The notes under the pieces were generated by a model. That model was not told the DNA's origin. It searched no databases and saw only the letters and a program-made list of their open reading frames with translations. From Clavelina lepadiformis (taxonomy: Eukaryota; Chordata; Ascidiacea; Aplousobranchia; Clavelinidae): DNA of 64,000 nt. Of this stretch, positions 1-64,000 are shown in pieces; the first letter of the stretch is position 1, and every line of letters starts with the position of its first letter. The translations under genes were made by a program, and so were the position numbers. The stretch lies in the NCBI RefSeq assembly GCF_947623445.1, contig NC_135241.1:26228501-26292500 (forward strand). Reading direction: 5' to 3'.

Positions 1-148
1 TGTCTCAATAGCAAAGTGAATTTTGTTTTCCTGCATTGCAAATTATTTCTCTTTACAAAGTTTTTCTATTTCAAGGATGTTGCCCGTCATGTCGTAAAAT
101 TATGAGTCACTGTACATTTTGTGTTTTTATCTAATAAGCTTCTGAAAT

Positions 149-994
149 ATGTGGTCTGGTAAAATTTTTATGGTCGCAAATCCAGGTAAAAGGTTGTTCA
201 CGACAGTGGAGATGGAACACAAAATGCAAAACTACAAGTAGGTGTTGGGGAGGTTGTTTGTGCAAATGTCTCATCACCTCGTGTCAATCAGTGATTATCT
301 TCTTCAGATATTTTCTACCAATTCAAACAAGATGGAATGATAACGACCATTACGGCCATGTTAACAATTCAATCTACCATTTCTACGTAGACACAATTGT
401 CAACAATTACCTTATATGGTTAGTTCTGCTGAAGTAAGGTGATATCTATGACTCTTTCATCCATCAACAAATATTTTCAGGTTCTGTGGATTGAAGACAT
501 CAAACTGTCCAGATAAAAGTGTTGGTTACATGGTGGACACCAGATGCATCTACAGGTTTGTTTGTTTCCGTTTCAAATCTTTATGTTTCTTTTAAACTCA
601 TGGAATCTGCTGCAGGAAGCCCCTCCAGTATCCTCAAGTTCTCCTCGGCGGACTCTGCATCTCGAAGATCGGGAAATCGAGCGTCCACTACCAAGTTGCA
701 TTCTTTGAACCTAAACTTGATTATACAAAGATGTGCAGCGATAACCCACAAAATGACCCCCATTTGAAGCTGGGGCTGGGTTCTAGGGGGTTGCTTCTTG
801 ACCCTTCCACTGCGTCAGATTTTATCAGTGAGATGGTGGAACATTATCACGACAAAGCTTCAGTTGTAGGGAAATCTGTCCATGTCTTCGTTGATTCTAA
901 ATCACAGAAGCCGGCGTCAAAACTTAATGAGCATTTGTTGTCAGGATTACAAAATGTATTCGCGCCATGTGCTGTCACCAAAAGCCACTTATGA
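149..994 (+). CDS. 4HBT-fold acyl-CoA thioesterase-like protein, copy A
   Basis: Four exons join in phase: 149-237, 308-418, 481-555 and 616-994, giving about 217 residues. Exon 2 encodes TRWNDNDHYGHVNNSIY, the hot-dog fold signature of the 4-hydroxybenzoyl-CoA thioesterase (YbgC/FcbC-like) family, with the usual catalytic-region Asp and the HVNN segment. Exon 3 carries the VGYMVDT strand that follows in this family. Members hydrolyse acyl-CoA thioesters; the substrate here cannot be told. Copy B lies 155 bp downstream on the same strand with the same exon order, so this is a tandem duplication. The ATG was chosen because it opens exon 1 in phase and the encoded end (NYK) matches copy B (DYK) at the splice junction. 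The C-terminal exon is longer than in copy B and diverged. Confidence 0.85.
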
Positions 995-1149
995 AATAAT
1001 ATAATACTTAATTTTTCTTTGTAGCAATGGTTTTCAATTTTTGTGTAATTGTGTTTTTTTTCGTTTACTAAATATTTCCATCCTCAATAAATGCTAGGGG
1101 GTAGTAGAGTGATGTTAACGACACATCTTGCTGCTGTTTTAATGTAAAT

Positions 1150-1983
1150 ATGATGTGGAGGAGTGCAGGGAAATTGATGAGTTTATCTGCTCGATGCAAG
1201 TCCACGAAGAACAGTGATGTTGGGTGGGATCTACTGGACTACAAGTGAGATCATTTAAATTGAATTTAGTCTTCCAACAAATACCGAACGAATGATTTTG
1301 TGTGAAGGTTTTTTATTCCGATACAAACGAGGTGGAGCGACAACGACCCATACGGCCACATCAACAATGGCATCTACCACGAGTTTATTGACCTTGCAAC
1401 AACCAACTTATTCCGAACACTGTAAGAAATTTTAAAATTGTTTAGGTTTTAATCATGCATTTGGAGATGTTCAACACACTTCTCATATTTACTTATAAAT
1501 ACAGGTTAAATGAAGAAGACATGAAAGCATACGCTGCCATTCGAGCCGAATCAACGTGCTGCTATCGGTGAGTTAAGTGCAGGCAGAAATGCAAGCTCTG
1601 CATTCAATGAACTCAATAAACTGCATTAAAACTTCAGTGTCTGGAATATTTTTTCTTTGACCAGAAAGCCTTTGCACTACCCTCAAGTACCACTAGTTGG
1701 CGCTGGTGTCACAGAACTGAGCAACAAAAGTATTTCATTTTCCGTCGGATTTTTCACACCGAAGTCCAGCCTTGAAGATTTTAACCCAGTGGTTGACCTC
1801 AGTTTCAATGGAAGAATCGTGGATAAAGACGAAAAAGAGAAACTGGCTCAACACTTCCACCCTCATGCAGCCACGTGGGCCAGAGCCGTCGGAGTGTTTG
1901 TGGCCGCCGACAAACTGACTAAAGCGGGAAGTGTTCCAGACCATCTTCTGGAAAAGATGAAGAGTGCCACGATGAGCTTGTGA
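1150..1983 (+). CDS. 4HBT-fold acyl-CoA thioesterase-like protein, copy B, possibly mitochondrial
   Basis: Four exons (1150-1244, 1308-1421, 1505-1567, 1665-1983) join in phase to about 196 residues. Exon 2 has TRWSDNDPYGHINNGIYHEF, the hot-dog thioesterase signature. The N-terminus (MMWRSAGKLMSLSARCKST) is basic, Ser-rich and free of acidic residues, like a mitochondrial targeting peptide; copy A lacks such a start. The 4HBT domain covers roughly residues 32-170. Intron positions match copy A, so the pair arose by tandem duplication. A second ATG three bases downstream is equally possible. Family assignment is from the signature; mitochondrial location is inference. Confidence 0.87.
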
Positions 1984-2183
1984 GACTGGATGTCATCACA
2001 ACTTGTCCTAACAGTGCTGCCCTCCATTATTGTCAACATCTTCATCAATATCGCTGCCAACCTGACATTTCTGTGCGACTGAAAATGTTTTAGTTAAAAG
2101 CTTGGATCATTTTACGGGCCAAGTAGTAAGAACTGTTATTATGTTTTGTGAGGTCATTAAGGTGATGAACTGGACGCACTAAG

Positions 2184-2424
2184 CAGTGTTGTAATGACTC
2201 GAGTCAATGACTTGACTGAAGTCAATGCTTGAAATGACCTGACTCGAGTCTCGGAAAGTAACTTGATCATGTCGTTAAATCTTAGTTGTTAATTTATTGA
2301 CCAACTGAATTACAGACATTTGATTTCATTGCGAACGATCGGTTAAAGGTACAGCCAATGACATGACTTGATCCAATCAGTAATTTGACTCGAGTCCTAA
2401 AAAAATGACTTGGTTACAGCACTG
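2184..2424. mobile_element. hAT-type MITE with GACTCGAGTC repeats
   Basis: The 241-bp element starts CAGTGTTGTAA and ends with the complement of CAGTGCTGTAA, 10 of 11 matching. It is flanked by GCACTAAG (2176-2183) and GCACAAAG (2425-2432), a 7-of-8 target duplication typical of hAT transposition. Inside are three GACTCGAGTC palindromes and several near copies of ATGACTTGA, likely subterminal transposase-binding repeats. It has no coding capacity. It lies in the spacer between the thioesterase pair and TAMM41 (1984-2870), which otherwise holds nothing I recognise. Confidence 0.75.
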
Positions 2425-2870
2425 GCACAAAGCAGCATCAGCTGCTTGCTGATGTACATTTCCCTGACTTTAGGCAAAGCTAACCCCAATGAAAAATTCT
2501 AAACCAGCTTTTCAGACTGGTAGCAGCTGAGCTGATGATTTGATTTGCCGTCATTTCAACTTTTTATGATGCATGTTGTTATAATTCAATCAAAGTTGTT
2601 AAAATGTGCACAAAAGGAATTTTGCCTTCTACCACCTCCTCCTGTTGTTCCTTTTTATTCTTGAAAATTCATGATATTTCGAACAACTTTTATATTAATC
2701 TACAACACACTGCACTGTTTGTCTTAGTTTGAGATATATAGATGATGTCTATAGGTGCCTGGCAGCACGTGTTTTCCTGTTACCGGCAATAACTGTGATT
2801 CATGATAACAGAGTATAATTTTGCAGAACTTTATAATTTACTAATAAAATCGATGATTATGAAATGTGGC

Positions 2871-3986
2871 TCATCTGTTAGTAACAAAAATGCTTTTAAA
2901 CATTTTTTTAAGTTTATTGCCGCTGTATTTGATGCTCGTCCATGGACCGGCCGACAAAATCCCTTTGAGGCTTTGGCTTTTGTTTGTATTTTTGACGATA
3001 TTGATCACACTCTGCTGAATGACATCTGATAAATCTGGGTACCTGGCCGCACTTTTCAGAATTTCCTCAACGTCCCGGACATGTCGTGCTTCGATGTCGA
3101 ACACGCGGCAGAGAGAGGTCTGAAGATGGAAGGGAAGCTTCTGGAGGTGGAGATGCTGGATCTGGGGCGACTTATCCTGATCTATCCTCCTCTTCTCCTT
3201 GTCCCAATAAATGAAACTTCTTAACGGAGCTCGCATCTGCCGGGACGTCTCGCACACACCTTCAAGCACGGGGTAATATAACTGCTGGAATCGTTCCAGG
3301 TTAGAATTGACGATATTTGAAACTTTGTTCCGGTCCTCACCCAGTGTCATCCGGAAATCCCCTGAGTATGACAGACCAGCAATTGTATGAAAAAGTTCGG
3401 TTTCTGAAAATGATTCTGGAAGAATGAGCAATGAGGTGAGCAAAGCCCCGATAAGATTTGCTTTCAGTCCTTCCAAGAGTTTCGGCGAAGCCTCAAAGTC
3501 GTGTTGAACGATATGCACGGGCTTGTGGAGTCGGCCTGCTACGTACAATGTGTCCCACTTGACAAGATCTTGTACAAGATTGTCTTCAGATATCACCCCG
3601 TATTTTATCACCCTGCCCTCGAGGGGAATCCCCGTATTGTAGTAAACGAACGCTCCGTAATTCTGCATCAGGTTTTTGATTCGTTTTGCCCCGGCAAACC
3701 TCATCAAGCCGGAATAATCTTGTTTGTTCATCTCCAGGTTTCTTTTGTGCCAAGCAAATGGGTCACGGACGACGAAGACAAAATCCAACATATTGCTCGA
3801 CGGAGGCGAATATTCATTTTGTGGAAATATTCCAGAGCCATAAGAGAAAGCCAAGCTCATGTTTCCGGGAAATCTTTGCAGAATTCCCTTGTACAATGCC
3901 GATGTTATTGCAACGTCATTTGTGATCCGTTGTAAATGTGCTAATGAGACGCGCATTTCACAGTTAAACACATGAAGCTGAAACAC
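2871..3986 (-). CDS. TAMM41: Mitochondrial CDP-diacylglycerol synthase, TAMM41 family
   Basis: A single exon encodes 371 residues. Family landmarks in order are LAFSYGSGIFPQ (nucleotidyltransferase G-S-G motif, near residue 46), NMLDFVFVV and AWH (the metal-binding Asp strand), FVYYNTGIPLEGRVIKYGVI, and TLYVAGRLHKPV. These match Tam41/TAMM41, which makes CDP-diacylglycerol from phosphatidic acid and CTP on the matrix side of the inner mitochondrial membrane for cardiolipin synthesis. Length fits the family (about 315-385). The second Met (about residue 11, MRVSLAHLQR) is another possible start. The lack of introns among intron-rich neighbours is odd and could reflect a retrocopy, although the frame is fully open. 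Confidence 0.95.
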   Translation of the reverse strand: MFQLHVFNCEMRVSLAHLQRITNDVAITSALYKGILQRFPGNMSLAFSYGSGIFPQNEYSPPSSNMLDFVFVVRDPFAWHKRNLEMNKQDYSGLMRFAGAKRIKNLMQNYGAFVYYNTGIPLEGRVIKYGVISEDNLVQDLVKWDTLYVAGRLHKPVHIVQHDFEASPKLLEGLKANLIGALLTSLLILPESFSETELFHTIAGLSYSGDFRMTLGEDRNKVSNIVNSNLERFQQLYYPVLEGVCETSRQMRAPLRSFIYWDKEKRRIDQDKSPQIQHLHLQKLPFHLQTSLCRVFDIEARHVRDVEEILKSAARYPDLSDVIQQSVINIVKNTNKSQSLKGILSAGPWTSIKYSGNKLKKMFKSIFVTNR

Positions 3987-4942
3987 AAATAGAAACTTGT
4001 TGTGAGCAATTTATATGAAGTTGATTTAAATTCAAGCCACAAAATACTAATTACAGAAAACACTGAATTTTGGAGCCTTTTATACTTTTGCACTCAGACA
4101 TAAAGACTGGAAATAAGTAATGAGGTCATGCATGAGAAATTATGGTATAATAATTCCTCAATACTCTGTAATGCTTTTCTTGATCTTGGAATTAATTGTA
4201 CACCTCGACAACTTTATATTCTGATTATATTGAAAGCTTCTTTGAACGAATACATCAAGACAGAACATTGTGACAGCAACAGCATAAAGACATGTTGCGG
4301 CGTTGAACGTACGACTGAAAAGGGATGACTCGTAATGCACGCACAGTAACAAAGAAGCAATGGATTACGTCACAAAGTGTTATGCTTCGCTGATTCGATA
4401 GACGAGAATTCTATGTCGTACACAATTTTATATTACATTAATTGATATATTTATCACAACTCGAGTGCAAAAGTATAAAAGTCACAAATTTTTTGTGCAA
4501 CTCACAACACGTGTATATTGTGATCAATAGCTGGATTTTTATGTTGACATTCTTTTTGCGTGCAAAGAGGCAATTTTTTGCATGTTGTCGTTGATGAACC
4601 TCGTATGCGTGCCGGTGCCACACTTTCTGTTGAATGGGAATGAGTTCGATGGATGCCCACTGGGCACCCCCATGTGTCTGATGTCTGAAGTGTGACCTGT
4701 GCCAGACTATTCTATGCACACATCACGGAGAGATTGTTTTAAGAGATGATTTGCTAGAAATGATTCTGGAGAAAGAGCTGAGCTTTTATAAAAGTTTAGA
4801 CCTAAAATAGCACAAAAGGTTGATTGTGACCATTGGAAAATTAAAATTAGTTTGCCAGAGTTGGGCATCCAACTTTATCGAGGGGCACCCACTAAAAAAG
4901 TTAAGGATGTTCACTGGATAACCAGTGGCACTGCTGTTGTAA

Positions 4943-6323
4943 CAGTGTTGCCACTCAAAAAAAGAAATTAACCCTACCAGCACACCTAAAAAAACCCTAC
5001 ATCTCCCTACGCAGTTTGAACAAAAAAAAAGAAATTTTGGCAGTTTTATGGCACTTTATAACTACTTTAGTTTCAGTTCAAAAGCACCAGAACTAAATTA
5101 GTTCAACATTTACTGACGTTTGTGTTTCCACTAATTGTGTTTCCCTTTTTAGCCTAATGAGTTGGTATAACTGTGTTTTTGGTGATCCATTGTATAAGTA
5201 GCGTTTATACTAAAGATTTTATTCATTGATTTATCTGATGCTTTATCACAGAGAATTGAAAAGCCTTTAGCTTCTTGTAGCTCTTGAATTAACCTTTCAT
5301 GAGCATCAACAGCTAGACATTTTGTTAGTAGATATGTTGTTTTTGTCCGACCAGAGGTCATATCTTTTATTGCTTTGGAATCACTAGCAATATGCTTCAG
5401 GGTTGGTACCATGTATGACATGAAATTGAAAGAAATATTGCGTCTTGCAATTAAGGCCACAGTATTTAATTCAGCTTTGATGCAGCCTTGCCTACTTGTG
5501 ACATATTGCTCCATCGATGTGTTTCCAAGAACTTGTGCAGCATTTTGACAATGTTGAGCAGTTTTTGCATGCCTCATTAGTTCTGATTTCCCAGCAAGAA
5601 TGTTCTTGTCACAAAATTGACAAAATGCTTTTGATGCTTCCTGAGACGAAACTTTTAACCATCCTTGTGCCCAGTTTTCCTTTTCCCATTCTTTTCTGTA
5701 GCTTTGCGATCGAAACCAGAATTATTGTAATTTAATGGTAAAAGTATCGTATTCAAGATCACTTGACTTGATCAAAACAAGATCACTTGATTCCTGTAAT
5801 CCTGTCTGTTCAATAACTTCAATCTGCTGATTCTGCTCATCTGCTGTCTCACTCTCCAGTCTCCACCTGCTGGGCTTCTCCAACTCTTTTTGCAATTTAC
5901 AATTATTAGTATAACCATAACCATGCAAGACTTAAAACTAGGTCAGCCCGGACGTACAGCTTCAATCTGACAATTTACTTAACTACAGTGTCCATTGTTA
6001 CAACAATGAGTCCATTGTTACTACGTGTGATAGAACGCATTGTTTCATAATCTGATCAAACAACTCGTCTAGACCGGGAAAATGCATGTCTAATTCAACA
6101 ATGCTAATTCATTAAAGAGCCGCATACCGCAGTTTGGCTACCCCTGGCTTTGACTATGTTTTTGTCATTATTCAGTAAATTTATTATTTGAATTTATTTT
6201 TATTTTACTTTAAACAAAAGGAAATCTATGAATAAAGGTGAAAAACCCGTAGGGTCACCCTACACCCTACAAGGGGCCAAAAAACCCTACCGTAGGGTAA
6301 AATCCCTACGAGTGGCAGCCTTG
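4943..6323 (-). mobile_element. hAT transposon, internally deleted, with transposase remnant
   Basis: Perfect 8-bp target duplications TGTTGTAA (4935-4942 and 6324-6331) flank ends reading CAGTGTTGCCACTC and, on the opposite strand, CAAGGCTGCCACTC (11 of 14 identical). CCCTAC/GTAGGG repeats cluster just inside both ends, as expected for hAT subterminal binding sites. On the minus strand, 5149-5700 reads as a BED-type finger (CQFCDKN, RHAKTAQHC) followed by the start of a hAT-type transposase region (FSILCDKASDKS) and then stops. The rest of the catalytic region is missing, so this 1.38-kb copy is non-autonomous. Confidence 0.9.
5149..5700 (-). pseudogene. Truncated BED-finger hAT transposase fragment
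   Basis: The minus-strand frame runs from YRKEWEKENWAQGW through a C2H2-like BED finger (FCQFCDKNILAG, LMRHAKTAQHC) into ARRNISFNFMSYMVPTLKH and FSILCDKASDKSMNKIF, then ends after SLG. That order matches the N-terminal part of hAT-family proteins of the ZBED/SCAND3 type. The RNase H-like catalytic domain and dimerisation tail are absent. It lies wholly inside the 4943-6323 element, so it is a relic of that transposon and not a host gene. Confidence 0.75.
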
Positions 6324-7056
6324 TGTTGTAATGCTTTTGGGCAAGGCGTTAATGACGTTCAGTGGGCTTCCAAATTAGAGCAATACGTTGACCGAACTGC
6401 TGATAGATGCTAAAATGCGTGAATCCATTGAAACTTGAACAACGGTTACGTCAGTAACTGTGACTCGAGTGATGAGAAATCCTCATGTCTAAAATTGAAT
6501 TAAAATTACAGCTAGCCTATATAAATCATATCTAACCTGCCTTAACCTTTTGCAAACCTGTGAAATTCTTTCCTCTGGAGCACGAATCAAACTTTTAACA
6601 AACACTTGCCACATAGATATTGGCTAAAGTTTTTATGTTTCTATGAAAAAGACGTAATGATTGCTATAATTCAAATTATTTTAAAAGTTAAATTTTGAGC
6701 TAAAAACAATTAAAAAAAATTAAATAAAATTTTTCTGAACTACAAAGATAAATTTCGCGATAATTACTTTGACTTTTTCAAAATGAAACATTGTTGTTAC
6801 TGTGACTTGCCATTGACTTTCTGTTCCAATGGCAACTTAGTAGGATGGCTTTTAACTTATGACAAGTAACGGTTGCAATTTTTTTTAAACAGTTGCTCAC
6901 AGTAGACTGTGAAATTACTTTTATAAATATTTGCTGTTACTAAATTTTTTTTTATAAGTTATCTTCTTTTTTGTATTTTGGTCGTTTTGTGGGGTTATAA
7001 AGCACTGCAAAAATATTCAAACTTTAAACAACTTAGCAGTGTTTGTCAGATGCTAC

Positions 7057-7283
7057 TGTGACGGTTATGTCATGAGTTATGGGTTGTTTTGTAAACGCTG
7101 AAATTTTGGTTTTGGATCTTGCAATTCCGTTCTTGACCAGACTTAAATTCTCCTTAATGACGTTCAGATAAATTATGTCGCTTGAACTGGTGTGCCATAT
7201 ATATACTGTTGTAATGTTTACAATCTTTCCTTTTACCTTTTTCACTTGTTACCAAGCACAATGTAACATTCAGTAAGCTTTGC
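7057..7283. mobile_element. Old LTR fragment related to the 27-29 kb element
   Basis: This stretch aligns by eye with the first 230 bp of the LTR at 27276-27780. Shared blocks include the TGTGACG start, CCTTAATGACGT, GCTTGAACTGGTGTG, the TATA-like centre, TGTAATGTTT and TAACATTCAG. Divergence is considerable, so it is far older than the intact pair. No partner LTR is seen nearby, so it is probably a decayed solo LTR or fragment. Confidence 0.7.
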
Positions 7284-7748
7284 AAAACTGAAAATTCACA
7301 AACTCAGAAAAACCTTTTTTTTTCAGTCCAAAGTTAAACATTTCCAAACCATATCTTTCCACCGTCAGTTATTATCACTAAAAAGATTTTTTCACGTTAA
7401 CTTGTAGTACAGCTCGCCTATTGACAAGTAATTTACGCAACTCAAGTGACTCCATACTTATGGCAAGTTATGGTTACAATCTTTTTTAAACAGCTGTGTT
7501 CAGTGAAAAGTGGAATGTTGTTTTGCAGATATTGATATTCTCAATATGACGTAAGAATTAACGTTGTGTGAGTGGGAGGCTACTGGTTGAGCTTTCCAGA
7601 TGTTTGCCGTTATTTTATTACAAGTACATTTATTATTACACGTTATTTACAAGTCATTTTTGTGATTGCCCCTTCTGTAGCAAGCTGGTGGTTAACAACA
7701 TTTTAACGTAATATTTCAGACGTCATAACTTTATTATTATTGTTGCAG

Positions 7749-7869
7749 GAATGAAGCTGGCAAGCAGGAATATCCAATGTGCGGTCGATGCTAGAGATAT
7801 TAGTTCATTGATGTGGACACCGTGGTTGCAGGGTTTCAATGATTTTTCTCATAGTGGACAGCCTGGGGT
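7749..7869 (+). other. Orphan exon-like segment, unassigned
   Basis: An acceptor-like TTGTTGCAG precedes an open frame starting MKLASRNIQC and ending FSHSGQPG at a strong donor (GGG|GTAAGT). The open frame of about 40 codons with good splice signals at both ends suggests a real internal or first exon. I find no partner exon within several kb and recognise no domain. It could belong to an unrecognised gene or be chance. Confidence 0.22.
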
Positions 7870-8601
7870 AAGTACGTCACAAGGTGGCCCATCTTATTAA
7901 GAGGAAGTGGAGAAGAAGAGAAAACATTGATGACATTTCTTTTGGCAAATTTCGTTTGCGCTAGTTTTTTTCAGTTTGTTTCATCGGAGCAATAGGGAGT
8001 GACCATAAGCCGTGCTTCCTTTCAAATGTATGGGCTTCTAGCTTTAAAATTTCAGTTTGCTGGAACTGCGAGAATTTCAATACTGTATTAACAAGTATTG
8101 AATTAAGAAGATGAAATTGTAATTTTTGAAGCGAACAACTGGTCATCGTCCCTTTTCATCACAGTGCATTTCGTTTAATGCTTCAAACATTGCTTGAAGA
8201 TTATTTGTGGAGTCTTTGTGTCAAAATTCACGCATTTTTTTTATCAAGTGCTTTATTGTTTCACCACGTTTTATGTTTATGCCTGTTTTATGTTTTGTTT
8301 TGCCTCCTTATCTATAGATGGCGTTTTGTATTGAATGCCGCGGTGTTGCGGTGACCAGTTTTCACCCCAGCAGCATTAGCGAGCACGCCAACCATCACGT
8401 TAAATGTTTGGTTTATTGTGCAGAGAACAATCATAGTTAAATACACTTGCAAGCGCAATCCTAAGATGTTAGAGTAGTTTGTTACACGACACACCTAGGA
8501 TGCAATAAAACACTTCACAATAATGAATGAAATTAAATCATTTGAAAATAGAGAGTGACTATTTCACCGAATGCATAGTGGGTCACGCGTTCTTTTGTTA
8601 A

Positions 8602-9155
8602 CCCTATCCTAACCAGGCTCGCGAGTTTACAAAACAACTAGGTGTGGCCGACCCCGCACACACATTTTCAATCGTTAATTACTAGAAAACTATACGTCGT
8701 AAACTGATCGGATTTTGACAGGTTAGTAGAAAAATCATCTGGCTTCCTGTATACATCATAATTGTAAAACTAAAGAAACCGAATTTAGTGTAAATTAAGT
8801 ATTTCTAAAAGTGACACATTTCTAGAAATTCTTCTTGTTACGCCGCGTCCCCGCTGTACGGAAAACCAGCTGACCGCGAGAAGAGAACGAAAGAGAATAG
8901 TTATTCGAGTTATTGGTGCGTAAATGAGTAATACGCTTCAATGCGGAGAGCAGAGCAAAGCAGAGGAAAATTATGCAAATATCGCAATATCTTAAAAATT
9001 ACAAAATCCAACTTTATCAAACAAACATGGACAGATAGCTGAACATTTTTTAGGAAAAGTCACCAAATTTCAAGTTTCTACAGCAAACAATGCAACTGTA
9101 CGCCACGTTTTGCTATGACAGTGTGCGGGAGAAGCCAAGCCTAGTTAGAATAGGG
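8602..9155. mobile_element. piggyBac-type MITE with TTAA target duplications
   Basis: TTAA sits at 8598-8601 and again at 9156-9159. The ends are CCCTATCCTAACCAGGCT and, on the opposite strand, CCCTATTCTAACTAGGCT, so 16 of 18 bases match. TTAA duplication plus a CCCT start is the hallmark of piggyBac-superfamily transposition. The 554-bp interior has no transposase frame, so it is a non-autonomous derivative. Confidence 0.85.
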
Positions 9156-9986
9156 TTAATGATAGTTAGTTGGGAGAAAAATTGAATTTAGATGTAATTG
9201 GAGTTAAAGTTAGATTAGGAGGAAGATTTAGTTTACTATAATATAACATTGACGTTAGGTCAACAAGTAACTGTGAAAATAGCTTTGAGCGCACGATTAT
9301 TTCCGGTGAAATGGTGGCAACCTTGAAAATTATTTTTCCGCAATCGTGCTATAGAGTCCTGAGTTTGTTGATTTCGTTACATAGAACTGTTTAAGGTTGC
9401 GTTTAATTTAAACCAAGCATAACAAACATAACTTTGGCAAGTACAGAATATTTTGTACTAATGACAAGTAATTTGTGCCGCGTTGTGTGGCTCTGAGCTT
9501 CTGGCAAATTATGGTTGTGATCTTTTTTAAGAACGGTGTGTAGTCAACCGTGAAGTTTTTTGGGCTGTTTCTTTGCTAAAACAGATGGGCCTAAATTGGT
9601 TAACTGTAAGTTTCTTATTGCAATAAAATTTTGAAATATATTCATTTCAAATCAAAAATTTTCCGATAAATTAGGAACGTTGCCGTAGCCCTAAAATTGC
9701 GGAAATTTCGAGAAAATTTACTAATATTCTGATTATTTGTCTTCGACACTGATTTAATCGTTGTGAAAACTATTCTTGCCAAGACGCGTGGTAGAAAACT
9801 GTGTGGATTTTCTATTTCCCAAATGTGACTTTCGAAGTACAGCATTCGGTTCGCAATATACTGTCAAAGAGACGCCTAGCGTAAAAGCTTTGGAAGATGT
9901 ACGCTTGGCTTTGCATAGCCTAGGTTTGCTTCGTTGTTATCGATCAGGAAGTTTTCTGAGAACAGCCTTTTTTTCAAAACGGGAAA

Positions 9987-12900
9987 ATGTCTGACGTATC
10001 GGAGGATGATGACGCAAGTGACACGGAGTTGGTAACGGTAAGTTTTGCCGCGATGTCACCATATAGTTAAGTAGCAGGAAGCTTCCAAACTATTTTGGAG
10101 TCTAGTCCAGAAGTGCACAACCAAATGACGTCACAGCTTTGGTAGCAGGAGTCTAGTATATAGCGTAAATGCATCGCGCGGTTGTGCACTTCTGAACAAG
10201 ATCTCATCAGTGTGCTCGTAAAACTCTTTTTATCTTCATGCCGCTGTACAAAAATCAAACGAGGAAAGGTATTTGCACGCCAATTTGTAATAATTAACAA
10301 AGAATTAAAGCTTCAGTGCACACCAGTACTCTAAAATGTTTGTGTTTGCTCGCATGAGTTTTTGTCGAAAACTACCATACTTTTTAATCGGCGCTGGAAA
10401 CACTGTTTGCATATTTGTTAAATCTTAACTTTTTTAAACTTTAGAACACGATGGCAGCTGAGCCTCAAACCATCGGCGAGCTTGTGTCGTTTATTGACGA
10501 TGGGTACAAGTCGGAGGGGGAGGTTGACACACGGAAACTTGTCGCCGATATGAATCGGAAGAAGAAGAAATCTGGAGGATTTCAATCCATGGGTAAAATA
10601 ATTGAATTAGTCGTTGCTGTTCTGCTCATTAATCCTTGATCACAACATGCACAGGTCTGTCACATGCCGTGTACAAGGGAATCATCAGGAAAGGCTACAA
10701 AGTGCCGACACCAATTCAAAGAAAAGTAAATAAGTCACCTATTCTCTTGGCGTCCACTGCAGAGCTTCCTCCTTACTTCTCCTGCATTTCAGTGCATCCC
10801 GCTCATCCTGAGTGACAAGGATGTGGTTGCCATGGCGAGGACAGGAAGTGGGAAGACCGCTGCCTTCCTCATCCCACTGTTTGAGAAGCTCCAGACACGG
10901 CAGGATGTGGGAGGAGCCCGTGCCCTCCTCCTCGCCCCCACACGAGAACTGGCTCTTCAAACTCTCAAGTTCGTTAAAGAGGTTTGTTTACAAGATGTCT
11001 GTTGCTATGTCCAAGTAAATTTTTACGCAATTTAATTGAGGGGCAAACTCTAATACAAGTTGATCTTAAATCGAAGAGAAGTCGTCAATTATCAATAATT
11101 GTTTTGGACAAAGAATTTTTAAACAGACTTTAGGCTTAGTAGGCTCATATTTTTTGTTAAAAATGTGTCACAAATTTCCCACTAGTTATGTCAGAGTTAG
11201 CCGCGATTATGACATAAGCATTTATACCCTTCCAGCAATAACCAGACTAGACTTGCGCCAACAGCCACGACTAAGTTAACTTAGCTGTGGTTAAACGTCT
11301 ACATTCCCCAACTGGGATAAGTACACCAACAGGAAGTGAGATAAGACCTAATCAACACAAGATGTTCCTGTTATATGCACTATTCATACTTGATCCAAAC
11401 ACCAAAATTAGTACATTGTGATGTCATAATTGCCACCACTTATTACTACCAAACAGGTATCACGAGTTATTCGATTGAACGCATTGCTCCGATTCGGTGC
11501 TTAAGGCTTATTCAAAATAAACCTGGTAAATGGCTTCACAAGTCGCTGTCCTGACTATATGATGTTGATGTGGTTAGATCGGAAAATTTACTTCTCTTCG
11601 AACGGCGTGTGTGTTGGGGGGAGACAGGATGGAGGATCAGTTCTCGGCTCTTCACGAGAACCCAGATGTAATAATCGCTACCCCGGGAAGATTGATGCAC
11701 ATCCTTGTTGAAATGGAACTTAAGCTCTCGTGTGTCCAGTACGTCGTCTTCGATGAAGCGGACAGGTTTGATCTGGATACCTTATTGCTCTGGTGGTCTT
11801 GCTGCTCTTGTGCTTGTGTTCTGTGTGTGTCCTTAAGTTAGGTTCCTTAATTAAATCTCAACTTTGATCAGACTCTTTGAGCTCGGATTCCAAGAACAAC
11901 TTCACGAGATCCTGCACCGCCTCCCAGAGGACCGACAGACTCTTTTGTTTTCAGCGACTCTTCCCAAACAACTGGTTGAGTTTGCGAAGGCCGGCCTAAA
12001 CGACCCGACCCTGATCCGACTCGATGTTGACTCAAAATTAAGTGACCAGCTCAAGGTGGGACTCGGAGTATATTGCCATGTGGTTAAAAGCAACTAATCA
12101 GTAGTGATTGTGTAGTTGGCTTTCCTCCACGTCCGACTCGAAGACAAACTCTCAGTGCTGCTGCATCTGCTCAGGAATGTTTTCAAGGAAAATGAACAGA
12201 CTGTCGTGTTCGTCGCCACCAAGCACCACGTCGAGTACATCAAAGAGGTAACCACAGGAAGTTGCTTTGTGATGTCATAATTCTTTGAAATGAAGCTTGT
12301 GATGTTGTCTTTGTCCAGGTTCTTAGATCTTCGAACATCTCGTGCTCGTTCGTCTACAGCAGCCTGGATCAAACAGCGAGGAAGATCAACATCGCAAAGT
12401 TCCGGAACAAGAAGACGATGAACCTGGTCGTGACAGACGTCGCTGCACGTGGACTCGACATCCCGATGCTCGATAACGTCATCAACTTCAGCTTTCCCCC
12501 CAAGTCAAAGCTATTCGTGCACAGAGTTGGTGCGTAATATTGTGTCTATGTTCATAAGATAACGTATTATCATCATGACTTGGTTGTGTAGGTCGCGTGG
12601 CACGTGCCGGTAGGACTGGCACGGCCTATTCCCTGGTGAGTCCCGATGAACTGGCGTTTGTCATCGACCTCCATCTCTTCCTGGGCAGGTCGCTCAATCT
12701 GGTCAGAAGCGGGAAGAAATACGGAAGTGAGTGCTGCAGACTTCGTCCAACCACAGAACTCGTGCTGTGCTGCCCATTTAAGCTGAATAACACAGTTGGC
12801 AGCGACATGGGTTGTGCGGTTGGAGTTGTATGAAAGGGAAGGCCGATACCCCTGCCTGTGTGCCCATCACGGGGAGGCCACTTTTACTTTCCAACATAAT

Positions 12901-14899
12901 CTTGTGTTTGAGAACCCTGCTGTTGCTAGTCAGAACAGCACGGACAGATATAACACACACAATTCTTTTTCTTGTACTTATGACATCACAATTGTGTATC
13001 AGCTTGGGATTCGTTGTATGGGAAAGTTGCTCAGGTCGTGATTGACGAGGAGAACGCCACGCTCCAGTCGTCGAAGATGAACTCTGACGTCGAAGCGGCT
13101 CGTAGAGTGTCTGAGAATGCTTTCAAGTAAGAATGCCGCGATATAACGAGCTGGTTTGCACTGGAGGTTAGATAACTTGCTCTGTCATCCATGGCATGGG
13201 CAGGTACTGCAACTCTCCTAGATCAATTCTCGTGACTGAGAAGTTCATTTCATGAGACTGACGTGAAATGAATGGTTAAGATCATGGACATGTACGACTG
13301 CGCTTAATGAAAACATGTCAAATTCTGAGAAGAATTTAATGAAATAATTTTTCAGACAATATTTAAAGTCACGGCCTGCCGCTGCCTCCGAGTCCATCAA
13401 ACGAGCCAAAGCAATCTTGAAAACAGTTGACATTGGAATCCACCCCATATATGGTAATCATTGGCAAGTGCGTTCTGTGTTAAAGCTGCGCAATTATATT
13501 TGATGACTTTTCAATTCCAGATGAATGCGTGGATGTTGCTGAAACTGCTCGGATGCAGCTCCTCTCATCCGTGCGCGGATACAAGCCAAGCTCTGTGAGT
13601 CTGCTTGGTTTTATGATGTTGATTTTCTGGTGGTGTTCTTATGTCAGATAACTTCATTTGCAGACAATTTTTGAGATTGGGGCCACGGCTAAAAGCTCGG
13701 GGGCGAAGACGATGAAGAAGACGCGAAGGAAAAACACAAAATTTGTGGAGAAGTATAAAGAGAGATTGAAAGAACGTCGAGCAGCTCTGGAAAGGTTCGT
13801 CTGCTATCATTGGAGTTGTTGGAATCATGTGGTCAGCACATTCTCACTAAGATTTTAATCTTTTCAGTGCAAACTCTGATGCAGTTTCTGGGAAATCACT
13901 CGATGCTGATAACATCGACATCAAAGTATGTTTAGCTTCATTTTTATCTTTCAGGTAGTTCGTTACTGTTTCATCAACATTTTTACATTGAAAAGACTTG
14001 ATTAGATGTGAAATATTTTGACACAGTTCTATGACATTTTATGGCCAACTTTGGGCTGAATAATTACCAGCCGTACTGTATTGTCCCAATTTATTGTTCA
14101 GGAAACTTTTCGAACGGTGATCCATCCAACTTCATCGAAATCTCATTTAACAGAGAAGATGTTAAGTGGTGGAGGAAGCTTCAGAGACGAGGAGTTTTGT
14201 GTCCGATACAAACCGAGTGACCACTTCACGGAGAGCGGGTGACCAGATAAAACACTTTGATCATTTCTTAATCAGTTCATTCGTGATCTTTAATTTGTGC
14301 CTCCAGGTTGAGTTTATCGACGTCACAAAGCACGTTTGCAAAGGAAGCATCCTCTTTGACCCTTGACCTCATGGGGGATGAAGACGTGCAGGTTGGTTCC
14401 GGGTCAGTGAATTAAGCTATAGAGGTCATGGTCAGTGATGCATGTGATGACATCACAGCTCCGACGTCAGAAGACGCAACAGAAGGTGTGGGACAGGAGG
14501 AGGAAGAGATTCGTGAATGCGCAAGATCGTGGGAAGTCGATCCCAGCGAAGAAGATCAGAACCGAGAGTGGAGCGGTGATCTCGGCCACGTACAAGAAGA
14601 ACATTTACGCAGAGTGGAAGAAGAAGTCGATGCCACAGGAAAAAGATGATGATGGTGCGGACGGGATCAGCAGAAGATGGAGAGGTCCCACATCTTTTAT
14701 CCTGCTCCCATATGTCCTAAATGTTTTTTATGTTAAGTTTGTTATTTTATTGATTTCGTTTAAAGGTGGAAGAAACCAGAAAAATAACAAAGAAGTTAAA
14801 AGCGAAATTAAAAAAACTGAACAAATTTTAAAGCAACGAAAACTTAACGAGAGAAAAAGGCAGAAGAGGCAGAAACGAGGAAAACCAAAAAGAAGATAA
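9987..14899 (+). CDS. DDX54: DEAD-box RNA helicase DDX54 (yeast Dbp10)
   Basis: About 18 exons join in phase: 9987-10037, 10445-10592, 10655-10725, 10793-10981, 11578-11765, 11872-12055, 12116-12247, 12319-12529, 12592-12726, 13003-13126, 13356-13453, 13521-13594, 13664-13794, 13868-13925, 14102-14238, 14307-14391, then 14459 to the end with one probable in-phase intron near 14687-14766. Motifs in order: GFQSMG, PTPIQRK (Q motif), ARTGSGKT (I), PTRELALQT (Ia), [16 protein letters not shown] (Ib), DEAD (II), SAT (III), [12 protein letters not shown] (V), [18 protein letters not shown] (VI). The tail carries the DBP10 C-terminal signatures ([31 protein letters not shown], a Lys/Arg-rich end). 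The family acts in the nucleolus in 60S ribosome maturation. AATAAA lies at 14946. The acidic first exon ([14 protein letters not shown]) supports the chosen ATG. Confidence 0.96.
10105..10196 (+). repeat. Short GTGCACAACC hairpin element, copy 1 (DDX54 intron 1)
   Basis: The element is bounded by GTGCACAACC and its complement GGTTGTGCAC. Its interior holds AATGACGTCA, a GTAGCAGGAGTCTAGTATA block and GCATCGCG. The same order of blocks recurs near 37743-37830 (inverted) and 38097-38190. About 90 bp in all, it can fold with paired ends. It may be a tiny MITE or a structured RNA; no function is known to me. Confidence 0.6.
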
Positions 14900-15392
14900 A
14901 ATATTTTTCTCGTGAAAGTTCTTGCATATTCTTAATATTCGTAGAAATAAAAGCGAGTCTCAAATCGTACTGTTCATTCCACAGCGTGATTGCTTCAGAC
15001 GAGACTTCCCTCATGTATTTGTGCACCAATGCCACGTATGACTTAACCAGGCAATTGTTTGAGTTGTGGTCTGTATTTCCGCGGTTCGTTGTTTTATAGC
15101 TCATACTGGTGTTGACATTCTCACCAACAATCGAGTATAAATATGACGTCATGGTACTTGTTTAAATCGTATTTAAGACCAGGAAGAAGGAGAAGTAAAA
15201 TTACTCTAAAATCTAAATGGTGACTCAATCAGGTTTGTGTTGATTATGACGGAAGTTCTCCTCGCTCTGTTTGTTCGTCATGTTTACCGCGACATAAAAT
15301 CGAACTCGTCAAATATTTGTGGCATTTGCGTTCTAGAACTCAGCCACTTGCTTCTATGCTGTCTCTATACGAGCTGGCTGTCCTAGTTAAAG

Positions 15393-18300
15393 ATGGACAG
15401 GAATTTGCTTCTAGCCTTGCTGTTGCTCGTCACAGGTGAATTATCGAGGCTCGCTGATAAGTGGCAGCGAGTCTAAATGATGATTTTAAAGTTATTGCGA
15501 GTCGAAGCAACGAGGAATGATTTCATGAAACTTAAAAGTTATCTTTCTTCTACGCAGAGGTGAAAGGTCAGTCGCTTCCAAAGTTGTCACCGTTGAAACT
15601 TTCTCCTCAGCAGTCGACAAATTCAACTTTAAAAGTTTCATGCACCGCAGCTCTGCCAGACTATTACACAGCATTCAACCTTGTGTGGGACTTCAATGGG
15701 GTGAGCGCAGTAAGGTTTCAATGATTTGGCGTCGATGCACAAATCAAAAATGTATTTCATGGTTATAGGTAAACCTCGGAAACACAGAACTGGAAGGAAC
15801 CTCAGTCTCTAAGCTCAGATCGACTGTTAGTGAAGGGATTTATTCTTCCCGGACCGATATCAGGTTGTCTGATGAAGTATTGAGTTGGTTTATTCTCGGA
15901 TGTCAGAGTTTAAAGGTTTTGGATTGTTTCATTTTTCAGCAATTCTGGCGTCACAGAAAATGTGGGGTCAACTGAGTTCACTTCAATCGTTGAAATTACA
16001 AATTTAGAACGAGAAGAAAGCGGATTCTTGATCAGGGCATATGCTGTAGATGGAGGCTCGGAGATATCAAGTAACGCATCGATTAATGTAACAGGTGCCT
16101 AAACCCATTTCGCTCTGTTGTATGACGTAATGTTTCCTGTTTATGACCAGGAAAAGGAACGACTTATGACGTCATATTTTCGCAGACTGCCCATCCAATC
16201 TGCCAAACAACGTCACAATCGAGTCAAGTTCAAGGGAATTCATGAATGAAGGCAAGTTCAAGTGCCCTGACACCGGGGAACTTGTCTATAAGAATAGCTC
16301 TCTATTGACATCTAGCGCCACAGTTTGCCTCGAGTCTGCCGAGTGGAAGAGTCAGCAAAATCTTCAATGCTGGTTTGGTAAGTCATGTGATGATGTCATC
16401 ACCTACGTTGAGATGACGTGTTAGCAATGCTGGTGCCGGATAAAACGTAATAATTTCATAAATGTTGCTTGTATTGTAGATGAAAGATAGCTTCTAGTTT
16501 TTTATTGATGATAGAGATGTCTAAACAATTTAATCATCTGCTTTTATAAGAATTGCACTTCGTGTTCAATGTTTATGTTTCAGCTCCAATTGTGACGATT
16601 GAAAGCAACTTGACCGTGAAAGAAGGAGATGACCTCGAGGTGACCTGCGATTACGCGCAGACCTTCCCCCAATCCAACCAATCAACGTTCTACATCGGCG
16701 ATGAAGCTGTGAAAGAGGATTACGTAATTACAACCCTAACTATTGGTCACAGTTTAACTTTATTCTCAAATGAAACTCTCCCCAGGGTGTGCCATCTATT
16801 GTGACATCACTGACACCGAGTGACAACAACAAAACAGTGTCATGTCAAGCCAACTCCCCCCTCACCGATATAGAAAAGTTCAACGACCTCGGAACATCCC
16901 TGATGTATTATATCAACGTCATATGTACGTCACAATTAAGTTATTCGCGCCGGCGCTCTTGTAAAGTTTTCCTCGATGCTGCAGAAATAAATATTTTCAC
17001 AGATGGCCCTCGTGATGTCACAAACACCATTGTCTTATCCCAATATGTGGTAGAGGGCGCCAGAGAGAACGAATACGTCGTAAGATCGGACCAAAATATT
17101 ACGATGAGTTGCGGAAGTGACGCAAACCCACCAGCTGGATGCCGGTGGCATCTCAATGACGAACTTTCCAGCACAACTGGCTGCACCACGACCTTCCACT
17201 TCAGTGACGCAACAAACGTGACTTGTGTCGCTGACAATGGCATTGAAGCTGTCATGGGCGCGGTGCAGCTGATAACCTTGGTCGATGTTGAGCGTAAGTT
17301 TTCTTCTGATTGTCCTTGTTGGAAGCTCCTGTTGCTATCAATACAATCTTGTTGCTGCCAGCGCTCTTCTGTCTCCACGAAATCTGTAGAATTAAATTTC
17401 TTGGTTGACTTTGTAAATTTCTCGCCATCCAGGGCAGACCCAACTTTCAGATGACGTCACCACTAACAACGGAAGTGTGAAGACTCGTCTGGGAGATTCT
17501 TTCACTTTCGTTTGTAGCGTAGACTATGAGGAGGAACTTGCGACTAAATTTCGATGGCTGCTCCCCAACACTTCTTTTATAATGGATTCAACTTTCACAA
17601 TATCCAGTCTCCGCCAGTCGGACTCTGGGAAGTACACTTGCCTCACTGAAGACCAGTTCGGAAACGGGAACAGTTCCATTTTTCTCGACATTTTATGTAA
17701 AATAATCATTTGATGTTTTCATTCTATAAAACAATTTTAATTGCATGAATTATTATCCATAGATGCTGCTTACCAGGAAATTGCGCCATCTTGTGGATGG
17801 AACCTCAATCAGGCGGGGTTATGTGAGGTTACTTTTCAAGCCAATCCAAGCTCATATTTTGTTGAAATTCTCAAAGTTGGTTTGTTACGTCATAAAAACT
17901 CTATTATTTTGTAACACAGTCTCAGTTATTGCTTCTACGACAGGTTATCCAGCAATGAACCAGGGATCAAATTCAATCACGTCCTTGGACTCGACCCAGA
18001 AATATTTCTTCGTGAGAGAACAGGTCTCTGGTTGTCAATTTTTTTATTGTTATTTGAACTTGGGACTTACTTTCAACATCGCTTTGCCCTACTATAAAAT
18101 ATGTCTATGATTTAAAATTACCTACCAACAGCACCGACATCTTACTGTATTTGTTAAGGTGACGTCGAGTGACGCAGGTTCATACACTTTGCTCGTTTCT
18201 TCCTCGGAGTTCCCCGACCAACGATTCATCGCGTTTGATGTCGATGTGGAGAGTTCTTACAACGAGCTCCTCATCCCATTGATTGTGGTGAGCTGCATCG

Positions 18301-19057
18301 CAGGTTTGCTGCTCATCTTCCTCATCATCTTCCTCGTCTTCTACTGCATCAAGAAGAAGAAGAAAAGTAGGTTTAACTCCTCACTTAAATTTGATTATCT
18401 TGTATTTGTTCCTTTCCGATTATTTTTACAGATAAGACGAAGCAAAAGGCGAGCAGTTACCATGACAACCTGAGAAGACTCTCAGATGTAAGTTTCAGGT
18501 TCATTTAAGGTCCTCCTATTTGTGCTCTTACCTATCTTGTGATGCAAAGATCTTTTTAGATTCCGGTCTCAGCTGGTGCCAACGCGAGAACGAATGGAAG
18601 TAAGTCTGGAAAGTTCCACATCCGTTGCTGTAAAATAAGTTATTTGCACCATTCAGCATTATCGTCATCACCGACTCCTTATGACGTAACGCTGGCGACT
18701 TGGGCATTGCTGCCAGCTCCAAATGTTCAAATATTTAGCAAACACTGAAACAGCCACCAGGCTATTTGTTCCTGGCATAGCATTTGGCAAATTTTGTTTA
18801 GCTCTGGAAAAATTATCACTTCAATTTCACTCATCAGGATTGAGCGTTCAGATATAATGACGTCATGTATAGATCACAATACATAAACAATACGTTTGTT
18901 GCATTGTATGTTTCGGTTGTTTTTTTTCTGCAGAGGCTTAATAACGGCTGCAAAAATAGTGCATTGATGATCAAATATCTGTTTTACAGGAAGCCATGGA
19001 CCGAAACAAACCCACTACAGCGTCAGTGGTAGCCGTAATGGCCACATAGAAATCTGA
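15393..19057 (+). CDS. Ig/CCP-like type I membrane receptor, gene 1 of cluster
   Basis: Fifteen exons join in phase to about 676 residues: 15393-15435, 15558-15700, 15769-15863, 15940-16094, 16186-16377, 16584-16723, 16786-16924, 17003-17293, 17433-17696, 17763-17879, 17944-18023, 18159-18366, 18432-18487, 18560-18599, 18990-19057. The start MDRNLLLALLLLVT is a signal peptide. Then come an Ig-like domain (exons 2-4), a CCP/sushi-like domain (exon 5: CP, FKC, VCLESAEWK, LQCW), Ig (6-7), two more Ig-like domains (8 and 9; DSGKYTC in exon 9), a membrane-proximal domain (10-12), a membrane segment (about 589-615) after KKKKK-flanked LLLIFLIIFLVFYC, and a 60-residue tail with two Tyr. The tail ends HIEI, a possible class II PDZ ligand. 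AATAAA is near 19211. The exon plan matches gene 3 at 22853; function unknown, probably cell-surface recognition. Confidence 0.88.
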
Positions 19058-19853
19058 TTACATTGTGTAGTTCCTTCCACTTCACATATAAGCAGCGCTG
19101 GAGAGTTGATACTGCGGAAAAAGTTGATAATATTCGACACGCCTCCATCCTTACCACAAGCACCCTGCGGGGCTGCTGCTGTGTACATCTCATATGTTGT
19201 CTTCTTTCATAATAAACCATTCATTGTGTGGTTTTCTGCGTAGTTTTCTAGAAACTTTTATCGAGATGTTTATTCGGAAGACAGTAAGACACCCCACAAG
19301 TATGTTATGACGTCATCATTGGGGTAAAAACAACTTCAGGAGACGTTGTCATGGTTTCCACATAATGTACAACTCATTTTGATTAAACTTTGCCGCCAGT
19401 ATTCAATTCCCATTGTTTTGCAACAAATGGTTGAGTAATAGTGGTGAGAGTGACGTCACTTGTTAGCTCGCTTTGACCTGGAGTAACCTGTAGCTTTGCG
19501 TTTATTCAACCAGTACAAGTTCATCGACGTTAGATCATTGTACAAATGAATAATGGAAGTCAGTGTCCAATCTACAGTAGACTCCCCATTCTTTTCCTTT
19601 CATCCTCTTATAGGTTGACACTTTTTAATTCGAAACGCATCGACAATCTTTCAAAGAGGTTCTTAGTTCTTCATTCCTCAAACTTAATCTAATCTTCACG
19701 TCCCAGGGGAATTCCTACGACGCGGCAGCTGAACATGAACTTGCAACTAAAGCTAGTTCAAGTCTTTGCTCAATTACTGATGTGGAACCGATGAGCTGCA
19801 CCGAGAGATTTGTTCATTTCAACGAGATCAAGTTTCAACATGAAATAGTTAAA
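19058..19853. other. Spacer between cluster genes 1 and 2
   Basis: It holds the 3' UTR and poly(A) signal of gene 1, a few TGACGTCA-like sites (for example near 19306 and 19451) and the presumed promoter of the vWA gene. No TATA box or further coding region was identified. Confidence 0.5.
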
Positions 19854-21750
19854 ATGCAGTTAGCCGTGTTTAGTTTTCTTGCTTGCTTGGCATTAGCAGG
19901 TTTGTGATACACGTCATAGGTTGGATTAATTGCGCTAATATGAGCGAAACTTTATGTATTTGTTCATTCTTGAAGGAAGTGCGTCATCGGAGAAATGTTT
20001 ACCTTTGACACTTGACCTCGTGTTCCTATTGGATGGCTCCAAGTCAGTTGGAGATAGAAATTTCAACACAATTAAGACCTGGATAAAAAATTTTACTCAA
20101 ACTCTGAATCTCGTCAACGATGCGGACAGGGTCGGAATAATTCAGTTCTCGCATTTCTACAAGTTCAGGTGAAAGTAACTGAATGCATCATCAATTGTGT
20201 GATAAAACATGAGGTTGCTGACGTGTTTCAATGAACAAACGGCGGCCGATGACAAGCGTCTGCTGCAAGTTTGCTGACAACGGTGAGTTACTTTCTCTTC
20301 TGTTGCTCAGACCCAGCACCGACCAGCCATACATGAAAACAGAAGTGGTCTTGGGGGAGATTAACAATCAAACTTCGCTCAATGTGAGTTTAGATTCCTG
20401 GCTCGGTCTGTATTAAGCTGGATACCAACCAACATAACGCATGTTGACGCGGAGTGACGTTTGCTTTCATGTTATGACCTCACTTAGGCCGCCATCGACG
20501 CAATCCAGCTTCAAGGATTCAAAACCTTCACCGCCCACGCTCTCAACAAGTCCGCGGAAGATTTCAAATCATCTTCCCGCTTCAACCAAACCAACACCAG
20601 GAAGATCCTTGTTTGTGTGCTGGACGGGAGGTGAACTATGACGTCATAACGTTTTTTTCAATATGAGATTTGACTTCTCTCATGCGTGACGTCATCTGTT
20701 TGTTCTTATTTTCTTTTTATAAGGTCGAGTGACGTCAAATATCTCGCTTCAAGTTCAAGTTACGTTCGATCTCTGGGGATTGTTCCACTTGTCATAGGTC
20801 ACAGTACCCACCATTATGATAGCTACATAGAGTTAAAGGTAACTTGTCCAAAGAATTTTATCACTATCTTTGGGCTCATCCAAGTTATCCCGTGAGCCAC
20901 TCCTTATTAATGCATTCTATGTTAGGTAATAATGGCAGATATTTGCAGACAATAGCAAATGGTGATTCATCTGATGAAAGAATTTATAATATTTCCAACT
21001 TCGATGAACTGAGGTTGTTGACTCCCAAGATTCAGGAGGAAATTTCCAAAATTATTCCACAAAGTAAGTTGGAATTTTCACAAAATCCTCAGAACCATTT
21101 TATACATAACATATTTGGTTGACCTCAGTTGAACCCTGTCAAAGTGGTCCGGTCACGTGCTTGTGGGAGGCGGGAAAAAAGAGGTCATGCGAGGTCACGT
21201 TCCATTCAAATCCGGAAGCAGAATTTATTGAAATCAGCAAAAATAGTTGGTGTTCTAGAATTAAATTGATAACTCACAGCTGCCCAATAATATTTTTAGA
21301 TGATAAAATTTGAAACCTCTCTCAGGGTCAATCCAGGACGATATTTCAGTGTCAAGATCAACTCATTCTGGTCAAGTTCAAACAATCGTCATTGAAAAGA
21401 CAGAGGTATTGATCATTTTTATTCTTTCATTTTAGACTTTTTTCTGCTTTTAAAACGAAATGTTTCCACAAAATCAATAATTTTGTTACAACTAGATGCC
21501 CATAGATATCTTATAACTAGTTCAACAGGAGTCAACATTTCTGTTGCAGGTAGTTCCAGATGATGAGGGCTTGTATATAGTGGAGTTGAGTTATCTTGGA
21601 AGGGGTTTCTCCATTTCTTTTCAAGTTGTTGTCTCCAGCACCCAGCCTAACCTGCCGCTGATCATCGGCCTCTCATGCCTGGCTCTCATTGTCTTGCTTT
21701 TTGCCGTCATAATCGCCCTTTATTTGATCACTATTAAGTCTACAAAATAA
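19854..21750 (+). CDS. vWA-domain membrane receptor sharing the cluster's membrane-proximal cassette
   Basis: Nine exons join in phase to about 360 residues: 19854-19899, 19976-20168, 20311-20383, 20488-20630, 20724-20838, 20949-21063, 21129-21245, 21326-21405, 21550-21750. The start MQLAVFSFLACLALA is a signal peptide. Residues about 24-228 form a von Willebrand A domain: FLLDGSKSVG gives the MIDAS D-x-S-x-S (residues 35-39), GFKTFTAHAL supplies the MIDAS Thr (about 117), and VCVLDGR the distal Asp. Exons 7-9 encode the membrane-proximal domain also found in the two flanking Ig genes, with exon lengths 117 and 80 nt as in gene 1. A membrane segment (about 330-354) and a six-residue tail (TIKSTK) follow, so it cannot signal alone. 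A metal-dependent ligand-binding role is inferred from the intact MIDAS. AATAAA overlaps the stop codon. Confidence 0.9.
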
Positions 21751-21811
21751 ATTCCTCCAACATCATGGCTGGAGTGTTCTTACCTTGGAAATTTCTTCTC
21801 TTCTTGCGTCT

Positions 21812-22135
21812 TCACAATTGCTCAATAAGCGAGTTCATAGAAATGCGAATGCAACGGTCAGATAATTCAGGTTTCGGTTTCCTCTTCTTCAAAACGATTT
21901 CCCGAAGCGACCTCGCCACCCATAAACTCGGTTGACCGCAAGCTTGAGTTTTTGTGGGACCGGCGTCATAATAGTTTAGCAGACCTGAAATTAAGCCGTT
22001 AAGGGAATTGGCGGCAGGGGGTGTAAGCCACATTTGGTGGCTTGCATCAGCAGAAATATTGCCGCGTATCGTTGAATGGCCTGACGGGATGATCGCTTTC
22101 ATGCGACCTCTTCTCATCATAGCTCTTTCTTCCAT
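21812..22135 (-). CDS. Candidate small single-exon gene, unrecognised
   Basis: A 107-residue minus-strand frame sits in the spacer between the vWA gene and the next Ig gene. It begins MEERAMMRRGRMK and ends RCIRISMNSLIEQL, with a Lys/Arg-rich stretch (VLKKRKPKPEL) near the C-terminus. Composition looks protein-like and not like a shadow, since no gene overlaps it on the other strand. TGACGTCA lies about 60 bp upstream of the ATG. No signal peptide, membrane segment or known domain is visible and no poly(A) signal was found close downstream. It may be chance. Confidence 0.3.
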   Translation of the reverse strand: MEERAMMRRGRMKAIIPSGHSTIRGNISADASHQMWLTPPAANSLNGLISGLLNYYDAGPTKTQACGQPSLWVARSLREIVLKKRKPKPELSDRCIRISMNSLIEQL

Positions 22136-22852
22136 CTCTGGACGCGGTTAGTTTCGGAGCAAACCGATATCTCAGTCGCATCAGTCAAGTACGCTGACGT
22201 CATATGTTGAGCAAGGATGCGTTGGAGCAGATTCGTGATAATTTTGTTGTCATTTTTTGTCACGTGCCAAGCTGTGAGTGGCGCGTGTTTGCGTCGCTGT
22301 GCCCCGAATAAATTGTATTTGGTCGCTCTGTTCTAAATTGCGCATGTGGCGCATAATTTATGTGGCTTGTCAGATAACTTTGCTAAATCAATTACCATGA
22401 TAATTGACGATGGTGACGGTTGACCTGACGTGGCGTCAGTTGTGAGGCCACTGTCGCATGTTTTTGTTTCTGAAAACCAGTGGCAATCAATCGTATGATA
22501 TGAGGATTTAAGTTTGCAGGTTCGAATCTTTTTTGCTGATTCGTTGTAAGAAGAGTGCTACTAACGTTGTGGTCAAGGTATTTTCTTGTCATAACGAGTT
22601 TAAATGGACACGTTTTCTCAAAACATGTCTTGAACCAGGAAGTGCTACTTGGTTTCGACCCGGAAGTTATTCCATCGACAACATAACAAACATTTTTCAT
22701 CAAATTAGGAAACATGAGATCTGACAATACAGCTTTCTTTCCTACTTCCGTGATCTACACAATACGCAGAGCTCTTTGTGGTCGACTTCGATAGTTCGAG
22801 GAATTGTTATTCGCTGCCAGATTCTTTGTGTGTTTATGAGGTATATGAAGAC

Positions 22853-25800
22853 ATGGAAGCCTTTATATTGCTTGGGTCAGGTGAGCTAAATAACTTAACG
22901 AAATATATTTACTGAGTTGTAGAAATAAATAATATAATTGTTACGTCATATTGGTCCTTTGACGTGAAGTTTATTCGGTTTCTTTTAAAAATTTCAAATT
23001 TAAAACGTCACAAGAGTAGAAGAGAATTTTTATTAGTTTATTTGCAGATTACTTAAAAATTGAGCAAGTTTGTGCTTGTGCAAAAGCTTATTTGTCACAG
23101 GACCAGTTGCACATTGAAAATATTCTATGTTCAGACTGTTAGCTTTCTGACATAACACGACGCCATTACGACCAGATAATCTCAATAATCGTGACCACGC
23201 ATTGCACGAATTGGCGGGTTTCCTGTTCAGCTCTTTTCAATTAATTTCTACTTTTCTAGTGTTCCTTATTATGACGTCAATAAGCGATGGACGTCAAGTT
23301 TCTCTCTCACTGCCAAATTCAATCCAAGCATCCGGATCAAACGTCACAGTCACCTGTGCGGTGACGCAAACGACGGATTCTTGGAGTTTTTCTTGGATTT
23401 TGAACGGCGTAATACACCTTATTTCCTGATTAGAAGCCGCGCAAAATGATCAAAAATAAAAAAAAATAGCAGCTGCGGCTTCCATTTGAAAAAATACCGT
23501 ATTTGTTGATCAAATAACTTATTCACGTAGCTGTGACGTAGGGCTTTATAAAGAGGATGTGACGTTGCAGGTTTGGGTCGGATATGCCGGTCATACCAGC
23601 AGCCTCTCCACCTACAGGTCAGTTGATGTCGGAACCATTTACACGGACCGGATAAGCATCAGGTGAAGATCGTGGCAATGAACTCATTCCACCTACCACC
23701 TGGAACCTTGACCTTGATTCCACTTGATTTTCAGGGTATTCCCCAACAAAGTTGTAGGGCCGGATTATAATTTCACCTCCGAGCTAACCATCCGCCAGTT
23801 GGAGCCATCCGACGATGGCTTGGTAATTCTCATCGAGGATTCGGACCAGCGTGCGAGTGTCACCTTGAACGTGAAAGGTGAAAGGTCATTAGTTAGGTCG
23901 CCTTTGGCAACACAACTTAACTTTGTTGAAAATTAATCTAACGGATCATCTTTGTTTGTTCATAACTTGATGACGTCATCTCCTTGCGTACTCCTCTCAA
24001 CGAATTGCTGCTTTAGATTGCAACATCACGCTCCCGCATGGTGTCACAGTAGAGTCAAGTTCAGCAATATTTGGGTCACTAGGAACGTTTGAATGTCGCA
24101 ATAATGGTCAATTGTTTTACAATAATGGAACAGCTTTGACCACTTTGGACACAAATTGTCTGGCGTCAGCAATGTGGCGTGGCGCGGAAGGTTTAGAGTG
24201 TTGGCGCGGTGAGTTGGAGTTTTATCAAATCGTGAAATGTTTGGACTTTTTGAAAACTTAACTTTTGTTCAGCTCCAAATGTGACTCTTACTGGAAATTT
24301 CGTCATCAAAGAAGGCGGCGACGTCACAATCAGCTGTGATTATGACGACACATACCCATCTGGAATGTTCACAAGATATTACGTCGGTGGCGAAACGACG
24401 TTGGTGCATAAGGTCAGAATGTTTGTAGAAATAATAACAATTTCCAATTTCTTTGTGAATGAGCTCTCTGTGACATCACAATATCCGCTTAATACGTTAC
24501 AGGGTCAGCCAATGACTTTGATTTCGCAACAAGCGGATGACAATAACAAGGTCGTGACGTGTCAGGCGGTGACTCCTCTCACAGATGTCAACCCTGCTCT
24601 AGGGAAATCCCAGGATCGAGCTCTCAACGTCAGATGTAAGCTCTCTCCGACTTTAACCACCTGAATATTACGAAATAATCAAATCGTTTATGACGTAGTT
24701 CCTCCCCGTATCTTGGACGCTGTCACGTGCATTTGGTTTACGTCACTTCGCGGAAAATGCGATGTCATGTTTTCATCCAATCCACCTGCGCGATTTGAAG
24801 CATTGCGTAAGCAAGGTATAGACATCATATATATATATATTCCTACTTGTAATATTTATAACACTAGGTGTCCTTTTACAGGCGGGAAGAAGGTTACCAA
24901 CGATGGAATTAACATTGTTACGTCACTGAGTTCAAACCAGACATTTACTTTTGAAAGGAGACAGGTAAAAGAATTAGAGATTAATAACTTCAGCCACGTG
25001 CATACGATGTGATTTTTATGGATTTTAGGTTAATCCTACTGACAATGGAACCTACTCGCTCATCTTGAAGTCTTCCGAATTTTCCGGATCATATGACGTC
25101 ATCTTTGACGTCGTTGTAATCGATAACTCATCGGTTGCTCGACCTGTTGTAACAATTGCAACAACAACTCACGACCGATTATCGACAACAGACGACCGAT
25201 TATCGACAATTGGCGACCGATCGACGACGAAGACAGCCAGGGTAGATGGTATCGATGCTGCTCCACCTAGCGGAAATACAGTGATGGTGTTGCTCCTCTG
25301 CTTGCTCGCTTTCTTCCTCATCTCAACCATCGCTCTCGCCTATTTCTATACGAGAGAAAGAAGAAAAAAGAAGTTCAGGGGAGGAAACGTCCAAGGTGAT
25401 CACGTGACGTCATGCAAGTCTGATTTTTAACGCTTTTATGTTTTGTGACGTATTTTATGTTCTTTCAGGAATTAATGGCTCTGTTGGTTTCATGGCAGCG
25501 GGTGAGTAGTATGCAGTGTAATGAGGAAATAATAATTATACCTTGAGTGATGACGTTGTATACGTTGATGACAGATAATGGAAGGTACGTGGAACTCCCC
25601 GCATCGACCCCGCACAACACAGAGGTGAGAAATTAGCATTTTACTTTACACAGAATCAAACTTATAATGCTTCTATGTCTTTCTAATAAGGCTGCTACCT
25701 ACCCAGCAAGCGGGGAAAACCCTTACGTAGATATGACGTCACTTGGTAAGCTCTAGTTTCATAACTATCTGACGTCATAAAGCGACTAATTTAAATAAAC

Positions 25801-26100
25801 AAACGCTTTTTTGTTTAGCGAATGAAAACGGCCAGACTTGCGCAAATCCATATTGCGCAGCTGCAGAAGAGGCCACAGAAAATGTAAATATGACGTCATA
25901 AAGAAAATATTAATTCACATCCTGGTTGGTTATTAAAACCATTGTGACCTAACCACCAGTTTTGTATTCTTCAGATTGAATCAACCAATCAGAAGTCGAT
26001 TTACGAAACCTTGGACGTAATAAATCGTTATGAAAATATACCGGTGAAAAAAAATGGAAAAAATGATTATGTCGTCACTGAGGGTGGGCATCGTAATTGA
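22853..26100 (+). CDS. Ig/CCP-like membrane receptor with tyrosine-rich signalling tail, gene 3 of cluster
   Basis: Fifteen exons join in phase to about 590 residues: 22853-22880, 23260-23408, 23571-23662, 23735-23877, 24017-24208, 24273-24412, 24503-24635, 24699-24815, 24882-24964, 25029-25395, 25469-25501, 25575-25624, 25691-25745, 25819-25883, 25975-26100. A signal peptide is split across exons 1-2 (MEAFILLGS/VFLIMTS). It has an Ig-like domain (2-4), a CCP-like domain (exon 5, 192 nt exactly as in gene 1), Ig (6-7, SCDYDDTYP), the membrane-proximal cassette (8-10), a Thr-rich stalk with repeated DRLST units, and a membrane segment (about 443-467). The 120-residue tail contains YVEL (497), YVDM (521), YCAA (539), YETL (559), YENI (568) and YVVT (581). 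YVDM fits the PI3K p85 SH2 site, and SIYETL fits the ITIM pattern. It lacks the two extra Ig exons of gene 1. Role inferred: phosphotyrosine-signalling recognition receptor. Confidence 0.88.
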
Positions 26101-26542
26101 CAGAGGAAGATTACGTTGTTTTACCCGTAATCATACAATTTATCATTCTCGGGACGCGATGACTGTAACTGTGGGTAGAATTTGTGCCGGTTGTCATCAG
26201 CAATCTTCTCCCTCACTATTATTTTGTCTCTTTCAGTTTTCTTGCTTTTTCCCGCGTATTAGCGCGCGCCTGTAACAACTACATCGCTTCAGTTTTCCTC
26301 TCCACCGCGATATTGACAAAAAAAAATTGATTGATTGTTTAAATCTTATGGTTATTACGTCATATATTATTATTGTTCCAATGATATCCTTTGTATTTGA
26401 GATTATGCAGGAACGTGTGACGTCACTGCTAATCGATTTAGTTTCTGACGTCGACTTTGATTTAACATGATTGGTTGTTACTTATTAAAAGTCAAAACAG
26501 TAAGCGAGATGTGTTGTTAATGTTGTTAATGTTAATGTTAGC

Positions 26543-28941
26543 TAGGCTTACCATACGTCCCGTTTTAGCCGGGACAGTCCCGCTTTTTAAGGCTTTGTCC
26601 CGGTGTCCCGGTCAGTCAACCAAAAGTCCCGCTTTGGCATTTAGCCAGCTAACATTGCCCCACACGACACGAATATTAGCACATTGTGATAGGTCTGTTT
26701 AGCCAACTTGCTGAAGAGCAATGCTCGATGCGTGTTCTTGTTTCGTTGTGTCAAGTGCGAAAGCAATTGTTACGTCATTCTAGCGGGTAATTGGTCCAGT
26801 AATGAGTTGATTGTTAGGGCATTCGCTAGTTCAGTAATAGTAGGCTAGGAGGAGGTGATGTTTTTGCAGTTAGGTTATTGAAAGAACGTTTTTCGTATCG
26901 GTACTTGTTTGTATTTCCTTCTGCAAAAACCATTTGAATGTGAAAGCCCTTATCACCTGCAAAATTAACACTGACTTTTCCTGCTGTGATTTTTATGACA
27001 AAATAAAGTCGAATAAAGACTTCTTGAAAAAAGTATTGTCTACAGAAAAGTATGATTAAAAATAGTAAAATTATGTAAATTTACAAACGCTTAAACATTG
27101 TTTCCTAGTAAAATGCATTATTTTAGTTTTTCTTGGTGTCTTACTATTTAAGTTTTCCCAGACGACAGCAATCCAAAATAGTTTCATACTCCTAGTAAAA
27201 TATGAACTACATTTATCTGATAAGGCTCGTTGTTCGGAAGCGTCCCGGTTTTCAGTCACAAAAATATGGTAAGCCTGTGACGATTACGTCACGACTCACG
27301 AGTTGTTTTGAGATGTTTGGAATTTAATTTGGGATATTGGAATTCAGTGTTTACCAAACTTGAGTTTTCCTTAATGACGTCAGATAATTTCCTCGCTTGA
27401 ACTGGTGTGTCACATATAAATACTGATGTAATGTTTTCAATCTTTCCTTTTTACGTGATCGATTTCACTGGTTACTACAGCGCTATGTAACATTCAGCAA
27501 GATTTGCCCGAAGGCGAAAGCCTTTGTGTTATAATAAATAAAATGGGAACTTTATAAGTTAGTAATTTGTATAGACAGGATCAAGCAACTAACAGCATAG
27601 TCACGCAAATTTGAGAAATGAGAACTCATCAATCGAAGCAGAAGCAAAACAAGTCACCAACCATCAATCGTCCTCGCTCATATTCAAACAATAACCGCCA
27701 GCATATGCGGACTTTATGACAGAGATGTTCGTTGTGTAATACTTCACACGAGTAGTGCACAAGCGAATTATTAAATGTCATAAATTGGTGCCTGATAAGT
27801 TCGAAATTGCTGAGTTAGTTGCACATTGAGCGAGAAGGAATGTTACCAGCTATTTATGAAGTTTTGATGACCAAGTTTCAACAGCAAGATCAGCCAACTA
27901 CGAACGCTAGTCAACGAGGAGGTTTTCAGGACATTCCATCTACAATATCATCAACCTGACTAATTCGGAAACAACAGCACTAATGACATTGATGCCTGGT
28001 TGATGTGATGAAGTTTTGATCGCCTAACTAACGTGTTATACATCTCCAAGAGCATGAGCGAACTATTGTATATATTTTTTACGCATCAAGAAACAAAGTC
28101 CACTGGACATCGCCACACGGCGCATCTCTCTACCGCAAACAAGGCTTGCTACAGCCGCGGAACGACACACGCAGACGTGATCGCTCATTTTTTTACCTTC
28201 GACACGCAAGGGAAATGCGACACTTCTGTAAGCTTATGTCTCATGTTTTGTATTTCAAGTGAAACGGTGTATCGATATTTGTTATATTTACCGAACTTTG
28301 TCATTGTACTGTACTAAATTGTTGTTTTAATAACTGTGATGAATATTATAACCACAGACATAATTTTGTCGAGTAAAGGTTGCCTTCAATTTCATTTCAG
28401 GCAAGCTTTACTCTGGGTAGGAAGGCTATGTGACGATTACGTCACGACTCACGAGTTGTTTTGAGATGTTTGGAATTTAATTTGGGATATTGGAATTCAG
28501 TGTTTACCAAACTTGAGTTTTCCTTAATGACGTCAGATAATTTCCTCGCTTGAACTGGTGTGTCACATATAAATACTGATGTAATGTTTTCAATCTTTCC
28601 TTTTTACGTGATCGATTTCACTGGTTACTACAGCGCTATGTAACATTCAGCAAGATTTGCCCGAAGGCGAAAGCCTTTGTGTTATAATAAATAAAATGGG
28701 AACTTTATAAGTTAGTAATTTGTATAGACAGGATCAAGCAACTAACAGCATAGTCACGCAAATTTGAGAAATGAGAACTCATCAATCGAAGCAGAAGCAA
28801 AACAAGTCACCAACCATCAATCGTCCTCGCTCATATTCAAACAATAACCGCCAGCATATGCGGACTTTATGACAGAGATGTTCGTTGTGTAATACTTCAC
28901 ACGAGTAGTGCACAAGCGAATTATTAAATGTCATAAGCCTA
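26543..28941. mobile_element. hAT-like MITE split by an LTR element
   Basis: The ends are TAGGCTTACCATA and its exact complement (13 bp, perfect). The flanks are ATGTTAGC at 26535-26542 and 28942-28949, a perfect 8-bp target duplication as in hAT. Just inside the left end are repeated GTCCCG blocks. The original element was about 735 bp; the LTR element at 27276-28933 landed 2 bp from its right end. There is no transposase. The intact terminal repeats suggest a moderately young copy, older than its guest. Confidence 0.85.
27276..28933 (+). mobile_element. Short non-autonomous LTR element (TRIM/LARD-like), very young
   Basis: Two 505-bp direct repeats, 27276-27780 and 28429-28933, look identical by eye and start TGTGACG and end TGTCA. 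The flanks carry TAAGCC on both sides (27270-27275 and 28934-28939), a 5- or 6-bp target duplication. A primer-binding-like TGGTGCC starts a few bases after the left LTR, and a purine-rich GGGTAGGAAGG precedes the right LTR. Each LTR has a TATA-like ATATAAATAC and an AATAAA. The internal region is only about 650 bp without recognisable gag or pol, so it is non-autonomous. Identical LTRs imply recent insertion. Treated as a fossil element. Confidence 0.88.
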
Positions 28942-29704
28942 ATGTTAGCGAAATGTTGAGAGCTGAGGTTATTGCAGGTCGATTTGAAGATCAGTCAACT
29001 GTGACTAATTTCAAGATTTGCGCGGTTACTATAGGTCACGTCGAGCACAGACACTGCGATGTAGAGATAGGTTTATATTTTGAGCAACTTGAGATTTAGC
29101 TCGCAGTGAAAGTTGTCGCTAGTTTTGAAGCCGCAGAACAACGACCGCTGGTAGATTGACGTCACACCGAAGTCAATGTGGAAGATAGAGCAGGTGTTGC
29201 AGAAATAATTCGAAATCTGTCGATATTGAAGTCAACTTGTTGAAGATTTGAAACCATTCGAGCAAAAGATGTTGCAACCCAACTTGGGTTATTTTCTTTT
29301 TGTGGTCTTCAGGATGTCCTTCATACACTGACAACATTGTTTATCAGCTTTGTGACTTGAGATGACGACACTATGACCTCTGTTAGCGCACAATGTCGAG
29401 CTTTGATCAACCGTGGATCAGTTATTTGCATAAGATATTCTGGTGAGACAACTCGTTTTAGCTGTTACGATACTGGAGGCAGCAATAGTAGGGCATCGTT
29501 GGTACATTTCTACATTAAACCAAGATATATCTCATACCATGTGATGGGAATGCGCTCGAATTAGTTTATCGGCCTGTGACGTAATTCGGTCGAAACTCGA
29601 TCACGATTGCTGTTGTCGTAATGACGTCAAGGAAAGCGCGGGACATAATCGGTGATTTTCTATCGAGCAAGTTAAGCGAGACGTGATAAATCTTTCTGTT
29701 GCTT

Positions 29705-29710
29705 TATAAA
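29705..29710 (+). promoter_or_regulatory. TATA box, probable NLR gene promoter
   Basis: TATAAA in the context GCTTTATAAAGGAAC lies about 300 bp upstream of the NLR start codon. A TGACGTCA site is about 80 bp upstream of it. Assignment rests on position only; a 5' UTR intron would be needed or the leader would be long. Confidence 0.45.
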
Positions 29711-30005
29711 GGAACTTATTCTACGCAACGAACAAATTCGAGTCAGTTTGAACGTGCAGTGCATCGACGGCACTACACAGGAAGCGGTGGAGTTTGGGCG
29801 AGTCAGGCTTCATGTAATGCACAGTACAGTGTCAGTCGGACTAGGAAGCGGCAGGTTTGTTAACTTTCTTTATTTCAGCTCTTTACCAATAATTATAAGT
29901 TTAATTTACTAACAATGATTTCTCTTGTGATGTCATAGACAGTGTAGAGTTTAGCTTATTTTCAAAATTATCAAACTAAACACGTGGTGTCCATGAACTT
30001 CAAAG

Positions 30006-33000
30006 ATGAACGATTCCAAGGTCGAGTTCAACCAAAACGATTTTCAAGATTGCCAGGTCGGTTGCCAGGAAGTCAACGTCACCAACGTTTACAGTGAGTG
30101 ACGTCACCTCAAACAGTGACGTATGTAACTTACATCTATATGTACCGGTATATTCCAACTACGGCACAGAGATGACTAGAATTAATATATGATGTTGATG
30201 AGGATAGGGTCTATAGCTTTGAAAAAACCTTTACAAATTGCAAAGATTGAGTGGCCAACTTCCGCTTTCGACTTTGTTGGGATTTTCCCCTTACAGAGAA
30301 TACACTTTACAGTTTAGCTTAGAAAGCGAAATATTTCAATATTTTGGCGGAAATGTTGTTTCATTACTTTGGCGCGCATGCGCATTTCATTTGATCAGAA
30401 TTATGCACGGATGTTATACGTCAATAGACATCTGATAAGTTCGTTTAATTGTTACTAGATCAATTCTTCCACGGAAGTGAAAAACCGCTCGAAGATGAAG
30501 ACATCACTCAATTAGGTGAGATTATGACAAAGAGCTGAGATAGCTGTAGGGAACTGGTGCAATGAACACAATCAATGCTGAGTCATCGTGTGTTTACAAA
30601 TCTGACATGTTTCGTTTTGCTGATTTTGTTCCTGCATTCCTTGTGTTAATGCCACCAGTATGCTGAGATTATTATGTCATTTGGACGTTTATGACTAACA
30701 AAGCACAAAAGCCCACTTGAAGTGACAGAATTGGATAAATCCTGGAGCAGCAAAGAACAAAAAACAACAAGGATAACTTATTTCAATGCAATTTCAATAA
30801 TTACGTCATAACGTGCATCATTTTCGCTTCAGCGCGCGAACTTGCTGGAAAACTTCGCGAAGAGGCCCGGATCACTTCCGGTGACATGGTACTTCCGGTT
30901 GAGTTGGACCACCCGATCAACGCGGTGGCGCTAGAGATATCGAGCGACTTGCAACCAGACCGTGAGAGGATGGAAGGAACCGGGCACTACAACAGGAGGG
31001 CGGACTTCCTCAACGTCTATGAGCAGCCTGAGGGGGACATTGCCCTCCAGGATCTCTTCAAGGAAGCTCTGGGGAGAGCAGAGACGGAGTCCTTGAAGAA
31101 ATGCCGCTTGAAGCCGCTGCAGGAGAGGTATGTTCGTTGTCATGGCAACATTGTAGGCGTGGTCGGCCAGGCCGGCATCGGGAAGACGACCTTGGCCAAG
31201 ATCCTGGCAAAAAAGATTCTGGATGAGGGATTACTGGAGGCAGAGTTCATCTTCTACATCCCGTTCCGGATGATCAACTACGACTCTGAGTCCAACTTGT
31301 TGCAATTTCTTGTCACCAGTAGCTCCTGTAGGTGGCGTCACACAGCGCGGTCCGATGAAGCGCTTCTGAAAGAAATCGAACAAAGCTTCTGTTGCGTCAT
31401 AATCCTCGACGGTCTTGATGAGGCGATCATGGACAACAAATCCGCCTCCTACGTAAGTCCCGATGACGCAGCCAAGGCTGAACTTTTCATAAAAAATATT
31501 CTGAATGGAAAGATTCTACCGCGCGCCAAGAAGTTTGTGACGTCAAGGCCTCGTCAGATGTTCGATTTGCACCGCGACTGCCGCCCCAACTTCATCGTGA
31601 ACGTGTTGGGGTTGAGCAAGAAGTCCCAGGAGCAACTCTGCAGAGAGATATGCGGGGAGGACGCACCAGAAGTCCTGAGATACCTGGAAGAACATCCCGA
31701 CATATCAGCTTACTGTTACGTGCCGGTAAACTGCATCTTAACTGCTCACTGCATTCATCGGAGCTTGCTGGATGAGGAGGAAGCCAACCTTGACTCCATC
31801 ACCAGTGTCCTTGTCTACGCTCTTCTTGGGTTCGTAAGGTCGGAGCACATCCGGGATAACGCGTCCTTCGAACCTCACAAGCTCTCACAACTCGCCTGGA
31901 ACGGATTCATGAGGAAGAAGATCATCTTTGATGAGGAAGATTTTAAGGAGTTTGAAATCAACGAGGAAACTCTGAGAGCTTTCCTTGAAACTTACGTCGA
32001 CTCCAGCATGAGAGTAAAAATCCTGGAGGGCGACAAGAGGAGTTACTTCTCGCATCTGATCTGGCAGGAATTCTTCACCGCTCTCTACATGATGATGTCT
32101 ATGTTGGCTGCAATCTTCGAGCAGGAGATAGTAAATTTCGGCGATGGTCGCTGGGAAGTGGTCAATAAATTCATCTTCGGACTCACGAACCCCAAATCTT
32201 TTAAGTCCCTCCAAAAGATACTGCCCCCCACTGTGAGAAAGAACGTCACAATGGAGGAATGGAACAAGAAAAAGTGTCTGCTGCAAGACTATGCATGTAG
32301 TCTCATGCCAGCCGAGATGACCAACGTCACATGCCCCGACTTTCTCCGAGTTTGTGGATTTATTAGTGAGTCAAACGATTGTGACATCACCAATCACGTC
32401 ATAGCGCATGCGCCTCTCGACATTAATCTGTCGGAAAATATTTTGCCCAGTGACGTCACAAGCCTCCACTATTTCCTAAGTCATTCAAAGAAGGAGCACG
32501 TCATAAACGTTGGCTTTGGAAGCGCTTTCAACTCCGTGCGATTCTTGGGCGACGGGTTTGAAAGATTCTTCCGCGGATTGGCGGAGGATGACCGAACCAA
32601 GCATGTCAAGGTGGTCGTCTATTGTGATGTCATATATGTTTATAATAAGTAGCACACACAATCAATTTGTAACAATGAAATTGCGATTTTAGTTGCGCAA
32701 GGTCATGGTTGAGCGCTCAAGCATAACGGACGCTGGCATACGTCATCTCACCAAAAGAATGACGGAGATTGAGGAGCTGACTTTGTATAAGACCGGTCTC
32801 TCTCATCTTCACGTTGAAATTCTTGCAAAGTCAATTAAAACAATTCCCAAGATGGTGAGTCAACCAGGAGACTTTTGTACAACAGCGCAATAAAAATAAA
32901 TTGTGATGTAACAATCACTTTTATTGCAGATGAAAAAGTTGGATCTGGTGGAGAATGCCATTGGTGAAGTTGGGTCACGTGCTCTTGCAACGTGCTTGTT

Positions 33001-33605
33001 CAATCTAAATTCGTTGATTTTGTCCGCATGTGACCTCAATGTGGAAGCTGTTAAGGTGCTTGCAGGCGCCATCTCGCGCCGGGATCAGCCGGTGCGTTGC
33101 CAGAGCTGAATGCCGGACTCTCTTCGATGACTTTATGATTAAGATAAAGTTGCATTTACAGATGGAACGACTCTACTTGCCAAGTAACAGAAAGTTAGGA
33201 TATGAAGGAGGTCTTGCCTTAATTCCAGTTTTGCCAAAAACGAAATATCTCAATTGCAACCACTGCAACATCCCTGCAGCCGGCATTGAGTCCATATGTA
33301 AGGCCTGGAGGGATTTCTCCGAACCGGTACCTTAAAAACTAAGATGTTTATGCGTAGTAAATGCATTAGTCAAATATTTCTGGCCCAATACAAACACGCT
33401 TCGAAAATGTCTGCCTGGTAATTTCATGTTGGTGGTGGGTGACTAACGTTCCTGCTTCTTTCACAAAATCTTTTGTTTGAAGGAGATCATCCTGAACCTG
33501 GATACCCAGTTCGACGACATAAACCTGCGAAGAAAAGAAAACGAAAAACTTTCTGACTCTGCTCGCGGGTGCCTCCAAGCGACTCGTTACAAAGACACAG
33601 AATAG
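30006..33605 (+). CDS. NACHT-LRR (NLR-type) innate immune sensor
   Basis: Seven exons join in phase to about 844 residues: 30006-30093, 30459-30515, 30833-32610, 32693-32854, 32930-33091, 33162-33326, 33483-33605. The large exon 3 holds a NACHT NTPase: Walker A GQAGIGKTTLAK (about residue 159) and Walker B VIILDGLDE. It continues through the NACHT-associated helical region (RSYFSHLIWQEFFTALY). Exons 4-6 are 162, 162 and 165 nt, each encoding about two ribonuclease-inhibitor-type leucine-rich repeats (for example MKKLDLVENAIGEVGSRALA). No Death, CARD or PYD fold is evident in the short acidic N-terminus (MNDSKVEFNQND..., residues 1-66). NLRs are cytosolic danger or pathogen sensors that oligomerise through NACHT. 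The ATG at 30006 was chosen because exons 1-2 splice in phase onto exon 3; an in-frame ATG at 30886 is the alternative. Confidence 0.92.
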
Positions 33606-34416
33606 CTTCATCACTTCTAACATCCAAAATATGCAATAAATTGATCTAATCGAAATAAAATCGATTTAAAACAAAAAGCTTTTGGAGTAAATTTGCCTGA
33701 TATTAGCAGCAGATGTAGCAACGCGCAAATGTTTGAAATGAAAATGAAATCGCTTTTTTTGCCGTTCACGCTCCCGCTCTTAGCAATGAAAAATATTTTC
33801 ACTCAATTTTCAAAACCAATCTCATTCGTGTGCTGCAAGATTACGTTGTAAAACCTTTAACTAACTGCAGCTGTAATTATTATTATTTGTTGTAAATGGT
33901 AGAAAATTTCACGGATTTCGATGTTGAAGAGCTTTGTTTTAGTCACAAATGAGACGAGTAGACCTTCTAGAATTGTAGATACCGATGTTGATTAATTTAA
34001 TATTCTTCACTTTCAAATTTTAGTTTTTAAAATAACGGCAACGTGAAGCAAATTGCGACATTACTCGGCTCATCTGTTTGTGTCTCTTTTATTTTGTTCA
34101 TAGACATCTGATAAAATCTTAAAGGCAGCTGATTCTGCCCAAAAGCAAAGTTGATAGAAAAGACAAGCGGGAGCTTGTTGTCACGTGATTACTGCAGACA
34201 AAAAAATGGTCTCAACTACGCCAATCTGGCATAGAAAAGTATATCAGCAGGAATATGTCCATCACGTGAAAAATACTTGGTAGATTTAAAAAATTCGAAA
34301 AGATGATATGGTGACAAACATTTGAACAAAATTCAATGTTCGACCCGCATTAGTTGTTTGTCCCACTGATACAAGAATAATTATTTCTGGGTTTTGCAAA
34401 GGTAGTGGGCCTAGAT

Positions 34417-34757
34417 CAGGGGCGGGCAACTTCTTCGGTCGGCGGGCCTGATATGAGAAAATGAAGTACTTGGCGGGCCGGATTCCTGAATAGATTGGAA
34501 CGCAGCTTTGTCTTATTAATGTTCATGGTCGAAAATGTTTGCTCATAAATCTATGTAGACCCGAACAGAACAAGTAGATTCATGGCCATTTTTCTCAGGT
34601 TGGCAAACTTGGACTTATTCAGTGACGCAATACAGGGATTGCGGCAGAATGTGGCCAGCGGCCACATTATCATGTAAGACCGGAAACTGTCTGCGGGCCG
34701 CTCAAAATCCCGTCGCGGGCCGGATCCGGCCCGCGGGCCGTATGTTGCCCACCCCTG
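34417..34757. mobile_element. hAT MITE, GC-rich
   Basis: CAGGGGCGGGCAAC and the complement of GTTGCCCACCCCTG form the ends (13 of 14). GCCTAGAT flanks both sides (34409-34416 and 34758-34765), a perfect 8-bp duplication. The interior is rich in GGCGGGCC/GGCCCGC repeats, a known style of hAT subterminal region. It has no coding capacity (341 bp). Confidence 0.9.
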
Positions 34758-35781
34758 GCCTAGATCGAGCAGATATAGCGATCTAGTTTGAACTTTAATT
34801 TTTTAATAAGTTTTAGGTTAGGTCACTTAAAACCCGTATTATTGCTTTTTGCTCGTGGTAATGACCGCAAATATGTGTTTGTTTATATTAAAAAGTTCCA
34901 GTAGATAGCAAATATGTAAACCTACGTCATATAAAACATACAACATGAGCAGATTAGGTGTGTTTTTGCAATTTATGGGCTCAAGACTATGGTATAAGAC
35001 GATTGTTTTTTGTTTATTTTAATTGCTTCAACATTGAATCAATGTGTGGCAGTTTTACACTGGACGTTGTTCCCACACTACTCCGGTATTTACAAATTCA
35101 TCATTTATGATGGCCTCGGTTAAGCGCGTATAACGTGTTCACACCAATTTGGTGTCAATATTATTTTTTCAACAGGTCCATAATGGTAAAACCGACCAAG
35201 ATGTTAAAACTTTAAACAATTTACCAGCCATGTTTGTGTTAGCTTATATTGTTTATCAAATCAAGGTGTTAACAAACAGAATCATTTCTCAAATCTTTGG
35301 AGTCTTGAGATTCTGAGATGAAGATCTATTAAGATATTAAGGTATTTATCTATACTATGTATGATATACATAATATACAAGACCCATTTAGCTCATATGG
35401 TTATGTATTAAATAAGACAAGATTTTGTGAATTGTTTTAGCAAACAACTTAATACTATTGTAACCAAACTTTTTCTTAACCAGGAACTGCCCACTTAACG
35501 GCTAGTCAATTAGCCAGGTTTGCTTTAACATCTTTTAATGGCATTTTCTTCAATAAAATCAATGATCTTCTCGCCATCAAACCCCAACGTAGACTGATTT
35601 TACACTAGCTCAACACCACACAGCCGAGCGCAACATTCCCACAAAACCAATTCCACGCGACTAAGGAGTCCCCGTGGGACGCTAAATACATTACTAATTG
35701 GGCCCTCGGGCTAACGATCTGAGACGTCACGAGTATAAACAAGTAAAACACGGCATATCGTGAACATGCATAAAGACAATG

Positions 35782-35858
35782 CGAATAAAAACGGTGTATA
35801 ACGTGATGGATATAAAAACGGTGTATAACGTGATGAATATAAAAACGGTGTATAAAAA
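35782..35858 (+). repeat. 27-bp tandem repeat, almost three units
   Basis: The unit ATAAAAACGGTGTATAACGT plus GATGGAT is repeated twice with one change and then a partial third unit. Simple minisatellite; nothing else is indicated. Confidence 0.8.
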
Positions 35859-36924
35859 TGCTCTCGTGACACTATGATTGTTTTAACTTCAATTGATCAC
35901 AGACACAATAAACTCTTCAAATGAAGGATGAATGTCAGACTCATCTGCAAAGGAAACCTCAGTGCTATTGCGCCATGAAATTGTGTGATGGGTTTATGGA
36001 GATGGTTTTGGGACAAACGAAAGCGGAAAGTTTCTGAAGTTCTTGTTACTCGAAGATATTAAATGCGCAGAAACATGGTTTGTATGGTTTCCTCATTCTA
36101 CTGCTGTTTTTAACAGTTTGCCAATTTACTCTCTGCATGAGCAATTTTAGCAACATGTTTCCATGTTTAAAAAATTAAAGCAATAAATATGTGAAAACCG
36201 GAGGTTACTTATAATGTACCGCCATAATCAAGTCAGCTGTTTAAAAAAAGAATTAGTGCTGTTTAGCAAAAATTTGTGAAGTGGAAATATAGTAAGCTTA
36301 GACTAGGCCATACTGCACTGCGACCAGGCAAAGTTAAGTATGACACGTGAAAACCAGTCATTTAAAACACATGCAACAGGATAGCTTTAACGGTGACAAA
36401 CAAGTTTTGGCCTACGTAAAAAAATTGCAAGAAAAAATGGCTTGCTTCGCCAATAAAGGTTCGTGCTTTTAGGTATTATTTTATCAAACCTAATAAAAGC
36501 GATCGGCCCATTTCCGCCACGCACTTTCAGCTATTGAAGTAAACATTCAAAGTACATCGGTTTGGTAAATTGCCGAGAAAACACATAAAAATCGCCCTAA
36601 ACTTTCCAGAAGCATAATTTGTTCGCTCAGTCAATATGGTAATCATTGTCAGAGGAATTTTCGTACGACACTTTGAAAACCACACACAGTATCTACTTTG
36701 TTATTTTAACTCTGATCGGCGGGAGTTCATTCAAAATATGTATTAAGATAGGTTCACTAATTTTTAAATAGAAATAGTTTGGGTGGTCTGTTTGACAAAG
36801 TAATTTTTACCGTTTACAAGACGACCAATTTTCTTTCTAACGATGCTTTAGTTTAATTTCAATTCGTCGTTTTTCTTTGTTTAATTTATGTTCGAAAATG
36901 AGGTATTTTCTATAGTTAAGGATA

Positions 36925-36998
36925 CCGGTACCGTACAGGTTAGTACAGGTTAGTACAGGTACAGTACAGGTATAGTAAAGGATACCGGTACAGTACAG
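36925..36998 (+). repeat. GTACAGGT-rich degenerate tandem repeat
   Basis: Repeated GTACAGGT, TTAGTACAGG and GATACCGGTAC units fill this stretch. Each contains a splice-donor-like AGGT core, but no exon is seen beside it. Confidence 0.7.
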
Positions 36999-37093
36999 GT
37001 GATTTGGGACCAGTTTTTTACCCATTATCAAGTTAACAATAGGACCAATTGTCGACACAACCAAACTTTTCCATTAAATTTGCGTATGCTAAC

Positions 37094-37419
37094 CAGAGTT
37101 GCCATCGGTCTGGATTCAAAAATAAGGACGACTAGCAAACGAAGAAAGAATACTACCTTAAACAGTGCACAACAGGAGAAGGTTTCTAAAAAAAAACGAG
37201 ACACTATTTTCATGTTCTTAGTTTTGGTATATCTTTGGAACAAAATGGTATACTAAAGGTGTCAAAATGCCCAAAATAGAAACCTCTGCTCTAAAAATAA
37301 GGACGACAGTGAAAATAAGGACGTTTCTTTGAAATAAGGACAAAAATATTTTCTAAGACACAAACATTCAAAATAAGGAAATATCTTATCTTGAAAATAA
37401 GGACGGTATGGCAAACCTG
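37094..37419. mobile_element. hAT-like MITE with AATAAGGACG repeats
   Basis: The left end is CAGAGTTGCCATCGGTC and the right end, on the opposite strand, CAGGTTTGCCATACCGTCC. The interior repeats AAATAAGGACG at least five times, some next to both ends. Flanks ATGCTAAC and GCTATAAC are similar but not a clean 8-bp duplication. Likely a decayed hAT derivative. Confidence 0.6.
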
Positions 37420-37608
37420 GCTATAACCAATCTAACGCACGTCGTAATATTATGATTATTCCACCCTTTAGCGCCACCATGATCTTTAATCTAAAACGAT
37501 GGTCATTGAGCGTGGCGAAAATTGAAAAATGACAGCAGTACTTCCATTTAAAGTGCTCTCTGCAGTTGTGCTCGTTCTGACTTTCTTAAACGTCGCAAGT
37601 TGACGATT

Positions 37609-40600
37609 ATGAGCTTTATGTACAAGTCTATGAGTAAGTTCATTAGGTAGTTACTCCCGTACTGAATGCTTAACTTAATTTTAGTTTTACACCTTGCTTC
37701 ACTATAGGAAGTTTGGCGTAAGAACAAGACTTTCCGTGTCTAATATACAAATGCACAACCACAGGATGCCTTTGTATACTAGACTCCAGCTACTCAAATT
37801 CTGACGTCATCTGGTTGTGCACCTTTATACTATGCCCTACTTTTCAATGTACAAGCCAGGTGGAAAATTTTGCGGTTTTGGTTGGGAAATTCCCCACGCA
37901 ACAAGATGAAACAACATCCATTATATGTGCAATTTTTATTCCCCCCCGCACTTGGCAAACTTTCAAATCTGGCTGATTTGACAAACTTCAAGTTCAATCC
38001 AATTAAATATAAATAAACAAACAATTTTGAAAGAAGTAAACCCAGAATTTCAGTGCACGCTGTCACTCTGGAAGTTTTGTCCGGTCTAGTATATACAGTA
38101 TAAAAGTGCACGCCCAGATGACGTAACAATTTGAGTAGCTGGGGTCTAGTATATACAGAGGCATCCTGTGGCTGTGCACTTGTCTACCAGACCAGCTTTG
38201 TCTTTATGCGCACGATTTCTCACCCCGAAACACTTTTTACTCTGAATCTTGCCAGTCACAAAAGAATGAACAAGGCACATAGATATAAGCCAGTCGCTAC
38301 TTCATTGGAAACATCCAATGTTTAAAGCTGGTCTTGTCATAAAATAGTCACTTTCACGATCTAATTTTTTTTAAGTTTCTCGAGGTCCTGGGAAGAGGAA
38401 GATCAAGTTGCAGGAGGAGAACATCCTCCGCTTGATGCAGGATGACGAAGATGATGAAGAGGAGGATCAGGATTTTAAACTGGATGAAGCGCAACAGAGA
38501 AGAGCATCGGATGGTGAGATATTTAATCTTGATCTGCTTTGTCCTCTTCTATCTTCACCTCGAGTTTCCTTCATCAGCCAATATTGAAGTAGGTGCACCA
38601 ACGTGACTTTGACCATCTTAAACAATCAGAAGCTTGAAAAATTGTTTTTGCTAATTGCATTTGTTTTTGTCAGTGTTAAGCTTGAGGATGTTTAAAAGAT
38701 ATAATCGAGAATTATTCATTTATCGACAACAGATCTTTCTTATAGTTTTTATAAAGAGAGCATTAGTGGCCGGTTTTGAGTAGTAAGTTATAAAACGTTT
38801 GTTTGTGTAAAAACAATTATCAATTGTGACATCTCATGGTAAGTTATTTTTCTTGCGCCACTGATGCAACTGACATATATTCGAGGAACAACCTCCTGTT
38901 ACATTTGAAGTGAAACCTAATTGAGCGGCAAAAAGGAACGTTGTTTTGTGTTTCATGAAGTCAAAGATTAACATCGTGTAAAGCAGTGGTTCTCAACCTT
39001 CTGATCTTGGCGGACCCCTTTTGGTGCTGTCAAAGCAGTTGGCGGACCCCTGAAGTTTAAGCAAACTTAGGGTTCTGAGACTGCACTTAAATGTTTCTTT
39101 GCTTAGCTTTACTTAATAGTCTTGGTGCACAACTGCGCTATTCATTCAAAATAACATCAAACTATGCGGATATTTTTACTTAAAATCACTGTATCCAGCT
39201 GTCTTCTCGTATAATCCGCAATCTAGTGCATCACAATAGGCCTTCCCTGCGGGTGATAAATCTCAATAAGCTTTTGTATTGTCCCATCACAATAGGCAAT
39301 TAAGCAAATGTTCAAGCCTATTTCAAAAAGCAATGATAAACAGCAAAAAATTTTTAAAAACTCGTACTTTATGTTGCAAATTTCGAAGTTCTCACGGACC
39401 AACTGAAAACGTTTCGCGGACCCCCAGGGGTCCGCGGACCACCGGTTGAGAACCACTGGTGTAAAGTATATGTTGCAAATTAGCCATTTTTTGGAATTGT
39501 CCAAAATGTTGAAATATTTTCATATTTGCACTGAGAGCAAAATTTGTGCATCTATTTCAGTTCGAAAGCATTCGACGGTGGCAAAACGCCAGTTGACCGA
39601 ACTAACTGAACTTTTTGCAACTTTTCATTTCAGCAGTGATTTTACAATTAATCATCAAGCTTTCTGTTATTAATGTTTTGTTGAGACGTAGCAGACAAAT
39701 GCAAGCGTCTGTGTCAGCATTGATTTGAAATGATTTATGTCAATCAATCAATCAAAAATAGGTGTAATGTTTTGTAAATTATGATTCAAAATGGTTTTAG
39801 TTGCATGATAATGGCTGAGTGGAGTCTGTAGACCAATAGCAAAGCCCCAGGACGTGCGTTTTACTTCTAATGATAACTCATGGGTTTGAAATTGATTGCT
39901 TGCCAATTAAACAACAAAGAAGCTTTTGTTAAATTTGTTCTCATCAGATTTTTTTTCCAGATTCTGTTGAAAGTGGAACGGACGACAGCGATTCACAGAC
40001 TTCGGCCGACGAAAATGGAAGTACGTGGTTTGTTAACCCATTAATTTTTTTTTCTTTATTTATTGCTGATATTAAAGATTTTGTTGTAGACACATCATCA
40101 GAAGATGAAAAAAACACACAAAATGTCACAGAATCATTATTGAAGTCTGGTAAGATGTTTATGTCTTGACTCCTATGTATTCACGTGGAATCAATATGAT
40201 CAATTGATGTTTAGAGTCAGTCAAGCATAACACGCAACGACGTCACAGAAGGGATAAACCATTCATTCTCCCAACCGTCCAATCAGCAAGAGCCCAGATT
40301 CAATCAAAATATCCCAGTTTACCGACAATCCTCAGTGAAACTTTGACGAAATCACAGAAGCAGCTGGAGATTTCTAAGGCGATGGTAGAAGCTCCACCAT
40401 TGTTTTTGCCTGGTTTAGAAGAAAGAGCTGCAATTATCAAGTGAATTGTTCTTAGGTGCAGAAATGTGTCAGTGCTGCTTCATTGAAATCTTGCGTAATC
40501 TGCTTGAGTAGGAAGAACGCGGAAAACATAACGGGCTGTGGTCGCTGTGGGGTGACTGTGCACAAAAGTCAGTTTAACATTTTCTTAAAACTAAAATTGT

Positions 40601-43600
40601 GCAAATACGAGGTAAAATGAGCAAACCACTGCACATGTGCAATTTCAGGTTGTTATGGCGATCATTTTGAATACAAACATCCTGGTCGTAGCAAGTGGTT
40701 CTGTGACTGCTGCTTGAGCGATGCGGGCGAGGTAGACTTCTTATTTTGGTTTCGACAATCCAGTTAATGTGGTCGGATTTGTGAGCATCGTTGCAATATT
40801 TTTGCAGAACTGCGAATTTTGTCCAAATACCAGCGGTTGTATGAAAGAGACATCTAGTGGCCAATGGTGTCATGTCGTCTGTGCAAGGTTGGTCCGATTT
40901 GTTATTCGTGGTCGAGATCACTCTTTACTTGTCATTGTCACTCAGATACATTCTTGGCGGCGAGATGTTCGAGTCGAACCATCGCTACATCAACATGTCG
41001 GCTCTCAATTACAAGCTATACGGTTCCAAGGAATGTTCCCTCTGTGAGGACAGGCTCGTTGCAAGGACAGGTCTGTAAATACTTCTGTGCATTGCTGTGT
41101 CATGATCTCAACACCGGTTATACCTCCAATCCCCTGTCGGAATATCTTACGTTTTCCAACTTTACAATTGTGGCAACTAGTGTTATATTTATCACTAATC
41201 TACGTGGGATGGTTCCAGTGCAGCATGTTTATTGTTCGTATTTGATGATGATTTGCAGGGATCTGTGTGAAGTGTGATGCGGGCCTCTGCAAGACCTTCT
41301 TCCACGTCACTTGTGCGCAGAGGAATGGTCTGCTTTCAGAGAATGAGTCAGAGAGGTGAGTGCAGGGTCACTCAACTCACACTCAGGCATTGAGTCATGT
41401 TATTTCTCACAGTGAGACTGATCCTTACTTCGTCTACTGCGCCCTCCACCTCGGCAAGGAGAAGATGATCGAATCGCAGCGTTTTTATTTTGCGGCGTTC
41501 GCGGCAGTTGATGCACTCAAGCGCAAGCATGGAAGCGGCAGACAGAGGGTGAGAAGCGTGATTGTTTGTCACGTGATCAATGTTCATGTTTCTCAACGTG
41601 ATGTGAATACAGATCCACGACATGGAAATCTTACAAAAGCAGCGAAAGCAGTTCAACGAGTCTGAAAAAGATTGTTTCCCGCGGGTCCCCACCTCAGCTT
41701 GCCCTCCCTCACGACAACTGACGTCGAATGCTGCTGCTGTGAGACTACTAAACAGGAAAGCTGAGATCATGTTCGGGATAAACGTTCGGGTGAGACTTCT
41801 GCTATGGCAACCAATTCACCATAATCACATGATTAAGTCATGTGATTAACTCACATGATTTATCAGAGTCCTGCCTCGTACTTTCCGCAACCTTCCCATG
41901 TAAGGAAGCGCCATCGTGTGGCACCGGCACTTACCCCGGAGTTCGCGTCGCACTATGCCGATCGAGAACTGAGAATAAACGAGGTGACAGAGAATCTAAA
42001 ACGAGTTGCCGATGACAACCGGAAGCTGCTTGAAGATGAATCAGGATTGAGAAATAAATATAATGATGTAATAATTGCCATTTGAATTTTCTATCGTCAA
42101 GTTTTTTCGTGAGATTATATCAATGTTGACGTGGCAGGTGCGAGAGGAACTCGCTTCGATGGAAAACCAGGAAAATGAGATCATAAAAAGTTCAAGGGAT
42201 CTCTTCTCAATGTTCTCTCAACTCAAGCGATGGTCCAAAGACAACCAGCATGACCTCAGGTGAGAAGCACAAAGAGCATAACTCGATGCTTTTAGGATGT
42301 CTCTAATATTTCTCACTTCTCAGCCAGAACCATGAATTCCGACCTTTAAAACGTGACGTCAATATTGGAAACGAATCGGGGAGGATGAGGGGAAGAAAGC
42401 GGCCGATGAATGACCAGGTGGAAGATTCTCAACTTCTATGATCCTCCTTCATCTTATCTTGTACATCTTGCATTGCAGCCGAGTTTGCCTTCAACCGTCA
42501 AAGCACAGGAAGTTGCATCAAGCAACCTCCTGAAGATCTGTGACATCTGCAAGAGTGACAAGGAGCAACATCTCCTGGTGCAGTGTGATGTCTGCAAAAG
42601 ATCTCTCCACCTTGGATGCTGCGAGCCACCTCTCACACAGATGCCAAAGAAGACAAAATTTAGCCTCTGGTAAATAAGTTCAGTCTTCTACTGAATCTTC
42701 CTCCTCTTCATCGTTGATCTGATGCAGGCAGTGTTCCGAGTGCGTGTCAAGCAGTGAGGAAGAATCGGCCGAGAGTGAGGACACAAATCATGGAAGCTAC
42801 ATCACTCCGGAGGGAAGGAGGCAGACACAGAGATCTCATCGTCCTCCTGAGAAGCTTGCCACAATGCTCTTCAACGACCAGCAGCTCTTGGAACAGAGGA
42901 AGATGGTGAGTAGGAGGAACTTGATAAACAGAAGATGAATTTTTTTTAATTTGGAAACTTTGATGAAGATAAACAACATCACAAGATCATTCCGAAAGAA
43001 TCGCAATGAAAGGAGGAAGAAGAATCCTCCATGGCTGCATGGGAAGGGAGAAGAAGGTTGGTTGGTGGGGAGAGGCACTGAAAATGTCTTGAGATTTGCT
43101 GAAATTTGATCATCTTTATGCTGAAGGTAAGCTCGGGATCTCGATGAAGAGCAAACAGATAAAGAAGATTGCGAAGAACTCCGCGTTGAAACCTGCTGAC
43201 AGGATTCTTGAGCAGATGAAAGACAAAAACTTGGACAAAGCTCATGTCGTTGTCCACAGAAGCTCTCAGATTGAACTCACGGATAAGTTGGAGAATTCCA
43301 ACCAAAATCAACCAAATTTCTCATTCCCGGTCTGCTCAATAGTGCCACCTCTTGGAGGGATTACATTAGTTGATAGATCGAGTATATCCGGGACAGATGT
43401 TGGTGGGTCGCCACCAGGCAAGCTTATTCCAGCGCAGCTTGTGAAGCCGGTTATCTTGCCCAAATCCGACATTTTTAAGATGCAGGGAACATCGGTTGCA
43501 ATCCGACCAATGATAAGCTCCGAAAATGCGGTGTGCAGCGTCGCCGATCAACTTCGTAAACTCGTCAAGTCCATCAAGATCGCTCCAGTGAGCCCAACAG

Positions 43601-44973
43601 TTGCAGCCGGGAAATCGGAACCGGCGCTCACAGAGAAAACTTCGCCGAAGATGTTGCCAACGACGACACCAAAAGCTCTGACCAGTTTGACACCGATGAC
43701 GTCAGAAAAGTTGAGGAAGATTGTGAAGGTAGATCCCCCACCAACGCCACAGAGTGAGGACACATCTGAGAGAGAGAGCGTGCCCACTTCCAGCATCACC
43801 ATCCAGGACTGCACGAGACCTGCTCAAGAGAGCGACTCCCCCAGGGGTGAGTATTTTTGTCACATGAGCTCCATCGCTGTCCACACATTGTTGCTTTTAA
43901 ACCAGTTTTCAACTTTTTTGTGCTGCAGATCGGCAAAAATTAAACAAACGCTTTGGTATAAAAATGTAGTTAAGAACAAACAGGACAGATTCACTTGAAT
44001 CTAAAGTGCAAACAACATCTATGGAATTTTTGCAGCATTTTGAGACATTCAGTTTGATTTAAAAAGATAACATCCACAACTTGAGTGTTCATGTAGAGAA
44101 TTAAAAGTAGTTTTTTTTTGCGGACCGACTGTTGAAAACAATCGTTGACCATAAAATAATATTTTGTTGGGGAGGACCACCCAGGCTGTGAGTGCACAAT
44201 CATTTCATATTGGCAACATTGTTGATTGTTTCAGAGACCCCACCTGCGTGTGATGTCTGTGGGAAAGACGACTCGTTGAAGGAAATGGTTCGATGTGGAG
44301 CATGCTTTGACCACTACCATATATGGTGTTGCGACCCACCACTCACATCGGTGCCGAAGACGAGTAAATTTGCATACTGGTGCGCATCTCTTGCTAGGCT
44401 GGCTTGCTGTCACTATTGTCCCATTAAAGTTGTTGCAGTAAAAGCAAATGTTTAAAGTAATTTGTATCGAAGCCTCCAACCAGCATCAAGAAACTCTAAC
44501 AATAAATATTCTTCATCAGGGAGTGTGCGAAGTGCTCCAGTAAGCTCCTCCAGAAAGAAGAGGAAGATGAGGCTTCGGGAGGAATAGAGACAACTCCAGA
44601 TGGTAGAAGGAAGATCACAAGGATGAGGAAACCTCCAGAGAAGTTTGCCACTCTCTTCTACTCGGTGAGTTATTGGATGTTGCGTGGAGTCGACGTCACT
44701 TGATGTCAACTTATTGTTAAGGCTGCGCAACAGAAGATGTTGAAGAGCTTTTTATCCCGGAGAGCTCGCGTGGTGAAAAGTGCGAAAGTGAAGAAGGAAC
44801 CATATCGTCTCGAAATCACTTACTCCGCTGCTCAAGCTGAGGAAAGGCGCAAAGATGACGTCACCAGTCCTCAGATGGATCCCGTTCGACCACCTTCAAC
44901 GAAAGATACCAATGACGTCAATGTGAACCCCGAATTTGAAAACCCTACACTAGATGGGGGCTCATTAACTTAA
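37609..44973 (+). CDS. PHF14: PHD-finger protein PHF14
   Basis: At least 20 exons join in phase. Acidic N-terminal exons (38376-38513, 39961-40020, 40090-40149) lead to PHD1 (40473-40730: CVICLSRKN, CGRCGVTVHK, CYGDHF, WFCDCC). The extended PHD (about 40808-41360) has the zinc knuckle CEFCPNTSG, WCHVVCAR, YGSKECSLCED, CVKCDAGLC and FHVTCAQ. A coiled helical region follows (about 41880-42260), then PHD2 (42480-42750: CDICKSDKEQH, CDVCKRSLHLGCCEPPL, CSEC), a long low-complexity linker (43130-43850), PHD3 (44236-44560: CDVCGKDDS, CGACFDHYHIWCCDPPL, CAKC) and a basic tail. Order and spacing match PHF14, a nuclear histone-H3 reader. The first exon (37609-37633, MSFMYKSM) is proposed only from phase and a GTAAGT donor; the real start may lie elsewhere. 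Confidence 0.92.
37743..37830 (-). repeat. GTGCACAACC hairpin element, copy 2
   Basis: Read on the minus strand this runs GTGCACAACCAGATGACGTC, then TTTGAGTAGCTGGAGTCTAG, then GGCATCCTGTGGTTGTGCA. It matches copy 3 (38097-38190) almost base for base in inverted orientation, and copy 1 (10105-10196) in its main blocks. Copies 2 and 3 sit head to head about 270 bp apart in PHF14 intron 1. Confidence 0.75.
38097..38190 (+). repeat. GTGCACAACC hairpin element, copy 3
   Basis: AGTGCACGCCCAGATGACGT, TTTGAGTAGCTGGGGTCTAG, TATATACAG and GGCATCCTGTGGCTGTGCAC occur in this order. An extra half-unit (GTGCACGCTGTCAC, then CCGGTCTAGTATATACAG) lies just upstream at about 38052-38100, so units can be joined in tandem. 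Confidence 0.75.
38984..39458. mobile_element. hAT MITE in a PHF14 intron
   Basis: The ends are CAGTGGTTCTCAACC and its exact complement (15 bp, perfect). GTGTAAAG flanks both sides (38976-38983 and 39459-39466). GGCGGACCCC and GCGGACCC repeats lie just inside both ends. The CAGTGGTTCTCAACC terminus is typical of hAT MITEs in many animals. 475 bp, non-coding. Confidence 0.92.
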
Positions 44974-45503
44974 GCTGCCATTTCATTTTTGTTGACCAAT
45001 CTTCAGCAATTTCCTTTTCAGAAATAAATGTTTTCGTTCACTGGAATTTTCTGATTCAGTCATGTGACGCTCACGAGTTGTAAGAATTAATTTGATTCTG
45101 CTGTAGCTTAATAAAGTTAAGAGTTCTACAAGCCCTCCGATTATAGCCAGGGCTTTGGAGAAGGCGTAAATGTTATCAATTATCATAAATCAGCTCCAGC
45201 GCTCACTGACACCACTGCTCCGGCTCCATTGTACGTCAAAAACTGTGCAGCTATGAACATGTGACTGCTCTGCTGTCAAATCCCCAGCAACGTGGTTAGT
45301 TAAAGGTGGCGCCAAAGAGGCAACAATTCTTAAATTATGTGAATTCAGCCAATAGTAGCAGCATAGCATCTTATGAAATACATTGGAGCCGGAGCTATTT
45401 TTCAAACAACTGGCTCCGGCTCCAAAGCCCTCCACTTACAGCTACCATTTCAACTTACAAAACAACACCAAGATTTTTACTGAGAAGTTAGTTTATTAAT
45501 TGC
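44974..45503. other. Convergent 3' spacer between PHF14 and RPL27A
   Basis: It holds the 3' ends of both convergent genes; an AATAAA at about 45023 suits PHF14. Inverted GGAGCCGGAGC / GCTCCGGCTCC blocks near 45215-45420 look like a worn hAT fragment, but I could not define its ends. Confidence 0.5.
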
Positions 45504-46759
<1,256 letters not shown>

Positions 46760-46811
46760 TTCGCCAGCGATGAATTCAGGAAAAGAACTCAACAAGAACG
46801 TGTAGAGCAAT

Positions 46812-46821
46812 CTATTTATAC
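46812..46821 (-). promoter_or_regulatory. TATA box of RPL27A
   Basis: GTATAAATAG on the minus strand, followed by the pyrimidine-containing leader and then the ATG about 55 bp downstream. Position and consensus support a core promoter. Confidence 0.6.
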
Positions 46822-47752
46822 TTCATAACGGTTCATGTTATTGAAAATAATTTTTTATAAAATCAGTGGGAGCTATTTCAAAAGAATATGTAATAAGATT
46901 ATTCGCTGTGATTAACAATAAAAGATTATTTCTTGCAAGATAATTTGAAATATATGATTGCTTTTAACTTTTAAAAACAAAAAATGAATTGATAGAACAA
47001 AAATTGCGGAATAACTATTTGTATGTATTTATGTTTATGAAAACTTTTCAAAAAGCAACATATCCAACATAACTATGTTAAATAGGTGGTATGAGAAAGA
47101 TACTTTTTCTTAAATTTCTAATTATACTGAGTTAAAATGGATAATTGTACATGTTACATCACAATGCCACGAATCATGAAAGATATCTGTGTTTTAAATA
47201 GGGGTTTCCCCAAGTTTACTTTCCGGGTTTATCAAAAGCAAACACAGTAATAAATTGCAAATGACACGGTCCAGTCGAAGGTGGTGACGTGTTACAGTGC
47301 TGCTGTTTTCTTTAAACATTTAGTGCACGTTTAGGATAAAGCGCTTAAGAACAACTTTCAATACGACAATTTGTCAGTTAGTAAAGAATAATGTGAACAT
47401 ATTTCACTTATTACAGATTCTTTCATGATGATGTCTATGGGTTTAGTGCCCTACAGTGAACTGGTGAATACCCTTTATTCTTCTCAGTGCATTCCCTAAA
47501 GCATCCCCGCGCTTTAAAATTGGTGCCCTTCAAAAATGTTGAATACTTAACTCTGACAAACTAAGCTTGATCTGACAACAGACAATGCAGCGTTTTTTAG
47601 GCCTAAGGTTAAATAAAATCTCTAGTCTATTTCTAAGTCTGGTCACAATTTCCAGAGTGATTTCCTGCAAATACATTTCTGAATACAATCACGCTGTCAT
47701 ACAATACAATACACTTAATACAACCTCTTCATGTTGTGCGCATAGCATATAG

Positions 47753-48169
47753 CAGACGTGGGCAAACTGCGGCTCGCGAGCCGCATGCTGCTCTCTGGCA
47801 TATTTTTTGTGGCTCTTCTGGTCGAAACGTAAAATTCCAAAAAAGTTGTAAAGGCTAACAAGAGTACCGTTTATGAACGTTTCTGTCTATTGTTTTGCTT
47901 ATTTAGGCCAGCATTTCGTTTATGACGTAACAGTAGACATAGAATCCGACATTGTTTTCAGGTATAGATTCTATGCCTCTATGGCAAAGGCTGTTGAAGT
48001 GCGCCTCGCCGACATGTTTTTTATGGGTCTTCTAGCTAAAAAGTAATATCCCAAAATGACTACTAATAATATATCAACCAAATTGACAATCATTACTGAT
48101 TTTGCGGCTCGCTGGTGTTCATATTTTTCCGCAAGTGACTCTTTCATTGAACAAGTTTGCCCACCCCTG
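47753..48169. mobile_element. hAT MITE
   Basis: CAGACGTGGGCAAAC and the complement of GTTTGCCCACCCCTG form the ends (12 of 15). GCATATAG flanks both sides (47745-47752 and 48170-48177), a perfect 8-bp duplication. GCGGCTCGC repeats lie inside both ends. The related ends at 34417 and 58808 suggest one hAT group mobilised all three. Confidence 0.9.
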
Positions 48170-49146
48170 GCATATAGTCTGGCACAGGTCACACTTTAAA
48201 CGATGACAATATCCAGACATCAGTTTCGTGAGAAACCTCATTGACAGCTGAAGGTTGCTCGTTAACTAACAGTCGGTGCCCATTGGGCAACCGGCAAGTT
48301 AACAGCATCATTATTTTAGTTCCTGTTTTAAGCCTCGCATACTTCGGCACTTTTCATCCATGTGTTTAGCCGACGCTATTACCAAGCAGTAGTGGTTTTT
48401 CGTTTTTTCGTTTTTCGTTTTTCGTTTCCCATCCGCCAATGTTGAAAATTGAATGAGTGTTCACCCAGATTAACTCAGTCTTGAACCGACTCAAGTCGAA
48501 TTGAAGCAGAACCAAATTGTGTTTGCCGAAAATCGTTTCTCTTCGCCATAAAAATGTTAAAATGAGGAAAATATCTCAGCATCAGTTCGTGTGTATGAAG
48601 CTTTTCTGCGTTTTTATACGTGGTGGCCCCTGTGACATCAGATTAAGTTTTAAAGAAAAAGAAAATTTATCAGTTTATTTGACTGATAGAGAACCAATTT
48701 GTGTTATACTTGCCAGAACATCCCAATTGGGAATCCTCGCTACAAAACAATTTCTATCCTGACCTTTCACGTCACAGTGCAAAGTAAACAAGACCTACGA
48801 CTGTCGCAGACAAAGTGAATTGAAGAGATTTATTTGTTTTCAATGAAAAAAATTCTATATATCTTAAGGTTTTAAACTGCAATGGAAACATCTGAAATGA
48901 TGTCACACGTGAGCAGTGAAGCCTTGACATGAACAAAATCACGGCATGCTTAGTATTAGTGACCTAAGAATGTTGAGTGAGAATTTTATTTTGTGCTCTG
49001 ATATTGACATAAATGCCCAGGGTTTGTTGTTTTGCTAAATATTTTTACATTTGAAGTTTCAGATTTCTGCAGTGTCTAGTCTCCACATCTGAATTGAAAT
49101 AACGCAACTGAGTTGTTATCGAGTCGAGTTATATCGAGTCCTGTCC

Positions 49147-55721
<6,575 letters not shown>

Positions 55722-55884
55722 CGTGTGAAGACGTCATAATTATATATTGCTCTGCGTGTTGTTGATGTCATTAGAGTTATAGCTGTGGTTATTGGATACG
55801 TAGTTCAACGATTGTCTCAATTTTGTGATAAAATTACACGTTTATGAAAAAAGTTGTCTTGTATCGTTTAAGTTTGATGCAGAG

Positions 55885-55912
55885 GTTTGGGGTTCGAGTC
55901 CCATCCAAGCCA
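55885..55912 (+). repeat. tRNA-like 3' half (B box), SINE or tRNA fragment
   Basis: GGTTCGAGTCC is a perfect pol III B-box/T-loop match. It sits in a T-arm-like TGGGGTTCGAGTCCCAT context followed by CCAAGCCA, as at the end of a tRNA acceptor stem. No matching 5' acceptor strand or A box lies in the 60 bp upstream. So this is a fragment and not a working tRNA gene. Confidence 0.5.
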
Positions 55913-56628
55913 CTTCTACTTTCTCAAATTGCAGAATGTCTCGTTTCCATTGGATGTTAAGTTCCTAAGTCATTTGTTAAAAAGCTGGTTCAATCATAGC
56001 TGACGGAACAGGGAGGCAATCCGCTTTTACAAATAAATTCTAGTTCTTAACACTTTTTGTTACTTGTCACGTGACATTCTTTTGCCGCCAAACTTTTGTG
56101 CGGAGCATGTTCCTGGTTTTCACGATTCCTTGTTTTCCTTCATGAGCCCAATTTAACGCTTGTTTCTCAACTCCTGAGGTAGCATTTTTCCACAATTCAT
56201 GCTTCACATGCGAGCAGCTTGTGTTTGTGCGTTTTGACCAATCTTCGGACCAGACGTATCTTTTTATTTCAGCAAGTTAGGTCTTGACAGTTACGTCTGT
56301 TTCCAGTTCAACCTCTTGCCAACCCGCACTAAAGCTTGTGGTTGTTCCTCCAGTTCTCAGCTCGGCTGCAACGATGTTCCACGTCTGACCATGTCCATAG
56401 GCATGAAGTTTGGAAATTATTTAGGTCTGGAAAATATCAAGACGCAATCCAAGAGCAGACATTGGGATTCGTATAATTAACGAATTTTGAATATTTTTCT
56501 TATAAAGAAGTTTAGGAACTTATCTAACTAAGGTTCAAAGCTTCTGGTCAGGAGTTCGAGTTAATGATCTATTGCAAATAAATCCATAAATATTTGATTG
56601 AACTTAAAGTGTAACTTAAAAATAAGAA

Positions 56629-56925
56629 TCAGATTACCGGGGACGAAGCGCAGTCGATGAGAAAGACTCCGTGTATGACGTCATCGACCCACTCTTCATA
56701 AAAATCCCTCATTTTGCTCGATTTGTGTTGACGCCACAAATAAACGCGAAAGACTTCAAGTCCTTGTTGCAAACTGAGATGCAGCCAACCGTGACAAAAC
56801 ATAAAGCGACGAAAGAAAGATGAGGAAGATGAGCGATTGAGCTTCTCGTCATGGAACTCACATAATATTTCATTCGCTTCACCATGACAAATTATCTGCT
56901 TCTTTTTTCTCCAGAAAAATTTGAA
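56629..56925 (-). other. Unassigned minus-strand open frame
   Basis: The frame reads FWRKKKQIICHGEANEILC, then a poly-Ser run, FCHGWLHLSLQQGLEVFRVY, MRDFYEEWVDDVIHGVF and FLIDCASSP, and reaches a GTAATC donor or a stop two codons later. An acceptor-like CTGGAG precedes it. A second 45-codon open frame (about 56278-56420, AYGHGQTWNIVAAELRTGG) lies downstream, but I could not splice the two in phase. It may be an exon of an unrecognised gene; there is no known domain. Confidence 0.2.
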
Positions 56926-57421
56926 ATAAAATTTAGTTTATTTTCGGTTTTATTTTTTTGATCATATTAAAAATAAAACTAAGTATTCAACAATATTACA
57001 GCAGCAGGTTTTCCTTGGTTGGTCGTAACATTAACTACGTAGTTGATTACAGAATAAGACATTTTTGGAATTTGGGCTCTTTGTTAGAATCTAGTTAAAG
57101 TTGATAATTACATCATCAGTTCTATTTTGAGAACAAAATTGTCAGTTTCGAAACGAAAATCTTATTTATCGAAACTGAGTTCAAAATGTAATTTGGTTTC
57201 GAATGCAATACATTAGTTACCTTAAAACCAAGGCGTAAAAATCTGGTGTTGTCTTAGAACCCTGCTTAACGCCGTCTGGTATGGGGCCCGCTTTAGTTTA
57301 ATCATTTTACCTGAGGTACAACCGAAACTGTCGAAACGAAAGGAATGCGACAAGTTCGCACGCGATGGTTCAAACGTTAAACCGCGCCAGCCCCAGAGAA
57401 GGATGTTGGTTCATAGCAGAG

Positions 57422-57427
57422 TATAAA
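57422..57427 (+). promoter_or_regulatory. TATA box upstream of the acidic protein gene
   Basis: TATAAA in the context GAGTATAAATTCACG, 595 bp upstream of the proposed start codon. A leader of this length would probably be spliced; a CAG acceptor with a pyrimidine-rich lead-in lies near 57968. Confidence 0.4.
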
Positions 57428-58021
57428 TTCACGAAGGCACCGGCAGCTTATTTCGCAGTGTTCTTGTGAATTGATGAAGAGTCGGCTGACTTGTAGGCAA
57501 TAACGAATTCGTTTATATCGTATTAGTGGCAAGTGAAGATCGCCAAATTCTAGTCTATAGACGCAGAACTAACAAAGCGACCAAGCTTATTTCAGCCTCA
57601 ACTTTATTGCGGTTGGTCATTTCAGATTTATTACATTCAATGAAATGCATACGTCATATTACTTAGGCCAGCGCAACAAAGCAAATACGTACAGACAGAG
57701 AAAAACGTCACAATGGCAAAAGTTCTTTTGTTCTAGACCTGGCATCGACCACTCACTGATCGGGCGCTCGGTGTTGGGTCTTGGGGGGAAAGAAATCGAG
57801 CCGAGCCGGTTTATGTTGTTCTACAATGCGCCGACTTTGCTGAGTCGATGCCCATACAGCGCTCACTTTGTGGTTTCCAGAAAGACAGCAGACGTCATAG
57901 GCGGCAAGAAAACCCGCCACACAGCTTTGCTCGGTCAAGCTTAATTTTCATCCTTTTCGATGTTTTCAGGTTTCTGCTTAGATCGGTTAAAATACAGACC
58001 TGGTTGTTATCAACGTCAGCA

Positions 58022-58645
58022 ATGGGCAACGACCTAACTTACGTTTTGAACCAGTCCCCGGACGAGATTGAAGCTTGCGTAACATTCGATCAAAGAGAGA
58101 TCACGTCTGTTAAGGCTAATGTTGGTGTAGAAGGTCTCGGTAAGTTTTAAATGTGTAGGCTTTGAAATCACCTGCTAAGATTTATCATCATCATTCATAT
58201 TACCTTTCTATTGCGCATAGGATTAGGCGGTCAAACAACTTTTGAAAGCCACAACGTCCAACCAGGATTCTGCAGAATAAAGTCTGGCGGTTTCCTCTCC
58301 TTCGATAATTCTGGAAAAGAAAAGAAAACAGTTTACGTTTCAATAAAATCCGCATCAAAGACAATCGCTGATAATCTTCCGGTGCGAGAGGGTTATGGTG
58401 TGAAAGTGGACGCAGACGGATATGTAGCTCTGGCTAAACTTGCCGAGATCAAGAAAATGAGATCTAAATCAATTGGGAACGTGTCCACAGGTCCCGACAG
58501 GTCTGAAGATCTTCCGGTCGATGTTGGACAAATGCTGAAGAAATTGATTTTTAAACCAATTGGAGACAATCTCGGAGATGCGTCTGAAAACGAAAAAGTC
58601 CCAGATGAGTCTGAAGATCCCGATCAATCGGATCAAGATGAATAA
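58022..58645 (+). CDS. Unrecognised 180-residue acidic-tailed protein, possibly myristoylated
   Basis: Two exons (58022-58139, 58221-58645) join in phase. I recognise no family. The N-terminus MGNDLT fits the N-myristoylation pattern (Gly2, Thr6). Residues about 20-115 alternate short hydrophobic strands with glycines (GLGLGGQTTFES, CRIKSGGFLSF, KKTVYVSIKS, GYGVKVDADGYVAL), suggesting a small beta-rich domain. The last 25 residues are Asp/Glu/Ser-rich (PDESEDPDQSDQDE). An upstream in-frame ATG at 57848 gives an N-terminal extension of 58 residues of unlikely composition. A separate open frame at 57645-57944 precedes it and may be leader or an unrelated exon. Confidence 0.7.
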
Positions 58646-60648
58646 TGATTGAGAGGCAGAAAAGTGATCGTAATCATAATTATTATATCACAATAACAAC
58701 TCTTGCATAACAAGCAGCTGTTGTGATCGAATGATATTGTAAATGGATGATGACGTTGATGTAAAACTGTTTGTTTGCGTAGTTGGTGAAGATTTCATAA
58801 AATAATTCAGGCCTGGCCAACCCGCGGCTCTTTGCCCGGTATTATGCGGCTCTTTCGTTCATATTGTATTTGTGTTTTTTAGCTTGTACAGTATAAATGA
58901 CTTGTACATTTCTGTCATTTTCATGCTGGTTTGTAACATTTACAATAAACGTAGTTGAACAAAGATGTGAATGTGAGTGAGTAAGAGACGAGGTGATATT
59001 CATGTGTGCCAATGTGTATGATGTGGCTCTTTGCGGTTAACACAGTAAGAAGTGAGGCTCTTAGTCTCTGACTGGTTGGCCACCCCTGGTATAATTGATG
59101 GTCGTCATTTCTATATAGTAGTTAAGCGCCCCAGCTTGCATTAAACTCATGTATTAGGTTAACTTTGTTGCATGACCTCGGCCGCCCAATAAACACCATT
59201 GAGCCCGCGCTGACAACAGAAGGTTGCATGATTCTGTAATTATCTCAGCAGAGATTGTTATTTATCTTACGTCACAGTTCATGTTGCTTTTAAACTAGTT
59301 TTGTGGCGTCTGTAGAAAGTCTGGTGCGTTAGTGACCTTCCACTCATGTTTAGCCGTAGCACTACCGGAAAATCGTTATACTTAGAATGACCGGATCGGT
59401 CAATTGACCGGTAGATAAGGATAGCGGTGTTGCAGGTGTTGCAGGTGATTTAGCTCATTTGTGATTTATAAGCAAGCTAATGTCAGAGATGCGATCAACT
59501 GAGTTTGATTATTCGCACTAAAGCTGCATCTACACGATGGCCTTTGGCAGCATTTTTCAATCTGTTGGATATAATTTGCTTGAATTCATTTGTGATTGTC
59601 AAAGATATCGGCGAATCGCAGCAGACGCGACTTTCGTTTGCAATTATGAGAGTTGTTGTTGCAGAAAGACAACGACGAGCTCCTTGAAATCAACCTATGC
59701 AGTTCGCGCAGCCACCTGTGACACGCAGTGCAGCAACTGTACAATGTAGGTGGATCATGCACCAAATCGGTGTGCCATGCTATGTCATGCATGACGTCAT
59801 GCTTGCCATCGCATGACATAAGTTTCAAGGCCATATTGATGTCGGCAAAAATGTGTCCAAAAATTTTAGCACATCTGCAAAAACACCTGTTTTGATTTTA
59901 TTGGTCTCCAAACGAAACGTGTGCTAAGCCACAATGAATATTCTTGTTCTATACAATCGTTCTTTTTGCCTTCTTTACGTTGACTGAACCTTTTCTGAAA
60001 GTTTCTTTCTTCTCAAATTGTTATGTGTAAACATTAAGGTTTGCAGGAAAATTTTAGCCATTATTTTCATTTACCGGTCAATTGACGGTTGTGGTTGTTC
60101 TAGGGTTATGTCGCATTTATAAAGATAAACTTTTCAAATAAGACAGAAAATATGACGTCATTCTTATGTTGTCGATGAAAGCCGAAGTGGAACTCACTGG
60201 ATTCAAAGACGAAAATAAAAATTTATTTGCTAGTGATTGGTCACAACCAGCTACTTAGTTTCCAACGACTCGACAAGACGTCGTTTGTGGACAATTGCGC
60301 TTTAAAATGTTGTTGTGAGAAAACTAAAAAATGCTCGGAATTGCGTGAAACCGAGGTTTTGATCTTAGCGTTGGTGCGAGTTCGTTCGTGGGACGCGGGT
60401 GGATCGTCGTCGGTCACTTTCTCAAAACGTCTCGTTCCTATTGGATGCCGTCGCTCTCATCGTCATTTACAGATGGTTCGACCAATCACATATTGATCGC
60501 GTACTTGGATTACCCTCCCGCATCTTTATGACGTGAACAATTCATGCTTCACTCACGTTTGACATGTTACGTCACACAAATTCATTTTATTATTCCAATT
60601 AAGTCATTTGCTACAATATGAGCGCATATACTCGGATCCATTGTTACG
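58646..60648. other. Spacer between the acidic protein gene and the Ly6-like gene
   Basis: It holds a MITE (58808-59088) and otherwise unannotatable sequence with several TGACGTCA-like sites (59790, 60152). Short open frames at 59505-59750 and 60227-60496 have no support from splice context or family. Confidence 0.5.
58808..59088. mobile_element. hAT MITE
   Basis: CAGGCCTGGCCAACC and the complement of GGTTGGCCACCCCTG form the ends (13 of 15). The flanks AAATAATT and GTATAATT match at 6 of 8 positions, consistent with an aged 8-bp duplication. CGGCTCTTT and TGGCTCTTTG repeats lie inside. 281 bp, non-coding. Confidence 0.78.
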
Positions 60649-61292
60649 TCACAGACGGCTTGGTCGTTCTGGAATCTCGCTCTGGTTGTTGCAGTCGCTG
60701 GCTCCGTCGCAGCAGGAGAAACACTCCCGATTCTGATACAAGGAATGGCGTTGTGACGTCGTCAATGCAACTTTACGTCATAGTGACGTACCCTCTCGCG
60801 GAAGGCTTCTTCGTTGTAGCATCTTCGCGGATTGCCGTTCCTGTTATCGAGGCAAGCCCTCTCCTCTTTGCAAGCCCGGATGATGATTGTCTGCTCGAAG
60901 GAGCCGTCGAACGACTGATGCCACTCTATCTTCGTCTCACACATTGACTGAGCAATAAGCGTTACGCAACAATAACCTCATGTGATGTCATAAGTGATAG
61001 TTGTTGGTTGACGTTGTTTAAGTTAAGTTAGTAGAAATACGTCAAACTTTGTTAAAACATCAACGAAATGGCCACAGCCCATTTCCGAGCCCGCAATCCA
61101 CCGAGATCCCCTCCCCAGCCCCGTTGGTGGTCCTCCCCTGCAAGCAAGCCGACTTCTCTGGAAAATATCAACTATTATGTCACAAACACTCCACACAGTT
61201 GGCAAGAACTGGTGACGTAACAAACCTCTTTCGTCCTGGCCAGCAGCCAAGAGCACAAAACTGTTTGTGACGACATAAGCCAAAGCATTCAT
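60649..61292 (-). CDS. Secreted or anchored Ly6/uPAR (three-finger) domain protein
   Basis: Three coding segments on the minus strand (61059-61292, 60792-60947, 60649-60732) join in phase to about 157 residues. The start MNALAYVVTNSFVLLAAGQ is a plausible signal peptide. The C-terminal two exons give MCETKIEW, RACKEERACLD, RRCYNEEAF, ECFSCCDGASDCNN: the CC-x(5)-CN ending is the hallmark of Ly6/uPAR folds (as in CD59). It ends PERPSRL with no hydrophobic tail, so GPI anchoring is not supported. The N-terminal segment may contain another small intron (a GTTTGT donor follows QDER), but the phase then fails, so it is left unspliced. Ligand unknown. Confidence 0.6.
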
Positions 61293-62168
61293 TGTTTGGG
61301 ATCTTAAACCTGTAACCAGTAAAAGAAGTGAAAATTATTTCGTTGAATAACTTGAAGATTAAATTTCTGTTTTCGCTTATTTGTTGATCTCAACGTCACA
61401 ATACCGACCGCGACTAACAAAGAACATGCAACGCCCTTCAACCTTCATCTCACCTGGTCTATGCCTGAAGTACATCACCTTGTGGTGGATCTCAACAAAC
61501 TACTGTGTGTGATTAATTTACCAAAGTTGAATTTCGAGTTTACAAACCACATCACGTAGTCGCCCATCATTGGCTGATGCTTTCCCACAAGTCCACCTGT
61601 CTGCTACCATCGCACCATATATGGGCATAGCGCGGTGTCGAACTTTCGAATTTAGAAACAAGTTTCGCGGTTTCAATATCGCGCTTTATGACGTCAAATC
61701 TCCGGTTTGTACGAAATAATCTTTATTATTTGTGAGTTTATAATATTATTCGTTCCGGTCTGCTTCCTTCGCCACCTCATTGCCTTCTGACGTCAGCATG
61801 GTTGTTTTAGCAAAACAACATCCGAATTATTATTGGATGGTTGCAACCACGTGATATTTTATCAATGCCTGGTCAACCAATCAAATTAGAATGCGTGTAT
61901 GACGTCACCTTTCGCTTTGTTTGTTAGAAGGGCGCCCTCTTCCGTTAACCCATTTTTGGTTGAATCGTGTTTTAATCAAAAAAGAATTCCTTCTTTGTTG
62001 ACGAATTGATGGTGTATAAAATGCATTGTGATGTCATAAAACACATTGTAGCGATTAATTTAAGAACTAAACATCAAACGAACAAAAAAGGTTACAGCCC
62101 TGGGATCTCTTGCCATGACGTAGTTGTAAATTGTCAAAGAGTTTATTTTCACTAAAACGGATGTTACG
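61293..62168. other. Spacer upstream of the Ly6-like gene
   Basis: It probably carries the promoter of the Ly6-like gene and the 3' UTR of the GPCR. TGACGTCA-type sites occur near 61690, 61788 and 61901. No coding region was found. Confidence 0.4.
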
Positions 62169-62333
62169 TCACGATTGTTGAGTTCCCATCGGCCTCAGCA
62201 GATTTCCGGTGGAAGGACCCATTCTGGCGCGAAATTTCCTAAAGTGGGCGTTGGTGGCGATGTAGACCAGCGGATGGAGGGCGCTGTTGACATAGGCCAT
62301 GGTTGTGTTGAATCTCTCGACGTGGAAGCAAGT
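62169..62333 (-). CDS. Class A GPCR, last exon only
   Basis: The exon begins after a TTTCCAG acceptor and reads TCFHVERFNTTMAYVNSALH, then PLVYIATNAHFRKFRARMG, ending LLRPMGTQQS and a stop. MAYVNSALHPLVY is transmembrane helix 7 with HPLVY in place of the usual NPxxY, and NAHFRKF is the start of helix 8. This supports a rhodopsin-family receptor with a short C-tail of about 27 residues. Helices 1-6 were not found between 62334 and 64000, so the upstream exons lie beyond the window or behind a large intron. The ligand class cannot be told. Confidence 0.75.
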   Translation of the reverse strand, partial: TCFHVERFNTTMAYVNSALHPLVYIATNAHFRKFRARMGPSTGNLLRPMGTQQS

Positions 62334-64000
62334 CTGGAAAGGTCAGAGGTCACATTAATTATTACCGGCAGTCACAAATTGTCCTTATAATTAACAGGTT
62401 ATTTTCGCGCTGTTTTTGTGCGTTTGCAACTGAAAATAGAAATTCTTTGCGTTCTATTTTAATTTTTACTGATTTGGTCGCTACTTTAAAAGAATCTCCG
62501 AAAACATTTCTCAGAAACACAAAAACAGCTTTAACCGAGACTCGGTAGGTGGCAGCAGAGTGAAAGTGATAAAAGTCTGTTTCCAAGAAAACCGGTAAAA
62601 TAAAACGAGCGCGGGTTCGTCTCGAAGAAGTTGACGGCTTTCAATTCAAAAACGTTTCACGAGTTAGAATGTAATTTTGCGAATCGCGATGGGAAAGTTT
62701 ATTGTCAAAATAATTCCCGAATAAAACATCCGATGACGTTCCTCTTTGAATGACGTCAACGAGGTAAAAGGTCTCATATCCGCCTCGTAACTCCAGAAGA
62801 CGGAACTTCCCAGTAAAACTTTTTTATCAAAATTTCACCAAAATCTAATCAATTTCCCGAAGCTTCGTAAGCAGTGAATGTAGAAGCTGCTTTGTTGCGT
62901 AATGATCATACGTGAGAACCATTATTACAAAACAATGCAAATAAAGCGATTATTTTTAAGAACAAGCTTCTTTAATATTCGTGTTTTATTCCAATGTCAT
63001 GTTCTGTGTATCAATAATTTATCGATGATTCATGAATTATTAAAACACCTGAATAATTAATTTATTTCATCCGCGCGATGAAGAAAACTTCGACTTTCGC
63101 GGCTTCCCGCGATTTTTCACCGAATGATATTTAATTTAGAAAAATTATTCAAAGGGGAAATTTTTGACGTCATAATCTTCCTTTGTTAGCGCAAATCATT
63201 GGGGATTGAACGTTGCTCGAAATGACACGTTACGCTGCGTTTGTTTTGCAATGCTGGGTGGCCACAACCACCACTTAAAACTGGGGCTTTTGATGTCATT
63301 CAGAGGCTGAACTCGCTCCCATTTTCAGTCCAGATGCTTCAACTCCCCTCCGAGGACAAAGCGACGTCAAAACCCAAACTTCTACCAATCATAACCCGCA
63401 TTCAGCTTCTAGATTATGACCACACAAAGGTCAGCATTTTCAGGCGCACTGGTTTTTACAGCAGTGACGTCAGTGTATTATAATGCAGTGAATAAACAAT
63501 GTGTTGGAAACTTCAAAGGGGAACGCTATTATGACATTACATTATTATGTCATTGATGATGGTTTGTTACATCATACACGAAAAGTCGAAAACTGAGGCC
63601 AAAGTTTAAAACTTTCGCAAACTTACAACTTTCTGAGGCGCAATGGTTTAAATTGGCGAATAGATTTCTAGTGAGAAAGCTCATTGATTGGCCGTCAATC
63701 GATCCGCCACAGTTTTAATGCTTTGCTCAAATAATTTCATCCAATTACAGTGGTGCAAGGTTGTCACGTGGTTGACCGCTGATCATCTCGCCCCTATAAC
63801 CGGGCTCGGTTTCCATGACAACCGACCATGTGATAGCACAATCGCATTGTTGCTGTCTTACATGTTTAAGCGCTGTGGCTCTGTGGCTCTGTGGCTCTGC
63901 CGCCATCACCTGCTTGTTAACTGTTCTAAGGATGTGTTTCATTGCGATGTATTTGTTGGTTCGTAAGTTTCAATGCGGGTTATGACGCAAAAATGGTGGA
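62334..64000. other. Probable GPCR intron or spacer to the window end
   Basis: No supported exon was found on either strand. A GGCTCTGT short tandem repeat is at 63879-63899, and TGACGTCA occurs near 62752, 63163 and 63465. Open frames at 63241-63483 and 63688-63966 look like chance. Confidence 0.4.

Follow-up and report, generated by a model that had tools for sequence, protein, structure and literature searches.

A clustered family of candidate recognition receptors with exchangeable heads on a shared Ig-like base in the ascidian Clavelina lepadiformis

Three adjacent genes on the forward strand of a 64-kb window of Clavelina lepadiformis DNA (the whole stretch analyzed here) probably represent the edge of a large single-contig cluster of germline-encoded recognition receptors, with non-self recognition as their most likely role. 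By the predicted gene models, the receptors follow one plan, in which a signal peptide is followed by an exchangeable head, a shared Ig-like base (the cassette) and one membrane segment. By analogy with described systems, genes 1-3 are candidates for self/non-self discrimination, and we infer an immune or allorecognition role for the cluster. Feature coordinates below are positions within the window, and values in Mb refer to contig C2.

The gene models were predicted from the sequence, using GT-AG introns and a frame kept across genes 1-3. Gene 1 (15393..19057, + strand; 676 aa, 15 exons) encodes a signal peptide, an IgV-like domain, a CCP-like domain, three Ig domains (Pfam Ig_3 in three stretches), the cassette Ig, one transmembrane (TM) segment and a short tail. 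Its exon 5 (16186..16377, 192 nt, phase 1-1) is CCP-like by a pattern of four cysteines and a tryptophan, and its cassette consists of exon A (17763..17879, 117 nt, phase 1-1), exon B (17944..18023, 80 nt, phase 1-0) and exon C (18159..18366), the last with a DxGxY motif and the TM segment. Gene 2 (19854..21750, + strand; 360 aa, 9 exons) joins a signal peptide and a vWA domain (Pfam VWA, E 2.3e-28) to the cassette Ig, one TM segment and a tail of ~10 aa, its cassette exons being A (21129..21245, 117 nt, phase 1-1), B (21326..21405, 80 nt, phase 1-0) and C (21550..21750, with DxGxY, TM segment and stop). Gene 3 (22853..26100, + strand; 590 aa, 15 exons) has a signal peptide, an IgV-like domain, a CCP-like domain on exon 5 (24017..24208, 192 nt, phase 1-1), an Ig domain (Pfam Ig_3, E 3.9e-9), the cassette Ig, one TM segment and a long tail; exons A (24699..24815, 117 nt, phase 1-1), B (24882..24964, 83 nt, phase 1-0) and C (25029..25395, with DxGxY, stalk and TM segment) form its cassette, and exons 11-15 (25469..26100, + strand) encode the tail. 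All of these + strand exons were placed by the splice models, exon A also by alignment and exon C by a hydropathy scan, which gave one hydrophobic membrane segment in each gene. The models thus bear out the first-pass annotation, which had described three adjacent same-strand genes with a common membrane-proximal domain and one membrane segment; the signal peptides were assigned by inspection, only that of gene 2 lying above the hydropathy cut-off and that of gene 3 being split across exons 1 and 2.

The cassette is held in common at the level of exon structure and sequence. Exon A is 117 nt long in genes 1, 2 and 3, entering and leaving in phase 1, as had been claimed; the second-exon lengths, given earlier as 80, 83 and 80 nt, are in gene order 80, 80 and 83. 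Exon C begins in phase 0 with V-x-x-x-D-x-G-x-Y and also holds the membrane segment. The sequence pattern proposed for the base was upheld by alignment of the three cassettes, across which C-x-W, C-x-V-x-F and N-P are unchanged. In a six-frame search of the window, a profile built on the 117-nt exon recovered only its own three seeds (E 4.9e-26 to 1.7e-24), the next match having E 0.27. Of 29 copies of the first cassette exon, from loci and window together, 22 can be read as a 117-nt exon of phase 1-1, six fit 120 nt best, and one fits neither length. The second exon, chosen among candidates for its family-like peptide and not always the one scoring highest, is 80 nt long in 15 of 22 loci and 86 nt in four, and was not found in three.

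As judged from its sequence, the cassette is an Ig-like domain of unnamed kind. Of 13 members compared with Pfam at E<=1, six match V-set (best E 1.8e-5; the gene 1 cassette is not among them), five match Ig_2, and three weakly match Izumo-Ig (best E 2.9e-4). Ig proteins make up most of the 60 matches listed in a PDB search, the rest including cofilin and flagellar proteins, and the usual F-strand cysteine is absent from the domain in the cassette alignment. The Pfam matches speak against the 117-nt exons being unrelated in fold, the outcome that the earlier reading had named as its refutation. In a tree of the 13 cassettes, none of the ten forks is well supported, and the cassettes of the two vWA genes fall apart from each other; since both are long branches, one gain of the vWA head and two gains are indistinguishable.

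Genome searches with single members, their lists merged, showed contig C2 to carry 54 distinct copies of the first cassette exon, 51 of them within 24.17-26.25 Mb (~2.1 Mb), and the window lies at the far edge of this cluster. Six of the 81 matches in one search lie outside C2: four hit the membrane part, and two weak matches on contig C8 (E 0.21 and 2.8) reach the first exon. Three other searches had none outside C2 (0/55, 0/38 and 0/73). Chance likeness of three short exons was ruled out, since the single-member searches match almost only C2. Nine of ten hand-picked paralogue pairs are 92-99% identical, which points to recent duplication. Head types are interleaved along the cluster, with 3 same-type neighbours versus 9.6 expected (p 0.003; types were assigned from identity, the gene at 25.996 Mb only loosely to type a and that at 25.310 Mb loosely to type c). 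All four type-d genes, one of them on the opposite strand, are followed by a type-a gene (p 0.0004 in a test made after the order was seen), and match coordinates recur at offsets of ~121 and ~128 kb. Strict gene pairs as in Botryllus were considered and rejected; block duplication alone yields the d-then-a order, and we therefore claim no pairs. An open second cassette exon was not seen in two of the six type-a genes, so that some copies may be dead.

Four head types are found on the cassette, namely IgV-CCP-Ig, IgV-CCP-Ig-Ig-Ig, three CCP plus Ig, and vWA, the vWA head occurring in two genes 2.08 Mb apart. The proposal that recognition heads are swapped onto one base thus emerges stronger than first made, with 54 first cassette exons and at least four head types. 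Of the ectodomain orders first proposed (Ig-CCP-Ig-Ig-Ig, vWA and Ig-CCP-Ig), Pfam recognizes the vWA of gene 2 and Ig domains in genes 1 and 3, but neither CCP exon of these last two genes has a Pfam match. Related type-c CCP exons match Pfam Sushi weakly in all three cases, below the curated cut-off (E 0.0049, 0.014 and 0.088), and the CCP (sushi) identity of the gene 3 domain is suggested by its cysteine/tryptophan pattern together with kinship to these exons. A PDB search with a profile of ten CCP exons returned no CCP protein, an AlphaFold model of the gene 3 CCP-like exon, with gene 1 as the sole aligned row, was of low confidence (pLDDT 52.7), and the joined V exons of two paralogues had no Pfam match.

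Substitution patterns differ between head exons. In type a (six paralogues), dN/dS is 0.90 in the first Ig domain versus 0.44 in the other exons tested, with 95% of codon bootstraps of the difference between 0.10 and 0.92; by these estimates the first Ig domain is less constrained than the rest of the exons tested, its ratio in the six sequences not exceeding 1. A value of 1.51 for type-a V3 from five sequences was dropped, the ratio being 0.86 with six sequences and full exons. In type b, exon D3a of the second Ig has dN/dS 1.08 (10 sequences) and V1 only 0.43 (4 sequences), and the contrast between first Ig and other exons appears less clear than in type a and not clean overall.

The gene 3 tail carries YVEL, YVDM, SIYETL and YENI, of which SIYETL fits the ITIM pattern and YVEL and YENI are further YxxI/L tyrosines; Yxx[ILV] is absent from the tails of genes 1 and 2. 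Candidate tail exons in three other types contain GYxxV, YENx and YxxI, motif counts that are biased since these exons were found through a filter asking for tyrosine motifs. They are open in two paralogues each, except for one read in a single locus, and only the type-a tail exon set forms a phase-consistent chain.

The first-pass annotation did not know this family from the literature, but a described family, the fester co-receptors (FcoR) of Botryllus schlosseri, shares the layout of gene 3. As published (PMC12065747), FcoR proteins of 520-610 aa consist of a signal peptide, a V-type Ig, a sushi domain, two Ig domains, one TM segment and a long tail with ITIM, hemITAM or YxxI/L/V motifs. 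Gene 3 agrees with this in domain order and length, whereas genes 1 and 2 fall outside the length range, and the FcoR-like tail (SIYETL, YVEL, YENI) is likewise confined to gene 3 among the three. FcoR form a large clustered multigene family, with 53 loci known over several individuals (PMC12065747), compared with 54 cassette exons in the single assembly analyzed here; FcoR haplotypes differ in gene content. Fester itself, as described in PMC3549757, has an Ig followed by a sushi domain encoded on exon 5, the exon that carries the CCP-like domain in genes 1 and 3. Uncle fester shares its 3' part with fester and has an unrelated 5' part (PMC3549757; PMC12065747), an exchange of heads like that on the cassette.

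The two systems also differ. The vWA and triple-CCP heads found on the shared base here lie outside the FcoR layout as published, and fester has three TM segments and no known signalling motif, whereas genes 1-3 have one TM segment each (PMC12065747; PMC3549757). FcoR genes are described as adjoining a three-TM fester-family gene, but the neighbours of gene 3 are the single-TM genes 1 and 2, and the window contains no three-TM fester partner. FcoR pairs adjoin a HECT E3 ligase gene, while HECT matches here are not beside each gene; those at 24.812-24.813 Mb of C2, with a cassette gene 15 kb away, and at 26.380 Mb, 126 kb from gene 3, are suggestive only, as judged after the fact. DnaJ, a framework gene of the Botryllus locus, had no match at E<=0.001 in 23.72-26.53 Mb of C2. 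From the described layout, as opposed to sequence, we infer that the cluster genes may be kin by descent to FcoR.

Convergence offers another account of the FcoR likeness, in which Ig and CCP modules were joined independently and the receptors serve antimicrobial defence instead of tissue recognition. Ig and CCP are common modules, the likeness is one of layout, and the heads foreign to FcoR, the missing DnaJ match and the scattered HECT matches fit such an origin; the agreement, however, spans domain order, number and kind, protein length, the exon-5 CCP, tail motif classes and clustering, and we consider convergence rather unlikely. A role in gamete recognition or self-sterility, suggested by CCP-bearing Ciona candidates such as the polymorphic CCP protein vCRL1 and by the Izumo-Ig matches of three cassettes, seems improbable: V-set matches more of the cassettes and has the better top E-value, and a tail of ITIM type suits signalling in blood or epithelia. 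Slightly less probable again are ordinary adhesion or scavenger receptors expanded through tandem duplication, since, even if adhesion and complement-like proteins contain vWA and CCP domains, the ITIM in the gene 3 tail, the relaxed first Ig domain of type a and the dozens of copies argue against them.

A cluster of recognition receptors is supported by the abundance of first cassette exons, their locked lengths and phases and the four heads, by the single TM segment of each window gene, the ITIM and YxxI/L motifs of gene 3 and the candidate tail motifs of three other types, the freer first Ig domain of type a, recent duplication and interleaved types, and by a layout and length equal to FcoR with the sushi at exon 5. 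Counting against it are a first-Ig dN/dS not above 1, the type-b dN/dS values, the motif-free tails of genes 1 and 2, the filter bias behind the other tail exons, the sub-cut-off CCP matches with the empty PDB search and low-confidence model, and the possibly dead type-a copies. In such receptors the outer head would bind a ligand on another cell or a microbe, and the shared base would keep the head off the membrane and may let members pair or cluster. Ligand binding would lead a kinase to phosphorylate tail tyrosines; these would attract SH2 proteins and thereby activate or silence the cell, and members with no tyrosine tail (genes 1 and 2) may act as decoys or as partners of signalling members. 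Most likely, the receptors would let blood cells or epithelia recognize non-self, with allorecognition as the closest precedent.

Similar designs occur elsewhere in animals. The Alr allorecognition receptors of the cnidarian Hydractinia are of Ig type, clustered and single-TM; some have ITIM/ITAM tails, and their Ig domains lack usual cysteines, as the cassette does. We know of no CCP or vWA head among them. Vertebrate receptors of the KIR, LILR, FcRL and CLEC-2 type are clustered paired receptors that work alike through ITIM/ITAM/hemITAM tails; to our knowledge they have no CCP or vWA heads, and their Ig domains differ from those of the cassette genes. As of a 2020 review (PMC7344649), neither fusion nor allorecognition had been studied in Clavelinidae, and nothing relevant on Clavelina with Ig, ITIM or a receptor cluster was among the literature matches listed.

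We tentatively suggest, at somewhat less than even chance, that a family of FcoR type, marked by a diagnostic Ig base, predates the aplousobranch/stolidobranch split and here forms a cluster of ~50 genes whose base also takes vWA and triple-CCP heads. The phase-locked exons (117 + 80 nt; CxW..CxVxF.SNP) should make the family easy to recognize in other tunicates, and the cluster is a single ~2 Mb locus open to testing in a colonial species. Allorecognition receptors have been identified to the gene in very few animals, and if the suggestion is true the cluster would supply candidates for a system, so far undescribed, of allorecognition or blood-cell recognition. Given kinship to FcoR, receptors of this type would have arisen before the main ascidian lineages separated, and the receptor side of Botryllus tissue recognition would then be much older than the botryllids.

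Clavelina lepadiformis is a colonial aplousobranch ascidian, and its genome was searched here as 95 contigs comprising 209 Mb; the window spans C2:26228501-26292500. Three adjacent plus-strand receptor genes in the window, each open through GT-AG introns, carry different heads on one shared base: gene 1 (15393-19057, 15 exons, 676 aa), gene 2 (19854-21750, 9 exons, 360 aa) and gene 3 (22853-26100, 15 exons, 590 aa). Hydropathy gave one membrane segment per protein, and signal peptides were assigned by inspection. Pfam assigned genes 1 and 3 Ig domains and gene 2 a VWA domain (E 2.3e-28); in these three genes it left the CCP (sushi) domain of genes 1 and 3 unnamed and returned no match above its cut-offs for the shared membrane-proximal domain, hereafter the cassette. 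Head exon phases are equal in genes 1 and 3 and exon lengths nearly so: the exons of the first, IgV-like domain (V exons) measure 143/95/155 nt in gene 1 and 149/92/143 nt in gene 3, the CCP exon measures 192 nt in both, and the Ig domain that follows is encoded by 140+139 and 140+133 nt, respectively; gene 1 also has two further Ig domains, each on one exon (291 and 264 nt). Ordinary flanking genes precede the receptors, namely a TAM41-type cytidylyltransferase (2874-4010, minus strand) and DEAD-box helicase exons (10730-12094, plus strand).

Alignment of 13 spliced cassettes revealed invariant positions C11, W13, C21, P29, F33, D71, G73, Y75 and F92, and nearly invariant F25, S27, N28, Q58 and V96. 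The D-x-G-x-Y stretch, a motif of Ig F strands, is followed by another residue in place of the usual cysteine. At E<=1 the 13 members matched the Pfam families V-set (6), Ig_2 (5), Izumo-Ig, I-set and Ig_3 (3 each), with a best value of 1.8e-5; nine further weak matches, mostly single, were to unrelated families or to ig, and the gene 1 cassette had no match at this threshold. Ig proteins form the majority among the 60 PDB matches listed, resting largely on the D-x-G-x-Y stretch, and the remainder include a phage tail protein, cofilin and flagellar hook proteins. The cassette is therefore an Ig-like domain that fits no named kind and has a pair of additional, closely spaced cysteines (C-x-W, C-x-V).

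Whole-genome searches with single members, merged by hand and recounted, yielded 54 distinct first cassette exons on contig C2, of which 51 fall at 24.17-26.25 Mb and the other three at 20.39-20.41 Mb; on the remaining contigs this exon was reached by only two weak matches, both on C8. The gene 3 CCP exon has, by our own count, at least 71 genomic matches, 70 on C2 and one on C1. With phase 1-1, the first cassette exon can be 117 nt in 22 of 29 cases and 120 nt in six, neither length fitting the remaining one. Of 22 loci scanned for the second exon, 15 have one of 80 nt, four have one of 86 nt and three yielded none. For two genes of paralogue type a, L044/L021 and L045/L025 (C2:25.537 and 25.858 Mb), that scan showed no second cassette exon that is open; they are possibly dead copies or an alternative splice form.

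Four head arrangements were seen on the cassette. IgV-CCP-Ig occurs in gene 3 and, judged by the V, CCP and Ig exons that were read, in type b, whose loci were assigned via the nearest cassette downstream; the one type-b locus read between CCP and cassette contains no additional Ig match. IgV-CCP-Ig-Ig-Ig occurs in gene 1 and type a, a type-a locus matching the extra Ig domains of gene 1 at E 1.6e-12 and 9.9e-18. Type c, read at a single locus without its 5' end, has three CCP exons and then Ig. The vWA head is shared by gene 2 and a second gene at C2:24.172-24.175 Mb, which is 39-52% identical to gene 2 over four vWA pieces and has its own cassette and membrane exons downstream. The V exon phases of genes 1 and 3 (1-0, 0-2, 2-1) recur in types a and b, in no fewer than five of the six loci of the former and three of the four of the latter; the B-strand cysteine of genes 1 and 3 is kept in none of the 12 first V exons (V1) listed. 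On the minus strand at C2:26.097-26.118 Mb, ~110-131 kb short of the window, vWA matches occur in a run that includes a 981-aa open frame and five of 398-442 aa; the genome searches placed no cassette match near them.

Among six type-a paralogues, dN/dS was 0.90 in the V exons (129 codons) vs 0.44 in the CCP, second Ig and cassette exons A and C (217 codons), the difference having a 95% interval of 0.10 to 0.92 and falling at or below zero in 0.65% of bootstraps. Adding four type-b sequences and leaving out the cassette exons gave 0.84 vs 0.44. Among the types tested, dN/dS shows constraint on the CCP (0.31-0.46) and on cassette exon A (0.20-0.39). However, type-b V1 (0.43, n=4) and D3a, an exon of the type-b second Ig (1.08, n=10; 0.80, n=4) run counter to a relaxed V region, and intervals for single exons are wide. 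These comparisons suggest that outer domain change is relaxed or mildly diversifying, with positive selection not proven. At C2:25.31-26.00 Mb, 36 cassette exons lie at a median spacing of 18 kb with types interleaved. Paralogous stretches in hand-chosen pairs are 92-99% identical in nine of ten, which argues for recent duplication, and 77% in one; the closest pairs may be haplotypic duplication left in the assembly. Past gene 3, the same open frames recur at 27281-27774 and 28434-28927, a tandem duplication offset by 1153 bases and unreported by Tandem Repeats Finder at its period limit of 500.

An NLR gene (30739-32649, plus strand), whose 637-aa open frame matches NACHT, the NOD2 winged helix and NLRC4 HD2, sits ~4.6 kb beyond gene 3 and is the sole C2 NACHT match past 15 Mb among the 97 listed genome-wide. 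Dozens of others, many in open frames of ~344-410 aa, are packed at C4 0.3-3.7 Mb, and more lie on C5, amounting to a large NLR-type expansion.

The gene 3 tail contains YVEL, YVDM, SIYETL (ITIM pattern) and YENI, with three Yxx[ILV] motifs vs 0.90 in shuffles (p 0.047); Yxx[ILV] is absent from the tails of genes 1 and 2. Types a, b and c have candidate tail exons, selected by a filter requiring Yxx[ILVM], in which GY[LI]xx, YEN and a final Y-x-x-I or Y-x-x-V recur; the shuffle values of these exons are biased by that filter and were left unused. Each is open in two paralogues save the last type-b exon (single locus), and type a alone gives a phase-consistent chain up to the stop. The G-Y-x-x motifs resemble hemITAMs.

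The fester co-receptors (FcoR) of Botryllus schlosseri, 53 loci encoding proteins of 520-610 aa, have a signal sequence, variable-type Ig, sushi, two C2-type Ig, a transmembrane segment and a long tail that carries an ITIM, a hemITAM or Y-x-x-I/L/V, and adjoin three-transmembrane fester genes and HECT ligases (2025 review, PMC12065747). Compared with this published description, gene 3 matches FcoR in layout, length and tail, while its neighbours, genes 1 and 2, have one membrane segment each, HECT matches lie on C2 but not beside each gene, and sequence kinship with FcoR is putative. The CCP of genes 1 and 3 lies on exon 5, as does the fester sushi (PMC3549757). By analogy, gene 3 would work like FcoR and may itself be one. 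The literature searched contained no earlier description of this receptor cluster, and a review gives the Clavelinidae as unstudied for fusion or allorecognition as of 2020 (PMC7344649). In sum, this is a large receptor cluster of known kind, carrying new heads; the sequence shows the family structure, and we infer the mechanism.
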